From Bacteroidota bacterium (GTDB taxonomy: Bacteria > Bacteroidota > Bacteroidia > Chitinophagales > Chitinophagaceae): DNA of 57,514 nt. Below are positions 1-57,514 of this stretch, piece after piece; the first letter of the stretch is position 1, and every line of letters begins with the position of its first letter. The translations under genes and the position numbers were made by a program. The DNA lies in the NCBI GenBank assembly GCA_024640225.1, contig JAHEFK010000012.1, positions 1 through 57,514 on the forward strand, written 5' to 3'. The notes under the pieces are model-generated. The model worked only from the letters and a program-made list of their open reading frames with translations. It was not told the origin of the DNA and ran no database searches.

Positions 1-2005
1 CACGAGACCACGCATAGGTTGTGCCCGGTGTTCCGCTTGATGGAATATAGAAAAACGGAGATACATTACACAATGCATTTGGTGTTAAACCAGAAGTTAA
101 CACTGGCAATGGATTGATGACCACGCTTACTGTTTGTGTATTATTCACACCATTTGCCGATAAGGTAATATCATAATTTACCGTTACTGGGATTAAAGTA
201 GTATTTACTAAAGCTTCACTAATAGCGCCCGTACCCGTTGCTGCTGCATTACCGATACCTGCAACTGCATTGCGGTTCCAAGAATAGGTAGTACCTGTTG
301 TTGCGCTGGTTGGCGTATAGTTAAACGTTGCACCACTACATACTGCTGATGGAGTTAAACTTGAGCTCAAGGTAGGTGTTGGGTAAACCGTAACCACTAC
401 ATTTTGAATATTCGTTACACCATTTGCCGTCAATGTAATAACATAGGTTACGTTAATCGGATTAGCCGTTGTATTAATTAAAGTTTCATTAATTGATCCA
501 GTACCTGTTGCTGCTGCATTACTAATACCCGCAACTACCGCACGTGACCAAGAATAGGTAGTACCCGTAGTCGCACTGGTTGGAGTATACGTAAATGGTG
601 TATTATTAATAGCTGTCGAAGTTAAACCACTCGTTAATGTTGGTCTAGGATTTACTGTTACATTTACTGTTTGCGTATTGATACATGAACCTATTGCTAA
701 TGTATATACATAACTTACTACCACTGGAGCAGCCGTTGTATTTATCAACGTCTCATTAATAATACCCGATGCACTGCTCGCTGCTGCATTACTAATGCCC
801 GCAACTACCGCACGTGACCATCCTGCTGCAGTAATATTTGTAGTAGCAGAATTTGGAATATAATTGAATGGGTTGCCAGATCCTGCCGTTGCTGTTAAGG
901 ATGTAGATAAGGTTGGAGTTGGCTGAACAGGAACTGTCACATTTTGTGCCGAACCATTACATCCATTTGCAGAAGCTGTTACTGCATAAATTACGTTCAA
1001 TGTATTCGCCGTTGTATTCGTTAAACTCTCACTGATAGCACCAGTGCCTGTACCTGCTGTATTGCTGATACCTGATACTGCAGCACGAGACCAAGAAAAA
1101 CTTGCACCCGTTGTAGCGCTTGATGGAGTATAAGCAAAAGTACCATTATTACAAATTGATGCCGGTGTAAGCGTGCTGTTTAAAGATGGTGTAGGATTTA
1201 CGGTTACTACAACACTTTGAGTATTGCTAACCCCATTTGCCGTAAGTGTATATACATAAGTTACGTTGATAGGATTAACTGTTGTATTGACTAAATTTTC
1301 ATTTGCCGTTCCAATACCCATTGCAGCTATATTGCTGATGCCTGCAACTGCAGCTCTCGACCAAGAATAGGTAGTACCTGTGGTTGCACTACTTGGAGCA
1401 TATACAAAATTTGTACCACTACATATTGCTGGTGGCGTTAAAGAACTAGAAAATACCGGAGTCGGATTAACTACCACACTCACTGTTTGAGTATTGGTAC
1501 AAGATCCAATAGTGATCGTATATACATAACTTACCGTTACCGGTGCATTAGTAGTGTTTACCAATGTCTCACTAATATTACCAGTGCCTGTTGCAGATGC
1601 ATTGCTTATACCCGTAACCGTAGCTCGTGACCAACTAAAGGTTGCTCCCGTAGAACCAGATACCAAATAATTAAATACACTACCCGTAGCCACTGCACTT
1701 GGAGTTAATGTACTTGTTATCACAGGAGTTGGGTTCACTACTGTATTAACTATTTGGCTTACCAAACAGCCTCCATTTAATAAAGAGAAAGTATATGGTA
1801 CCGTGATTGGATTATTGGTTGTATTCGTCAATGTTTCACTGATATTACCTGTACCTGTTGAAGAGGCCGTACTGATACCAGAAATAGTAGGACGAATCCA
1901 AGAATAGGTAGTACCCGCTGGGGTTACTACTGGAGTATAGTTTACCGTTCCATTATTACAAATAGCTGGAATAGTAGTTGCACTTGTTAATTGAATTTGA
2001 GCAGG
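1..2005 (-). repeat. Tandem PKD-like domain repeats (about 8 copies, 264-280 bases each)
   Basis: The motif TYSWSRA-x-V-x-GISN recurs on the minus strand near 10, 268, 549, 820, 1093, 1358, 1633 and 1897, giving a period of about 88-93 codons. Each unit contains a TGTGxISExLxNTT stretch, then a tyrosine-rich strand and a V-x-P-x-P linker. The copies differ at many positions, so this is an old protein-domain expansion and not a recent DNA duplication. It continues past base 1. Confidence 0.85.
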
Positions 2006-5000
2006 CTGTGTAATCACTGCTGCTAATTCGTGGCGTAAGGTGATAGTAGCTGATTTAAAAGTAACGCTATTCCATGCATTACCAAAAACCATATTATTAG
2101 ATCCGCCATAAACATATCCTGCTACTGGTCCGTTATAATCAACCACTACTGGATAATCCATGGCACCACTTCCTCCAACTACAGATCCTCCAACATTGGT
2201 TCCGGTTATAGTCCAACCGTTGCCAGCGAAGAAACCACCACTGAATGGGAAAAATATCGTCGCATTAATTTTTACGCCAGAAACGGTTAATCCATATCCG
2301 CTAGGAATTGGATCAGTAAAATTAAATGTGTAAGATCCATTAGAAGAAACAAATTGATTAACATTACCTGTTGAAACAACCGAACTATCAATATTAGGAA
2401 ACTTACATCCTTTAGCATCGGTAATGGTGCATTTTACTTTACCAGCCCCTAAATTAGAAGCTGTATTAGTAGTGCTTGAAGAACCACCCCATACATAAGT
2501 ATAAGGAGCAGTACCACCACTTACGGTAACTGTTGCCGAACCATTTGTAAGACCATAACAAGAAACATTGTTGCTTGTAATAGAAGCTGTTGGATTTGCG
2601 TTTACAGAAATTGTTTTAGTTTGTGTAGTCGTACATCCACTGTTGGTTACAGCATAACTAATGATAGCTGTTCCAGCACTTACACCAGTTACTACGCCCG
2701 CATTAACAGTAGCAACACTGGTATTAGAACTAGACCAAGTACCACCTGTAGTAGTAGAAGCCAAAGTAATAGTAGCATTTTTACATACATCAGCAACACC
2801 TGTAATAGCTGCCACTGTAGGAACAGCGTTAACAGTTCCTGCTAGATTTACGGTTACAGATGTAGCACCGGTTGAAGCAATAGTTATTGCGCCGGTTGAA
2901 GTACCAACAGCTGCAGTGCTTGATAATCTCACATATACGGTTGTGGTAGCTACCGAATTATTGATAGGGGTAATGCTAAGCGTAGGGCTGTAAGTAATAT
3001 TATTTGTTGAATATTCAAAACCAGTTACGGCAGAAAGTGTCAAATTATTTGTAAGATTAGTACCTCCAACAGTGATTGTTTGAGGGGTAGACGCCGAACC
3101 AGCACAAGTAGAAAAACTTGAAAGGCTAGCTGTAGCTGTTACCGTTGGGTTGTCACAAATTTTATTTCTTCCTATTACTATATTATTAAAGTCAAAAGAA
3201 ACAAAATCAGGTTTACCATCATTGTCCAAATCTATTCCAAATGAATTTCCATAAGATGACAAACCAGTTATATAATTAGATGCGAAGCTAGATCCGGCAA
3301 TTGTGGATGCGACACCCATCGTATTATTATTAGTTAAAATCATTGCAGCAGAGCCACCATTAAAATCAGAAGTAATAATATCCGGTTTAGCGTCACCGTT
3401 GAAATCAGCAACATCTATGCTCCACGTCCAATTAGAAGATGAAGAATTAAACCCAGGCGTAGAAATAGCAGCGCTAAAACTAGATGCTGAAAAGGAGCCT
3501 GAAGTATAATTATTTTGAAAAATATCACCATTGGTTACCCAAGCTTGTCCGGAAAGAATATCTCTGTTACCGTCTAAATTAATATCTTCTGCGTAGACCG
3601 CATGAGATCCTTCAGAAGCAGCTGTAGATTTAGATAAATTTACAGGTAAATCAAAAGTTGGAACAGATGAAGTAGTTGTGTTAATGTAAATAACTGCGGT
3701 TGTATAGTTTAAATATTGATATCTTCCAACAATTATATCTGGTTTATTGTCATTATTGACATCTTTGATATCCAAATCTCTAATTGAATTTGTACTGCTT
3801 ATTACTGTTGGTGTTGATGAAAATGTAACTGCTGTTCCCGGAAGCGAACTAGTATTTGCGTAAACGTTAATAGACGATCCTGACCATGCAGATGTAATAA
3901 TATCTGTCTTTCCATCTCCATTTACATCACCTAATTTAACAATAGTAGATCCATTAATAGTAATATCTTGTTTAGTTAAAAATGAAATATTTCCTGAGGT
4001 GCTATTATTAATTAAAATTGACATGGTGGTTGAACCATTGGTTACAATTAAATCTAACAAACCATCGGAATTGACATCGGCATATTCAATATCTTTTGGA
4101 GAACTTGTTGTTGCAACATTAAGAGTTTGAGTAAAATTTGAAAGCGACAAAGAACCAGATGTACTTTGGTTTCTAAATACTTTCACTAAACTATTAGTAT
4201 TATCAACTTTAGCTAAATCTAGCTTTCCATCTGCATCAAAGTCAGCAACCACCCCATTGTGTCTAACATTGCTCCAAGAAGCAGAACTAACAGACGAAGG
4301 TGTTGTTGCAGAGGTTATTGAAAAGGTATTAAAACTAGAAGATGTTACATTTGCTGGTGTACACAATGAAGTATAGGTATAGAAAAATGATTTGCTTGAA
4401 GCTGTTATTTTACCAGAAATCGTATTAGTAACTGTAATTGGAGCTACACGAGCACCATAAGGAACCGTTACTACAATTTGTGAAGCTGTAACTGAAACAA
4501 TGGTAGCTCTAACACCTCCAAAATAAACCACGTTATTTGCAGCATTTGCATCAAAACCAGAACCCGTAATGGTAACTTGTGTACCTACTGCTCCTGTGGT
4601 TGGTGAAAAACTTAATACACTTGGTGCTGGCAAAACCTGACCAGACAACATAGAGTTTAGATCCGAAGATACCGGACTTGAAGAAGTGGTAACTGTAGCA
4701 CCCGCCGTATAATTTGACTCTTGACCTTGAGCAACAATTATATAAGCATCTCCAGTATAAGTTGTATAAGTATTATTGGTCGCAGGAATAAAGTTAACTG
4801 CCTTAGTTGTAGAACCACTTGCATCTTGACGAGATACCGTTCCATAAATTTGCACCAATGTTCCTGAAGCATTAATATAAGATAACAATCCATTTACATT
4901 GTTTCCACTACCAAAATTAGGATCTGCAGGATTGTTTGAAGTAAAGCTAAATCCTGAGCCAGTAATTAATGAAATACTTGTATAGCTTTGGGTGGTAATA

Positions 5001-5119
5001 GTATACGTGTTTCCACTAGCCTGATACAAATTGTTAAAATAAATGGTAGCAGCATTTGAGTTATCGAAACTTAATAGTGCACAAATAAGGATAAGAATAC
5101 TTTTTAAAGTAGCTTTCAT
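1..5119 (-). CDS. Giant secreted repeat adhesin (IPT/TIG, FG-GAP, SprB, PKD-like repeats), C-terminus beyond window
   Basis: Open without a stop for 1706 codons from an ATG at 5117-5119. The frame at the window edge still spells the repeat motif, so there is no frameshift. It starts with a signal peptide (hydrophobic stretch ending near SNA, residue 23). Domains in order: an unassigned region with T/S-rich beta sequence; an IPT/TIG domain at about 165-250; FG-GAP/VCBS-like repeats with D-x-D/N-x-D-G calcium loops at about 285-635; a beta-sandwich region; a BIG_2-like Ig domain at about 770-830; one SprB-type repeat at about 840-905 (GGTAPYTYVW and a DAKGC end); an unassigned domain at about 910-1025; then at least eight PKD-like repeats. 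This is a typical T9SS-exported surface or gliding-type adhesin; the expected C-terminal sorting domain lies outside the window. The exact ligand is unknown. Upstream gene lutB is divergent. Confidence 0.85.
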   Translation of the reverse strand, partial: MKATLKSILILICALLSFDNSNAATIYFNNLYQASGNTYTITTQSYTSISLITGSGFSFTSNNPADPNFGSGNNVNGLLSYINASGTLVQIYGTVSRQDASGSTTKAVNFIPATNNTYTTYTGDAYIIVAQGQESNYTAGATVTTSSSPVSSDLNSMLSGQVLPAPSVLSFSPTTGAVGTQVTITGSGFDANAANNVVYFGGVRATIVSVTASQIVVTVPYGARVAPITVTNTISGKITASSKSFFYTYTSLCTPANVTSSSFNTFSITSATTPSSVSSASWSNVRHNGVVADFDADGKLDLAKVDNTNSLVKVFRNQSTSGSLSLSNFTQTLNVATTSSPKDIEYADVNSDGLLDLIVTNGSTTMSILINNSTSGNISFLTKQDITINGSTIVKLGDVNGDGKTDIITSAWSGSSINVYANTSSLPGTAVTFSSTPTVISSTNSIRDLDIKDVNNDNKPDIIVGRYQYLNYTTAVIYINTTTSSVPTFDLPVNLSKSTAASEGSHAVYAEDINLDGNRDILSGQAWVTNGDIFQNNYTSGSFSASSFSAAISTPGFNSSSSNWTWSIDVADFNGDAKPDIITSDFNGGSAAMILTNNNTMGVASTIAGSSFASNYITGLSSYGNSFGIDLDNDGKPDFVSFDFNNIVIGRNKICDNPTVTATASLSSFSTCAGSASTPQTITVGGTNLTNNLTLSAVTGFEYSTNNITYSPTLSITPINNSVATTTVYVRLSSTAAVGTSTGAITIASTGATSVTVNLAGTVNAVPTVAAITGVADVCKNATITLASTTTGGTWSSSNTSVATVNAGVVTGVSAGTAIISYAVTNSGCTTTQTKTISVNANPTASITSNNVSCYGLTNGSATVTVSGGTAPYTYVWGGSSSTTNTASNLGAGKVKCTITDAKGCKFPNIDSSVVSTGNVNQFVSSNGSYTFNFTDPIPSGYGLTVSGVKINATIFFPFSGGFFAGNGWTITGTNVGGSVVGGSGAMDYPVVVDYNGPVAGYVYGGSNNMVFGNAWNSVTFKSATITLRHELAAVITQPAQIQLTSATTIPAICNNGTVNYTPVVTPAGTTYSWIRPTISGISTASSTGTGNISETLTNTTNNPITVPYTFSLLNGGCLVSQIVNTVVNPTPVITSTLTPSAVATGSVFNYLVSGSTGATFSWSRATVTGISNASATGTGNISETLVNTTNAPVTVSYVYTITIGSCTNTQTVSVVVNPTPVFSSSLTPPAICSGTNFVYAPSSATTGTTYSWSRAAVAGISNIAAMGIGTANENLVNTTVNPINVTYVYTLTANGVSNTQSVVVTVNPTPSLNSTLTPASICNNGTFAYTPSSATTGASFSWSRAAVSGISNTAGTGTGAISESLTNTTANTLNVIYAVTASANGCNGSAQNVTVPVQPTPTLSTSLTATAGSGNPFNYIPNSATTNITAAGWSRAVVAGISNAAASSASGIINETLINTTAAPVVVSYVYTLAIGSCINTQTVNVTVNPRPTLTSGLTSTAINNTPFTYTPTSATTGTTYSWSRAVVAGISNAAATGTGSINETLINTTANPINVTYVITLTANGVTNIQNVVVTVYPTPTLSSSLTPSAVCSGATFNYTPTSATTGTTYSWNRNAVAGIGNAAATGTGAISEALVNTTLIPVTVNYDITLSANGVNNTQTVSVVINPLPVLTSGLTPNALCNVSPFFYIPSSGTPGTTYAWSR

Positions 5120-5273
5120 GCGGTTTTAATTTATTGGTCGGGTACGAAATTATATAATTTTTTTTAAATACCTAGCAATTTTTAAACTTTTTATAACAAT
5201 TGGTCTTTATTTTAAAACAAAACCACAAAATAATTATCCTACATTGATTTGGAAATAATTTATCAATTCTTAG

Positions 5274-5281
5274 TACTTTTA
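5274..5281 (+). promoter_or_regulatory. Possible promoter of lutB
   Basis: TACTTTTA resembles the Bacteroidota -7 box TAnnTTTG and lies 5 bases before the ATG. A TTTG at 5248-5251 is 22 bases upstream, near the expected -33 spacing. The last base of the box deviates, so this is tentative. Confidence 0.35.
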
Positions 5282-5286
5282 CATCG

Positions 5287-6672
5287 ATGAGTACTCTAAA
5301 AGCTACCTTTTTATCGAAAAGTGATATAAAAGCACAAGACTTGGAACACAAGCGCAAATTGGCTTTTAATATTGATAAATATGCTGAAACCGTAGTTAAG
5401 GGTAAGCAGCAATTTGCCCACCTTGATGTGGTTAGAGAAAAAGCAAAAAATACCAAATGGCGTGCCATAGAAAACCTAGATCAGCATTTAGAAACCTTTG
5501 AAAAGAATTTTTTGAAAAATGGCGGTAGGGTCATCTGGGCCGAAACCGCTCAAGACGCTTTAGATGCGGTTTTAAAAATATGTAAAGACACTGGTAGTCA
5601 ACAAGTTGTGAAATCTAAATCCATGGTTACGGAAGAGTTACACCTAAATGACTTTTTAGCACAACATGGTATTGAAAGTGTGGAAACAGATTTGGGAGAA
5701 TATATTCAGCAATTAGATGGAGAAGCACCTTATCATATCGTTACACCAGCCATGCACAAAAGCAAAGAGGATGTTGCAAGGGTGTTTCATGAAAAACTAG
5801 GCACCGAACCCAACTTAAGCCCGGCCGAAATAACCCAAATAGCTCGTCAAAATTTAAGAGAAAAATATATTACGTCCCCAATCGGCATAACGGGAGGCAA
5901 TTTTTTACTTGCCGATATTGGTGGGGTATGCGTTACCGAAAATGAGGGTAATGCCCGACTTACCACCGCCTTACCCAAAATACACATCGCTATTGTGGGT
6001 ATTGAAAAAATGTTGCCGAGTATTAATGACCTGCCTTTGTTTTGGCCACTTTTAGCTACCTATGGCACCGGTCAAAAAGTAACGGTTTACAATTCTATTT
6101 TTACCGGACCGAGAAAAAAAGGAGAAACCGACGGACCAGAAGAGATGTATGTAATTCTTTTGGACAATGGAAGAACCAATATGTTGCAGCGAAAAGAAGT
6201 GCGCGAAGGCATGTATTGTATTCGTTGTGGATCTTGCCTGAATGCTTGTCCTGTTTATAAAAATATTGGTGGTCATGCTTACGGAGCTACCTACAGCGGA
6301 CCTATTGGTTCGGTGATTACACCAAACATGAAAGATTCGTTTAACGACTATAAACACATGAGTTATGCGTCTAGTTTATGTGGCGCCTGCACCCAGGCCT
6401 GTCCTGTTAAAATCAATATCCATGAAATGCTTTTAGAAAACAGGCATTTTTCTGCCAAAGAAGGTATGAATGGTTTTGGTGAAAACATGGCTTGGAAACT
6501 GTGGATGAATGGAATGAAAAACAGAGCATTAATAAATTTGGCTCCTTCGGGCATTAAAAATATAGTATTCTCTAAAGTTTTTTCAAAATCTTGGAGTAAA
6601 AGAAGGGCTGAAATAGTATTTGCTAAAGAGAATTTTTCTCAACTTTGGAAAGCATACAAAAACGAAGCCTAA
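5287..6672 (+). CDS. lutB: LutB/LldF-family lactate-utilisation iron-sulfur protein
   Basis: 461 residues, full family length. The N-terminal part is the LUD (DUF162) domain with the conserved GITGGNFLLADIGGV segment at about 200-214. The C-terminal part has two ferredoxin-type cysteine clusters: C311, C314, C317, C321 and C365, C368, C372. LutB works with LutA and LutC to oxidise L-lactate to pyruvate in the cytoplasm, probably passing electrons towards the quinone pool. No lutA or lutC is adjacent; the next gene starts 3 bases after the stop and is a deacetylase-like protein. Either the partners are elsewhere or this protein serves another oxidation. Family assignment is firm, substrate inferred. 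Confidence 0.9.
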   Translation: MSTLKATFLSKSDIKAQDLEHKRKLAFNIDKYAETVVKGKQQFAHLDVVREKAKNTKWRAIENLDQHLETFEKNFLKNGGRVIWAETAQDALDAVLKICKDTGSQQVVKSKSMVTEELHLNDFLAQHGIESVETDLGEYIQQLDGEAPYHIVTPAMHKSKEDVARVFHEKLGTEPNLSPAEITQIARQNLREKYITSPIGITGGNFLLADIGGVCVTENEGNARLTTALPKIHIAIVGIEKMLPSINDLPLFWPLLATYGTGQKVTVYNSIFTGPRKKGETDGPEEMYVILLDNGRTNMLQRKEVREGMYCIRCGSCLNACPVYKNIGGHAYGATYSGPIGSVITPNMKDSFNDYKHMSYASSLCGACTQACPVKINIHEMLLENRHFSAKEGMNGFGENMAWKLWMNGMKNRALINLAPSGIKNIVFSKVFSKSWSKRRAEIVFAKENFSQLWKAYKNEA

Positions 6673-6675
6673 GTA

Positions 6676-7977
6676 ATGCCTCATTTTGCTATTATTGCAC
6701 CGCCCAGTCCTCGACTTTTCTACCTATTAGATTGGATTTTCAAAGAGCGGTTGCAATCTAGTTATGAGCTCATTCAAGCCAAAGACCCCAAAACAGGTTA
6801 TGATGTAGTTATAAGCTACGGAACGAAATTAGAAAATACCCTTTTTATACCCTCATCGGGATTATTACATGCTACAGGCATATACCAACACACTATACTA
6901 GAGGGTACATGGGAAAGCCTACCTACTTTATATGCTGCAGAAGGAGATATTCCTTTTGATCTTTTTAGCGCTGTGTTTTTTTTAATTACCCGTTACGAAG
7001 AATATTATTCTAAAGAACAAGATGCTCACGAACGGTATTTGCCCAGCGATAGCATACTTTTTAAGATGAACTGTTTGCAAAGGCCCTTAATAGATGAATG
7101 GTTATGGGCTTTTAATAAATACCTGGAAAAGAAATTTTCTTGTAGCATCCAAACCAAACCTTATAGTTGTTTACCGAGTTACGATATTGATTTGGTTTAT
7201 AAATATAAACGCAAAACCATTTTTGTATTAATAACAAAATTAATACAGTCGGTTTACAAAGCTAATTTTAGAGAAAGTAAACAATTGATTCGCTTTCTGT
7301 TATTTATTCAAACAGACCCTTACGACTCTTTTTCATTTATAAAAAAACTGCATCATAAAATTCAATTAAAGCCTTTATACTTTTTATTGTGTGCTTTAGA
7401 AAAAACGGCTTATGATAGAAACGTTCATCCTTATAAAAAATGGATGAAAAAATTAATGAGCATATTATTAGAAATAGGTAATGTAGGATTACACCCTTCT
7501 TATTTCAGCTACCATAATAAAGTACTATTAAATAATGAAAAAAGTGCTTTGGAAAATGTTTTGGAAAAAGAAATACCTCTCTCCAGACAACATTATATCA
7601 GACTACAATTACCCCAAACCTATCGCATTTTAGAATCCCTTGCTATAACCGATGACTTTAGTATGGGCTATGCAAGCGAATTGGGATTTAGGGCTGGTAC
7701 TGGTCGTTCGTTTTTATGGTATGATTTGGGAAAAGAACTTTGTTCTGAATTGCGCGTGCATCCTTTTTGCTTTATGGATGCAACCGCACATTATTATAAA
7801 AATTTGACTGCAGCGGAAGCGTTCACTGAGTTAGAAAAAATGAACGCTATACTTAAAAAAACAAATAGTAAATTAATGTTGGTCATGCATAATTATACCT
7901 TAGGTAATGATCAAGAATGGGAAGGTTGGCAAAAAGCATACGAAGCTTTTTTAGTAAACCAATTTCCTACTTTCTAA
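6676..7977 (+). CDS. Polysaccharide-deacetylase-like protein (Bacteroidota type)
   Basis: 433 residues. The N-terminal half (to about 160) matches the region found before the deacetylase fold in Bacteroidota proteins of this type (SSGLLHATGIYQ, LITRYEEYYS). A metal-site-like YDID lies at about 170-173, GLHPSYFSYHN follows in the middle, and the C-terminal part has the DDFSMGYASELGFRAGTGR signature, as in carbohydrate esterase family 4 relatives. No signal peptide is seen, so it may act in the cytoplasm on a lipid-linked or surface-polysaccharide precursor. It starts 3 bases after lutB, so the two are probably co-transcribed although no functional link is obvious. Its end overlaps the convergent L,D-transpeptidase gene by 11 bases. 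Confidence 0.7.
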   Translation: MPHFAIIAPPSPRLFYLLDWIFKERLQSSYELIQAKDPKTGYDVVISYGTKLENTLFIPSSGLLHATGIYQHTILEGTWESLPTLYAAEGDIPFDLFSAVFFLITRYEEYYSKEQDAHERYLPSDSILFKMNCLQRPLIDEWLWAFNKYLEKKFSCSIQTKPYSCLPSYDIDLVYKYKRKTIFVLITKLIQSVYKANFRESKQLIRFLLFIQTDPYDSFSFIKKLHHKIQLKPLYFLLCALEKTAYDRNVHPYKKWMKKLMSILLEIGNVGLHPSYFSYHNKVLLNNEKSALENVLEKEIPLSRQHYIRLQLPQTYRILESLAITDDFSMGYASELGFRAGTGRSFLWYDLGKELCSELRVHPFCFMDATAHYYKNLTAAEAFTELEKMNAILKKTNSKLMLVMHNYTLGNDQEWEGWQKAYEAFLVNQFPTF

Positions 7978-8611
7978 TATATATTTTAACTCCTTTATTT
8001 ATTAATAGAAAAAGTTCATCAATATCTTCATTGCGCAAGGCGATACAACCGTCTGTCCAGCCAACTTTTTTCTCAATTAAGTTATTCCCCTTTTTCCATA
8101 TTCCATGTATGCCAATATGATCGCCTGGTTGATCGGTTTCTTTAATCTTTCCTTTCTTTAATAATTCCAGCCGCTTTATATAGGTGGAATCGTTGGGATA
8201 ATCTATACCTATAAACTTATTATACAAATGACTTTCATGTTTTTCTACTATAGTAAACCATCCTTCTGGCGTACAACGATCGCCGCGTTTACATTTATCT
8301 TGCATTCTATCGGGTCCGAATACTGCTAAGTATTTTCTAATTAATTTCTTTTTATAATAGACCTGCAATTTGTAATCCGATTTATCTACAAGCATCCATA
8401 TAGAATCTTTATTTAAAGTGTCTGGATTGATAGGTTTTGGAACAAACTTAGGTATAACATGCGTTTCGTAAACAAGTTTATTATTCACCAACACTTGTTT
8501 TTCGGTTACTTCATTACCGTTTTTGTCGGTATACGTTTTTAAAATTGTTTGTGCACTTGCTACTTTACATAAGAGCAAAACAGTAATACCTATAAATCTT
8601 AACAAGGGCAT
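7967..8611 (-). CDS. Exported L,D-transpeptidase (YkuD fold, YafK-like)
   Basis: 214 residues with a signal peptide ending at about residue 20 (KVASAQ). The catalytic YkuD region is at about 72-212: HIGIHG (H165, H169) and the nucleophile motif TDGCIALRN with C189 and R193. The Asp in TDGC, where many members have His, is the form seen in the YafK branch. These periplasmic enzymes form 3-3 peptidoglycan cross-links or cut/attach proteins at peptidoglycan stems. The start codon shares one base with the stop of the upstream DUF2480 gene (TAATG), so the genes are translationally coupled. Confidence 0.85.
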   Translation of the reverse strand: MPLLRFIGITVLLLCKVASAQTILKTYTDKNGNEVTEKQVLVNNKLVYETHVIPKFVPKPINPDTLNKDSIWMLVDKSDYKLQVYYKKKLIRKYLAVFGPDRMQDKCKRGDRCTPEGWFTIVEKHESHLYNKFIGIDYPNDSTYIKRLELLKKGKIKETDQPGDHIGIHGIWKKGNNLIEKKVGWTDGCIALRNEDIDELFLLINKGVKIYIRK

Positions 8612-9114
8612 TATTTATTTTTTAAAATAGGCACTGTAGAGCAGGGTTCGCCATACATGATAGATTTTACAATTGGCTGCAACTTTTGAGTGAGATACAT
8701 ATAAGCAGCGTGGGGAACAAAAATATCACCGCATCCTTTTATTACAATACGCTGATCTTTGTATGGAACAGTATCAAAGTTTTTTATGTTTTCTGCAATA
8801 ATTGCATCTGTTAATTGGTCTATTGTTCCAAAAAAAATAGCGGTTGCGCTTGGCAAATAGCTAGCTACCAACATATAGGCCCAGGCAGGAATAATAGCAT
8901 CTACACTACAAAAAACGGCAACATTCTTTTGGTCATAAACGCTCCAATCCACTTCTTTTAAAGCAGCTCTAAATTCTTTTTCTTTTAAAATAAGTTCTTT
9001 AAATAAATAACTTTTTAAATCGAAAGATTGTAAGCTGTCGCTTGCTGGTAAAAACCTTACTGGATCTAAAGTAATTAATCCACTTTCTGCAACTTTGTTT
9101 ACAATGGGTTCCAT
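8611..9114 (-). CDS. DUF2480 family protein
   Basis: 167 residues matching the Bacteroidota-restricted DUF2480 family along its whole length (for example EVDWSVYDQKNVAVFCSVDAIIPAWAY in the middle, followed by a KGCGDIFVPHAAYMYLTQKLQP-like end, quoted here in two parts). No signal peptide or membrane segment. The family has no known biochemical function; in many genomes it sits next to central-metabolism or iron-sulfur genes. Here it heads a two-gene unit with the L,D-transpeptidase. A TACCTTTA -7-like box (minus strand) lies at 9129-9136, 15 bases before the ATG. Confidence 0.8.
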   Translation of the reverse strand: MEPIVNKVAESGLITLDPVRFLPASDSLQSFDLKSYLFKELILKEKEFRAALKEVDWSVYDQKNVAVFCSVDAIIPAWAYMLVASYLPSATAIFFGTIDQLTDAIIAENIKNFDTVPYKDQRIVIKGCGDIFVPHAAYMYLTQKLQPIVKSIMYGEPCSTVPILKNK

Positions 9115-9128
9115 GTTATTTTTTAATG

Positions 9129-9136
9129 TAAAGGTA
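9129..9136 (-). promoter_or_regulatory. Possible promoter of the DUF2480-L,D-transpeptidase unit
   Basis: On the minus strand the sequence reads TACCTTTA, one base off TAnnTTTG, 15 bases before the ATG. It lies just downstream of the terminator of the PpiD-like gene, as expected for a new transcription unit. Confidence 0.4.
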
Positions 9137-9150
9137 CAATTGTGATTAGA

Positions 9151-9180
9151 AAAAAATAGCGACCCGTGGGTCGCTATTTA
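9151..9180 (-). terminator. Rho-independent terminator of the PpiD-like gene
   Basis: Stem AAATAGCGACC / GGTCGCTATTT with a 4-base loop, starting 3 bases after the stop codon and followed on the minus strand by six U residues. Confidence 0.85.
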
Positions 9181-9183
9181 ATA

Positions 9184-11307
9184 TTAATAAAGAACATTAA
9201 CATTGTATTTTATTGTGCCGCCCTGCAAGAATATATCTTCTAGTTTGCCGGAGATATAGTTTTTAGTTTGCATATCGGTAGTCATTCGTTGTTGCATTAT
9301 TTCTATTGGATTCGGCACTTTATTAGCACTTAATCTATTAGTAACCATCATAAACACCAGACCATCTGCACCTTTAATAGCTTTAGATAATGTATTTAAT
9401 TTTAATTGATCATTAAATGCATAACCAATTACTTTAGGCTCGAAACCTAAGTTTGCAGAAAAAGGATTTGCAAAATTAACAGAGTCTGCATTTAATACTA
9501 CTTGTTTACTAGCATTCGCAACTGCTTCTAAAGAACTTGCATTTTTATATTTTTCTAAAAGCAAGGCTGCTTTCTTTTCATTTCGAATAATAGTTTCTAC
9601 ACTAGTTTTTACTTCCCCTATTGGTTTGTTAATTCCAGCCTCTTGAATACCTACTACTTTTGCAATTACATATCTATTATCTAAAGAAAACACACTAGAA
9701 ACATCTCCTTGTTTTGCTTCAAAAACCCAACGCATTAATTCTCTTGCATTATTAATGCCTTCTACTTGAAAAGCACTTGATTTTAAAGATGGGATAGAGC
9801 GTTTGTTTAATTGCATTGCTTTTACACCTTCATCAAAACCTTTTTCAGTAGCATATTTTCCTGCAAACTCATTTGCTTTTGCATATAGCAATTGATCTGT
9901 TTGAGTGCTTGCTTCTAGAGCTTTAGCTAAAACTGCTAATTTAACATTGGTTGCATATGCTTTTTGATCAGTAATTTTAATTACATGATAACCAAATTGT
10001 GTTTTCACCACTTCTAAATCGCCCACTTTACCATTAAATGCAGCATCGTTAAATTCTTTCACCATCATTCCGTTGGTAAAATAACCTAAATCACCGCCTT
10101 TTACTTTACTACCTTGATCATCTGAATATTTAATGGCTAAAGAATCAAAATTTGCGCCCGATGCAATAGCAAGTTTTATACTATCTGCCATTTTTTTAGA
10201 AGCACTATCATCTCTAGTTTGGTTGGGTTGAATTAAAATATGTTTTGCGCTAACAGAATCAGGCAACGATTTTTTATCCATTACTTTAACCACAAAATAA
10301 GAATTACCTTCTATGTAAGGGCCATATATAGACCCACTAGCTAAAGCTAAAATAGTATCGGCATATTTTGAAGTAAACGTCTTTTTAGATAAAAAACGAT
10401 CATTGTATTGGAAATCAGAATTTCTATTAATAAAACTTTCTACATCATTAGAAGCTATTAATTTTGCTTTTAAGTCGTTGATAGTGCTTACTACTTTTTG
10501 AGTGTCTTCTGCAGATGGGTTTACATCAAAACTAACGTACTCAACAGCACGTGCTTCTTCTTTAGATTTAAATTGATTGGCATGTTTTTGAACATAATCG
10601 TTTAAATCACTCTCTGTTACTTTTACTTGTTCATCATTAATTGTACTGTAAGGTATTTTTACAAATCTGATATTTGCTAATTTATTTTGGTCGGCAATAG
10701 ATTGCTCCATCATAAATTTAGGTGTATATATAGAACCAATTAATAACGTATTTATTTTTTGAATTTTTCTTGAACGAACTACATAAGCCTTAACTGCTTC
10801 CCAAGTTGCTGTTTCTTTTCCCGTTTTATCAAATTGTGGTAATTGTTTTTCATATTGCGCAATTCGTGCAGGATCAAACATGCCTGTTTCTGGATTGGTA
10901 AATGCTGGATATTGACGAATCATTGGATCTGCATTAGCACCTCGAATTGCTTCTTTTTCTTCTTCTTTAGTTACCGTTATACCTAATTCGTCTGCTTCTT
11001 TTTCTGAAATTGCTTCAAAAATAAGTTCTTTTAATGCTTGTTCGTGCAACTGAGCGCGCATAGCATCGTCTACAGGTTTGCCTTTACTAAAAACTTCATA
11101 TAAATTTTCATATTGCTGAGCTCTTAAAGCAAAGTCTTTTGCATCAATAGTAGATCCGTTTACTTTAGCAGCACTGTTATTTTTACCTAACATATCACCA
11201 AATCGTCCGCTTGCAGCATCCATTAGTATAAAACCTACTAATGCAATTGCAATAGTAAAACCTGCTAATTTTCCGAATCTATTTCTAATTGTTTGAATTA
11301 CAGCCAT
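9184..11307 (-). CDS. PpiD-like membrane-anchored periplasmic peptidyl-prolyl isomerase/chaperone
   Basis: 707 residues. One N-terminal membrane anchor (about 13-30) is followed by a SurA_N_3-type chaperone segment (about 35-250), a parvulin (PpiC) domain at about 353-447 (SAKHILI ... GGDLGYF ... FGYHVIKI), and a C-terminal region of about 250 residues with a second, degenerate parvulin-like part. PpiD/SurA proteins help outer-membrane and secreted proteins fold as they leave the Sec translocon. The gene is monocistronic with its own terminator and faces a large AT-rich gap upstream. Family clear; PpiD chosen over SurA because of the retained membrane anchor. Confidence 0.88.
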   Translation of the reverse strand: MAVIQTIRNRFGKLAGFTIAIALVGFILMDAASGRFGDMLGKNNSAAKVNGSTIDAKDFALRAQQYENLYEVFSKGKPVDDAMRAQLHEQALKELIFEAISEKEADELGITVTKEEEKEAIRGANADPMIRQYPAFTNPETGMFDPARIAQYEKQLPQFDKTGKETATWEAVKAYVVRSRKIQKINTLLIGSIYTPKFMMEQSIADQNKLANIRFVKIPYSTINDEQVKVTESDLNDYVQKHANQFKSKEEARAVEYVSFDVNPSAEDTQKVVSTINDLKAKLIASNDVESFINRNSDFQYNDRFLSKKTFTSKYADTILALASGSIYGPYIEGNSYFVVKVMDKKSLPDSVSAKHILIQPNQTRDDSASKKMADSIKLAIASGANFDSLAIKYSDDQGSKVKGGDLGYFTNGMMVKEFNDAAFNGKVGDLEVVKTQFGYHVIKITDQKAYATNVKLAVLAKALEASTQTDQLLYAKANEFAGKYATEKGFDEGVKAMQLNKRSIPSLKSSAFQVEGINNARELMRWVFEAKQGDVSSVFSLDNRYVIAKVVGIQEAGINKPIGEVKTSVETIIRNEKKAALLLEKYKNASSLEAVANASKQVVLNADSVNFANPFSANLGFEPKVIGYAFNDQLKLNTLSKAIKGADGLVFMMVTNRLSANKVPNPIEIMQQRMTTDMQTKNYISGKLEDIFLQGGTIKYNVNVLY

Positions 11308-11845
11308 AGTGGGTGTTTTTGTATTATTTATTATTTAGGAAGGCAAATTTAACTGAAAAAATGGGAATTTTTATACTATTTACAAGATTATTGGTAATAT
11401 TTTATACTTCCAATTTTACACCTATCTTCTTAATTATTCCTTAATAACCTGTGAATAGAATCTTTAAAACTTTTTCTTATTATGATTTAATATATTTATT
11501 ATTAAGTTGTACCCTTGTTTTAGGTTTTTATAATTAGCTAAACTAACACGCATAAAATGATTTATTTTAAACATAATTAAAACCCACATTTTAAGAATTA
11601 ATGTGAATTTTACTATCCTTATTATGTTTTATTATAGGAAAACATGTGTATACCTTGTTGATAAGAAAGGATAAACTAATAGATTATATTCTTATCCCCA
11701 AATTCACATACATAATAGTAATAAGTTCTTTTAAAATTTAAATTTAGAATATTATTTCTATACACTGTATTCGTTAATTAAATTCACAAAAATTATTTTT
11801 TTATTATTTTTAATCCTTATCTTTATTCCTAATAACTAATTTTTT
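11308..11845. other. 538-base AT-rich gap between divergent genes; possible origin region
   Basis: No reading frame of note. The stretch is very AT-rich and carries several one-mismatch relatives of the DnaA box TTATnCACA: TGTGAATAG at 11450-11458, TGTGTATAC at 11645-11653, TGTTGATAA at 11656-11664 and TTATCCCCA at 11692-11700. It must also hold the two divergent promoters: a CAAATTTA (TAAATTTG on the minus strand) at 11344-11351 for the PpiD-like gene, and TATCTTTA at 11818-11825 for the T9SS gene. The origin reading is an inference helped by the nearby parS sites. Confidence 0.35.
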
Positions 11846-13786
11846 ATGAAAAAAATATTACACTCTTTATTAGTACTTTTTTTAATGGTAAGTGCTACTG
11901 ATTTAATTGCACAAAAAGTTCCTGCCTTTTATGGTACTGCAGCAGAAACTAATTGGTATGTTTCACAAGCTGGTAAAAATGTAGCTGTTACAGCTCCTGC
12001 GGCTATTGCTGGTATTAAAGATTATACGATTGGTAATAATGCAGATGGTAGCGGTGATTGGGGTCGTGCTATTGACTCTAGTTGGTTTGGTGTTAATGTT
12101 GTGAAAGCAATTGATACCTTAGGTAATAATCCATATACGAATGCTAGTGCTTTAAATGGTAAAATTGCTTTAGTATTTAGAGGTGGCGGTATTACTTTTT
12201 ATCAAAAAGCCCTTTATGCACAACAAGCAGGTGCTGTAGCTTGTGTAATTGTTAATAATATACCTGGCGGACCAATTGGAATGTCTAGTACCGGAACAGT
12301 AACTATCACTATTCCTGTAATTATGATTTCTCAAGCAGATGGTAATGCAATTAATGCACAATTAGCTGCAAGTCAAACAGTTACAATGAATATTTCCTTG
12401 TGGAAAACAAATGTAGCTAATGATTTAGCCTTGGTTAATAATGGACTTAGTTTATTTCATGCTACTATGATTCCTCAAAATCAATTAACTAGAAATAACA
12501 GTGCTCCGGCTTATAACTATATACCAGCTGCTTATGTAGCTAATTTTGGTAATACGACGCAAACTGGTGTTAAATTAGTTAGTTCTCTAACTTTTACACC
12601 TACCAGCGGTCAATCTAATTTAATTAGAAAAGATTCTAGTGTTCTTTTAGCTAGCTTTCCTACTATAGATTCTATTATTTGTCCATTAGCTGGTGAATTT
12701 AGCTTACCAAATACAGCTTCTACAGGTGTTTATCAAGTAGATTATACAGTTAAACAAAATGAAACAGATAATTTAAGCAATAATAATACAGGTAGTACTA
12801 CTTTAACGGTAACAGACTCTATTTTTTCTAAAGGTAGATATGATTTAGTAAAAGGTGAGCCTATTGTTGGTAGTGGTTATGCTTTTGGTTCTTCTTCTGA
12901 TATGTCATGGGGACCTATGTATTACGTAGCAAACGGTGGTTATGCTGCAAGAAAAGTTCAATTTACTGTATCTGCAGGATCTACTTCTCCAACTTTAGAT
13001 GCTTTAGGAACTTGTGAAATTTATTTAATGAAATGGACTGATGGTTCAAATTCACAACCTAAAGATTCAGTAATGGAAACAGGTGAATTAAATATGGTGG
13101 GTATTGCAACTAGAAGCTTTACAGCTGCGGATTCTAACTTTAAAATCTATGCTGCTAACTTTATTAATGTTGATGGTTCTTCACGCCCTTTTGCTCGTTT
13201 AGATAGTAACTCTTGGTATTGGGTTTGTACAAGTTTACCAACTGGATTTTATTTAGGAGTAGACGGTACCACTAATTATTATGTAAGAGAATATGCTAGA
13301 ACTCGTGTAACTCCTACAACACCTTATTATGAGTTTTTTGCACCGATCACTAATATTAGTCAAAATAACTTTGGAAATGACCCTACTGTTGTTATTTCAA
13401 TGAATCCTTTTGATGCAATCGATGTAGATTCTGCGCGTTTTGCACAACAAAAGAAAGGTTTAGTACCGGCTATGCCTTTACATATTTCAAAATCTATTCC
13501 TACAACTTCAACAGAAACATTACAACCTATTTATTCTAAATTAACAACATATCCAAACCCAGCAACTAATTATATTAAAGTTGATTTTGATTTATTGGCT
13601 ATGGCTGATAAAGTAAGCGTACGTTTAGTAGATGGTTTAGGAAGACCTGTAATTAAAGATGTATTAACTAACACAAAATCAGGTTCTTATACCTTTAATA
13701 CTGAGAAATTAGCAAGTGGTAATTATTATGTAATTATCAATAACGGAACAGGTGTGGCTATGCAACCAGTAGTAATTATGAAATAA
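11846..13786 (+). CDS. Secreted protein with PA domain and T9SS type A sorting domain
   Basis: 646 residues. Signal peptide to about residue 22 (ATDLIAQ). A protease-associated (PA) domain occupies about 80-185 (GKIALVFRGGGITFYQKA ... VIMISQADGNAI). The middle (about 190-550) is beta-rich without a catalytic motif I can recognise. The last 80 residues form the T9SS C-terminal domain (TYPNPATNYIKVDF ... LASGNYYVII). PA domains usually sit in secreted peptidases, but no HExxH or serine-protease triad is visible, so it may be a binding or adhesive protein. It is preceded by a long AT-rich leader and followed by a strong terminator. Confidence 0.85.
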   Translation: MKKILHSLLVLFLMVSATDLIAQKVPAFYGTAAETNWYVSQAGKNVAVTAPAAIAGIKDYTIGNNADGSGDWGRAIDSSWFGVNVVKAIDTLGNNPYTNASALNGKIALVFRGGGITFYQKALYAQQAGAVACVIVNNIPGGPIGMSSTGTVTITIPVIMISQADGNAINAQLAASQTVTMNISLWKTNVANDLALVNNGLSLFHATMIPQNQLTRNNSAPAYNYIPAAYVANFGNTTQTGVKLVSSLTFTPTSGQSNLIRKDSSVLLASFPTIDSIICPLAGEFSLPNTASTGVYQVDYTVKQNETDNLSNNNTGSTTLTVTDSIFSKGRYDLVKGEPIVGSGYAFGSSSDMSWGPMYYVANGGYAARKVQFTVSAGSTSPTLDALGTCEIYLMKWTDGSNSQPKDSVMETGELNMVGIATRSFTAADSNFKIYAANFINVDGSSRPFARLDSNSWYWVCTSLPTGFYLGVDGTTNYYVREYARTRVTPTTPYYEFFAPITNISQNNFGNDPTVVISMNPFDAIDVDSARFAQQKKGLVPAMPLHISKSIPTTSTETLQPIYSKLTTYPNPATNYIKVDFDLLAMADKVSVRLVDGLGRPVIKDVLTNTKSGSYTFNTEKLASGNYYVIINNGTGVAMQPVVIMK

Positions 13787-13805
13787 AATTAATTTTAATT
13801 TTTTT

Positions 13806-13839
13806 AAAAAGGAAGTAATCATATGATTACTTCCTTTTT
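13806..13839. terminator. Bidirectional terminator between convergent genes
   Basis: A 15-base perfect stem (AAAAAGGAAGTAATC / GATTACTTCCTTTTT) with loop ATAT. T-runs on both strands serve the T9SS gene (+) and the amidohydrolase gene (-); the amidohydrolase stop codon lies inside the right arm. Confidence 0.9.
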
Positions 13840-15428
13840 TTATATACTTCTTTCCCATTTACAATAGTACTTACAACAATTGTATTTTTTATTTTATCTT
13901 GATTATCAGTTAGTAAATCAGTTGATAATATCGTAAAATTCGCCTTTTTACCGATTTCTATACTGCCAATGTTATTTTCTTCAAATACACTTTTTGCAGC
14001 CCAAATTGTCATTCCTTTTAAAGCATCCACTCTAGAAATGGTATCAATAATCATTTCATTATCTTTATTCTTTATTCCATTTCCAAATACAATACTGTAA
14101 AAAGTTGCAATAGGATTAATGTCTTCTACCGGATAATCAGTGCCCAAAGCCATCCATTTAGCACTATTTAATAGTTTTTTATATTGATAAGCGGTTTCTA
14201 ACGATTCATTTCCAAGCATATTTACAACCCATTTATGGTCACTTATTGCATGTGTGGGCTGAACTGATGGAATAATTGAATAGGTATTAAATAGTTTAAA
14301 ATCACTTGAATCTACGACCTGAGCATGCTCTATACGCCACCGCAAATCTTTATTTATAGAATATTTTCCCAAAGTATTTAAAGCTATTCGGTTTGCACTA
14401 TCTCCAATTGCATGAACAGCTAATTGCCATTTATTCTTATAGCATAGTATACTTATTGTATCTAGGCGATTAGTATCTACCAATAGAGTTCCTTTACTAC
14501 TAGTGTTTATATAATTATGTAGTAAACAGGCTGTTTTAGAGCCTAATGTACCATCTAAAAACACTTTAATGCCTTTAAATTTAAAATTATCTCCTTTATT
14601 TTGTCTATTGTCAGGAATAAAACCATACTTAGTAAAATAATAATTCGGTATTTTTAGTTGCCCCTTACGGTACAATTCTTGCTCTAATGCATACGTTGTG
14701 GAATCAATACCACATTCTACCAAGCCACCAATGCCATTTTTAAAGAAATACTGCTCCATTGCTATTAAAGCAGCATTATTTTTTAATGGAAGCTGTTTTG
14801 ATATTAATAGATCTAATTTTTCAACCAAATCCTCTTTTATTATACCAGTAGCAACACCATTTTTATCTAATTCGAGGAGGTTTTTGTATGTTATATTATC
14901 GATTTTAGTTAATCTAAGCAGCTCTAATGCTTTTTTATTGCACAATATAGTATGACCATCTATTCTTTTTAAAATAACTGGCTTATTAGGAAAGAGCGTA
15001 TCTAATTGTTTGCTGTTTGGTAATGTAGGATCATCCCAATCATACTGATTCCAACCATTACCATATATATACGCCCGTTTATTATCGATCTCATACGCTT
15101 TTAATTTATCGACTATTTCTTTAAAAGAACGGGTATTATAGAGATTACATTTATACTGATCTAAAGCATAAGCGGCAAAATGGCAATGAGCATCTATAAA
15201 CCCTGGGTAAATTACCCCATCATATACTATGGTTTTTACTTTTTTATTTGTTTTAAATGCACCATTTCCCAAACGTTTAATAATCCCATCTTTTAATAAT
15301 ACCCATTTATAGGTAGTATTTAGAGCGTCGCAAGTAATTATTTTATTAGCTTTAAGTAATAATAACGACTCTTGAGCCCTGCACCAATGGGATGTTAATA
15401 GCAAGAAAACAATAAATAAACGGGTCAT
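13827..15428 (-). CDS. Exported YtcJ-like metal-dependent amidohydrolase
   Basis: About 533 residues from the ATG at 15426-15428, which gives a clean signal peptide (FIVFLLLTSHWCRAQ). An in-frame upstream TTG is less likely. The amidohydrolase_3 fold shows the HxH metal motif in GFIDAHCHF, the GNGWNQYDW segment, later His/Asp ligands in AVHAIGDSANR and RIEHAQ, and the final GTDYPVE Asp. YtcJ-type enzymes hydrolyse amides or related bonds of unknown substrates; most are exported in Bacteroidota. A TATTTTTG box (minus) lies 4 bases before the ATG, so the transcript has almost no leader, and one parS site lies directly upstream. Confidence 0.85.
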   Translation of the reverse strand: MTRLFIVFLLLTSHWCRAQESLLLLKANKIITCDALNTTYKWVLLKDGIIKRLGNGAFKTNKKVKTIVYDGVIYPGFIDAHCHFAAYALDQYKCNLYNTRSFKEIVDKLKAYEIDNKRAYIYGNGWNQYDWDDPTLPNSKQLDTLFPNKPVILKRIDGHTILCNKKALELLRLTKIDNITYKNLLELDKNGVATGIIKEDLVEKLDLLISKQLPLKNNAALIAMEQYFFKNGIGGLVECGIDSTTYALEQELYRKGQLKIPNYYFTKYGFIPDNRQNKGDNFKFKGIKVFLDGTLGSKTACLLHNYINTSSKGTLLVDTNRLDTISILCYKNKWQLAVHAIGDSANRIALNTLGKYSINKDLRWRIEHAQVVDSSDFKLFNTYSIIPSVQPTHAISDHKWVVNMLGNESLETAYQYKKLLNSAKWMALGTDYPVEDINPIATFYSIVFGNGIKNKDNEMIIDTISRVDALKGMTIWAAKSVFEENNIGSIEIGKKANFTILSTDLLTDNQDKIKNTIVVSTIVNGKEVYKKRK

Positions 15429-15432
15429 GCCA

Positions 15433-15440
15433 CAAAAATA
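15433..15440 (-). promoter_or_regulatory. Promoter of the amidohydrolase gene
   Basis: The minus strand reads TATTTTTG, a full match to TAnnTTTG. A TTTG (minus; 15458-15461) lies 17 bases upstream. The parS site at 15444-15459 sits between these two elements, so ParB binding could cover the promoter. Confidence 0.5.
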
Positions 15441-15443
15441 CAA

Positions 15444-15459
15444 TGTTCCACGTGAAACA
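15444..15459 (+). promoter_or_regulatory. parS centromere site 1
   Basis: TGTTCCACGTGAAACA matches the parS consensus TGTTnCACGTGAAACA at every fixed position. parS is bound by ParB (Spo0J) to segregate the chromosome origin. It lies in the 89-base divergent gap between the amidohydrolase gene and mnmG. Confidence 0.9.
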
Positions 15460-15503
15460 AAAATTAATTTTACGTACTATGTATAGTATAAGCAATTGAT
15501 TTG

Positions 15504-15511
15504 TAACTTTG
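15504..15511 (+). promoter_or_regulatory. Promoter of mnmG
   Basis: TAACTTTG matches the -7 box TAnnTTTG and ends 6 bases before the chosen ATG, implying a very short leader. No clear -33 TTG is seen at the usual distance. Confidence 0.55.
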
Positions 15512-15517
15512 CATCCT

Positions 15518-17386
15518 ATGTTTTCAAAATACGATATAATAGTAGTTGGCGCTGGTCATGCGGGTTGTGAAGCCGCAGCTGCCGCCGCAAATATGGGCTC
15601 AAAAGTGCTATTAGTTACCATGAACATGCAAACTATTGCACAGATGAGCTGTAACCCTGCTATGGGTGGTATTGCCAAAGGTCAAATCGTAAGAGAAATA
15701 GATGCATTAGGGGGTTATTCGGGTATTGTGAGTGATAAGAGTATGATTCAGTTTAGAATGCTTAATAAATCGAAAGGGCCCGGCATGTGGAGTCCCCGTA
15801 CCCAAAACGACCGTCATTTATTTGCTCAAACCTGGAGAGAATTATTAGAAAACACCCCAAATGTAGATTTTTGGCAAGATTCGGTGAATAGTTTACTTGT
15901 TTCACGTGGAACAGTTTGCGGTGTGGTGACCGGCATGGGTCTTGAAATAAAAGCTAGATCAGTTATTATAACGAGTGGCACTTTTTTAAACGGAGTCATA
16001 CATGTGGGCGAAAAGCAATTTGGAGGCGGAAGAATGGGGGAAAAGGGTGCAACAGGTATTACAGAACAATTGGTGGAATTGGGATTTGAGGCAGATCGAT
16101 TAAAAACAGGTACGCCCCCAAGAGTAGATGGAAGAAGTTTAGATTATGCTAAAATGGAAATTCAAGAGGGAGATGAAGAAATAGTAGGATTCTCTTATCT
16201 TCCTATTACTAAAATAACGCCAGCTCAACAGCGTTGTTGTTGGATTACCCACACCAGTCAGGAAGTACACGATATTTTAAAAACAGGTTTTGACAAATCG
16301 CCGATGTATCAAGGTCGTATTCAAGGAACCGGTCCAAGATATTGCCCAAGTATTGAAGATAAAATAAATAGATTTGCTGAGCGAGAGCGCCACCAGTTAT
16401 TTGTAGAACCAGAAGGCTGGAATACCCATGAAATCTATGTCAATGGTTTTAGTACTTCTTTGCCAGAAGAAGTGCAGTTTGATGCTCTTAGAAGGGTGCC
16501 GGGATTTAAAAACTGTAAGTTTTTCAGACCAGGATATGCCATAGAGTATGATTATTTTCCGCCAACACAATTAAAGTTTACTTTAGAAACTAAATTAATT
16601 GAGAATCTTTATTTTGCCGGACAAATTAATGGTACCACTGGTTATGAAGAGGCAGCTTGCCAGGGTTTAATGGCGGGAATAAATGCCCACAGTAAAACCC
16701 ACGAATTAGAACCCGTTATTTTAAAACGAAGCGATGCTTATATTGGTGTACTTATAGATGATCTCATCAATAAAGGTACCGACGAGCCTTACCGCATGTT
16801 TACGAGTAGAGCAGAATACCGAACAATACTCCGTCAAGACAATGCTGATTTGCGCTTAACGGAATTAGGCCACAGCATAGGCTTGGCTAAAGAAGATAGA
16901 ATGCGATTGGTAGAAGAGAAGATTAATCAAATTTATCATACAAGGTCGGTATTAAAGTCATTTCCGGTGGAACCTAAAGAGGTTGATGAATTACTAATAG
17001 CGAAAGGTTCTAGTCCGCTTAACGAAAAAACAAGAGCTGAAAAAGTACTTTTACGCCCTAATATTGGTTTGAAAGAACTTGTGCATCAATTACCCAATTT
17101 AGCCAAAGAGATTAATTGTGCCGATGAATTAGTATTGGAGCAAGTAGAAATTCAAACGAAATACGAGGTATATATAGAAAAAGAAAAAGAATTAGTTCAT
17201 AAAATGGCTGCCTTAGAAGATTTGATCATCCCAGATTCATTTAATTACGAAAAACTAAGCGCCTTATCTGCTGAAGCTAAACAGAAATTTATTAAAATTA
17301 GACCCAGAACCCTAGGGCAAGCAAGTAGAATAAGTGGTGTAAATCCAAGTGATGTACAAATATTAATGGTCTATATGGGCCGATAA
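15518..17386 (+). CDS. mnmG: tRNA uridine-5-carboxymethylaminomethyl synthesis enzyme MnmG (GidA)
   Basis: 622 residues from the ATG at 15518 (an in-frame TTG 9 bases upstream lies over the promoter). FAD-binding GAGHAGCEAA at the N-terminus, CNPAMGGIAKG, GGGRMGE, the family signature TGTPPRVDGR, and the C-terminal MnmE/tRNA-binding helices (RPRTLGQASRISGVNPSDV). With MnmE it modifies wobble U34 of tRNAs. A second parS site is embedded in the codons for LVSRGT at 15898-15913, a segment that varies between family members. The gene leads a run with a small YdeI-tail gene and recX. MnmG (GidA) lies near the replication origin in many bacteria. Confidence 0.97.
   Translation: MFSKYDIIVVGAGHAGCEAAAAAANMGSKVLLVTMNMQTIAQMSCNPAMGGIAKGQIVREIDALGGYSGIVSDKSMIQFRMLNKSKGPGMWSPRTQNDRHLFAQTWRELLENTPNVDFWQDSVNSLLVSRGTVCGVVTGMGLEIKARSVIITSGTFLNGVIHVGEKQFGGGRMGEKGATGITEQLVELGFEADRLKTGTPPRVDGRSLDYAKMEIQEGDEEIVGFSYLPITKITPAQQRCCWITHTSQEVHDILKTGFDKSPMYQGRIQGTGPRYCPSIEDKINRFAERERHQLFVEPEGWNTHEIYVNGFSTSLPEEVQFDALRRVPGFKNCKFFRPGYAIEYDYFPPTQLKFTLETKLIENLYFAGQINGTTGYEEAACQGLMAGINAHSKTHELEPVILKRSDAYIGVLIDDLINKGTDEPYRMFTSRAEYRTILRQDNADLRLTELGHSIGLAKEDRMRLVEEKINQIYHTRSVLKSFPVEPKEVDELLIAKGSSPLNEKTRAEKVLLRPNIGLKELVHQLPNLAKEINCADELVLEQVEIQTKYEVYIEKEKELVHKMAALEDLIIPDSFNYEKLSALSAEAKQKFIKIRPRTLGQASRISGVNPSDVQILMVYMGR
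15898..15913 (-). promoter_or_regulatory. parS centromere site 2, inside mnmG
   Basis: The minus strand reads TGTTCCACGTGAAACA, identical to site 1 but in opposite orientation, 438 bases further on. It is embedded in the mnmG coding frame and matches the parS consensus at all fixed positions. Confidence 0.9.
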
Positions 17387-17404
17387 AGCATACCGGTGCA
17401 ATTT

Positions 17405-17581
17405 ATGGATATTCAACAATTATTAATAAATCACCCCGATTTGTGGTTGTATTTTCAAAAATTAAGCCCTTCTCACCAAAAAGCGTATGTTGATTGGTTG
17501 ATAAGTGCCAAAAAAGAAGCTACACAAAAAAAACGCCAAAACGATTTCATTAACTTGTTAAAAGAAAAGATAAGTAATTAA
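17405..17581 (+). CDS. Small protein with YdeI/OmpD-associated C-terminal motif
   Basis: 58 residues from the ATG at 17405; an in-frame GTG three codons earlier is possible. The sequence LSPSHQKAYVDWLISAKKEATQKKR matches, over shorter pieces, the C-terminal helical motif of YdeI/OmpD-associated (YdhG-like) proteins, which normally follows a DUF1801/DUF1905 domain. Here only this tail exists. It starts 18 bases after mnmG and ends 15 bases before recX, so it belongs to that unit. Function unknown. Confidence 0.6.
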   Translation: MDIQQLLINHPDLWLYFQKLSPSHQKAYVDWLISAKKEATQKKRQNDFINLLKEKISN

Positions 17582-17596
17582 TTATCAATGTGTTAA

Positions 17597-18043
17597 ATGA
17601 ATACACTAAGCCTTTCTATAGAGCAATATTGTCAGTATCAGGAGCGTTGTCATCAGCAAGTTAGAGATAAATTATATAGTTTAGGTGCCAATACAGAAGA
17701 GGTTGAGTGCCTCATTGCAACGCTAATAGAAAAAGATTTATTAAACGAACAGCGATTTGCTAATGCCTATACTCGGGGTCACTTTGTCAATAAAAAATGG
17801 GGTAGAATTAAAATTAAGTATGCCTTAAAGCAATTAAAGGTTTCCGATTTCTGTATCAGCAAATCGATGAAAGAAATTAAGGACCAAGATTACGAAAATG
17901 TTTTAAAAGGCCTAATTGAAAAAAAGAATAAAGATTACAAAGCCACCGCTATTGCTTGGCAACGAAAAGCCAAAATTCAACAGTATTTATTACAGAAGGG
18001 CTATGAAAATGAATTAATTAAAGAACAATTGTTGTTTATTTAA
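17597..18043 (+). CDS. recX: Regulatory protein RecX
   Basis: 148 residues, typical RecX length, all-helical with the family features LIEKDLLNEQRFANAYTRG-type first repeat and WGRIKIKYALK. RecX binds RecA filaments and limits recombination. recA is not adjacent. It is the last gene of the mnmG unit; apaG follows after 36 bases and may have its own weak promoter (TAACTTTA at 18052-18059 with TTG at 18032-18034). Confidence 0.88.
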   Translation: MNTLSLSIEQYCQYQERCHQQVRDKLYSLGANTEEVECLIATLIEKDLLNEQRFANAYTRGHFVNKKWGRIKIKYALKQLKVSDFCISKSMKEIKDQDYENVLKGLIEKKNKDYKATAIAWQRKAKIQQYLLQKGYENELIKEQLLFI

Positions 18044-18079
18044 AAAACATGTAACTTTATTTTAGCAAGTTTATATAAA

Positions 18080-18466
18080 ATGGTACAAAAATCAACAGAC
18101 GGTATTACAGTTAGTGTTCAAACAAGATTTTTTGAAGAAATGTCTGATGTGCAACAACAGGTGTATATATATGCATATAAAATAAGCATAGTAAACAATA
18201 AACAAGTGCCTGTAAAATTACTATTTAGAAAATGGACAATTTTTGATAGTGTTGGAACCTATAAAATCGTTGAAGGTGAAGGAGTTGTGGGAGAACAGCC
18301 GATTATAGAGCCGGGCGCTAGCTATACCTATTCCTCTATTTGTAATTTACAAAGCGAAGTAGGTGCTATGAGAGGTTATTATACCATGGAAAACCTCTTT
18401 GATAAAACCCTGTTTAAGGTTCAAATACCTAATTTCGAACTCTTTCATCAGGCTGTTTTAAATTAA
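18080..18466 (+). CDS. apaG: ApaG family protein
   Basis: 128 residues, a single fibronectin-like beta domain. Family marks include VKLLFRKWTIFDSVG, the GEGVVGEQPIIEPGASYTY region (spread over residues 70-95) and MRGYYTM. ApaG is linked in enterobacteria to Ap4A metabolism and Mg/Co efflux, but its biochemical role is not settled. A hairpin 57 bases after the stop may end the transcript. Confidence 0.9.
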   Translation: MVQKSTDGITVSVQTRFFEEMSDVQQQVYIYAYKISIVNNKQVPVKLLFRKWTIFDSVGTYKIVEGEGVVGEQPIIEPGASYTYSSICNLQSEVGAMRGYYTMENLFDKTLFKVQIPNFELFHQAVLN

Positions 18467-18522
18467 ATATCCATTTCCCGTACTATTAGAGATTAAAATT
18501 TTCTTATCTCTTTACTTATATG

Positions 18523-18546
18523 AACCGAAAGAACACTATTTCGGTT
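18523..18546 (+). terminator. Weak terminator-like hairpin after apaG
   Basis: AACCGAAA / TTTCGGTT stem of 8 bp with an 8-base loop, followed by TATTT. The U-tract is short. It directly precedes the typA promoter, so it could also act in regulation there. Confidence 0.45.
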
Positions 18547-18553
18547 TATTTCC

Positions 18554-18561
18554 GTACCTTT
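18554..18561 (+). promoter_or_regulatory. Promoter of typA
   Basis: TACCTTTG, a full match to the Bacteroidota -7 box TAnnTTTG, 57 bases before the typA ATG. No good -33 TTG is seen. Confidence 0.6.
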
Positions 18562-18583
18562 GCGCCCTCATTAACAAAATAGT

Positions 18584-18606
18584 CAAAAAGTAAAATTTAC
18601 TTTTTG
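18584..18606 (+). repeat. Perfect 11-base inverted repeat in the typA leader
   Basis: CAAAAAGTAAA and TTTACTTTTTG flank a single A. It lies in the untranslated leader, 12 bases before the typA ATG. It could fold in the RNA (stem of about 9 bp with a small loop) or serve as a protein-binding operator. Function unknown. Confidence 0.55.
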
Positions 18607-18618
18607 CATTTCAATCTC

Positions 18619-20427
18619 ATGCAAATAAGAAACATTGCTATTATTGCACACGTTGACCACGGTAAAACTACGCTTGTCGACAAAATTATTCACGCAACCA
18701 AAGTGTTCAGAGACAACCAAGAAACGGGTGAGCTTATCATGGACAATAATGATTTAGAACGTGAAAGAGGTATTACCATTCTTGCAAAAAATATTGCAGT
18801 AAATTATAAAGACGTAAAAATTAACGTAATTGATACGCCTGGTCACGCCGATTTCGGTGGTGAGGTAGAGCGCGTATTGAAAATGGCAGATGGCGTTGTA
18901 TTATTAGTGGATGCTTTTGAAGGCCCAATGCCTCAAACACGTTTCGTATTACAAAAAGCTTTGAATTTAGGTTTACGCCCTATCGTGGTTATTAATAAAG
19001 TAGATAAAGCAAACTGCCGTCCAGACGAAGTGCATGATGCCGTATTCGAATTATTCTTCCAATTAGACGCAACAGAAGATCAATTAAATTTCCCAACCTA
19101 TTATGGTTCTGGTAAAAATGGTTGGTTCAACAATTCATTAACTCAAATTGAAGGTATTGCTCCATTGTTAGATGGTATCTTAGAGCATGTACCACCGCCA
19201 ACAGCGAGCGAAGGAACCATTCAATTACAAATTACTTCTTTAGATTATTCTTCTTTCTTAGGTCGAATTGCTATTGGTAAAGTAACGCGTGGAACGGTAA
19301 AAGAAAATCAAAATATCCAATTGTGTAAACTAGATGGTTCATTTACTAAAGGAAAAGTAAAAGAATTGTATGTGTTTGAGGGAATGGGTAAGAAAAGAGT
19401 AACAGAAGTAAAAGCTGGTGATATTTGTGCGGTTGTGGGTATTGAAGATTTCCAAATTGGAGAAACCATTGCAGATTTTGAACATCCAGAAGCATTAAAA
19501 ATTATTCCTATTGACGAGCCAACGATGAATATGCAGTTTAGCATTAATAATTCACCGTTCTTTGGTAAAGAAGGAAAATTTGTAACGAGTAGAAATATTA
19601 GAGATCGCCTGTATAAAGAATTAGAAAAAAATCTAGCCTTACGTGTAGAAGATACGGATGATGCCGATAAGTTTTTAGTATTCGGTCGTGGTATTCTTCA
19701 CTTGAGCGTATTGGTAGAAACTATGCGTCGTGAAGGATATGAATTAACAGTTGGTCAACCGCAAGTTATCGTTAAAGAAATTGATGGTAAAAAATGCGAG
19801 CCTTATGAAACATTAGTTGTAGACGTACCTTCAGAGTTTAGTGGTAAAGTAATTGATTTAGTTACACAACGCAAAGGTGAAATGTTGATCATGGAAACCA
19901 AAGGTGAAATGCAACATTTAGAATTTGATATTCCAAGTAGAGGTTTAATTGGTTTGCGTTCTCAAATGCTAACCGCAACAACTGGTGAAGCTGTAATGGC
20001 GCATCGTTTTAGAGAGTACAAACCATGGAAAGGTGTAATACCTGGTAGAAATAATGGTGTATTGATTAGTAAATTCACTGGTAATACAACCGCTTATTCT
20101 ATTGATAAATTACAAGATCGCGGATCGTTCTTTGTTGATCCAGGAGAAGATGTGTATGCAGGACAAATTGTTGCAGAACATATTAAACCAGGAGATTTGA
20201 ACGTGAATGCTATTGAAGGTAAAAAATTAACCAATCACCGTGCATCGGGTTCTGATGCGGCAACTTCAATTGCGCCAAAAATTCAATTAACCTTAGAAGA
20301 GTGTATGGAATATATTCAACAAGATGAGTGTATAGAAGTAACTCCACAAAATATTCGCTTACGTAAAATCTTATTAGATGAAAACGAAAGAAGCAAATAT
20401 TCTAAAATGATGAAAACAGAAGCTTAA
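18619..20427 (+). CDS. typA: Translational GTPase TypA/BipA
   Basis: 602 residues from the ATG at 18619 (MQIRNIAIIAHVDHGKTTL). An in-frame TTG upstream falls inside the inverted repeat and is less likely. G1 HVDHGKTT, G3 DTPGHADF, G4 NKVDK, then EF-G-like domains III and V and the BipA-specific C-terminal domain (PGDLNVNAIEGKKLTN). TypA is a ribosome-bound GTPase that helps 50S assembly and growth at low temperature or stress. It has its own promoter and terminator, so it is monocistronic. Confidence 0.97.
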   Translation: MQIRNIAIIAHVDHGKTTLVDKIIHATKVFRDNQETGELIMDNNDLERERGITILAKNIAVNYKDVKINVIDTPGHADFGGEVERVLKMADGVVLLVDAFEGPMPQTRFVLQKALNLGLRPIVVINKVDKANCRPDEVHDAVFELFFQLDATEDQLNFPTYYGSGKNGWFNNSLTQIEGIAPLLDGILEHVPPPTASEGTIQLQITSLDYSSFLGRIAIGKVTRGTVKENQNIQLCKLDGSFTKGKVKELYVFEGMGKKRVTEVKAGDICAVVGIEDFQIGETIADFEHPEALKIIPIDEPTMNMQFSINNSPFFGKEGKFVTSRNIRDRLYKELEKNLALRVEDTDDADKFLVFGRGILHLSVLVETMRREGYELTVGQPQVIVKEIDGKKCEPYETLVVDVPSEFSGKVIDLVTQRKGEMLIMETKGEMQHLEFDIPSRGLIGLRSQMLTATTGEAVMAHRFREYKPWKGVIPGRNNGVLISKFTGNTTAYSIDKLQDRGSFFVDPGEDVYAGQIVAEHIKPGDLNVNAIEGKKLTNHRASGSDAATSIAPKIQLTLEECMEYIQQDECIEVTPQNIRLRKILLDENERSKYSKMMKTEA

Positions 20428-20433
20428 AATAAT

Positions 20434-20459
20434 AACCCACCTTGATGGTGGGTTTTTTA
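20434..20459 (+). terminator. Rho-independent terminator of typA
   Basis: AACCCACC / GGTGGGTT stem with a 5-base loop, followed by a T-run, starting 6 bases after the stop. Confidence 0.9.
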
Positions 20460-20503
20460 TTTAAGCATACATTTGTAATTGATAGTTTATAACAATAAGT
20501 AGT

Positions 20504-21124
20504 ATGGAATTAAAAGATATTGCTGCCTTTAAAGCGACTCCTCAAATTCGGGAACAGTTAGAAAAGTTTGGTATAAAAAAAGCATATGCCGAAGGCAGTG
20601 TCATTATACAAGAGCATCATTATATCAATGCTATCCCTATCGTACTAATTGGAAGTATACGCGTAATGCGTGTTGATGATGATGGAAGAGAGTTGTTGTT
20701 ATATTATATCAAAGCCGGTGAAAGTTGTATAATGTCTTTTTTAAGTGGCTTACATCAAGATACAAGCAAAATAAAAGCAGTGGCCGAAGAAGATACAGAG
20801 ATCTTATTTATACCTATAGAAAAAGTAAGTTTGTTGATTAAAGAATACCCCGAATGGCTAGATTATATTTTTAAATTGTATCACAAACGCTTCGAAGAAT
20901 TATTAGAAGTAGTAAATGCTGTAGCGTTTAAAAAACTAGACGAACGTTTGTTGGATTTTATAAAAACAAAAGCCAATTTAAATCAATCTAAAGAAATACA
21001 CATCACACACGAACAAATAGCTAATGAATTAGGAAGCGCAAGGGTAGTGGTTTCTAGGTTGTTGAAACAGTTAGAAGAAGACGGAGTTATAACCCTGGGT
21101 AGAAATAAAATATTCCTTGTGTAA
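20504..21124 (+). CDS. Crp/Fnr-family transcription regulator
   Basis: 206 residues. N-terminal cyclic-nucleotide-binding-type beta barrel (about 15-130), a long dimerisation helix, and a C-terminal winged helix with THEQIANELGSARVVVSRLLKQLE recognition region (about 160-185, listed by its two halves). A single cysteine, C75 in AGESCIMS, is in the sensor domain. The cAMP-contacting Gly-Glu/Arg-Ser pattern of true Crp is not evident. It is followed after 57 bases by a set of rhodanese, OsmC and thioredoxin genes, which it probably controls, perhaps in response to redox or sulfane-sulfur signals (inference). Confidence 0.88.
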   Translation: MELKDIAAFKATPQIREQLEKFGIKKAYAEGSVIIQEHHYINAIPIVLIGSIRVMRVDDDGRELLLYYIKAGESCIMSFLSGLHQDTSKIKAVAEEDTEILFIPIEKVSLLIKEYPEWLDYIFKLYHKRFEELLEVVNAVAFKKLDERLLDFIKTKANLNQSKEIHITHEQIANELGSARVVVSRLLKQLEEDGVITLGRNKIFLV

Positions 21125-21156
21125 CAAAAGTTGCCAAGTGCATCAAGGTGAAAATA

Positions 21157-21164
21157 TAATTTTG
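21157..21164 (+). promoter_or_regulatory. Promoter of the rhodanese-OsmC-thioredoxin operon
   Basis: TAATTTTG matches TAnnTTTG. A TTG at 21131-21133 lies 23 bases upstream, an acceptable -33 distance. The box is 17 bases before the first rhodanese ATG. Confidence 0.6.
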
Positions 21165-21181
21165 TTCTAAATTTAATTCAC

Positions 21182-21460
21182 ATGATACAACAACTCATTA
21201 GAGAAAAAAAAGGCACTATCATTGATGTGCGAACCCCCGCAGAATTTATGGGCGGCAATGCTGTAGATTCTATAAATATTCCGCTTCAAGAATTACCTAG
21301 TCGTGTAGATGAAATAAAAAACCTTGAGGCGCCTTATATATTATGCTGTGCGTCTGGCGGTAGAAGCGGACAAGCACATCACTACCTTAGTCAGCTTGGC
21401 TTAGCAACCTATAATGCCGGTTCTTGGTTAGATGTAAATTATATTCAATCTTTAAAATAA
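21182..21460 (+). CDS. Single-domain rhodanese (sulfurtransferase)
   Basis: 92 residues, one rhodanese domain. The active loop is CCASGGRS, with the persulfide-forming cysteine in CASGGRS; DVRTPAEF near the N-terminus is the usual family start. Single-domain rhodaneses move sulfane sulfur between small thiols and proteins in the cytoplasm. First gene of a five-gene run; the next rhodanese starts 5 bases after its stop. Confidence 0.92.
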   Translation: MIQQLIREKKGTIIDVRTPAEFMGGNAVDSINIPLQELPSRVDEIKNLEAPYILCCASGGRSGQAHHYLSQLGLATYNAGSWLDVNYIQSLK

Positions 21461-21465
21461 CTAGG

Positions 21466-21780
21466 ATGATAACGACACTAAAAAAATTATTTGGCATAGG
21501 CCCAGCAGTAGATTATAAAATTTTACTAAAGCAAGGCGCTGTAATTTTAGATGTACGCACGCCCGGAGAGTTTGCTGCTGGTCATGTAAAAGGTTCGATT
21601 AATATTCCTGTTGATCAATTAGCAAAAAGCACAACACAATTAAAAAATAAAAACCAAATTATCATTACTTGTTGTGCAAGTGGCATGCGCAGTGCCAGTG
21701 CCAAATCCTATTTGAAAAATGCAGGCTATCAATCGGTTTATAATGCCGGTTCTTGGCATAATTTAAATTCAAAAATTTAA
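21466..21780 (+). CDS. Second single-domain rhodanese
   Basis: 104 residues from the ATG at 21466; an in-frame start at 21424 would overlap the previous gene and adds non-family residues. It has DVRTPGEFAAGHVKGSINIP and the active loop CCASGMRS. A short hydrophobic N-terminus (ITTLKKLFGIG) precedes the domain. It is a paralogue of the preceding gene, with a nearly shared C-terminus (YNAGSW), so the pair probably arose by duplication. Confidence 0.92.
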   Translation: MITTLKKLFGIGPAVDYKILLKQGAVILDVRTPGEFAAGHVKGSINIPVDQLAKSTTQLKNKNQIIITCCASGMRSASAKSYLKNAGYQSVYNAGSWHNLNSKI

Positions 21781-21784
21781 TGTT

Positions 21785-22222
21785 ATGGATGCACATGAAT
21801 ATGTAGTCAATGTCGATTGGAAGGCTGATCGCTTAGGGGTTTTATCTTCTGTTGAACTACCTGCTGAAATAAATATTGAAGTAGCCACGCCTCCCCAGTT
21901 CCCGAAAGGCATACCGAATGTGTGGTCGCCTGAGCATCTGTTTACCGCAGCGGTGGTGAGTTGTTTCATGACTACTTTTTTATCGATTGCCGAAAACTCT
22001 AAACTAGACTTTTCCAAATTTTCTTGTAGCGCAAAAGGAAAACTAGAGCAAGTAGAAGGAAAATTAAAAATGACTTCGGTGCGGTTACAACCTAGTATTT
22101 GTATTGCTGATACAGCACAGAAAGAAAAGGTAGCGCGCGTTATGCAAAAAGCAGAAGCAGCTTGTTTAATTTCTAATTCTATTACGGCAAGTGTACAATT
22201 AAATCCAACCCTTTATGTTTAA
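21785..22222 (+). CDS. OsmC-family peroxiredoxin-like protein
   Basis: 145 residues. Both redox cysteines of the family are present: one in AAVVSCFMTTF and one in AEAACLISNSI. N-terminal WSPEHLFTAA is typical. OsmC/Ohr proteins reduce organic or lipid hydroperoxides, and some relatives handle persulfides. It lies 4 bases after the second rhodanese, and its 3' end overlaps the next gene by 8 bases. Confidence 0.88.
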   Translation: MDAHEYVVNVDWKADRLGVLSSVELPAEINIEVATPPQFPKGIPNVWSPEHLFTAAVVSCFMTTFLSIAENSKLDFSKFSCSAKGKLEQVEGKLKMTSVRLQPSICIADTAQKEKVARVMQKAEAACLISNSITASVQLNPTLYV

Positions 22223-22457
22223 GGCATTAAAATATAGAATGCTTACTAACTGGACCTTAATCAGAGCCATTTATTTAATTATGGGATTCATAGTGCTCCT
22301 TCAGTCTGTGATGGTGTATCAATTAGCGGGTATTTTATTTGGCACTTATTTTATGGCTATGGGTTTGTTTGCTTTTGGATGTGCATCGGGATCTTGTTTT
22401 GGAGGTCAATGCACTACGGAAGATCGACCAATAAATAAAAATATATCTCATGAATAA
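22215..22457 (+). CDS. Small membrane protein, DUF2892/YgaP-TM-like
   Basis: 80 residues with two hydrophobic helices (about 18-35 and 38-58) and a cysteine cluster ACASGSCFGGQC after them. It resembles the transmembrane part of YgaP, where a rhodanese domain is fused to this module; here rhodanese and membrane part are separate genes in one operon. It may help move thiocyanate or sulfur species across the inner membrane (inference). The start overlaps OsmC by 8 bases and its end overlaps the thioredoxin gene by 8. Confidence 0.7.
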   Translation: MFKALKYRMLTNWTLIRAIYLIMGFIVLLQSVMVYQLAGILFGTYFMAMGLFAFGCASGSCFGGQCTTEDRPINKNISHE

Positions 22458-22746
22458 ATTACAAGAACTTATCAATAGTGAGAAACCAACGCTCATCGAT
22501 TTTTTTGCAGAATGGTGTGGCCCATGCAAAACGATGAAACCTATTTTAGAAGAGCTAAAACAAAAAGTGGGCGATAATGTTACTATTATTAAAATAGATG
22601 TAGATAAAAATCCAGCTATTGCTGCTCAGTTTGCTATTCAATCCATACCCACCCTTATTATTTTTAAAAAAGGAACTATTGTGTGGCGACAAATGGGTGC
22701 AGTGCCAGCCAATATCTTAGAAAAGCAATTGCAAAATTATTATTGA
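22450..22746 (+). CDS. Thioredoxin
   Basis: 98 residues, one thioredoxin domain with the active site WCGPC (W22-C26) and the cis-proline segment SIPTLIIF. Cytoplasmic disulfide/persulfide reductant. Last gene of the operon; it could recycle the rhodaneses and OsmC. No terminator is visible after it. Confidence 0.93.
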   Translation: MNKLQELINSEKPTLIDFFAEWCGPCKTMKPILEELKQKVGDNVTIIKIDVDKNPAIAAQFAIQSIPTLIIFKKGTIVWRQMGAVPANILEKQLQNYY

Positions 22747-22778
22747 TTGTTTTAACACCTAATGTATAGTACATGCAT

Positions 22779-22786
22779 TAATTTTG
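22779..22786 (+). promoter_or_regulatory. Possible promoter of the Rossmann-fold gene
   Basis: TAATTTTG matches TAnnTTTG, 14 bases before the ATG; no -33 element is evident. Confidence 0.45.
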
Positions 22787-22800
22787 AAAAAAATTAATTT

Positions 22801-23457
22801 ATGAATATACTAATAACCGGCGCAAGTGGTATGGTGGGTGAAGGTGTTTTACATGTTGCTTTACAGCAGAACGATATACATCAAGTGGTGGTGGTAGGAA
22901 GAACTTCTTGTGGTGTTCAGCATCCTAAGTTAACAGAGTATTTAGTTGCCGATTTTACAGATATCAGTTCTTGTATTACCGCATTATCATCAATAGATGC
23001 CTGTTTTTTCTGTGCAGGTGTTTCTTCGGTAGGAAAAAACGAATCTACTTTTCGATATTTAACCTATGCTATTACCATGGCTTTTGCAAAGCAATTATTA
23101 TCTGTTAATCCTAAGTGTACGTTTAGTTATATTTCTGGTGTGGGTACCGATAGTACTGAAAAAGGAAAAATAATGTGGGCGAGAGTAAAAGGAAAAACAG
23201 AAAATGATTTATTGCAATTAGGCTTTAAAGCCGTTTATAATTTCAGACCAAGTTATTTGAAGCCTATACCAGGTATGCAACATACGCAACCCTATTATAA
23301 GTATATAGACTGGATGTATCCGGTATTTAATGCGCTAGCACCAGCGTATTTTTCTACTTTAGAAGAGTTGGCTTTAGCAATGATTAATGCAAGCAGCACT
23401 AACGAAGTGCAAGGTGCAAAAGAGGTTAAAGACATTAAACGATTAAGTAAAAAATAG
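22801..23457 (+). CDS. NAD(P)-binding Rossmann-fold protein (atypical SDR/epimerase-like)
   Basis: 218 residues. N-terminal dinucleotide-binding GASGMVGEG and a parallel alpha/beta pattern; the segment TFSYISGVGTDSTEKG followed by ARVKGKTE aligns with the active region of atypical short-chain dehydrogenases, where the usual YxxxK is changed. Similar proteins are annotated as epimerases or NAD-dependent sugar modifiers; no specific substrate can be given. The small membrane-protein gene follows after 4 bases. Confidence 0.75.
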   Translation: MNILITGASGMVGEGVLHVALQQNDIHQVVVVGRTSCGVQHPKLTEYLVADFTDISSCITALSSIDACFFCAGVSSVGKNESTFRYLTYAITMAFAKQLLSVNPKCTFSYISGVGTDSTEKGKIMWARVKGKTENDLLQLGFKAVYNFRPSYLKPIPGMQHTQPYYKYIDWMYPVFNALAPAYFSTLEELALAMINASSTNEVQGAKEVKDIKRLSKK

Positions 23458-23461
23458 GGCT

Positions 23462-23743
23462 ATGAAAATTAACGAACGCTTATTGTTCACACTTTATATT
23501 TTGGGTGCTTTATGTGTGCTTTTGGGGATGTTGGGTAAATTACAACATTGGCAAAATGCTCCTGGCATTATGTTTATTGGCTTTTTGATAAGTGCGTTTT
23601 TTATTGTGTTGGCCATATTAGAAATACATCAATCCACCAAAATAAATTATCAAGAAAAAATATTCTGGACAATTGCTATGATTTTTTTTAGCACTCTTGC
23701 CGGTATTTATTATTTGTTGAAAGCAAGAAAAGAAATACTTTAA
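23462..23743 (+). CDS. Small three-helix membrane protein, GldL-like
   Basis: 93 residues with three hydrophobic segments (about 9-26, 34-52, 67-85). GMLGKLQHWQNAPGIMFIG resembles the N-terminal membrane hairpin of the gliding/T9SS motor protein GldL. It lacks the long cytoplasmic part of GldL, so it is not the motor subunit itself. It ends 3 bases from the end of the convergent barrel gene. Confidence 0.5.
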   Translation: MKINERLLFTLYILGALCVLLGMLGKLQHWQNAPGIMFIGFLISAFFIVLAILEIHQSTKINYQEKIFWTIAMIFFSTLAGIYYLLKARKEIL

Positions 23744-23746
23744 TAA

Positions 23747-25021
23747 TTACAATCTGAAATTTACCGCTACGCGTAGGCTGTGATTATTTTTCTGTAAATC
23801 AGGCATCCAATTCACAAGCGGTGTTTGCTGCCAACCATCAGGTGAGGTCGTACCGCCAGCGCCGGCAAAATAAGGTATATTGCTATTTCTATAACTATAT
23901 TCTAATCGTAATGTATAAAAATCGTTTGGCATTATATCAATCGTGCTAGTAAGCTGCGTAATGTTAAGTGATGGATTACTCATAGTGCTTAATGCGATAT
24001 TATAAGGATTCAATTCTTGCGTGCAGGGAGCAATAGCTAAATAAGCCCCTTTGTTTTTAAGTGCATCTACACGCAAAGTCCAGGCTAGTTTATTATTATG
24101 AAACCACAAACGATGGCTAAGCGCTGCACCAACGATATTGTTAGTTCCCTCAAAACCATAATGCGTATTTAAACAAAAAGCAGCTTGCGATATTTTACCT
24201 TTTGATTTAGGTAGGTAACGATAGAGCACGCTATTATCATGATGAAAACGAGTGGTTCCAATTTTACTATCTTTTCCTAAATAGAAATTAGCCACCAATT
24301 GTAAGTTTTCATGAGGTCTGTAATAATTAGAACTACCTATTCCTAAACTATTATTCCAAGCATTATACGATTGCCATCCGTTGAGCAACCATAATTCTGT
24401 ACGAAAGTTTTTGGTTGGGTATACTTGTAATCGAGCCCCGGAAAAATAAAAAGGAGTAAACTCACAAATCGTAGAACGTTGATAGCACCAATTTTCTTGT
24501 GTCACATAACTTTCCAATCCAATATAACTCATGAAAATGCCCATCTCTACATTTATGCCATACCATTTATTGAAATGATAACCCGCTGCAGCTTCGCGAA
24601 TATTTTTTAAATTCTGAAGGTTATTATTTTTACCCCTCATAGCAGTAGCGTCTTGATCTTGAATAATGCTTAACATCGATCCGGTTTGCAACCACAAACG
24701 ACCAATCATGTTTTTATAATTACTTTCAATGCCAATTGTGGCCATGTTGAGTGTAAATTCATTATTGCGACCAATGGTAGCCGATGCGTTGTGAGTATGA
24801 TCTATTGGGTTAGAAAAATCGTAATTGATATAAGCATCTACCAATGCCACTCCAGTAAGTATCGTATTATTGTCTTTATCTTTTAGTACTAATGGAAAAT
24901 CTTTCTGTCTATTTTGCCCATTCATCCATGTAAGATCCATGCCTTCGAAAGGGATTTTTTCTTGGGCTATAGTAAGGCTATATAAACAACAGTTTATAGC
25001 AAAGAGCAATAATTTTTTCAT
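23747..25021 (-). CDS. Outer-membrane beta-barrel protein (BBP2/OmpL-like)
   Basis: 424 residues: signal peptide to about residue 19 (SLTIAQ), then an almost entirely beta pattern ending in an aromatic-rich terminal strand with F at the end region (VAVNFRL). GMDLTWMNGQNRQKDFP is typical of the putative beta-barrel porin-2 family of Bacteroidota. It probably forms a pore or carries an outer-membrane cargo. It is the last gene of a minus-strand run that starts with the BatA-type protein; 12 bases separate it from the glycosyltransferase. Confidence 0.8.
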   Translation of the reverse strand: MKKLLLFAINCCLYSLTIAQEKIPFEGMDLTWMNGQNRQKDFPLVLKDKDNNTILTGVALVDAYINYDFSNPIDHTHNASATIGRNNEFTLNMATIGIESNYKNMIGRLWLQTGSMLSIIQDQDATAMRGKNNNLQNLKNIREAAAGYHFNKWYGINVEMGIFMSYIGLESYVTQENWCYQRSTICEFTPFYFSGARLQVYPTKNFRTELWLLNGWQSYNAWNNSLGIGSSNYYRPHENLQLVANFYLGKDSKIGTTRFHHDNSVLYRYLPKSKGKISQAAFCLNTHYGFEGTNNIVGAALSHRLWFHNNKLAWTLRVDALKNKGAYLAIAPCTQELNPYNIALSTMSNPSLNITQLTSTIDIMPNDFYTLRLEYSYRNSNIPYFAGAGGTTSPDGWQQTPLVNWMPDLQKNNHSLRVAVNFRL

Positions 25022-25033
25022 AAGTACTAATTT

Positions 25034-25978
25034 TTATAATCCGATTTTTTCATCAATCAAATACACGTTTCGTTCTGCTGCGTTGCGCGTAATTAATTCA
25101 CCCATATAACCCGCTAAAAAGAATTGGGTGCCCATAATCATAGTGCTTAGGGCAATATAGAATAAAGGTTTATTAGTTAATCCATAATCTACACTGGTAA
25201 ATTTAGATACGATTAAGACGGCTACACTAAAGAATCCAACTAAGAACATAAGCGAACCGATAAGTCCAAAAAAGTGCATCGGTCGTTTTCCAAATTTGCT
25301 AATAAACTGTATGGTTAATAAATCTAAGAAGCCGTTTACAAAGCGTTCCCAACCAAATTTAGTAGTGCCATATTTTCTTGCTCTATGTTGCACTACGCGT
25401 TCGCCAATTTTTCTGAAGCCAGCCCATTTTGCCAATACCGGAATATAGCGATGCATTTCACCAAAGACTTCAATGCTCTTAATCACTTTTTTACGATATG
25501 CTTTCAGGCCACAATTAAAATCATTAAGCTGTATGCCACTCATGCCACGCGTTACCGCATTAAATAATTTTGAGGGAATATTTTTAGTGAGTTTATTATC
25601 GAATCGTTTTTGTTTCCATCCACTTACTAAATCGTAGCCCTCGGTAACAATCATTTCATAGAGCCCTGGAATTTCATCAGGACTATCTTGCAAGTCGGCA
25701 TCCATGGTAATTACTACCTTTCCTTGCGCTGCTTTAAAGCCTTCATTAAGCGCAGCACTTTTACCATAATTGCGCTGAAACTTAATACCCTTAACTGGAA
25801 ATTGATTTGCTAAGTTTTGAATAACATGCCAACTGTTGTCGGTACTACCATCATTTATCATGATCACTTCATAGGCATATCCCTTTTGAGAACACACCTC
25901 ATGTATCCAAGTGCACAATTCGGGTAAAGACTCTTCTTCGTTGTATAAGGGAATAATGATAGAAAGATCGTAGTTCAT
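25034..25978 (-). CDS. Family 2 glycosyltransferase with C-terminal membrane helices (DPM1/GtrB-like)
   Basis: 314 residues. GT-A nucleotide-binding IIPLYNEEESL at the N-terminus, the metal-binding DADLQDSPDE, and FNCGLKAYRKKV; two membrane helices near the C-terminus (about 235-255 and 270-290). Enzymes of this group transfer a sugar from a nucleotide donor to undecaprenyl phosphate at the inner membrane for later use in the envelope. Spaced by 2 bases from the DUF4199 gene upstream. Confidence 0.9.
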   Translation of the reverse strand: MNYDLSIIIPLYNEEESLPELCTWIHEVCSQKGYAYEVIMINDGSTDNSWHVIQNLANQFPVKGIKFQRNYGKSAALNEGFKAAQGKVVITMDADLQDSPDEIPGLYEMIVTEGYDLVSGWKQKRFDNKLTKNIPSKLFNAVTRGMSGIQLNDFNCGLKAYRKKVIKSIEVFGEMHRYIPVLAKWAGFRKIGERVVQHRARKYGTTKFGWERFVNGFLDLLTIQFISKFGKRPMHFFGLIGSLMFLVGFFSVAVLIVSKFTSVDYGLTNKPLFYIALSTMIMGTQFFLAGYMGELITRNAAERNVYLIDEKIGL

Positions 25979-25980
25979 AA

Positions 25981-26520
25981 TTATACCGTTTCAGCTGGTT
26001 TATTTTTTTTAATGATAGCAGCAATGATAAAATTCACAATACCGTATCCTATTAAACTTTGTGCATAGGCAAAAAGCACTTTGCTTATTTTTAAACTGTC
26101 TTTTGTTTTTGCTTCCATGGCTTCCATGGCTTGGTCTATAGTTTCTTCTGGTGCTTTCATGCGCTCCATTAATTCAATGCTACCCGCTTTTATTTTATCT
26201 ACTAAATTGGGATCAATAGTACTTGCATAGATATAACCATATACTGCATTGATGAAGGTTGCAATTACGGTAGTTATAAACAAAGCGCTAAAAGCTTCTT
26301 TGATAGTGATATAGCCACCCATTGCTTTTCTTTGTTGAAGGCCACTAAGCACAATGCCGATTAACCCGCCAATAAGGATAACAAAATTCATTACAGAATA
26401 GAGTATAAAATTGTCTATCCAATATAAATTGTTGATTGTTGTGAAAAACATCATCCCAAAGCCGATAAACAAACCGAACTTAACAGGTATCGCGTTTTTT
26501 GAAAAGTTATTATGTTCCAT
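25981..26520 (-). CDS. DUF4199 membrane protein
   Basis: 179 residues with four hydrophobic helices (about 13-32, 38-58, 78-100, 145-168) and a charged helix between the third and fourth (MERMKAPEETIDQAMEAMEA region). DUF4199 is restricted mostly to Bacteroidota and has no known function, but it often neighbours a glycosyltransferase and a dihydroorotase as here. A TACCTTTA (minus) -7-like box lies at 26541-26548, inside the end of the upstream gene. Confidence 0.8.
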   Translation of the reverse strand: MEHNNFSKNAIPVKFGLFIGFGMMFFTTINNLYWIDNFILYSVMNFVILIGGLIGIVLSGLQQRKAMGGYITIKEAFSALFITTVIATFINAVYGYIYASTIDPNLVDKIKAGSIELMERMKAPEETIDQAMEAMEAKTKDSLKISKVLFAYAQSLIGYGIVNFIIAAIIKKNKPAETV

Positions 26521-26525
26521 AGAAA

Positions 26526-27782
26526 TTAATTTTTAGAGATAAAGGTAGTAATTACTTTTGCGTTACAAGACCAGGTATCAAAAGGCATATTATTACTTTT
26601 TGATTGTCCGTTTTCTATTTGTAGCTTATTGGGGTGTTGTAATGATACAACGCTAAAATTTCCACTAGCGCCTTCTTGTATGATTTGATATGGTAAATTA
26701 AAAATACAACGAGCATTGTTGGCAAAAAGATCCATCCATCGTTCTATGCTTAATTCTTTTTCAAATTCAGCATACAAAGCTGCAAAGCTATATTCTTGCA
26801 CGGCCATGCCATAGGATGCATATTCAAATTCTTTTTGTTTTGCATCCCAATCTTGTGGTCGGTGGTGCGAAGCAATGCAATCGATGGTGCCATCTTTTAA
26901 TGCAGCTATGAGTGCTTGTCTGTCTTCCTCGCTGCGTAAAGGAGGCATTACTTTATAAAGGCTATTATAGCTTGTCAATGCATTATCCGTAAATAATAAG
27001 TGATACGGAGTGGTATCGCATGTGATGGCTAAACCAGCCGCTTTAGCTTGTTTAATTATTGCTATACTTGCTGCGCAAGACACGCCACTGATGTGTAAAC
27101 GTGATTGTGTGTAGCGAAGCAAATCAATATCGCGTTGCAATAAAATAGTTTCTGCAATGGTAGGTATGCCTGCCATGCCTAATTGAGTAGAGTGCACACC
27201 TTCGTGCATCAATCCATTGCTAGCTATGGTGCTATCCATTGGTATTTGCACCAATATCCCCTTAAATGCTTTTACATACTCTAGGGCTTTAAGCATGAGC
27301 GCTGCATTTTGTAGCGGCTTCCATCCATCGGTAAAACCAACGGCACCTTGCTCGTGCATATCCAGCATTTCTGCTAAGTCTTTACCTTCTATATTGTTGG
27401 AGATACTTCCAAGTACATGTAGTTTTGCTGGTGCTCCTTGCGCTTGTTGTAAAGCAAATTGAACTGCTGCTTTATTGCTTATGCTTGGCTGCGTATTGGG
27501 AACGATAACTACATCGGTAAAACCACCTTTTGCAGCTAGCGCCAATCCGTTTTTAATGCCTTCTTTATATTCGTATCCCGGTTCTGCGTAGTCGGCCATG
27601 AGATCTACCCAGCCTGGACTAAAAATCAATTCTTTTTCTGATATTATTTTTTCGGCACCTGCTTCATCAATTTGTTTTGCAATTGACACAATGGTATTGT
27701 CCTCCATCAAAATATCCATTACCTGATTATGTAAAGGAGATGCTGCTTGAATAATTTTTGCTTGCTTAATTAATACGCGCAT
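26526..27782 (-). CDS. Dihydroorotase homologue lacking catalytic metal ligands
   Basis: 418 residues, full-length amidohydrolase fold of the PyrC type. Active enzymes have DxHxHxREPG; here it is D60-L-M62-A-D64-Y-A66-EPG, so both metal histidines and the substrate arginine are gone. HIS-H-VST is HIS-G-VSC (G231), and the catalytic aspartate of TDHAPH is replaced (ASHHRP, S303). It should therefore not make dihydroorotate. Non-catalytic PyrC-like subunits that support aspartate carbamoyltransferase are known in other bacteria. It sits between a BatA-type protein and DUF4199. Confidence 0.85.
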   Translation of the reverse strand: MRVLIKQAKIIQAASPLHNQVMDILMEDNTIVSIAKQIDEAGAEKIISEKELIFSPGWVDLMADYAEPGYEYKEGIKNGLALAAKGGFTDVVIVPNTQPSISNKAAVQFALQQAQGAPAKLHVLGSISNNIEGKDLAEMLDMHEQGAVGFTDGWKPLQNAALMLKALEYVKAFKGILVQIPMDSTIASNGLMHEGVHSTQLGMAGIPTIAETILLQRDIDLLRYTQSRLHISGVSCAASIAIIKQAKAAGLAITCDTTPYHLLFTDNALTSYNSLYKVMPPLRSEEDRQALIAALKDGTIDCIASHHRPQDWDAKQKEFEYASYGMAVQEYSFAALYAEFEKELSIERWMDLFANNARCIFNLPYQIIQEGASGNFSVVSLQHPNKLQIENGQSKSNNMPFDTWSCNAKVITTFISKN

Positions 27783-27791
27783 AAATAGGAG

Positions 27792-29816
27792 TTAGAGGGT
27801 GGGTGCTTTTTTTATTTTTTTATCTACAATAATCCAAGATTCGAGTAGTAAAAACAGTAGTGCTAAAATAATACAAAGTTTCCAAAGCGAAAAGTTATTA
27901 TTCGCCAACAAAGGGTTTGCGAAGTTTTGAGTACTCGCTGCCAACCAAGTTTTCTTCTCGAAAGGGAGTGCTTTGTCCAACTCTTTCTCTTTCCAAAGAT
28001 CAAGATTAGATTCTGCCATAGGAGCGTTAATACATAGTACCCAATTGTTTTGTGTATTTTCTAAGTTGTAAAAACCCGTTTGCTGGGTGTGCTTTCCGGT
28101 AAATAGGGCCAATTGATTGCCTTTGTTTTTTTGAATTGGAATTACATCCATGCCATAGGCGTCTTTAAGATGTAATAATTGCTCTTCTTTTATACCATTG
28201 TTGGGAAGCCATACGGGCTCTTCGCTTGCTGCAAAGTGTACGAGGTTTTTGGGGCTTTGTCCTTCCGCTGCCATGGTATAAAGTAGGGGAACAAATAAAT
28301 AACTAGTAATAAAGTTGTTGCTACGCAGCGAGGCATCGCTATTAATTATAAATAAATTTCCCGAACCCCATTGATAGCTCGAAAGATAAGGATCACCATC
28401 TTTACAAACCAACCAATTGTTGGGGTTTGCTCCGAGATCACTTGTTATTTTATAATGCCATTTAAGCTGTGGTAATTGAATATTATCTGGAATTTTTTCG
28501 AACAATGCGGATATATTTTTTTGATTGGTATTGATCGTTCCAATCGTTTGTGCTTGCGTGTCTTTTTCTACAATACGAATACCCTTTTGCTCTAAATAAC
28601 GGATAACTGCTGCAGATTTTGGTAGTTGATCGCCTAAAAATAAGACTACATTTTTACCGGTATTAATAAAACTATCTATTGTGGTCCAATCATGTTGTTG
28701 CAGACTTCCATTATCTTCTATAATGCATAATTGCTTATTAAATAAATTAAAAGAAGGGCTTATTTTTTGCCATGTAAAACCACTATAGGCATTGAGTCCA
28801 GCCTCTATATAAGGGCTTGCTTGTGTAGGTATGAAGCCAATGGGAATTTGATCTGTTTTTTTACAAGCCAATCTAAAAGTATCATCAAAGTGTAGTTCTC
28901 GATCATCTAAGATCAGTGTTATTTTTTGCCAAGATGCGAGATTAAAGGCTAATGAAATGGTATCGATTGAGTGCCCACTTGCATTAAATTTAATTTCCTT
29001 AACTGTTTTTAATTGTTCGTTTAACAGCACTTTTACGGTTCTAGATTGTTCCGCTTCGGAAGCGTTAATACTGCTGGTAATGATGAGTTGGTTTGCTTCT
29101 GCTGAAGCATTGCTAGTAGTAGTTAAGAATGCGGTGTCGATACGAGCATTACCAGGGCTTTTCGTTTGAAAGGCTACGCCAACAAAATCTATATGTTCAT
29201 ACAGAGCCATTTCCTTGCTGGGTAGGAACATGCTTTTTTGAAAATCACTGAAATAATAAAATTGACAATGCTTAAGCAATGCCGTCTTCATTACTTCCTG
29301 TATGTGCTCTAGTGATTTTTGAAAAGTGGGCGGATGAAAACCAATATTTATTTTTTGTAGTAAAGTTTTGGCAGTGCTTTTAGTAACCGGCTCATAACTG
29401 AGAGCGCCTTCATTACTTAAGATTAAAAATTGTGTATTTTCTTTGCTTTGCAAAATTAATTGAAGGGCTGCATCTATTTCTTTATCAAACAAACTTCTCA
29501 CACCTTGTTTTGCTAATAAGCTTGGTGAATTGTCAATGTAAATGGCCGTTAAGGTATTGGATGAATTATTATTATCATCCTTCAGCATTGGTTTTGCAAA
29601 TGCAAATATTATAAAAGCTAGCGCTAAGATGCGCAGTAGTAATAATTTCTTTTTTCTAATGACCGCCATTTTATTGCTCTGCAGCGTCATGGATTGTAAA
29701 AATCGATTAGCAGAAAAAAGAACTCGAGTATATTTTCTTAGATTAAATAAATGTAGTAGGATAGGTATCAATAAACTGATACCAGCCACCAAGAAGAAAG
29801 GATACAAAAAATTCAC
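27792..29816 (-). CDS. BatA-domain membrane protein
   Basis: 674 residues. The N-terminal BatA double-helix module is clear (MNFLYPFFLVAGISLLIPIL and then LRILALAFIIFAFAKPML). A VWA-like region follows (AIYIDNSPSLLAKQG), then a long periplasmic part, and a final membrane helix (about 648-667). Bat proteins in Bacteroides are linked to aerotolerance; the stand-alone Bacteroidota version has no proven function. First gene of a run with dihydroorotase-like, DUF4199, glycosyltransferase and barrel genes; gaps are 9, 5, 2 and 12 bases. Confidence 0.85.
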   Translation of the reverse strand: MNFLYPFFLVAGISLLIPILLHLFNLRKYTRVLFSANRFLQSMTLQSNKMAVIRKKKLLLLRILALAFIIFAFAKPMLKDDNNNSSNTLTAIYIDNSPSLLAKQGVRSLFDKEIDAALQLILQSKENTQFLILSNEGALSYEPVTKSTAKTLLQKINIGFHPPTFQKSLEHIQEVMKTALLKHCQFYYFSDFQKSMFLPSKEMALYEHIDFVGVAFQTKSPGNARIDTAFLTTTSNASAEANQLIITSSINASEAEQSRTVKVLLNEQLKTVKEIKFNASGHSIDTISLAFNLASWQKITLILDDRELHFDDTFRLACKKTDQIPIGFIPTQASPYIEAGLNAYSGFTWQKISPSFNLFNKQLCIIEDNGSLQQHDWTTIDSFINTGKNVVLFLGDQLPKSAAVIRYLEQKGIRIVEKDTQAQTIGTINTNQKNISALFEKIPDNIQLPQLKWHYKITSDLGANPNNWLVCKDGDPYLSSYQWGSGNLFIINSDASLRSNNFITSYLFVPLLYTMAAEGQSPKNLVHFAASEEPVWLPNNGIKEEQLLHLKDAYGMDVIPIQKNKGNQLALFTGKHTQQTGFYNLENTQNNWVLCINAPMAESNLDLWKEKELDKALPFEKKTWLAASTQNFANPLLANNNFSLWKLCIILALLFLLLESWIIVDKKIKKAPTL

Positions 29817-29820
29817 CTTA

Positions 29821-29828
29821 CAAAGATA
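29821..29828 (-). promoter_or_regulatory. Promoter of the BatA-dihydroorotase-like-DUF4199 operon
   Basis: The minus strand reads TATCTTTG, a full match to TAnnTTTG, 4 bases before the ATG, so the transcript is nearly leaderless. No -33 TTG at the standard distance. Confidence 0.5.
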
Positions 29829-29894
29829 ATAGAAATGACTATGGTAAAACGCTATAATAAACTATAAAGCGACAAATTATTAGGTTATAATAAG

Positions 29895-30152
29895 TTATTT
29901 ACACTTACATAAATTGCATTCTGATTCGGTAGCAAATCCCTTTTGCGAACAGCCGCTATAGTTCTTTAATTCGCATACGCCTTTGTTTTTATTATAAAAC
30001 CATCGGCTAAAATAGGCAGCACAAAGTTCGTTGCTTGGCACTACATCATTGCAGGCAGCAATGCTGGGTGTGCAGTTTGTGCTACATTGACTAGCTCCTA
30101 CAATTATTAAGAAGAGTATAGTGGTAAATAAAATTACTTTTGAGTTAGTCAT
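29895..30152 (-). CDS. Small exported protein with Kunitz/BPTI-type domain
   Basis: 85 residues from the ATG at 30150-30152 (an in-frame TTG seven codons upstream overlaps the preceding gene). Hydrophobic export signal to about residue 20. The mature part carries a Kunitz pattern: C34, C44, C60, C68, C79 and C82 or C84, with CAAYFSRWFYN after C44 and NYSGC at C68. The C44-C60 (15 residues) and C60-C68 (7) spacings equal those of BPTI; the C68-C79 loop is two residues shorter. Such domains inhibit serine proteases in animals. The P1 position would be near L43-C44-A45, so specificity cannot be predicted. Last gene after DUF1569. Confidence 0.75.
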   Translation of the reverse strand: MTNSKVILFTTILFLIIVGASQCSTNCTPSIAACNDVVPSNELCAAYFSRWFYNKNKGVCELKNYSGCSQKGFATESECNLCKCK

Positions 30153-30162
30153 AAATAAAAAT

Positions 30163-30615
30163 TTAAACCCCAAATTGAGATAGATGATGATCTAAGTGTT
30201 TATAAAACATATTATTCCATTCTTCTTTATTAAGCACACCAAAAGAGTGCGATGCCTTACCGTCAAAATAAGCAGCACCAAGAACTTGTGTTTTTTTGAT
30301 ATAATCAATTAATCTATTACGCTCTTCTTCAAAGTTTTTTGCATCTTGAATTATAAAAGCAGGTGCTGTTTTTAAACTATGTTTATAGGGAGTATCGTTA
30401 ACAACCGTTTTCTTCACAATTAATTTTAGAATTAATTGTAAAAGAATTGAGGGTTTTGCATGCTTATTTTCAAAAGCCATTTCATAGGTAACATTGCAAT
30501 GCGCCAACATTTGATCTACACTCATTTTGCCCCATTTTGGTTGAGTGTTTGCATGTAATTGCTGAATGCGTTCTATAAGTTTATTCACCACTGCAATGTC
30601 AAAAACATTATTCAT
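30163..30615 (-). CDS. DUF1569 protein (DinB-like fold)
   Basis: 150 residues, helical. It has the DUF1569 features MSVDQMLAHCNVTYEMAFE and a C-terminal KHLDHHLSQFG whose histidines with the early AHC His would form a DinB-type metal site. DinB-like proteins include thiol-dependent transferases; the reaction here is unknown. A TAACTTTG -7 box lies 22 bases upstream. The Kunitz gene begins 10 bases after its stop. Confidence 0.82.
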   Translation of the reverse strand: MNNVFDIAVVNKLIERIQQLHANTQPKWGKMSVDQMLAHCNVTYEMAFENKHAKPSILLQLILKLIVKKTVVNDTPYKHSLKTAPAFIIQDAKNFEEERNRLIDYIKKTQVLGAAYFDGKASHSFGVLNKEEWNNMFYKHLDHHLSQFGV

Positions 30616-30637
30616 AGCTAGCTCTATTTTAGTAATA

Positions 30638-30645
30638 CAAAGTTA
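30638..30645 (-). promoter_or_regulatory. Promoter of the DUF1569-Kunitz unit
   Basis: TAACTTTG on the minus strand, a full match to TAnnTTTG, 22 bases before the DUF1569 ATG. Confidence 0.5.
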
Positions 30646-30650
30646 AGAAT

Positions 30651-31256
30651 TTATGGATTAAGGTCGCTTCTTTTGATCCAACCAGTTTTTGTGTGTTCTC
30701 CATTGTAACAGCCGTATGCCCAATTGCCATAAATTTTATAAATACAAAAAAAATTGTTTTTGATAAGATATGCTTTTTCTTTTGAGCGCTCCGATGCATT
30801 TCGATAAAAAAAAGCTTTATCCTTTATAACATATTTTATTGCTTTCCAATTAGCCGCTTCACTCAATTTAAATCGTACCGGTGCATCTGTAAAGTGCTCT
30901 ACATTCCAGCAGCCCCCATGTTCTTCTTTTAAACTTATGAGGAGTGAATTGGGTGAAACGATTTCTAATTGCCCTTCAATATTTGGGCTACTAAATCGGT
31001 CTTCAGGATAATAGGTATTAATTTTTACAATTGATTGATTTAAATGTGCTTCTATAAAAAACACGCATGAAAAACGGGGTGCTTTTAGGGATTCGTCCCA
31101 GCCTGTATAATTTTCATAATAGCCACTAAGTGCTTGCTTGCTACTGTCATAGGCAATATATAATCCATCTCCGTAATAACCCGACTGAATTTGTTGTCCA
31201 AATGTTTTGGATAGCAATATCCAATTCAGTAATATAAAAAGCCAAAAACATTTCAT
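30651..31256 (-). CDS. Exported protein with C-terminal SH3-like domain
   Basis: 201 residues. Signal peptide to about residue 20 (KTFGQQ). The middle is beta-rich with no recognised family. The last 50 residues (KAYLIKNNFFCIYKIYGNWA ... TGWIKRSDLNP) look like a bacterial SH3 domain, usually a peptidoglycan or peptide-binding module. A TAAATTTG -7 box (minus) lies at 31274-31281. Function unknown. Confidence 0.65.
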   Translation of the reverse strand: MKCFWLFILLNWILLSKTFGQQIQSGYYGDGLYIAYDSSKQALSGYYENYTGWDESLKAPRFSCVFFIEAHLNQSIVKINTYYPEDRFSSPNIEGQLEIVSPNSLLISLKEEHGGCWNVEHFTDAPVRFKLSEAANWKAIKYVIKDKAFFYRNASERSKEKAYLIKNNFFCIYKIYGNWAYGCYNGEHTKTGWIKRSDLNP

Positions 31257-31344
31257 GGGTAAAAATTGATAAACAAATTTACGGTCTAGCTTTAATATTA
31301 TGATCTAAGTAAACCAATAAAAGTCTCGTAAAAGAGCCTCTTAA

Positions 31345-32073
31345 TTATTTATAGACAACCGTGATAACTTGGAATAAGGCGGTAATGATTATAACCCCCA
31401 AAACAATATAGCGAAAGATACGTTCTGATGTTTTTAGAAGAATAAGTTTTCCAATATAACTTCCTAAAATACTGATGCTAATTAAGAAAGGAATTAAAAA
31501 TAAATACTCTTTTCTAAAATAGCCATTGCCAACATAGATAGCTGCTCTGCTGCTGTCTACTCCTAAATCTATAAGTGCAGAAGTGGCTAGAAAAATTTCC
31601 TTGGGTAATTGAAATGCCGCTAATGTGATACCTCTAATAGCTCCACCAGTTCCTACTAAGCCGGCTAAAAATCCAGATACTGTTCCGCCTATATATAAAT
31701 TAGTATTGTTTTGTTGAATAGGTTTATTAAAATTGATTATTAAGTATACCGATAATAAAACGATGGCCATATTCATAAATAGGCTTAATTTTTCGGTAGG
31801 TATGAGCGTGGTTAACCAAGCGCCGATAAGTACAAAAACAATGGCGGGTATGCCTAGTTTTAAAGCAATATCTTTATGAATACCTTTTCTGAATAAAACT
31901 ATTTTAGATAGATTACTAAACACATGAAAGACGGCTGTTATACCCAGTACAGTTTTGAATTCAAAAAATAAGGAGGCTATCGGAACAAATAATATACTAG
32001 ATCCAAATCCAGAAATGGTGCCAATTATTTCTGACAGCAAAGCAAGGCTTAAAAAGAGGGCATATTTATCCAT
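31345..32073 (-). CDS. TSUP-family membrane transporter (TauE/SafE-like)
   Basis: 242 residues with about eight hydrophobic helices. Internal repeat marks: GTISGFGSSILFVP near the N-terminus and GLVGTGGAIRGITLAAF in the second half, the latter being the family GTGGG-like loop. TSUP proteins export sulfite, sulfoacetate or related anions. It stands alone, without sulfur genes next to it, so the substrate is open. Confidence 0.88.
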   Translation of the reverse strand: MDKYALFLSLALLSEIIGTISGFGSSILFVPIASLFFEFKTVLGITAVFHVFSNLSKIVLFRKGIHKDIALKLGIPAIVFVLIGAWLTTLIPTEKLSLFMNMAIVLLSVYLIINFNKPIQQNNTNLYIGGTVSGFLAGLVGTGGAIRGITLAAFQLPKEIFLATSALIDLGVDSSRAAIYVGNGYFRKEYLFLIPFLISISILGSYIGKLILLKTSERIFRYIVLGVIIITALFQVITVVYK

Positions 32074-32112
32074 GGCGAAAAGGGCTAACGGTTTTAGAAT
32101 GTAAAAGTAACA

Positions 32113-32490
32113 TTATTTCTTTTTGCAAGAACGAAGCAATAAATATACAAAAGCAAAAAAAGGAATGGTGAACATAATAATTTTATAATTTTTACTTAAC
32201 AAGCCAGCTAGCAAGAGCAGTAAAAATAAAATAGCTATGCAGCATACACCCAAAATGCTTATTATTGATTTAGGATTGGGTTTAAACATATTTGTTGCTA
32301 ACAAAAGTTGGCCCAAAAAAGGTAAAACAACCAAGGGGTGGAATACACTGCTGGGATGTTTTAGAAGACTATAAAAAATTTGAGCCTCTGCTTGAAAAAT
32401 AAAAAGATGTTGCTTATTGCCCCACTCTAAATAGCCTATTAGCGAAGACATAATAACAAGGAGATGCAACAGCTTTTTATTCATAAGCAT
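32113..32490 (-). CDS. Small four-helix membrane protein, unknown
   Basis: About 126 residues from the ATG at 32488-32490, with a second ATG two codons later. A longer frame begins inside the upstream lipoprotein gene and adds charged residues unlike a signal. Four hydrophobic helices (about 7-25, 52-70, 80-100, 105-120) end in a basic tail RSCKKK. No family recognised. Confidence 0.6.
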   Translation of the reverse strand: MLMNKKLLHLLVIMSSLIGYLEWGNKQHLFIFQAEAQIFYSLLKHPSSVFHPLVVLPFLGQLLLATNMFKPNPKSIISILGVCCIAILFLLLLLAGLLSKNYKIIMFTIPFFAFVYLLLRSCKKK

Positions 32491-32506
32491 CAAAGTATAT
32501 CCTTGC

Positions 32507-32920
32507 TTAGTTCTTTTCAATAGTAAGCAAATCGGTTCCACCGCTACTTCCACTTACATTTTGCATTCTTATTTTTATGGCACTTTCTTCTAAAATTTCC
32601 CAGTCATCATTAAGTTGATTGAAAGGACTGGTATTTCCAAAATTCAAAACCAACTTGTTTTTGCTATCTACATATTTTGTAGAAAAAGCTCCTGTTATCG
32701 TACTAGCATTTTTAGTAGCCGTTACGGTACTATTATAAAAGGTAAAGTCATAATTACTAAAATAATACAATTTGCTAATTCCATTTTCTTGATAGAGCGT
32801 TACACGCCAAGTGCCTTTGGTTACATAAGAAGCAACATTCGATAAATTATCTTTGCTACAAGACACTATAAGAAGACTACAAATTAAAATGCTAACACTT
32901 AGTAAAATTATTTTTTTCAT
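32507..32920 (-). CDS. Small lipoprotein, lipocalin-like beta domain
   Basis: 137 residues with a lipoprotein signal (LLIVSC, cysteine at 21). The mature part has WRVTLYQENG and FTFYNSTVTATKN, a pattern seen in small Bacteroidota lipocalin-like lipoproteins. Function unknown. It has the best promoter match in the window directly upstream. Confidence 0.75.
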   Translation of the reverse strand: MKKIILLSVSILICSLLIVSCSKDNLSNVASYVTKGTWRVTLYQENGISKLYYFSNYDFTFYNSTVTATKNASTITGAFSTKYVDSKNKLVLNFGNTSPFNQLNDDWEILEESAIKIRMQNVSGSSGGTDLLTIEKN

Positions 32921-32939
32921 ACGATAATTGGTTAATTTT

Positions 32940-32969
32940 CAAAATTACAATTTTAAAATCATTTGACAA
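32940..32969 (-). promoter_or_regulatory. Complete Bacteroidota promoter of the lipoprotein gene
   Basis: On the minus strand: TTG at 32967-32969, a 19-base spacer, then TAATTTTG at 32940-32947. Both elements and the spacing match the sigma-ABfr consensus TTG-N19-TAnnTTTG. It lies 19 bases before the ATG. Confidence 0.7.
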
Positions 32970-33006
32970 TATGAATGAAAAAAAATCAAGCACTTGTTAA
33001 GTACTT

Positions 33007-33489
33007 TTAAATCCGAATTAATTGCTTTGCTCTTAATGTATCTAAGCTAAGTGCTTCTCCATCATTTAAATTTTTATAAGCAGTAACTTCACACAAAAAC
33101 AATTGGTGATCAGCAGCCGGATAGCGATTTATTATCCTCAATTCCATTACCGCTAGTGCATCTTTTAATATTTTGTAACCTCTCCAATCCGTTGTAAGTC
33201 CACGTTTTTCTAAACGAGCCAGTTTATCAATTTTTTTACCACTCTTTTGTCCTAATAAGGGTATCAATCGATATTGTGTTTCGGATAATAATTGTAATAC
33301 CATACCATCAGATTGATTTATAAGTTCTAATGTTTTAGTATGCTCGTAAATGGCCACTATAAATTGTTTGGGTTGCATGCTTACAGCTGTAGCATATGTA
33401 CAAATATTCATATTATACGAAGTACCCTGCGCACTACTTACGCTGTATACTGTCGCATTAATTCGATTCCATGGTTTTTTTCTAGTCAT
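33007..33489 (-). CDS. Flavin reductase family protein (small)
   Basis: 160 residues, split-barrel FMN-binding fold: NATVYSVSSAQGTSYNMNICTYATAVSMQPKQFIVAIY follows the family pattern across the FMN-binding strands (residues 10-47). It reduces flavin with NAD(P)H or binds FMN. It is the last gene of the photolyase-like operon, 52 bases after DUF2256. Confidence 0.85.
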   Translation of the reverse strand: MTRKKPWNRINATVYSVSSAQGTSYNMNICTYATAVSMQPKQFIVAIYEHTKTLELINQSDGMVLQLLSETQYRLIPLLGQKSGKKIDKLARLEKRGLTTDWRGYKILKDALAVMELRIINRYPAADHQLFLCEVTAYKNLNDGEALSLDTLRAKQLIRI

Positions 33490-33541
33490 ATTTGTAACCG
33501 CTTTTCTTATGTATTAATAAGCTTATTTTATAATCCAAATT

Positions 33542-33712
33542 TTATTCCGGCATACCCTTGCTTTTTTGCATACTACATTTCTGGCTACAATATTTTACAT
33601 CCTTCCAAACCTTTTCCCATTTTTTTCGCCAAGTGAAAGGGCGTGAACATACACAGCAAATTTTACTAGGAAGTTCGGATTTACGAATGTTTTTATTTTT
33701 ATGGTTTTGCAT
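33542..33712 (-). CDS. DUF2256 zinc-ribbon-like mini-protein
   Basis: 56 residues. The core CCVCSRPFTWRKKWEKVW and VKYCSQKC matches the DUF2256 family, with two Cys pairs (C19/C20-C22 and C42-C46) fitting a small zinc site. DUF2256 genes are often found next to cryptochrome/photolyase genes. Here the ATG lies inside the last 14 bases of the upstream flavin reductase gene, which is itself joined to a photolyase-like gene. Its role is unknown; it is easily missed because of its size. Confidence 0.85.
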   Translation of the reverse strand: MQNHKNKNIRKSELPSKICCVCSRPFTWRKKWEKVWKDVKYCSQKCSMQKSKGMPE

Positions 33713-34307
33713 AAGCTAATCGACCTAAGGGAGATGGAACAAAATAGGCATCTAGCCCTTGACTAATTACTACTTGTTCTTCTGATAAGGATACAAATCC
33801 GTCTTTTTCCACTAGTTGTTCATCTATATGTATTTGTTGTACACTGCCAACAATTAGTATCGTACCGTTAATAGCTATTGGAATAATTTCTTCCAATTGC
33901 ATGGCTATGCTTACAACAGCATTTTTCACCATAGGCGCAGTACAAGATGGAAGATACGCTGGTTCAAAACCTACCGCTTCAAACTCCGAAATCTCTTTGT
34001 CGTAACGAGCAGATGTTTGGTGCGCCCTTTTATAATCTGCTGCCCTAACATAATTGAGGGTGTATGCTTTTGTGCTGATAATATTTTGTAAGGTATCTCT
34101 TTGCACACTATCAGGCCTGTTGATTAATCCATATAAAGCAGGATGCGCTCCTAGGTGTATCAGTGAATTAAAGATGGCAAGATTATGATGACCCTCCGAA
34201 GATTGAGTGCCAACCAGCACTGCTTGTCTGAAGCCCGCTAATGAATTTATTAATGTAGTTCTATAGCGCTGTTCTAATTGCTCGATTTTATTTTTATCAA
34301 TGATCAT
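33699..34307 (-). CDS. Flavin reductase family protein (large)
   Basis: 202 residues of the flavin reductase/flavoredoxin-like split barrel, with SLAGFRQAVLVGTQSSEGHHNLAIFNSLIHLGAHPALYGLINRP spread over residues 23-66 as the FMN-binding part and an LPSCTAPMVKNAVVSI strand. It overlaps the photolyase-like gene by 11 bases at its start and DUF2256 by 14 at its end, so the three are translationally coupled. Likely partner: supplies or handles reduced flavin for the photolyase-like protein (inference). Confidence 0.85.
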   Translation of the reverse strand: MIIDKNKIEQLEQRYRTTLINSLAGFRQAVLVGTQSSEGHHNLAIFNSLIHLGAHPALYGLINRPDSVQRDTLQNIISTKAYTLNYVRAADYKRAHQTSARYDKEISEFEAVGFEPAYLPSCTAPMVKNAVVSIAMQLEEIIPIAINGTILIVGSVQQIHIDEQLVEKDGFVSLSEEQVVISQGLDAYFVPSPLGRLAYAKP

Positions 34308-35406
34308 GGTAGGTTACTTTAAGTTTGTTTTCAATATTTTTCCAATAAGCAAAAAAGGAAGGGTAATACCCACTTGTGTCCGCTATTATCCAATCTCTTG
34401 CTTCTTCGTTTCCTTTATAACCAATATTCAACGGATGTTCTTTATAATAAACAGTTGTTAGTTTATGCGTTTCCATTAAAGACTCGAAGGAGCCAATATA
34501 AATTTGTAGGTTCTTAATGTTCTTACTTAGCGCTAGCATAAAATCCATACATAATTTACTAATTGGGTACTTAGAGAAAAATGCAGGTTCTATTAGTAAA
34601 ATTCTATTGCCAGGCTCATCTTGATGCCATAAGGGATCGAGATTATAATAATTATAGAGGAAGCTTGGTAAGTCGCTTTGTACTATAATCGTTGATTGTT
34701 GGGGTAAGACTGTTTCCAAATTAAACAGTTCGGTGTTGAGTAAAACACTAGGCGTGTTTAATTGTTCTAGCGCTTCATAACTTGTATCTAAAAAAGTATG
34801 TTGCTGTTGGGTGTGTGTGTATTTGTTTATGTTCTCTTGATTTACATAATATTTTTTCTGACTGTTTGCTCCTGCTACCCATTGCCAACTACAAGCATTG
34901 CTGGCCCAATCTCCATCTAGCAAATGATAATACATCCATTGTGCAGGATGCAACCAGTGCGACTTTGCTATATTACAAGCTAGTGATGCGGTATACATCC
35001 TGCAATGATTGTGCATATAGCCGGTGGTATATAAATCATGTATGGCTTTATCAATTCCCTCAATCCCGCTTGTGCCTTTTATAATGCTAGATGCAAGTGC
35101 ATGGTTGGTGACGGGTGTCTGTTGTTGTTTTATTTCTTGTTGTAGGTCTTTTACTTGGGCTACGCGTTGAAAATAATCGCGCCAACAAAGTTCTTTTACA
35201 AAACTAGTCATTTGCTCTAGGGTATAGCCTTTTTTTAAAAGATGAACGAGTACTTGTCGGGTGCTCATTACGCCCCTAGATATATAAGGAGATAAATAAC
35301 TTACTGCTCCGTCTATATAATTTCTAGTTGTACCATATGCTATTGGATCAATTTGGTCTAGCTTTTGTACAATAGCATTATAATTGGTTTCAAATTGTAT
35401 TGGCAT
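34297..35406 (-). CDS. Photolyase/cryptochrome-like FAD-binding protein with FAD domain at the N-terminus
   Basis: 369 residues. Residues about 25-205 form the photolyase FAD-binding domain: YLSPYISRGVMSTRQVL, FVKELCWRDYFQRV, TGYMHNHCRMYTA, then LDGDWASNACSWQWVAGANS. The usual N-terminal antenna (alpha/beta) domain is absent. About 160 residues follow instead, with alternating strands and helices (TIIVQSDLPSF, NRILLIEPAFF, NLQIYIGSFESL), which looks like a Rossmann-type region placed after the FAD domain. It could be a DNA-repair enzyme, a light sensor or another flavoprotein. First gene of an operon with two flavin reductases and DUF2256. Confidence 0.82.
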   Translation of the reverse strand: MPIQFETNYNAIVQKLDQIDPIAYGTTRNYIDGAVSYLSPYISRGVMSTRQVLVHLLKKGYTLEQMTSFVKELCWRDYFQRVAQVKDLQQEIKQQQTPVTNHALASSIIKGTSGIEGIDKAIHDLYTTGYMHNHCRMYTASLACNIAKSHWLHPAQWMYYHLLDGDWASNACSWQWVAGANSQKKYYVNQENINKYTHTQQQHTFLDTSYEALEQLNTPSVLLNTELFNLETVLPQQSTIIVQSDLPSFLYNYYNLDPLWHQDEPGNRILLIEPAFFSKYPISKLCMDFMLALSKNIKNLQIYIGSFESLMETHKLTTVYYKEHPLNIGYKGNEEARDWIIADTSGYYPSFFAYWKNIENKLKVTYHDH

Positions 35407-35576
35407 TTTGTTTTTTATTTAGACTACATTCCTGAATCTTCTTTCAAAGCATTTGAAAGTCGCCTCGTTCCAATTACATAACACTATTTACCATTCGATT
35501 GTTTAAAAACAAATAGTATACTGTAGGAAGAGCATAAGTGTTGTAGATTATTAATGGTATACACCGTTTTATCTAA

Positions 35577-35616
35577 TAAAAAAACCGTTTCAAGTTTTTT
35601 ACACTGGAAACGGTTT
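35577..35616 (-). terminator. Terminator of the small secreted gene
   Basis: AAACCGTTTC / GAAACGGTTT stem of 10 bp with a 15-base loop, followed on the minus strand by a run of seven T. The 35407-35643 gap otherwise shows nothing coding. Confidence 0.75.
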
Positions 35617-35643
35617 GTAAGAATGTTTATGGAAGTAGGCTTT

Positions 35644-36159
35644 TTATTTCCAAAAATTCCATTTAACCCCATCAAAAATAGCGAGCGATTTACTCCACAT
35701 GTCATAAACCATAGTGCCGGCAACGGGCGATTTTATTTCTGTTTCGGCATTGGATACTTTGGGTAATACCAGCGCTTTATTAGTTGCCTCTAATACCAAT
35801 ACACCCGAAGCGCTTGAAGTACTTGCGCCCATAATAGCAATGGTGCCTTGCTCGGGAGTAGTATTGAGGTTAATAGCGCTCAGGTTTCTTACATCATCAC
35901 TGATGTCTATCCAAGTGCCATTTACGCGTGCTTGAGCTTTTGCTGCTGATAAGTTTACAGCATTTATTAATAGTGTGCCATCGCTAGCGCCGGCTCCTGT
36001 TGGTAAGGTTCTCACCACGGGGAGTATGATGCCGTTGGTAGTATTAGGAGCAAAGTCTAAAATGGCTGCACCATCTACACTTTGTTTACCGATGGCTACT
36101 TGTGCCTGCGTTGCATAGCTAAGAAAGCTAGTTGCAAAAAGTATTAAGATCTTTTTCAT
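35644..36159 (-). CDS. Small secreted protein sharing a C-terminal module with the adjacent giant adhesin
   Basis: 171 residues from the ATG at 36157-36159 with a signal peptide (FLSYATQAQ). A further upstream start would fall inside a terminator hairpin. Most of the mature protein is Ser/Thr/Ala-rich. The last 55 residues (VLVLEATNKALVLPKV ... GTMVYDMWSKSLAIFDGVKW) match the end of the upstream 1927-residue protein. Similar ends occur on Bacteroidota fibre- or surface-type proteins. Function unknown; it may be a co-assembled partner. Confidence 0.75.
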   Translation of the reverse strand: MKKILILFATSFLSYATQAQVAIGKQSVDGAAILDFAPNTTNGIILPVVRTLPTGAGASDGTLLINAVNLSAAKAQARVNGTWIDISDDVRNLSAINLNTTPEQGTIAIMGASTSSASGVLVLEATNKALVLPKVSNAETEIKSPVAGTMVYDMWSKSLAIFDGVKWNFWK

Positions 36160-36174
36160 TTTTTTTAAGTTTAT

Positions 36175-36211
36175 AAAAACCAAATTAGCTCATAGAACTA
36201 ATTTGGTTTTT
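36175..36211 (-). terminator. Terminator after the giant adhesin gene
   Basis: A 14-base stem (AAAAACCAAATTAG / CTAATTTGGTTTTT) with a 9-base loop, starting 13 bases after the stop of the 1927-residue gene and flanked by T-runs on both strands. It separates the adhesin from the downstream small gene, which therefore has its own start or depends on read-through. Confidence 0.8.
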
Positions 36212-36223
36212 TTGTTTTAATAA

Positions 36224-39200
36224 TTAATAATTACAAGCTCTTTCTATACACTTCCATCCGCTGCCGTTATACAATTGGAAGCAACCATTGCCAGTGCCGT
36301 TTGCGTCGGTAACATAGATAAGCATTCCTTCTACTAAATTTGTACCCGTGATGGCATTGCGTTGTGCCAGTGTCATACGGGTAATGACAAAACCCTTATT
36401 GGAAGATTCTAAAACTAAAGCGGCATTTGGCACATTTTCGGGCCATCCTGCTTGTTTGCTTTGTGTAGTAAAACCTACATTTCCAAAAGTACTAGGTGTA
36501 CCCGTTATTGGATCTTTTACACAATATGGACATTTAGTAACTATGACTTCATTAGACGAAACACGATTGGCGCTTCCACAAGCCGATTCTGGATCTACCG
36601 TCATTGTAACTTGGTTAGAAATACTTGTATCGGTATTTTTAGTAAGCACTTTAAATGTAATTACATTATTGAAGGCGCTTCCTGGAATAGTCATACCAGT
36701 GATGTACAATACATTTTTATCAGTAGCGTAATTATTTACGGTTCCTCCAAATGGATTGCTTAAAGAGTTGGCTACCAATTCTTGAGCTCCATCTAATCGT
36801 TCTAAGAATTCTACATTGCTAATAGCGCTTGTAGAAGGGTTGTTTACAGTTATTGTATACGTAAGCTCTGTGCCATCTCCATTAGCGGTTTGTGAAAAAC
36901 ATTTGTTCACCGATTTTGTAATCGTAGGTTTGTTGGCAATGGTGCCGGCTGTATAATTAACTACGATATCCTGAAAATCATCGATGCCACTTTCGTCATC
37001 ACTTTGATATGGATTTGGATTATTGGTGCCACCAACTACCGTATATTTAAAATCGGTAGCGTAAGATGAAGTGGTATTGCTACTTGTTTTCACTTTTGCA
37101 TAGATATACGAGTTGCCACTTGGAACGGTTAAATTAGTTAAGCTAAAACTTTGACCGTTATAGGTTGGCGTTTCGGTACCTAATCCTACATAACTATTAG
37201 CTACATATTGTAAACCTGCCGGTAAGGTATTGCTTATGTTTATGGTTTTAGCAACACAATTCCAGTTTTTGATATTAAGTTTAATAAGGGCTTCCTCGCA
37301 AGTAGGTAAATTGTTATTGGCAAAAGAAGCAATTATATACACATTATCGGTATTCGGCTCAGGTTTGTTGTCGCACAATAACTTTACATCACTTAAATAT
37401 AAAAACCCTATTGTTTTTCTTATAGGCGCTCGGTTAACCGACCATTCTACAACAAAGCTGTCTACCGATTTTTCGAATTCAACATTCATAGTGCTATAAT
37501 CCCAACTATCGTAATAAACTTTTGTCCCGGTCGCTGTTGCGGTGCTATCGTTTATCGTAAATCGTCTATAGAGTGCATTGTTTGCAGCTGTATTATTATA
37601 AGCAAAAAGTAATTTTGGAAGTACTTCTTGTGAGCCACAATAGCCCTTAACACTTACAACATTTGCTTGTCCAGAAAGTTTGGTAATGCCAGAAATTTGG
37701 AAACTAGGTTTTGCTGCTATTCCATTACCATTAGCATCTTTAATTTTTACGGAGTATGTTACTTTTCCACTTGCACCATTGAGGTTATCGAATCTAGAAA
37801 GCTCGGTCCAGTTGCCATTCCATCTTGGGAAATTTGAAGATAGCCATTCTATACTTTGTCCGCCACTACTAGGATAGACAAGGGTAGCATTTGCTTTTAG
37901 GCTTCCGCTAGCTGGATTACCAATAGTAATATTGCTTAATTGATTTGCGTTTCTTGCGCTTGCACCACCTAAAAACCATTGGTAGTTCATATCAAACATA
38001 CCGTTGCCACCTACACAGCTAGTACATTTTTTTTCTAAGTTGGCTACTACCTTAGAGGATATAGCACACTCATTACTTGTAGGATCATAAAACAACTCTA
38101 CGTAATTCATAGCAAATTCATCGATTTGATTTATTTGTGTTTGGAAGGTAATGGTATGGGTGCCGCTTGGTATATTCAAATTGGTGATGAAAAAGTTACT
38201 TTCACCATTTTGGGGTGTTGGGAATACACTGCCCGACAAACCAGGTGATAAGGTTACGTTACTATTCACTAATTGACCAAGATTTAAAAAGGAATACAAT
38301 TGTAAATTGCTCATCGTTGCACCGCTATTGTTGTTGATGGTAATTGTATAGGTAACCAATCCACATGCATCTTGTGTTTTGTTGGATGTAAAGGCTACTA
38401 AAGGCATAATAGGCGCTACACTTGGCTTAAAGGTTATAGCCGTAGGCTGTAGCCCCCAATTTGCGCTCAAGTTGTCGCTTAAAAGAGAGGTACCCGTTCC
38501 ACCACTTGCAACGGTTACGTTGTAGGTCGATTGGGTATTAAAAGTAGTAATGGAATTAATGGTACTACTTGGTTTTACATTTACATATAAATTGGTTTCT
38601 CCTGATGGAATATTAAAATTAGATAAACTAAAATTCTGTCCTCCATAAGTAGGCGTCACTGCAGAATCTGATTCGAATGTATTCGCTATATATTCAATAC
38701 CACTTGGTAAGTTATTAGTAATATTGATTGTTCTGCCATTGCAATTACGATTGATGATATTCAATTTCATAATTGCCGGATTACAAGAACTTAGCGTATC
38801 TTCTTCAAATGATTGTTTGATAAAAACATTGTCTTTATTAGGTTCTACAGGAGATGAACATTCTACTTTCATGTCGCCAACAGTAAGCCAAAAGAAAGTA
38901 TAATAAACCGGCGATCGCTCTACGGTGTATTCAATTTCTATTCGCTCTACAGGTTTACTAAAGTTTACTTTTATGGTGGAGTAATAACTCAAGCCCATAT
39001 AGTATTTTTTACCCAATGCTGTGTTGGCATTAATGGAATATGAATTGAACATTTTTGCCCAATTGGTAACTTTAGGTGTTATGGTAGGTATCACTAAGCC
39101 ATTACCACAATACCCTCTTACTATTACTTTGACTTTATTGCCAAACCATTCATTGATACCTGATAATTCGAAACTAACTTTACCGGCTTTATTAAGCTCC

Positions 39201-42007
39201 GTTTTATATAGCACTTTTGATGCAGTGCCGTTTGCATTTCCAACATGTGGCATCAATGCACTCGTACCGTAAGAAGTAGGATACCATGCGTTTACCCATT
39301 GATTAGAAGGCGTAGTATAGGTTACGGTATTTTTTGCTAGTAGTGTGTTGCTTTCTCCATCTACAGCATAAGTAAACCAACTGGTACTATCGTTTGCTTT
39401 TTTTAAAGCAGTATTCCAAGAAGCACCTTGTTTAATTACATATTTTCCACCCATACAAGTAGCGCAGGTTGGAGCGTTTACTTTACCAGCTATTGTAAAA
39501 TATTGTGTGGCATTATCTTTAAAGTCGACAAGAAAAACGGCTTTGCCGCCAACAAATGAATAGGCGGTAATAATTCCCGAGTTGCCATTAATGCCTGCAT
39601 TGTCGCCAAAGTATAAAACAATATCACTGTTGATACCATAACCACTTAAGTCTGCTTCTATCCATACCGGACCGCTTGCTCCTGTTTCTTGCACCCGCCA
39701 TTCTTTGGCTATTCTATACATGCCGTCGGATAATGCAGGGCAACTTACAGGGTTTAGCGCTGTTAGCGCTGTGGAAGCATTATCATTATCACCCAACATT
39801 ACAAACTGCCCATTATTTAAAGAGCTACGACTACCATCATAGTTATTGCTGGTAAAATTATTAGTGGTAGCAGCGGTAATGATAGCACCTGTATTTATTG
39901 ATTTAGAAACTTTTTGATTCAAACCACCATTCAAGTCTTTTGCAATACCAAATATATTATTGTGATAAGTGGCATTGTTGTATCCATTCCAAATAACTGC
40001 ACCACTCGAGTTGACGTAGTTAAACTGTCCTGATGTGGTACCGTCTTTTAAGGTGACTCCATATTTTATGGCTAAATAAGATTCTAGTCTGTAACGATCT
40101 GCATCAGACAAGTCGGTACCATAAACTACATTATCGCCATACAAATCATCTAATGCACCACTAGACCAATTATTATCCGAACCAATTCCATAATAGTCGG
40201 TAATTATCCAAGGAGCTAAATTGTTGGTAGTCACGGCACCATCCACCGAAATAAGTCGGGAATTAGAGGGGGTATTAGTCCAGGTGCCACCTACAATATT
40301 GGTCGTATTGGGCGTAATTACCCTAGGGTCGGATAAGGTAGATGCATATAAGGTCCAACCATTTGTGGTGCCTAAATTAGTAATATGGATACCGTTATAA
40401 TCCATGCTGGCATTCCATCCAAACTTACCATTTCTATTACTAGTAAGCACTTTGATACCTGCATATATAGAACCCGGATTGGAGGAGTGCGTAGTGGTAC
40501 TTCTCATGTAAATGGTATTGGCCCAAGTGCCTGTAAAACGAACGGTAGGGTTAAAGTTGACAAGATAATTGCTATTGGTTTTATTTAATTTAGGTATATA
40601 AGCCGGGCGCTGATTTTCTAAAATCATGGTACCTACACCAGAGCTTTCCCATGTGGTCACATCATCGTTGTCGCTTCCATTGATATTGCCGGCTACAAAC
40701 CAACCTAGCAAATTGTTGCTTACGCCACCCGGACCTGCAGCAGCATAACCAGCGAAGGTGAAATAGTCGCCATTATTTAAAGTTAGCTGTGCTGTATTAT
40801 AAGACACTCCATTGATGGTGACAGCACCTGTCATGGCAATAAATTCATCAGAAGTCGTAATTGTAGCATCTGTAGAACGAATTAGATGTAAATTTTCTAT
40901 ACCAGCCGGCATTGCCACGGTTACCACACCCACATTGCCGGTATTTTGCACTTTCCAAATGGCTGCAAATCGACTGTTGACCTCACCCCCAGGTGCCATA
41001 TAAGATAATGTAGTGCTTAATTGTTCACCCAAACCATTATTACCCACCACTACAAATTGATTATCGCTCAGCGTATTGGTATTGGCTTGATTGGTATTAT
41101 TTAAATTCGTTCCTAATCCTAATACTAAGCCACACTTACTAGCAACACTCGTACTTTGTTTTTGATATAAGGCCGATGCATCATCTCTTCCTATACCCAT
41201 AATATTGGTAGCATAACTAGCAACAGAATAGATGGTTGTTCCATTAGAAGAAAGATAATTGTGCGATAAGCTCACACCATACTTGATGGCTAAATAAGAA
41301 TTGATTTTTTGTGCTTCTATGGTACCCGATAAGTTCTGATTGTAAACAATGACTTCAGGTATATTTCCTTCATATTGTTCATTGCCTACTCCTGGTACTA
41401 GCAAGCCTTCGGTGCCCACTACAAATAAATTATCAGCAATTGCAGCGCCAGTATTAACAATGCTTGAATAGCTACCATTAAGTTGACCTTGTGTGCCACC
41501 GCTAGCATTCCAAAACATGTTAGGAATGTGCGTAGGAGAAGTATTGATGTCTGTACCAAATGTATTTGATAATCCATTCGTTCTCCAAATATTATAAACC
41601 AAACCAGCGGATTGTTGTGCTAAATTAGGGTTGTCATCGCCAAATCCATAAAGCGTTTGCCAGCCGGTAGTGCCATTGTTTTTGGCTAAACCAAAAATTG
41701 AACCGGCAGAAGATGTGCTTCCCATGATGCCAGCAGTGCTATAAAAATAGTTATTGCTTGCACCTGTAAAATTAAAAAAGGGATTGAAGTTAAAAATTGC
41801 CGTACCGGCATTCCAAGTAGGGCTAACGCCGCCACTATTAAGGTGCTTGCCATTACCACTTTGGTCTGGCCAACCTGTTGGCTGACTCGTATGTGCGTCT
41901 GCTTTATACCAAGCTTTTAAGCCGGTAGATACCCCTCCGGGGCTCTGTGCTATGGCAATATTAAATAGCAATAGCCATGCAGTTGAAAAAAGAAATAGTT
42001 GTTTCAT
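36224..42007 (-). CDS. Giant secreted adhesin with LamG-like and DUF11-like repeats
   Basis: 1927 residues. Signal peptide to about 20 (FNIAIAQ). Two N-terminal LamG/concanavalin-like blocks each end in SYLAIKYGV(S/T)L, followed by repeats of a cysteine-bearing module (CMGGKYVIKQGASW, CVGGNGMFDM). Two copies of a DUF11-type beta domain follow (DNVFIKQSFEEDTLSSC and DNVYIIASFANNNLPTC), then a third (NKPTITKSVNKC). No T9SS CTD; instead it ends in the ALVLESSNKGFVI ... LYNGSGWKC module also found in the next gene. Likely a cell-surface fibre or matrix protein; partners and ligands unknown. Confidence 0.82.
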   Translation of the reverse strand: MKQLFLFSTAWLLLFNIAIAQSPGGVSTGLKAWYKADAHTSQPTGWPDQSGNGKHLNSGGVSPTWNAGTAIFNFNPFFNFTGASNNYFYSTAGIMGSTSSAGSIFGLAKNNGTTGWQTLYGFGDDNPNLAQQSAGLVYNIWRTNGLSNTFGTDINTSPTHIPNMFWNASGGTQGQLNGSYSSIVNTGAAIADNLFVVGTEGLLVPGVGNEQYEGNIPEVIVYNQNLSGTIEAQKINSYLAIKYGVSLSHNYLSSNGTTIYSVASYATNIMGIGRDDASALYQKQSTSVASKCGLVLGLGTNLNNTNQANTNTLSDNQFVVVGNNGLGEQLSTTLSYMAPGGEVNSRFAAIWKVQNTGNVGVVTVAMPAGIENLHLIRSTDATITTSDEFIAMTGAVTINGVSYNTAQLTLNNGDYFTFAGYAAAGPGGVSNNLLGWFVAGNINGSDNDDVTTWESSGVGTMILENQRPAYIPKLNKTNSNYLVNFNPTVRFTGTWANTIYMRSTTTHSSNPGSIYAGIKVLTSNRNGKFGWNASMDYNGIHITNLGTTNGWTLYASTLSDPRVITPNTTNIVGGTWTNTPSNSRLISVDGAVTTNNLAPWIITDYYGIGSDNNWSSGALDDLYGDNVVYGTDLSDADRYRLESYLAIKYGVTLKDGTTSGQFNYVNSSGAVIWNGYNNATYHNNIFGIAKDLNGGLNQKVSKSINTGAIITAATTNNFTSNNYDGSRSSLNNGQFVMLGDNDNASTALTALNPVSCPALSDGMYRIAKEWRVQETGASGPVWIEADLSGYGINSDIVLYFGDNAGINGNSGIITAYSFVGGKAVFLVDFKDNATQYFTIAGKVNAPTCATCMGGKYVIKQGASWNTALKKANDSTSWFTYAVDGESNTLLAKNTVTYTTPSNQWVNAWYPTSYGTSALMPHVGNANGTASKVLYKTELNKAGKVSFELSGINEWFGNKVKVIVRGYCGNGLVIPTITPKVTNWAKMFNSYSINANTALGKKYYMGLSYYSTIKVNFSKPVERIEIEYTVERSPVYYTFFWLTVGDMKVECSSPVEPNKDNVFIKQSFEEDTLSSCNPAIMKLNIINRNCNGRTINITNNLPSGIEYIANTFESDSAVTPTYGGQNFSLSNFNIPSGETNLYVNVKPSSTINSITTFNTQSTYNVTVASGGTGTSLLSDNLSANWGLQPTAITFKPSVAPIMPLVAFTSNKTQDACGLVTYTITINNNSGATMSNLQLYSFLNLGQLVNSNVTLSPGLSGSVFPTPQNGESNFFITNLNIPSGTHTITFQTQINQIDEFAMNYVELFYDPTSNECAISSKVVANLEKKCTSCVGGNGMFDMNYQWFLGGASARNANQLSNITIGNPASGSLKANATLVYPSSGGQSIEWLSSNFPRWNGNWTELSRFDNLNGASGKVTYSVKIKDANGNGIAAKPSFQISGITKLSGQANVVSVKGYCGSQEVLPKLLFAYNNTAANNALYRRFTINDSTATATGTKVYYDSWDYSTMNVEFEKSVDSFVVEWSVNRAPIRKTIGFLYLSDVKLLCDNKPEPNTDNVYIIASFANNNLPTCEEALIKLNIKNWNCVAKTINISNTLPAGLQYVANSYVGLGTETPTYNGQSFSLTNLTVPSGNSYIYAKVKTSSNTTSSYATDFKYTVVGGTNNPNPYQSDDESGIDDFQDIVVNYTAGTIANKPTITKSVNKCFSQTANGDGTELTYTITVNNPSTSAISNVEFLERLDGAQELVANSLSNPFGGTVNNYATDKNVLYITGMTIPGSAFNNVITFKVLTKNTDTSISNQVTMTVDPESACGSANRVSSNEVIVTKCPYCVKDPITGTPSTFGNVGFTTQSKQAGWPENVPNAALVLESSNKGFVITRMTLAQRNAITGTNLVEGMLIYVTDANGTGNGCFQLYNGSGWKCIERACNY

Positions 42008-42509
42008 TATGTAAAAATTTTAATGACAATAAATAACGGTGTTTGTAATTTGTGATAACGAGATAAAGAATAAGCTTATACAATGCCGATGCTTTATACT
42101 TGTTTAAGTAGGTGGTGGAGGTCTGTTTTTAGGATCTATTTTTATGAGGTACATTTTATTTGATTTTGCTATTGGATAACGAACTACTAATTAATTGTAT
42201 AACGATGGCTTTGCAAAGCATGCTAATGCCAATTATTTAATGGGTATTTATAAAAGTGATTGTTGAACTTCGGTACGCTTACCGAATACGTAAAAAAATC
42301 TTTTCATAATTAACAACGATTGGCTTCCTATTTTTTATGGGGCTTTCGGAAGACTTATTTTGCCCACTTATTTATACTAAGCAAAAATTACTCAAGAGTT
42401 CTAAACAACGATAAGCAAATATAAGGATAAACCACTAATTAGCCGGTTTCGGCTTCACATTTCTTTTGTTAAGAAATAAATAAGCCCTGAAAAGAAGCAG
42501 GGCTTTATA
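42008..42509. other. 502-base gap upstream of the giant adhesin gene
   Basis: No protein frame or RNA gene recognised. It holds the DUF2200 terminator at its right end. A CAAATATA (TATATTTG on the minus strand) at 42416-42423 matches the -7 box but is 400 bases from the adhesin start, so a long leader or another, unseen promoter is needed. Confidence 0.5.
42482..42505 (-). terminator. Terminator-like hairpin after DUF2200
   Basis: AAGCCCTG / CAGGGCTT stem with an 8-base loop just after the stop codon. The following T-run on the minus strand is interrupted (TATTTATTTC), so it is weaker than others here. Confidence 0.6.
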
Positions 42510-42872
42510 CTAAGTACGTAAAATTTTTTCCATCTTTTTTCCTTTCGCTAATTCATCTACTAGCTTGTCGAGATAGCGGATGTTGCGTGTTAAAGGATCA
42601 TCAATAGCTTCTATGCGATAGCCACAAATAAGGCCTTTTATCAATATTGCATGGGGGTGCAAGTGTGCTTGTTTAAAAAAGGTATCGAAGCTTACTTTTT
42701 CGTTCAGCAAGCTAATTATTTTTTTATCGTCGAAGCCGGTGAGCCAAGTAATTACTTGGTGCAGCTCTTCTTTCGTTCTACCCTTTTTTTCAATTTTAGT
42801 TAGATACATAGGATATACCGTAGCAAAATTCATTTTTGCCATGCGTTCCTTATGCTCTGGAGTAAGTAACAT
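42510..42872 (-). CDS. DUF2200 family protein
   Basis: 120 residues matching DUF2200 over its whole length: MAKMNFATVYPMYLTKIEKKGRTKEEL (split by position 11-37), VITWLTGFD, LIKGLICGYRIEAIDDPL and the end RYLDKLVDELAKGKKMEKILR. No known function. Last gene of a three-gene unit with an SRPBCC protein (2-base gap) and a methyltransferase. Confidence 0.85.
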   Translation of the reverse strand: MLLTPEHKERMAKMNFATVYPMYLTKIEKKGRTKEELHQVITWLTGFDDKKIISLLNEKVSFDTFFKQAHLHPHAILIKGLICGYRIEAIDDPLTRNIRYLDKLVDELAKGKKMEKILRT

Positions 42873-42874
42873 TA

Positions 42875-43288
42875 TTAGTGCGTTTCGGTATAGCTTTTGA
42901 AATTGTTTAAGATAGCTTGCCAGCCTTGTTGTTGCAGCTCCACAGGGTTTTGCGTTTCCGGATCAAAGCAAATGCTAATAAGTGTTGCTTCGCCTTGCGC
43001 AGTGAGCGTCACTTCAAAATAACGACCCATACCGGTATAGGTAAAACTGCTGCCTAGATTAACTTCCGTATAGCTTACTTCAAAGTCGAAACCGAAGCTG
43101 CCGTCTTTTGCTTCCATGCGCGCTACGTATTTGCCACCTACTTGCAAATCGTTGCTAGCCGAAGGACAGCACCAATCGGGTGAAGCAAAATTCCATTTAG
43201 TAATATGCTCGGGCAGGGTATAATAGTCCCAAACTTTTTGTTGGTTGGCAGCAATAACTGCGCTGATACAAATTTTTTCCATGCTCAT
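42875..43288 (-). CDS. SRPBCC/AHSA1-family protein
   Basis: 137 residues, Bet v1-like fold: starts with KICISAVIAANQQKVWDYYTLPEHITKWNFASPDW across residues 5-39 and ends QQGWQAILNNFKSYTE. Such proteins bind hydrophobic ligands or act as Hsp90-activator-like domains. Lies 5 bases after the methyltransferase. Substrate unknown. Confidence 0.88.
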   Translation of the reverse strand: MSMEKICISAVIAANQQKVWDYYTLPEHITKWNFASPDWCCPSASNDLQVGGKYVARMEAKDGSFGFDFEVSYTEVNLGSSFTYTGMGRYFEVTLTAQGEATLISICFDPETQNPVELQQQGWQAILNNFKSYTETH

Positions 43289-43293
43289 GTTCT

Positions 43294-43926
43294 TTAAATA
43301 CAGTTGTTGTTTTTTCTAAAGCTACAAAAGATAAAATGCTGCAGCGTATCAAAAGGGGTTGCATGTGCTACTGTCATACAATTTATTTTATCAAAATAAG
43401 GCGCCATTGTTTCGGTCATCGATGCTTCGGAATATTGTTTAATATCAATACCACTGCATTTTTTAGGCCCTTGTTCTGAGAAGGTACCCAGCACTAAAAT
43501 GCCTCCGGGTTTGATGTGTTCGTTTAATATGTGGACATACTGATTGATTGCTGCTTCTTGGGTAAGAAAGTGAAAAGCTGCTCTATCATGCCAAAAATCA
43601 TAACGCTCTGTTGTTTGAAAGGTAGTAGCATTCGCTACTATCCAGGTTACCTTAGTTGCTTTATCACCAAGGCGTTGTTGGGCGCGCTCCAGCGCCGCTG
43701 AAGAAATATCCAATACGCTGATATTTTGATAACCAAGGTCTAGCAGATGATCAACGAAAAAACTGTCGCCACCACCTACATCAATAATTTTTGCTGTTTT
43801 AGGTATATTGAATTGTTCCAAAAAATGGAGCGAGGTGCTGGGCACCGGCTGGTACCAACTTACTTCGTTAAGTGCTTTAGTGGTATAGATGTGTTCCCAA
43901 TGTTTTTTGCTGTCGAAGTCGTTCAT
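43294..43926 (-). CDS. Class I SAM-dependent methyltransferase
   Basis: 210 residues. Motif I IIDVGGGDSFFVDHLL, then SVLDISSAALERAQ, and RYDFWHDRAAFHFL typical of small methyltransferases of the thiopurine/tellurite-type group. The N-terminal HWEHIYTTKALNEVSWYQ is usual in this group. Substrate not determinable. First gene of the methyltransferase-SRPBCC-DUF2200 unit. Confidence 0.88.
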   Translation of the reverse strand: MNDFDSKKHWEHIYTTKALNEVSWYQPVPSTSLHFLEQFNIPKTAKIIDVGGGDSFFVDHLLDLGYQNISVLDISSAALERAQQRLGDKATKVTWIVANATTFQTTERYDFWHDRAAFHFLTQEAAINQYVHILNEHIKPGGILVLGTFSEQGPKKCSGIDIKQYSEASMTETMAPYFDKINCMTVAHATPFDTLQHFIFCSFRKNNNCI

Positions 43927-44014
43927 GATTTTAATACGTTTAAGTATTTAAAAAGGTGTTTTTAGTTTAGTGTTTCTTAGCAACTTTCTTAATTGATGTA
44001 AGCTAATTTAAACT

Positions 44015-44413
44015 TTAAAGTGCTTTATTTTTTCGATGTTGCCAAATAGTTAAATACTGTCCAGTAGCCATTTTTCTAGCGTCCTGTTTTGCTTTTTCCG
44101 CATGGTGACCTTCAAATAATGTATCAACACTTTCAAGCCATAATGCTAACCACCTAGCAAAGTGAAGCATATCGATACTATAATTCATTTGTTCGTCTAC
44201 AGCAATGTGTTTTTCGCTTGGGTTGCCGTTGAATTTTCCAGTGCCTAATAAAGTACGCTCCCAAAAATCAGTAATTTTTTCTATGTGCAAAGCCCATTTA
44301 TTGTCAGGAATAAGCTTATTAAAAATTGGACCTAAAAGATCATCTTGTCTAATTTTAGTATAAAAATGATGTACTAAATTATGTATATCCTTTCTGTCTT
44401 CAATTGTTTTCAT
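44015..44413 (-). CDS. Group III truncated hemoglobin
   Basis: 132 residues from the ATG at 44411-44413. Family marks: IHNLVHHFYTKIRQDDLLGPIF, ITDFWERTLLGTGKFNGNP and a proximal-His candidate in DMLHFARWLALW. Trunc. Hb group III proteins bind heme and are linked to oxygen or NO handling. It stands alone between gaps with no recognised elements. Confidence 0.9.
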   Translation of the reverse strand: MKTIEDRKDIHNLVHHFYTKIRQDDLLGPIFNKLIPDNKWALHIEKITDFWERTLLGTGKFNGNPSEKHIAVDEQMNYSIDMLHFARWLALWLESVDTLFEGHHAEKAKQDARKMATGQYLTIWQHRKNKAL

Positions 44414-44564
44414 AGCTATAAATACCAATTAGTGTTCTGTGTTTTTGTAGCTGTAAGCACTTTGTGCAATTGCCATAACAAGCAATATTTTTTACCTAAA
44501 GCAGCAACTGCTATTCAGCTGGAGACTTTTTTGTTTCCAATACAAAGATCCAACTAAAAATTAA

Positions 44565-44593
44565 AAAAGCCCCAAAACATTTTTGGGGCTTTT
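44565..44593 (-). terminator. Terminator of the DUF1801 gene
   Basis: AAAAGCCCCAAAA / TTTTGGGGCTTTT perfect 13-base stem with a 3-base loop and T-run on the minus strand. Confidence 0.85.
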
Positions 44594-44621
44594 AATAATT
44601 TACTTTTAGCGATGCAGTTCT

Positions 44622-45086
44622 TTATTGCTTGTTTTTAGTTTTCATACGTTCATAACAGGCAATCCATTGCTTTACGCTCATCTTCTTCATGAGGGCGCCA
44701 ATAAGTTGGTAAGGGATGTCGTCCAATTTTTTGAAGCGTATACAGCTTTTCCCCATATCAAGTTTTTGCTTGCTATGCTTGGGATATTCTTTTACAAACC
44801 AATCTAGTAAGGCGGGATCAGCATAGATACCCATATGGTAAAAGTTGATAGATTTTTTTTGCGAAGCTAGTCCAGCAAAGGGTAAAGGCTCAATGGGTTT
44901 GCAATGATAACCACTAGGGTAAATAGAATGAGGTACTACATAGCCCAGGCCGCCGTAACTGATAGCCGCTTCAAAACCTTTGGGTAAGTTTTTTACAATT
45001 ACTTCGTGTAGCTTATGAAACACTTCTTTTCTATCTGCCGGTATATTATCGAGTAGTGCTTGTACTGTTTTTCCCTCGGTTTTCAT
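44622..45086 (-). CDS. DUF1801 (YdhG-like) protein
   Basis: 154 residues. PADRKEVFHKLHEVIVKNLPKGFEAAISYG at about 16-45 is the typical N-terminal helix pair, followed by SINFYHMGIY and MGKSCIRFKKLDDIP. The family, related to frataxin-like folds and iron chaperones, has no settled activity. A TAAATTTG -7 box (minus) lies at 45122-45129, partly inside the end of the next gene. Confidence 0.85.
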   Translation of the reverse strand: MKTEGKTVQALLDNIPADRKEVFHKLHEVIVKNLPKGFEAAISYGGLGYVVPHSIYPSGYHCKPIEPLPFAGLASQKKSINFYHMGIYADPALLDWFVKEYPKHSKQKLDMGKSCIRFKKLDDIPYQLIGALMKKMSVKQWIACYERMKTKNKQ

Positions 45087-45126
45087 GGTGTACTATTTTC
45101 TATAGTTTTTTGGTGGTGCATCAAAT

Positions 45127-45681
45127 TTAAAATTTCTTCTTAGCAATTTTCTTTTCGTACTCATGCTTCTCAAGTTTGTACCAATTACACTCAATGTCTT
45201 TATAGAAAAATGTTTCTATAAAGTTAAGCCCTATTTTTTGAAGTATTTTATTAGACCCAATATTTTCACAGCTTGCTGCGGCATATACTTCTTCTACTTT
45301 TAGTATGTTAAAAGCATAGTCAAGAGTAATAATTGCAGTTTCAGACGCAATTCCTTGTCGCCAGTATTTTCTTATAAGACGATAGCCAAGGTCATAGTAA
45401 TTTTGGTGCCTATTGGTTAGCTCTGTAACAAACTTAAGCCCCGACCATCCCATAAACGCATTTGTTTTTTTATCGATGATGGCCCATCTTCCAATTCCAT
45501 AGTCAATGTATTGTTGTCTTACAAAATTTATTGTATCAATTATTTGCGCTCTATTATTAACCGGCTTATTACCCAAATATTTATGAACCTCAGGATCCGA
45601 ATCCAGTTCAAACATTCCGTCTATATCAGACGGAAGCAGTTCTCTTAATAGGAACCGATCAGTTTCGGCAAAGATTTTCAT
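45127..45681 (-). CDS. GNAT acetyltransferase, RimJ/RimL-like
   Basis: 184 residues. TDRFLLRELLPSDIDGMFEL at the N-terminus, the acetyl-CoA pyrophosphate loop YRLIRKYWRQGIASET, and AASCENIGSNKILQKIGL are typical of this group, which acetylates ribosomal proteins, antibiotics or small amines. Substrate unknown. A TAAGTTTG box (minus) at 45726-45733 is a possible promoter. Confidence 0.88.
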   Translation of the reverse strand: MKIFAETDRFLLRELLPSDIDGMFELDSDPEVHKYLGNKPVNNRAQIIDTINFVRQQYIDYGIGRWAIIDKKTNAFMGWSGLKFVTELTNRHQNYYDLGYRLIRKYWRQGIASETAIITLDYAFNILKVEEVYAAASCENIGSNKILQKIGLNFIETFFYKDIECNWYKLEKHEYEKKIAKKKF

Positions 45682-45767
45682 GGTTGTTTATGCTGTAATT
45701 TTTCCTGCCCTTATTAGGCAGAATGCAAACTTATAAATAAGCTATCAGTTTAGTCGATTAATAGCAT

Positions 45768-45799
45768 AAAAAAGCCCCAAAAAAATTTCGGGGCTTTTT
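45768..45799 (-). terminator. Terminator of pyrG
   Basis: AAAAAGCCCC / GGGGCTTTTT stem with an 11-base loop, followed on the minus strand by six T. Its core GCCCC is shared with the terminator at 44565. Confidence 0.85.
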
Positions 45800-45807
45800 A
45801 TTAAAAA

Positions 45808-47421
<1,614 letters not shown>

Positions 47422-47485
47422 TTAGTTTATGACCGGCAAGAGATTTACAAGCAATAAAATTTGGTGGAAAAGTTACTCGGTCATG

Positions 47486-47493
47486 CAAAGGTA
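47486..47493 (-). promoter_or_regulatory. Promoter of pyrG
   Basis: TACCTTTG on the minus strand, a full match to TAnnTTTG, 70 bases before the pyrG ATG. No clear -33 TTG. Confidence 0.5.
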
Positions 47494-47595
47494 AAAAAGA
47501 AAAGTAAAAATTGTTGCCTAGAAGCGAGGCTTTATTAAATATTTTTAAAAAAATAGAAAGTCATTTAAAATAGAAGGCTTTTAACGACATTAGAT

Positions 47596-47603
47596 TAACT
47601 TTA
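47596..47603 (+). promoter_or_regulatory. Possible promoter of the E1 gene
   Basis: TAACTTTA, one base off TAnnTTTG, 19 bases before the ATG. Confidence 0.4.
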
Positions 47604-47622
47604 TACCCTCAAAAAGAATGCT

Positions 47623-49602
47623 ATGCAATTTGATATTAAAGGCATGGACAAAGCCCTGTTGAAGGAATTATATGCTGCTTTGTTGAAGCCTAGAATGATA
47701 GAAGAAAAAATGTTGGTCTTGTTGCGTCAAGGAAAAATATCGAAATGGTTTTCGGGTATTGGTCAAGAAGCGATAGCCGTGGGGGCTACCCTAGCCTTAG
47801 ATGCTGACGAATATATAATGCCCATGCATCGCAATTTGGGGGTGTTTACCGCTAGAAAGGTGCCTTTCGATAAATTGTTTTTGCAATGGCAAGGGCATCA
47901 AGATGGCTTTAGTAAAGGCCGTGAGCGCTCGTTTCACTTTGGCACCAATGCGCATCATATCTGTGGAATGATTTCGCATTTGGGTCCGCAATTGGCTATT
48001 GCCGATGGGGTGGCATTGGCACATAAATTAAAACAAGAACAAAAAGTGTCGTTGGCGTTTAGTGGCGATGGTGCTACCAGCGAAGGCGATTTTCATGAGG
48101 CACTCAATGTAGCTGCTGTATGGGGACTACCGGTTATTTTTATTGTAGAAAATAATGGCTATGGCCTTAGTACGCCGAGCGATGAGCAATTTGTATGCAA
48201 GCAAATAGCCGATAAAGCTATAGGTTATGGTATGAAAGGTATTACTATCGATGGTAATAATATTGTGGAGGTTTACCAACAGATACAAGCGGCTAAAGCC
48301 TATTGTATTAAAGAGCAAAAACCTATTTTGGTAGAATGCATGACCTTTAGAATGCGTGGTCATGAAGAAGCAAGTGGTGTGAAATATGTGCCTAAAGAAT
48401 TGTTTGAATTGTGGGCTAAGAAAGATCCTTTACAAAACTTCGAAGATTTTTTACTGAAAAAGAAAATCATCACTACCGAAGAAATAGAAGCGTATAGAGC
48501 AGCCATACAAACAGAAATAGAAGCGGGCGTTGCTTTAGGTTTTTCGAAAACCGAAACGCTTGTGGACACGCAAGCGGAGCTCAATGATATCTATGCGCCT
48601 TTTGCTAATAAAGCCTTTGCGCCGAGTACCGCTGCGGTATCGGAAAAGAAAATGATACAAGCTATTAGCGAAGCTTTAGATCAAAGTATGGAACGCCATC
48701 CCAATCTTATTTTGATGGGTCAGGATATTGCAGAATATGGTGGCGCGTTTAAAGTAAGCGAAGGCCTCTGTGCTAAATACGGAAAAGCGCGGGTGCGCAA
48801 TACACCTTTGTGCGAAAGTGCCATTATAGGTGCAGCGCTTGGCCTTTCTATAAAAGGCTATAAGGCTATGATGGAAATGCAGTTTGCCGATTTTGTTACG
48901 GTAGGCTTCAATCAGATTATTAATAACTTGGCTAAGATACATTACCGTTGGGGCCAAAATGCCGATGTGGTGGTGCGTATGCCTACGGGCGCAGGCGTGG
49001 GCGCGGGTCCTTTTCACAGTCAAAGCAATGAGGCTTGGTTTACGCATACCCCTGGTTTGAAAGTGCTCTACCCATCTAATCCATACGATGCAAAAGGCTT
49101 GCTCAATGCCGCTTTCGAAGATCCTAATCCGGTTTTATTTTTCGAACATAAAGTGCTGTACAGAAGCATTACTGCACCAGTGCCCGATGCCTATTATACT
49201 ATAGAAATTGGAAAAGCAGCTACCGTATTGTCGGGCGATGATATCAGTATCATTACCTACGGTGCCGGTGTGCATTGGGTTACGGCTTATGCAGCAGCGC
49301 ATCCAGCAGTGTCTATCGAACTATTGGATTTGCGTAGTTTATTGCCTTTGGATTATGAGGCTATCAAAGCCTGTGTACAAAAAACCGGGAAAGTATTGGT
49401 ACTACACGAAGACACCTTGATAGGTGGCCTTGGTGGCGAAATAAGCGCTTGGATTAGTGAACATTGTTTTACCGATTTAGATGCCCCTGTAATGCGCTGT
49501 GCTAGCTTAGATACGCCCGTTCCGTTTGCTATACCTTTAGAGCAAAACTTTTTAGCAAAAAGTCGCTTAGACGAATCGATTCAAAAATTATTAAACTATT
49601 AA
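47623..49602 (+). CDS. 2-oxoacid dehydrogenase E1, alpha and beta subunits in one chain
   Basis: 659 residues. The first half is E1-alpha, with the thiamine-diphosphate motif FSGDGATSEGDFHEAL and ENNGYGLST. The second half (from about 345) is E1-beta (MGQDIAEYGGAFKVSEGL, MEMQFADFV, FEHKVLYRS). Fused alpha/beta E1 chains are common in Bacteroidota. With E2 and E3 it would oxidise pyruvate or branched-chain 2-oxoacids; the two cannot be told apart here. E2 and E3 genes are not adjacent. Confidence 0.92.
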   Translation: MQFDIKGMDKALLKELYAALLKPRMIEEKMLVLLRQGKISKWFSGIGQEAIAVGATLALDADEYIMPMHRNLGVFTARKVPFDKLFLQWQGHQDGFSKGRERSFHFGTNAHHICGMISHLGPQLAIADGVALAHKLKQEQKVSLAFSGDGATSEGDFHEALNVAAVWGLPVIFIVENNGYGLSTPSDEQFVCKQIADKAIGYGMKGITIDGNNIVEVYQQIQAAKAYCIKEQKPILVECMTFRMRGHEEASGVKYVPKELFELWAKKDPLQNFEDFLLKKKIITTEEIEAYRAAIQTEIEAGVALGFSKTETLVDTQAELNDIYAPFANKAFAPSTAAVSEKKMIQAISEALDQSMERHPNLILMGQDIAEYGGAFKVSEGLCAKYGKARVRNTPLCESAIIGAALGLSIKGYKAMMEMQFADFVTVGFNQIINNLAKIHYRWGQNADVVVRMPTGAGVGAGPFHSQSNEAWFTHTPGLKVLYPSNPYDAKGLLNAAFEDPNPVLFFEHKVLYRSITAPVPDAYYTIEIGKAATVLSGDDISIITYGAGVHWVTAYAAAHPAVSIELLDLRSLLPLDYEAIKACVQKTGKVLVLHEDTLIGGLGGEISAWISEHCFTDLDAPVMRCASLDTPVPFAIPLEQNFLAKSRLDESIQKLLNY

Positions 49603-49634
49603 TTTGTATTTTGTACCCAAAATTATCGTGTAGT

Positions 49635-50054
49635 ATGCAAAAATTTACAAACTCTTTACTCATAGCTGTTATCCTTTTGGGTATGGTTGCTTGCGATCAA
49701 ACATCTAAAAAAGAAACAGGCGCACCCATTGTTTTGGGCGATCCAAGCACTATTGTAAATGAAAGTGATACGGTTTTCTTACGCGATAATGTAGCTGCCA
49801 TGACGGTTGCAGCAGCACCAACAGAAGATACTACAACGGCTGCACCAGCAGCAGTTGCAGCGCCTACGCCAGCACCGGTAGCTAAACCAGCGCCCGTAGC
49901 AAAAGTAGCTGCTCCGGCTCCAAAGCCCATCATCAAAAAACATACACCGCGTGCAGCAAGACATCATAGGGCTGCAGCGCATAAAAAAGCAGTAGCTAAA
50001 AAAGCAGTCAAAAAACCAGCGGCAAAAAAAGCAGCTCGACGCAGAAGACGATAA
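49635..50054 (+). CDS. Lipoprotein with Ala/Pro-rich linker and very basic histone-like tail
   Basis: 139 residues from the ATG at 49635, giving a lipobox LLGMVAC (C20); an upstream TTG is unlikely. After an acidic-neutral segment (to about 65) comes an Ala/Pro/Val-rich linker (about 66-95), then a Lys/Arg/Ala tail with HKKAVAKKAVKKPAAKKAA and terminal RRRRR, like histone H1 tails. Such a tail on an exported lipoprotein could bind peptidoglycan, LPS or nucleic acid (inference). It ends 2 bases from the convergent NTF2-like gene. Confidence 0.75.
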   Translation: MQKFTNSLLIAVILLGMVACDQTSKKETGAPIVLGDPSTIVNESDTVFLRDNVAAMTVAAAPTEDTTTAAPAAVAAPTPAPVAKPAPVAKVAAPAPKPIIKKHTPRAARHHRAAAHKKAVAKKAVKKPAAKKAARRRRR

Positions 50055-50056
50055 GC

Positions 50057-50413
50057 TTAACGGTGATATACCCGTGAGGCAATAATTTTTCCTTCTTTAA
50101 TCATTAATACTTCGCCAATTTGCATATCAGCTTCGTTGGGTGTGCTTCGTATATATTCAAAAAAGATGCCTTCCTCATTATGCATTATTTGTAGTACTTG
50201 ATAATGCAATTGCGGCAATCGACTAAAAGCATCTTGCCACCAAGCGCGGAGTTGCGCTTTTCCTTTTATATAACCGTCTGTTTCGGGTTGATGAATTTTT
50301 AACTTGGGACTATAATGCGCAGCTTGTTCATCATACAAAGCTAGCAATGCTTCTAAGTCGTGTCGGTTAAAAGCATCGAACCAATCGTTGGCAATGGAAA
50401 TAAATGGGTGCAT
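50057..50413 (-). CDS. SnoaL/NTF2-like protein
   Basis: 118 residues, one cone-shaped NTF2-like domain: WFDAFNRHDLEALLALYDEQAAHYSP near the start (residues 11-36) and KGKAQLRAWWQDAF, then EVLMIKEGKIIASRVYH at the end. Family members include isomerases and dehydratases as well as non-enzymes. No substrate can be named. Confidence 0.85.
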   Translation of the reverse strand: MHPFISIANDWFDAFNRHDLEALLALYDEQAAHYSPKLKIHQPETDGYIKGKAQLRAWWQDAFSRLPQLHYQVLQIMHNEEGIFFEYIRSTPNEADMQIGEVLMIKEGKIIASRVYHR

Positions 50414-50527
50414 ATAAATAGCGATAGCAGTGCGTAGTGCAACAAAAGTATTTAAAATTTTATTTATCCTAATGTGGCAAGCGTATCAAAATAGTAATTA
50501 CTTTCGTTGTACCAAAACAAGTTATCT

Positions 50528-51430
50528 ATGGCACTTATTATTATTGGCATTATCTTTTTAATCGTATCCTTTGTATTGCGATTCAATAAACCCACCGAAT
50601 CAATTGCGAAATACGCACGATGGTTCAGTATAGGATTAATAGCAGTGGGCGCATTCTTTTCTATGTTTATAGTAATTGATCCCGGAACGGTAGGCGTAAA
50701 AACGCTATTTGGTTCGGTAGATGCACAACCATTAACGAATGGCTTGAATGTAAAAAATCCTTTTGCAGATGTTATTTTATATAATGTGCAAACGCAAAAT
50801 TATACCATGAGTGGTGTGCATAATGAGGGCGATAAAGAAGGCGATGATGCCATTCGAGTATTGTCGGCAGATGGCTTGGAAGTAGTGATTGATCTTACCG
50901 TTTTGTTTAAAGTGATGCCGAGCGAAGCGCCAAGAATTTATAAAGAATTGGGCGTAGATTATATCAATACCATTGTGCGTCCGGTATCGAGAACAAAAAT
51001 AAGAGACAATGCGGTGTACTATGATGCGGTGGCATTATATTCAACCAAAAGAGACGAATTTCAAGATCGTATTTTCAAATCTATTGCTGCCGATTTCAAA
51101 AAACGTGGTTTAATATTAGAGCAATTATTAGTGCGTAATATCAATTTACCGAACTCGGTAAAACAAACGATAGAATCGAAAATAAATGCAGAGCAAGAAG
51201 CACAAAAAATGCAGTTTGTATTGCAAAAAGAAAAACAAGAAGCTGAGCGTAAACGCGTAGAAGCACAAGGTATTGCTGATTATCAAAAAATTATTAGTGC
51301 TGAACTGAGCGATAAGCAATTGCAATACGAAATGATTAAAGCACAGAAAGAAATTGCGACTTCAACCAATACCAAAATTATTATAATGGGTAATAGTAAA
51401 AATACACCCCTTATGATCAGCGATAAATAA
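50528..51430 (+). CDS. SPFH/prohibitin-family membrane protein
   Basis: 300 residues from the ATG at 50528. Two N-terminal hydrophobic helices (about 2-18 and 30-50), then an SPFH domain (VIDPGTVGVKTLFGSVDAQPL, residues about 50-200) and a coiled-coil tail rich in Glu/Gln/Lys. Prohibitin-like proteins scaffold membrane microdomains and protease complexes at the inner membrane. The ALDH gene begins 1 base after its stop, so the genes are probably transcribed together. Confidence 0.88.
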   Translation: MALIIIGIIFLIVSFVLRFNKPTESIAKYARWFSIGLIAVGAFFSMFIVIDPGTVGVKTLFGSVDAQPLTNGLNVKNPFADVILYNVQTQNYTMSGVHNEGDKEGDDAIRVLSADGLEVVIDLTVLFKVMPSEAPRIYKELGVDYINTIVRPVSRTKIRDNAVYYDAVALYSTKRDEFQDRIFKSIAADFKKRGLILEQLLVRNINLPNSVKQTIESKINAEQEAQKMQFVLQKEKQEAERKRVEAQGIADYQKIISAELSDKQLQYEMIKAQKEIATSTNTKIIIMGNSKNTPLMISDK

Positions 51431-51431
51431 T

Positions 51432-52901
51432 ATGCATTTAGAACTTCCAAATCGATTAGCGAATTTTATTGGCGGTAATTTTATAGCGCCTACCCAACAA
51501 CAGTATTTTGATAATTGCAATCCAGCTACCGGCGATGTATTATGTGCGGTGCCAGATAGTACCGAAGAAGATGTGCAATTGGCTGTAACGGCTGCGCAAC
51601 AAGCATTTCCCGCTTGGAGCACAACCCCAGCAGAGCAACGCTTTAAAGTACTTAATAAAATAGCCGAGCTCCTAGAATCAAATTTAGACGCCTTAGCTTT
51701 AGTGGAAACCAATGATAACGGAAAGCCGCTAAGTTTGAGTACGCGCGTGGATATACCGAGAGCGGCGAGTAATTTTAGATTCTTTGCAACGGGCTTACTG
51801 CACTTTGCATCCGAGAGCCATAGCATGGAAGACAAAGCGATCAATTATACACTGCGTCAGCCAATTGGCGTTGTGGGTTGTATCTCGCCTTGGAATTTAC
51901 CCTTATATTTATTTACTTGGAAAATTGCACCTGCATTAGCAGCGGGCAATTGTGTGATTGCCAAGCCTTCGGAAGTAACGCCTAATACGGCGTATCTATT
52001 GAGTGTTATTTGTAAAGAAGCAGGCTTACCCGATGGGGTTTTGAATATCTTACACGGTGGCGGCAAACATTGTGGGAGTGCTATTGTGGCGCATCCTGCC
52101 ATTAAAGCGATATCCTTTACGGGCAGTACTAGAGCCGGAAAAGAAATTGCAGCAGTGGCGGCTCCGATGTTTAAAAAAATATCCTTAGAGTTGGGCGGAA
52201 AAAACCCAGCGATCATTTTTCCTGATTGCGATTGGGATACTATGATGAATACGGTTATTCAATCTTCTTTTGCCAACCAAGGACAAATATGTTTGTGCGG
52301 TAGTAGAATATTAATTCACGCGTCTATTTACGAAAAATTTAAAAAAGCATTTGTAGAACGCGCAGCGCAACTTACAGTGGGCGACCCTTTAGAAAAAACG
52401 AGTAAGCAAGGCGCTATCGTTTCCAAAATGCATTTCGATAAAGTATTGCATTGTATTGAGCAAGCCAAAGCAGAAGGCGGTACTATTTTATTAGGTGGCC
52501 ATGCCGTGCAAGGCAGTGGCAGATGTGCGCAAGGTTTGTTTATAGCCCCAACCATTATAGAAGGCCTTGGCCCTCATTGCAAAACGAATATGGAAGAAAT
52601 TTTTGGTCCGGTAGTTACGCTACAAGCTTTTGATGACGAAGCAGATGCTTTAGCAAAAGCCAATTGCAGCGATTATGGTTTGGCTGCTACCATTTGGACA
52701 CAAGATTTGACCCGTGCGCATACAATGGCAGCACAAATTCATAATGGTATTGTATGGGTGAATTGTTGGTTGCTCCGCGATTTAAGAACACCATTTGGCG
52801 GTTTCAATAATAGCGGCATAGGAAGAGAAGGCGGCTGGGAAGCCATGAAATTTTTTACAGAACAAAAAAATATTTGTATTGCCTTAGGCACTACACACTA
52901 A
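51432..52901 (+). CDS. Aldehyde dehydrogenase, likely 2-aminomuconic-6-semialdehyde dehydrogenase
   Basis: 489 residues. NAD-binding FTGSTRAGKEIA, active Glu in LELGGKNP, catalytic Cys in NQGQICLCGSRI. The C-terminal VNCWLLRDLRTPFGG is characteristic of the aminomuconate/hydroxymuconate semialdehyde dehydrogenase branch (ALDH8-like). The next gene is a RidA-family protein of the 2-aminomuconate deaminase type, so the two likely act in the 3-hydroxyanthranilate (kynurenine) degradation path. Pathway assignment is an inference from motif and neighbour. Confidence 0.85.
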   Translation: MHLELPNRLANFIGGNFIAPTQQQYFDNCNPATGDVLCAVPDSTEEDVQLAVTAAQQAFPAWSTTPAEQRFKVLNKIAELLESNLDALALVETNDNGKPLSLSTRVDIPRAASNFRFFATGLLHFASESHSMEDKAINYTLRQPIGVVGCISPWNLPLYLFTWKIAPALAAGNCVIAKPSEVTPNTAYLLSVICKEAGLPDGVLNILHGGGKHCGSAIVAHPAIKAISFTGSTRAGKEIAAVAAPMFKKISLELGGKNPAIIFPDCDWDTMMNTVIQSSFANQGQICLCGSRILIHASIYEKFKKAFVERAAQLTVGDPLEKTSKQGAIVSKMHFDKVLHCIEQAKAEGGTILLGGHAVQGSGRCAQGLFIAPTIIEGLGPHCKTNMEEIFGPVVTLQAFDDEADALAKANCSDYGLAATIWTQDLTRAHTMAAQIHNGIVWVNCWLLRDLRTPFGGFNNSGIGREGGWEAMKFFTEQKNICIALGTTH

Positions 52902-52912
52902 ATAAAAAGAGT

Positions 52913-53332
52913 ATGTCGAACACAAAAATAGAAGTAAGCGCTGCACCGCAACCAATGGGATTATATCCTCATGCTCGTAAGGTTGGTAATTTATTATTTC
53001 TTTCCGGTATTGGTCCACGTGACCCCGAAACGGATGCTATTCCTGGATTAGAATTAGATAAGCATGGTCAGTTTAAATCTTTTGATTTTGCAGCACAGTG
53101 TCATAGTGTTTTTAAAAATGTAAAAACAGTATTAGAAGCAAGCGGTGGCAAATGGGAGCAGTTGGTAGATGTCACTGTTTTCTTAGTAGATATGAAACGC
53201 GATTTTCATATTTATAATAAAATTTATGCGGAGTATTTTGCTAGCAGTATGCCCTGCAGAACTACAGTAGGCGTAACTTCTTTGCCTTCTGCGATTGCGA
53301 TAGAATTGAAGTGTATTGCGGTTATTGAGTAG
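52913..53332 (+). CDS. RidA-family protein, probable 2-aminomuconate deaminase
   Basis: 139 residues from the ATG at 52913 (TTG further upstream overlaps the dehydrogenase). YPHARKVGNLLFLSGIGPRDPETD and a C-terminal MPCRTTVGVTSLPS with Arg in the RidA position. AmnD-type RidA proteins deaminate 2-aminomuconate to 4-oxalocrotonate. It lies 11 bases after the aldehyde dehydrogenase. Simple enamine-deaminase activity is an alternative. Confidence 0.8.
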   Translation: MSNTKIEVSAAPQPMGLYPHARKVGNLLFLSGIGPRDPETDAIPGLELDKHGQFKSFDFAAQCHSVFKNVKTVLEASGGKWEQLVDVTVFLVDMKRDFHIYNKIYAEYFASSMPCRTTVGVTSLPSAIAIELKCIAVIE

Positions 53333-53421
53333 TTATTAGTTACGCTATAAAAAAGTCTGTGGAAAAATAATACGACTGAAAAACGTCTCAAAATGCCAAT
53401 CGTAAAAATGGTGAAAATTGA

Positions 53422-53429
53422 TATTTTTG
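53422..53429 (+). promoter_or_regulatory. Possible promoter of the restriction-methylation gene
   Basis: TATTTTTG, a full match to TAnnTTTG, 30 bases before the ATG. No -33 TTG at the right distance. Confidence 0.4.
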
Positions 53430-53459
53430 TTATTATCTAAATAAACTGAAAATTTAAGA

Positions 53460-54743
53460 ATGGCATTAAGCTGGAATGAAATAAAGGAAAGAGCAATATT
53501 ATTTGCTAAAGAATGGGAGAATGATTTTAATGAAGATGCTGAGGCAAAGTCTTTTATGGATGGTTTTTTTAATGTCTTTGGAATACCAAGAAGACGTGTT
53601 GCAAGTTTTGAAAAATTTGTAAGAAAAGAAGATGGGAAACAAGGCTTTATAGATTTGCTTTGGAAAGGAACCTTGCTAATTGAATTTAAAAGTAGAGGAA
53701 AAGATTTAGGCAAGGCTCATGAGCAAGCTAAGGACTATTTTCCGGGATTGAAAGACCATGAATTGCCTAAATATATTTTGGTTTCTGATTTTGAACGGTT
53801 CAAATTATATGATTTAGAAGAAAATAGTAACATTGAATTTACTTTAAAAGAGTTCGTAAACAATGTTCAATATTTTGGATTTATAGCTGGTTATCAAAAA
53901 AAGGTTTACAAAGAACAAGACCCTGCAAACATAAAAGCAGCGGAGCTAATGGGTAAACTTCACGACAGACTTGAAGAAATTGGATATACAGGACATCCGT
54001 TAGAAGTTTACTTGGTGAGAATCTTATTTTTATTGTTTGCCGAAGACACAACCATTTTTAATAAGCAACAATTTCAAGATTATTTAGAACAACGAACAGC
54101 CGAAGACGGAAGCGACCTTGCATCAAAACTGCAAGAATTATTTCAAGTACTAAACACAGCAAAAGAAAATCGATTTAAAAATTTGGACGAGCAGTTGGCA
54201 GATTTTCCTTATGTAAACGGGAAGCTATTTGAAGAAAACTTGCCTACGGCAAGTTTCGATACGAAAATGAGACAAGCCTTGCTTGACTGCTGTTACATTG
54301 ATTGGAGCAAAATATCGCCAGCGATATTTGGTTCAATGTTTCAAAGTGTAATGAACCCAAAAGAACGCAGAAACCTGGGAGCACATTATACGAGCGAAAC
54401 CAATATTTTAAAACTTATCAAACCGCTTTTCTTAGACGACCTTTGGAAAGAATTTGAAAGCATCAAAGACAACAAAAACAAACTTCCCGAATTTCATAAA
54501 AAATTAAGCACTCTCAAATTCCTTGACCCTGCTTGTGGTTGCGGTAATTTCCTTGTGATTACATACCGAGAATTACGATTGCTTGAATTAGAAATTTTAA
54601 GAGCATCGAACAAAACTGGACAAAGAGTATTTGACGTTCGAGAAATTATTTGGCTTGACGTTGATATGATGTGCGAATTGAATATGAAGAATTTCCTGCA
54701 AGAATTGCCGAAGTTGCAATGTGGCTTATCGACCACCAAATGA
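53460..54743 (+). CDS. MmeI-like restriction-methylation protein, N-terminal part (frameshifted)
   Basis: Residues 1-404 are in the family frame; the last 23 codons are out of frame. N-terminal nuclease motif D65-x9-E75-x-K77 (GFIDLLWKG ... IEFKSRG), the same spacing as MmeI. Then a helical spacer and the methyltransferase motif I DPACGCGNF (356-364). The frame is lost just after DVDMM at about 54671, where the homologous sequence continues one base back in the overlapping frame. Type IIG/IIL enzymes of this kind cut and methylate DNA from one polypeptide. If this is a real deletion, the enzyme is broken after motif I; if a sequencing error, a normal protein of about 907 residues is encoded. 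Confidence 0.85.
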   Translation: MALSWNEIKERAILFAKEWENDFNEDAEAKSFMDGFFNVFGIPRRRVASFEKFVRKEDGKQGFIDLLWKGTLLIEFKSRGKDLGKAHEQAKDYFPGLKDHELPKYILVSDFERFKLYDLEENSNIEFTLKEFVNNVQYFGFIAGYQKKVYKEQDPANIKAAELMGKLHDRLEEIGYTGHPLEVYLVRILFLLFAEDTTIFNKQQFQDYLEQRTAEDGSDLASKLQELFQVLNTAKENRFKNLDEQLADFPYVNGKLFEENLPTASFDTKMRQALLDCCYIDWSKISPAIFGSMFQSVMNPKERRNLGAHYTSETNILKLIKPLFLDDLWKEFESIKDNKNKLPEFHKKLSTLKFLDPACGCGNFLVITYRELRLLELEILRASNKTGQRVFDVREIIWLDVDMMCELNMKNFLQELPKLQCGLSTTK

Positions 54744-56179
54744 ATATGCAAATTAGCAATGAGTTTGGACAATACTTTGTTCGATTACCTTTGAAAAAAG
54801 CCGCTAAAATTGTTCACGCAGACGCATTAGAAACGGAATGGGAAAATATTGTTTCAAAAAATGACCTCTCTTTTATTCTTGGAAATCCTCCTTTCATCGG
54901 TTCTAAAATAATGAAGCAAAGTCAGCGTGACCAAATTGTAAAGCAGTTTGATAATGCAGACGGAAGTGGAGTTTTAGACTATGTAACTGGTTGGTATATT
55001 AAAGCCGCAAAATTTATTCAAGACACAAAAATTAAAGTTGGTTTTGTTTCTACAAACTCAATTGTTCAAGGCGAACAAACGAGCATACTTTGGGGACAAA
55101 TGTTGAATAAATACAAAATCAAAATTCATTTTGCACATAGAACTTTTAAATGGAGCAATGAAGCAAAAGGAAATGCAGCAGTTTATTGTGTGATAGTTGG
55201 CTTCGCCAACTACGACACTAATAACAAAAGCATTTTTGAATATGAAGATATTAAAGGTGAAGCCCACGAAATAAAAGCAAAAAATATTAATCCTTATTTA
55301 GTTGATGCAAAAGATTTATTGATAAACAAAAGTTCAAATCCAATTTGCAATGTTCCGAAAATGAGTTTTGGAAATATGCCTTTAGACGGTGGGCATTTGC
55401 TATTATCAGACGAAGAAAAAAACGAATTTATTTTAAAAGAACCGAAGGCAGAAAAATTTATTAAGCCTTTAATTTCAGCGTATGAATTTTTAAACGGTGG
55501 CAAACGTTGGTGCTTATGGCTTGTTGATGCAGAGCCAAGCGAACTTAAACAATTGCCCGAAGTTTTAAAACGAGCAGATTTGGTAAAGAAATTTCGTTTA
55601 GATAGTAAAGCACCATCAACACAAAAATTTGCAAGCACACCAACTCTATTTCGTGACAGAAATCAACCTGCTTCTTTTATTGTAGTTCCAAGAGTTTCTT
55701 CTGAAAACCGAAAGTATATCCCAATGGGATTTTTTGATAAAAATTCTATCGTGAGTGATACTTGTATGTCAATACCGAACGGAACACTATATCACTTTGG
55801 TGTATTGATGTCAACTATTCATATGGCTTGGGTTAAATCTGTTTGTGGGCGATTAGAAAGTCGTTTTAGATATTCAAAAGATATAGTTTACAATAATTAT
55901 CCTTGGCCAGAAAATCCCTCAGAAAAGCAAACCAAAGCCATAGAAACAGCAGCACAAAAAGTTTTAGATGCAAGACTGCAATTTCCTAACAGTTCACTTG
56001 CCGACCTTTACGACCCATTGACTATGCCACCAACGTTGGTAAAAGCACATAACGAATTGGACAAGGCAGTTGACTTGGCTTACAGACCACAACCCTTCAC
56101 AAGTGAAGCCAATCGAATGGAGTTTTTATTTGAACTATACGAAAAATATACAGCAGACCTTTTTCAAAAGAGAAGGTGA
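54671..56179 (+). CDS. MmeI-like restriction-methylation protein, C-terminal part (frameshifted)
   Basis: 502 codons that begin with family residues IEYEEFPARIAEVAMWLIDHQ (split at 54674 and after). Methylase motif IV is GNPPFIGSK (N72-F75). The target-recognition region follows (about 230-410), and a C-terminal helical part ends at 56179. No independent start is evident: the nominal GTG at 54671 comes straight from the frame overlap. Joined to the upstream part it gives about 907 residues, the normal length of the family. A short 10-base gap leads to the cyclase-like gene. Confidence 0.85.
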   Translation: MRIEYEEFPARIAEVAMWLIDHQMNMQISNEFGQYFVRLPLKKAAKIVHADALETEWENIVSKNDLSFILGNPPFIGSKIMKQSQRDQIVKQFDNADGSGVLDYVTGWYIKAAKFIQDTKIKVGFVSTNSIVQGEQTSILWGQMLNKYKIKIHFAHRTFKWSNEAKGNAAVYCVIVGFANYDTNNKSIFEYEDIKGEAHEIKAKNINPYLVDAKDLLINKSSNPICNVPKMSFGNMPLDGGHLLLSDEEKNEFILKEPKAEKFIKPLISAYEFLNGGKRWCLWLVDAEPSELKQLPEVLKRADLVKKFRLDSKAPSTQKFASTPTLFRDRNQPASFIVVPRVSSENRKYIPMGFFDKNSIVSDTCMSIPNGTLYHFGVLMSTIHMAWVKSVCGRLESRFRYSKDIVYNNYPWPENPSEKQTKAIETAAQKVLDARLQFPNSSLADLYDPLTMPPTLVKAHNELDKAVDLAYRPQPFTSEANRMEFLFELYEKYTADLFQKRR

Positions 56180-56189
56180 AAAAGAAAAA

Positions 56190-57068
56190 ATGAACGAAAA
56201 TTTAAAATACGAGAAACGAATAATTGCATTCATAGACATTCTTGGATTTAGAGAATTGATAAAGGATTCTGAAAAAAATCCTGCTACACTCGAAAAAATC
56301 TATGAAATAATTAAGTATTTTAAAAATTGGGAAAAGCCTGAAAGTTGGAATTTAAAAACAATTGAAATTGAAGAAGATGCTCAAAAGAAAGGACTTGCTA
56401 ATTTTGACTTATCAAACAAATCAACTTGCACCTGCTTTTCAGATTCAATTATTGTTTCAATAAAAATTTCAGATGGCGATATAAACTCCAGTCTTTCAAC
56501 CTTAATTGCCAATATTTCATATATCGGCTCTTACATTATTCAGAAAGGAATTTTGTTAAGAGGTTCAATTACTATCGGAAATATTATTCATCAAGACAAT
56601 GGAATTATTTTAGGTCAAGGATTTATTGATGCTTACAATTTAGAATCGAAACTTGCAACCTTTCCCAGAATTGTTGTGTCTGACAAATTAATTAAAGAAT
56701 TAAACTACCCACTAGAAGCTAAAAGAAATAGATACCCTTATCACCAATATCTAACTCGTGACAAAGACGGTTGTATTGGATTTAATCAGTTAAAATATTT
56801 TGAGGTAGTTCAATCTTGGACAGAAATGAAAGAAAATATTTTAAAAGATGCTTTAGACAAAGCAAGAAAAGTAATTATAGAAGGCTTGGATTATTCTTTT
56901 GAGCTTCCATCGGTTCATTCAAAATACCAGTGGTTAAAGAATGAATATAACAGTTTAATTATTTTAACTGACAACATAAAGCAACCAATTAAAGAGTTAA
57001 ACGAAAACATAGCAGGTCAAAATATTCACTTCTCATACACAGACAACTATTACTATGGAAAGAAATAG
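56190..57068 (+). CDS. Class III nucleotidyl-cyclase-like protein
   Basis: 292 residues from the ATG at 56190, 10 bases after the methylase part; a longer in-frame extension overlaps that gene and adds unrelated residues. The fold marks are those of class III cyclases: FIDILGF with metal ligand D16, FSDSIIVS with second ligand D85, LLRGSITIG (R124-G130) and GQGFIDAYNLE followed by FPRIVVS. The GD of classic cyclases is SD here. No transmembrane segment or sensor domain is seen. It may make a cyclic nucleotide for defence, as Pycsar cyclases do, or be an enzyme of another kind with the same fold. No effector gene is visible downstream. Confidence 0.7.
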   Translation: MNENLKYEKRIIAFIDILGFRELIKDSEKNPATLEKIYEIIKYFKNWEKPESWNLKTIEIEEDAQKKGLANFDLSNKSTCTCFSDSIIVSIKISDGDINSSLSTLIANISYIGSYIIQKGILLRGSITIGNIIHQDNGIILGQGFIDAYNLESKLATFPRIVVSDKLIKELNYPLEAKRNRYPYHQYLTRDKDGCIGFNQLKYFEVVQSWTEMKENILKDALDKARKVIIEGLDYSFELPSVHSKYQWLKNEYNSLIILTDNIKQPIKELNENIAGQNIHFSYTDNYYYGKK

Positions 57069-57282
57069 CAAACCCACTTTAAAAGCACATTTAAAAACTA
57101 CTCAAGCAGCCGCACAGAAAATGATTTTTAAAAAATCTTGCAAATCCGAATCACAATTGACAGACAAATAAGATAAATGAATGACACTGAATCTATTAAC
57201 AAGTGTTTGGCAAAAGTGACGGTTCAAAACAAACATAAATTACACGATCCAAAATCTGCCAGTACCCCCCAAAAAAAATCTC
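57069..57282. other. 214-base gap after the cyclase-like gene
   Basis: No reading frame longer than about 15 codons with family features, no clear hairpin terminator, no RNA gene. It separates the accessory locus from the convergent ribonuclease Z gene. Confidence 0.6.
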
Positions 57283-57514
57283 TTACACTTCGTAGGTAAT
57301 CCCTTCAATAGTAGCAAACGTATTTGGGAAAATGCTGCGCGCTTCTTCTTCAAAAACACGCACCTCTCTATACTTACTAGAATAGTGCCCCAGCAATAAT
57401 TTTTTTGTTTTAGCTAATACTGCAAATTGTGCGGCTTGTTTGGCCGTGCTGTGAAAGCGCATTGCTGCCTTACTTTCATCTACTTGTAAATAGGTGCTTT
57501 CATGATAGAGGGTA
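57283..57514 (-). CDS. rnz: Ribonuclease Z, C-terminal part (N-terminus beyond window)
   Basis: 76 codons to the stop at 57283-57285. It carries the C-terminal RNase Z signature: LYHESTYL, FHSTAKQAAQFA and LLLGHYSSKY, with the HExT and GHYS histidines that bind zinc. The enzyme trims tRNA 3' ends. The gene runs off the right edge. Confidence 0.9.
   Translation of the reverse strand, partial: TLYHESTYLQVDESKAAMRFHSTAKQAAQFAVLAKTKKLLLGHYSSKYREVRVFEEEARSIFPNTFATIEGITYEV

Follow-up and report, generated by a model that had tools for sequence, protein, structure and literature searches.

A putative light-driven repair unit around a reversed-topology photolyase in Bacteroidota

Photolyases of the NewPHL, or short photolyase-like (SPL), class are reportedly the subject of Emmerich et al. 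2020 (NAR) and Xu et al. 2021 (MBE). The present analysis concerns a Bacteroidota locus in which a protein of similar build is encoded beside two flavin reductases and a DUF2256 protein. Photolyases with a reversed domain order have already been published (PMC9426592), and the NewPHL/SPL work is referenced there as well as in PMC9178010. Light-dependent dimer repair in single-stranded DNA has been reported for SPL members from Dinoroseobacter and Methylobacterium, and Phr4-7 of Synechococcus belong to the same reversed-topology class (PMC9426592). DUF2256 has been described as a frequent small protein (PMC11796252).

The window analysed here is a stretch of 57,514 nucleotides from a bacterium of the order Chitinophagales. 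Between its positions 35406 and 33007, four genes lie head to tail on the minus strand in the order cryC, FR1, DUF2256 and FR2 (Table 1). All four reading frames are open, and the ORF coordinates agree exactly with the layout of the original prediction: overlaps of 11 bases between cryC and FR1 and of 14 bases between FR1 and DUF2256, then a gap of 52 bases before FR2. The proposed identities, namely a photolyase-like FAD protein, two flavin reductases and DUF2256, are likewise borne out by Pfam matches above curated cut-offs, with FAD_binding_7 (PF03441) at 79.8 bits over residues 69-194 of cryC, Flavin_Reduct (PF01613) at 52 bits in FR1 and 72.6 bits in FR2 (gathering score 27), and PF10013 at 68.6 bits in the DUF2256 protein (gathering score 25). 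The clustering exceeds chance: of the three Flavin_Reduct places in the 1.85 Mb genome, two are at this locus, the DUF2256 match is the genome's only one, and the gene order recurs in related genomes. A single transcript for the four genes is presumed; promoter- and terminator-like sites occurred only at the level of shuffles and lend the transcription unit no support.

Table 1. Features of the four-gene locus (positions in the window).
Feature	Position	Strand	Basis
cryC, reversed-domain photolyase-like protein, 369 aa	34297..35406	-	ORF; PF03441
FAD-binding half of cryC, about residues 1-215	34762..35406	-	structural alignment, FAD residues
C-terminal alpha/beta domain of cryC, residues 213-369, core about 244-338	34300..34770	-	AlphaFold2, profile comparisons
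FR1, 202 aa, flavin reductase from a separate subfamily (~203 aa)	33699..34307	-	PF01613
DUF2256 protein, 56 aa, zinc-finger-like	33542..33712	-	Pfam; CxxC-x(17-20)-CxxxC
FR2, second flavin reductase, 160 aa	33007..33489	-	PF01613

The AlphaFold2 model of cryC is of high confidence (mean pLDDT 95.2, pTM 0.92), and its residues 1-224 align with residues 225-516, the FAD domain, of photolyase 7ykn (Z 15.8, rmsd 3.1, 219 aligned). cryC is not a truncated photolyase; its FAD domain stands first and its antenna-like domain last, opposite to the classical order. It lacks the arrangement of class I photolyases, having no PF00875 domain and an FAD domain that starts at residue 1; it scores 70.8 bits against the DASH cryptochrome model (TIGR02765; cut-off 317.05 bits), and PF04244, the DPRP domain, is absent from its Pfam matches up to E 1. 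Ten phage records contain matches, which cover 40-45% of the query and all fall inside residues 16-182.

We consider it probable that the four genes form one unit for light-driven repair of UV damage, centred on this reversed-topology photolyase. Blue light would excite the reduced FAD of cryC, and the excited FAD would pass an electron to a pyrimidine dimer; by analogy with characterised relatives, cryC is expected to repair such dimers, probably in single-stranded DNA. The likeliest task of FR1, and at this locus also of FR2, would be to supply reduced flavin or to keep the photolyase flavin reduced, while DUF2256 may act as a small zinc-finger-like accessory.

Across the order, cryC was found in 34 of 198 genomes, of which 33 also have DUF2256 and 32 have DPRP; among the 34 are one fragment (G074), two matches each read as two pieces (G095, G139) and three interrupted by a stop (G176, G119, G075), the coordinates of split matches having been merged before counting. 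The neighbourhood is kept across the order and also elsewhere in the Bacteroidota, and the gene-order conservation on which the original prediction had been made to depend is therefore present. A near relative (L042) shows cryC-FR1-DUF2256-FR2, and a locus of 85% identity (L034) shows cryC-FR1-FR2. DUF2805, DUF2071 and SDR genes are further members of the island (one representative of each tested), and a TspO-like gene was seen by eye in some of its loci. An apparent cryC-FR1 gene fusion in L101 proved spurious, a frameshift close to the end of cryC letting the frame run on into FR1. The FR1/DUF2256 gene set was not found in print in a limited literature search.

The suggestion that DUF2256 accompanies photolyases holds most sharply for DPRP, which is present in 75 of the 91 genomes with DUF2256 versus 6 of the 107 without it (198 genomes of the order, counts and Fisher tests uncorrected for kinship; 91 of 92 genomes with a match were counted, G131 falling below the cut-off). 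On plasmids the suggestion fared less well: DUF2256 has a photolyase gene next to it or nearby in only three of nine regions examined (of 133 records), and the link is thus not universal. The four-cysteine motif listed in Table 1 occurs in all 50 aligned DUF2256 rows and in the window copy, and gives the protein its zinc-finger-like character.

FR1 belongs to a separate subfamily, as 76 genomes of the order have matches at E <= 1.1e-38, followed by a gap to other flavin reductases; used for counting, this threshold retains 76 of the 108 genomes that match at E <= 1e-20, and partial matches are among them (G092, G154, G029). Its closest solved relative is PDB 3fge_A, entered as a 'putative flavin reductase with split barrel domain' (E 1.1e-83, profile positions 1-201 of 208). 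For FR2, the nearest NCBIfam models are HpaC_Thermus and RutF, both far below cut-off. That two reductases belong to the unit, as had been proposed, stands for FR1, which often adjoins these genes; for FR2 the link is confined to the pair of nearest relatives and some others.

Whether FR1 feeds the photolyase is the step on which the strongest alternative turns. The genes could form a light or UV-stress island whose members are together because they are co-induced by light, with the reductases serving general flavin or oxidative-stress metabolism without ever supplying cryC. We regard this as a serious possibility, though slightly less likely than not. It fits the presence of DUF2805, DUF2071, SDR and sometimes TspO-like genes in the island, the 8 of 34 cryC genomes in which FR1 is missing, and the gammaproteobacterial FR1 regions examined, two of three of which (on Pseudoalteromonas plasmids) adjoin an SDR gene and have no photolyase annotated within 5 kb. 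Similarly, phrB of Pseudomonas mendocina is light-induced and lies in one operon with an SDR and an FAD-dependent oxidoreductase (PMC9758184). Against it, FR1 is a subfamily of its own that begins within 100 bases of the cryC end in 31 of the 76 loci with room, adjoins DUF2256 in 19 of the 66 genomes having both, and follows a photolyase in Vibrio pelagius. FR1 is a candidate supplier of reduced flavin to the photolyase. Co-regulation would contradict the flavin-supply step alone.

A more specific version of flavin supply appears rather unlikely: FR1 would be a dedicated reductase keeping the FAD of cryC, and of any DPRP present, reduced without light, DUF2256 would be a zinc-finger adaptor or loading factor joining reductase, photolyase and damaged DNA, and the missing third Trp of the E. 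coli chain would make cryC dependent on FR1. The recurring pairing of FR1 with more than one kind of photolyase provides named genes and cultured hosts, Zobellia barbeyronii and Echinicola among them (loci L104, L105, L107), for testing how cells keep photolyase flavin reduced other than by photoreduction, and DUF2256 gains a clear partner in the DPRP photolyase.

Residues ~215-369 of cryC form a second conserved domain, overlooked in the original prediction and assigned to no Pfam family. Modelled alone (AlphaFold2, mean pLDDT 88.4), it gave in structure comparison (VIA) 15 best rows that are all photolyases or cryptochromes aligned from their first residues, headed by 9hnk residues 1-129 (Z 7.0, rmsd 2.6, 95 aligned); this Z is middling, a universal stress protein attaining 6.0, and in 12 of the 15 rows the aligned range exceeds the antenna domain (ends 259-306, one rmsd 20.5). 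The domain is probably a relocated antenna-type domain, a conclusion that is supported but less firm. That it is instead an unrelated alpha/beta domain seems improbable, although several searches lean that way. Foldseek with the domain alone gave no match with E < 0.001, with phosphopantetheine adenylyltransferases at the top and photolyases absent from the best 50 of 493 rows; a PDB sequence search with its profile gave only MsrB at E 1.5, a Pfam search with the window's domain gave no significant match, and profile scores against photolyase domains are weak (hhalign of the Bacteroidota domain, E 0.21 against a first photolyase set and 0.078 against DPRP).

Besides the structural rows, the Deinococcus homologues argue against an unrelated origin, since they bear a recognisable antenna domain at the same place. 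In one of them PF03441 at residues 102-218 is followed by PF00875 at 300-395, with E 7.2e-4 in the full protein and 7e-5 when the C-half is searched by itself, neither reaching the gathering score; phmmer of this C-half against PDB gave nothing significant (cryptochrome at E 1.3). A profile of three Deinococcus C-domains matched seven classical N-terminal domains at E 4.3e-9 (best of 24 controls 0.071), and DPRP N-terminal domains at only E 0.26. The Bacteroidota domain matched three classical antenna sets at E 0.0014, 0.0065 and 0.077 (best control 0.013), two of the three ranking best of 28 profiles, and the Deinococcus C-domains weakly, at E 0.0079 to 0.021. Alphaproteobacterial C-domains gave no signal against classical antenna domains (E 0.21, two controls better); against those of Deinococcus they gave E 8.1e-5 in one direction and 0.0011 in the other.

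The active-site residues were compared in an alignment of 70 of 97 eligible Bacteroidota proteins, partial ones excluded, using the E. coli photolyase numbering, matched to cryC by spacing. Equivalents of W277, D327, H340, N341, R344, W359, D372, D374, N378 and W382 occur in all 70 rows, and those of E274, M345 and W384 in 67, 67 and 69. The R342 position is His and the W338 position Tyr in 70/70; substrate use may thus differ. Where the E. coli chain has its third Trp (about residue 99, judged by spacing), no Trp occurs among the 67 listed rows of 70 (V 50, I 11, F 2). A cryptochrome-like blue-light photoreceptor whose flavin is reset by the adjoining reductases could account for this His and the missing Trp, but it is very doubtful, because the lesion-site equivalents of E274, W277, N341, M345 and W384 are kept, Asn stands at the N378 position, the AlphaFold2 model has no output domain and the reported relatives are dimer photolyases (PMC9426592). 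It is just as doubtful that FR1 and DUF2256 are left-overs being lost from a small genome after loss of DPRP, for which no PF04244 match was found in the whole genome at E <= 0.001, unlike in 32 of the 34 cryC genomes: the other genes of the set are kept with all four frames open, the nearest relatives L042 and L034 share the local form with no DPRP found in their locus DNA (L042 spanning only about 1.6 kb past FR2), and DPRP may be unassembled, the genome being 96.5% complete.

Among known photolyases, cryC probably forms a Bacteroidota branch within the reversed-topology class (NewPHL/SPL), and the reversed order itself is not new. Like the members of that class, it has an N-terminal FAD domain and a short, folded second domain at the C-terminus. 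Proteins of like build from Ruegeria, Peteryoungia, Asticcacaulis, Novosphingobium and Niveispirillum were found via the cryC sequence (27-32% identity for alphaproteobacterial matches, 34-37% for Deinococcus), and the reversed-order alphaproteobacterial ones are presumably the published NewPHL. In an FAD-domain tree of 35 rows, leaving out 7 DPRP, 23 rows fall on one side of a 100/98 branch, comprising Bacteroidota, reversed-order Alphaproteobacteria and Deinococcus, with published NewPHL sequences not among the rows; adding the DPRP rows (42 in all) places their long branch inside. A single clade is not rejected (AU p 0.451). The row d_L131triton, at first taken for DPRP, clustered with the 500-aa photolyases of the island and was treated as classical in the 35-row tree. 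For photolyase evolution, the analysis adds the probable Bacteroidota branch and a Deinococcus form in which the last domain can still be recognised as an antenna domain.

DPRP, or FeS-BCP prokaryotic (6-4) photolyase, is a neighbour in the island and has its FAD domain in common with cryC (profile E 4.1e-11), but its domains follow the classical order and begin with PF04244 (representative L070), a domain absent from cryC. In marine Synechococcus/Cyanobium, Phr4/Phr5 and Phr6 resemble cryC in having the FAD domain first and the photolyase domain last, and the reversed photolyase also occurs as two adjacent genes, both in Synechococcus/Cyanobium and in Deinococcus QL22; four Fe-S cysteines are reported in Phr4/Phr5 and Phr6 (PMC9426592), whereas cryC has none. 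CxxC after the FAD motifs (residues 180-262) was found in 0/70 Bacteroidota rows and in three Deinococcus proteins. From NewPHL/SPL, cryC differs in lacking the Fe-S cysteines found in some members and in its place within an operon-like cluster that also contains FR1, DUF2256 and, frequently, DPRP.

The original prediction of an overlapping operon, with genes for a photolyase-like FAD protein, two flavin reductases and DUF2256, agrees with the ORF calls, which give overlaps of 11 and 14 bases followed by a gap of 52 bases. The unit most likely combines a light-driven repair enzyme, the product of cryC, with a pair of enzymes able to supply reduced flavin, FR1 and FR2.

Genes of the unit and their coordinates in the window
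Gene, Pfam family	Coordinates	Strand	Basis
cryC, FAD_binding_7	35406..34297	minus	ORF and Pfam over curated cut-off
FR1, Flavin_Reduct	34307..33699	minus	ORF and Pfam over curated cut-off
DUF2256	33712..33542	minus	ORF and Pfam over curated cut-off
FR2, Flavin_Reduct	33489..33007	minus	ORF and Pfam over curated cut-off

Across the host assembly (1.85 Mb, 43 contigs, 96.5% complete), PF03441 was found at two places, cryC and, on contig 16, a 446-codon frame whose protein carries the FAD domain in its C-terminal half (residues 211-388 of 436), while the Fe-S type photolyase DPRP had no match in the whole-genome search. DUF2256 occurs once, within the unit, which also holds two of the three Flavin_Reduct places; the one DUF2805 gene lies elsewhere. 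Also on the minus strand are a TauE/SafE-type transporter gene downstream of the unit (31345-32073; PF01925, 104.6 bits), with no link to it seen, a 1927-aa ORF upstream (36224-42007), surface-protein-like by eye and separated from the unit by a 179-aa ORF, and a short, secreted-looking 92-aa ORF (29895-30173) with Kunitz-inhibitor-like cysteine spacing, again by eye.

The cryC protein is a photolyase with its domains reversed. Pfam assigns no more of it than residues 69-194, and the NCBIfam photolyase models, which align via the FAD half at their C-terminus, score far under cut-off. Conservation extends over the other ~150 residues, with invariant positions up to W355 in an alignment of the protein with 69 relatives (A1). 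In the AlphaFold2 model (mean pLDDT 95.2, pTM 0.92), the first ~200-225 residues superpose on photolyase/cryptochrome FAD domains in 49 of the 50 VIA-align rows listed (7ykn: Z 15.8, rmsd 3.1, 219 aligned), helical models being able to score Z 13-14 by this method without kinship; the sequence match to 1tez (E 8.9e-15) is clear independently of it. The sole non-photolyase among these 50, in row 6, is a Trypanosoma mitoribosome small-subunit assembly factor (7pub_Ff / 7pua_Ff), which scores Z 15.4 against the FAD half and Z 5.9 against the C-terminal domain and, judged by these model comparisons, looks as if it might be a photolyase reused in mitoribosome assembly.

For a separate model of the 157-residue C-terminal domain (mean pLDDT 88.4), the best 15 of 998 aligned chains were all photolyases/cryptochromes aligned from their first residues, including 9hnk (residues 1-129; Z 7.0, rmsd 2.6, 95 aligned) and 8ijy (residues 2-128; Z 6.9). 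The aligned range stops inside the antenna domain (128-135) in three of the 15 and extends to residues 259-306 in the other 12, one at rmsd 20.5. Taken alone, these matches would lend modest support, because most ranges overrun the antenna domain and a universal stress protein follows in row 16 (Z 6.0); of the 493 Foldseek rows, none of the 50 listed is a photolyase. Better evidence comes from the sequences of Deinococcus relatives. In a plasmid homologue that a search with the cryC protein turned up (H3; L115), PF03441 (102-218) is followed by PF00875 (300-395), i.e., the classical N-terminal domain stands last, with an E-value for PF00875 of 7.2e-4, or 7e-5 with the C-half alone, both below gathering score. 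When the three Deinococcus C-domains were made into a profile, its comparison with seven classical N-terminal domains gave E 4.3e-9 (133 columns), and none of 24 control families did better than 0.071. With the Bacteroidota C-domain, two classical sets took the top two places among 28 profiles (E 0.0014 and 0.0065) and a third came seventh (E 0.077), with one control at 0.013; matches to the Deinococcus C-domains ranged from 0.0079 to 0.021. The two halves are separate genes overlapping by 4 bases in Deinococcus sp. QL22; the split pair in L123 occupies 3896-4669 and 4666-5187. Within an even sample of the phylum, the C-terminal domain is present in 17 of 247 genomes.

FAD-domain residues are given in E. 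coli photolyase numbering, with cryC equivalents assigned by spacing. The equivalents of W277, D327, H340, N341, R344, W359, D372, D374, N378 and W382 are invariant in A1 (70/70), and those of E274 (67/70), M345 (67/70) and W384 (69/70) nearly so; R342 is replaced by His and W338 by Tyr in all 70 rows, and the site of the third electron-chain Trp, by spacing, holds V in 50, I in 11, F in two, or others. HNH in place of HNR is common to the A1 proteins and five of six alphaproteobacterial relatives (the sixth having HNW), and occurs in three Deinococcus relatives (two by pattern, the third by eye), compared with Arg in all six classical photolyase rows matched by pattern (HNR 4, SNR 2). If seven DPRP rows are left out of the FAD-domain tree (35 domains), the 23 reversed-order domains form one side of a 100/98 branch; when these rows are added, on a branch 3.0 changes long, DPRP falls within the reversed-order domains, and a single reversed-order clade is not rejected (AU p 0.451).

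Within the order, the FR1 profile is set sharply apart from other flavin reductases: its own matches have E <= 1.1e-38, and the next ones, leaving aside a second fragment of one split hit, begin at 7.4e-25 and get weaker. Its best solved relative is 3fge (E 1.1e-83), entered as 'putative flavin reductase with split barrel domain'. The DUF2256 motif CxxC-x(17-20)-CxxxC is present in 50/50 aligned rows; the family has been assigned to the TRASH clan of metal-binding domains (PMC4047054), and a passage elsewhere remarks on its frequency and nothing further (PMC11796252). These were the two papers naming DUF2256 in the open-licence literature searched.

Gene order, which the original prediction had proposed checking in related genomes, proved to be conserved around cryC. 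A genome collection was scanned by peptide patterns, giving 339 relatives of which the best 80 were kept; neighbours were clustered and Pfam was run on one representative per cluster. Of the 76 loci among these 80 whose sequence reaches far enough, 31 have an FR1 start, located by profile, within 100 bases of the cryC end. The surrounding island comprises DUF2071 or SDR, DUF2805, cryC, FR1, a 500-aa photolyase (PF00875 + PF03441), DUF2256 and DPRP, and is complete in few loci. DUF2805 lies upstream of cryC in 45/70 loci; in the 56 with at least 3.6 kb downstream, DPRP occurs within 5 kb in 43, DUF2256 in 36, FR1 in 29 and the 500-aa photolyase in 23. DUF2256 and DPRP overlap by 4 bases in 22 of 37 loci holding both. 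The window's set ending in FR2 recurs in L042, where the contig end truncates cryC, and L034 has it minus DUF2256; these two short contigs suggest that the set without DPRP is a stable local form. An apparent cryC-FR1 fusion (L101, 3-1583) was rejected as a mimic, a frameshift near the cryC end letting the frame run into FR1.

Because the 80 loci are nearest relatives, an even sample of the order was added (198 genomes, including the window's), with cryC in 34, DUF2256 in 91, DPRP in 81 and FR1 in 76. Genomes with cryC were compared with the 164 without it: DUF2256 was present in 33/34 vs 58/164, DPRP in 32/34 vs 49/164 and FR1 in 26/34 vs 50/164; DPRP was likewise found in 75/91 genomes with DUF2256 vs 6/107 without (Fisher p 1e-6 to 6e-31, kinship ignored). 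Two of the 34 cryC genomes had no DPRP match: the window's and G169, which is 77% complete. Distances of <=300 bases on one contig, among genomes with both genes, were recorded for cryC-FR1 (12/26), cryC-DUF2256 (6/33), cryC-DPRP (4/32), FR1-DUF2256 (19/66, and 12/41 without cryC) and DUF2256-DPRP (24/75). Outside the phylum, these links thin out: among nine plasmid DUF2256 regions (of 133 records; 2.5 kb each side), two adjoin a photolyase gene, one lies ~0.7 kb away and six do neither, and of three gammaproteobacterial FR1 regions (of 54 records), one, from Vibrio pelagius, has a photolyase gene ending 77 bases before FR1 and two have SDR instead. DUF2256 directly follows a photolyase gene in Tritonibacter (L131, 973-2626) and a 'cryptochrome/photolyase family' gene in Acinetobacter (L129, 977-2656), where a TIGR03643 gene comes next on the other strand.

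In the proposed mechanism, the cryC photolyase would repair DNA with light, with a predicted repair activity and strand preference, and the flavin reductases would supply reduced flavin. That FR1 serves photolyases is favoured because its subfamily is tied to them, and weakened by its absence from 8/34 cryC genomes. A limited search of the open-licence literature did not find the FR1 and DUF2256 cluster in print; PMC9649867 states that photolyases in operons had been described in only two earlier reports.

Among published systems, Phr4/Phr5 and Phr6 of marine Synechococcus/Cyanobium are described as having reverse domain order, sometimes as two genes, and Fe-S cysteines (PMC9426592), whereas the window protein has no such cysteines, the CxxC being found in 0/70 A1 rows (residues 180-262). 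The three Deinococcus proteins carry CxxC cysteines, unlike the Bacteroidota ones; the reversed-domain photolyases of the Deinococcus plasmids L115, L122 and L123 have an Fe-S-type cysteine set. In Asticcacaulis (L117, 1749-2693; L155, 2031-2975), a gene with the annotation NAD(P)-binding protein or FAD-dependent oxidoreductase overlaps the start of a reversed-domain photolyase gene, possibly another redox partner beside this class. 'Short Photolyase-Likes' are listed in PMC9178010 as one of eight groups, with citation of Xu et al. 2021. The build of the cryC protein fits the published reversed-order class, of which it is a new branch.
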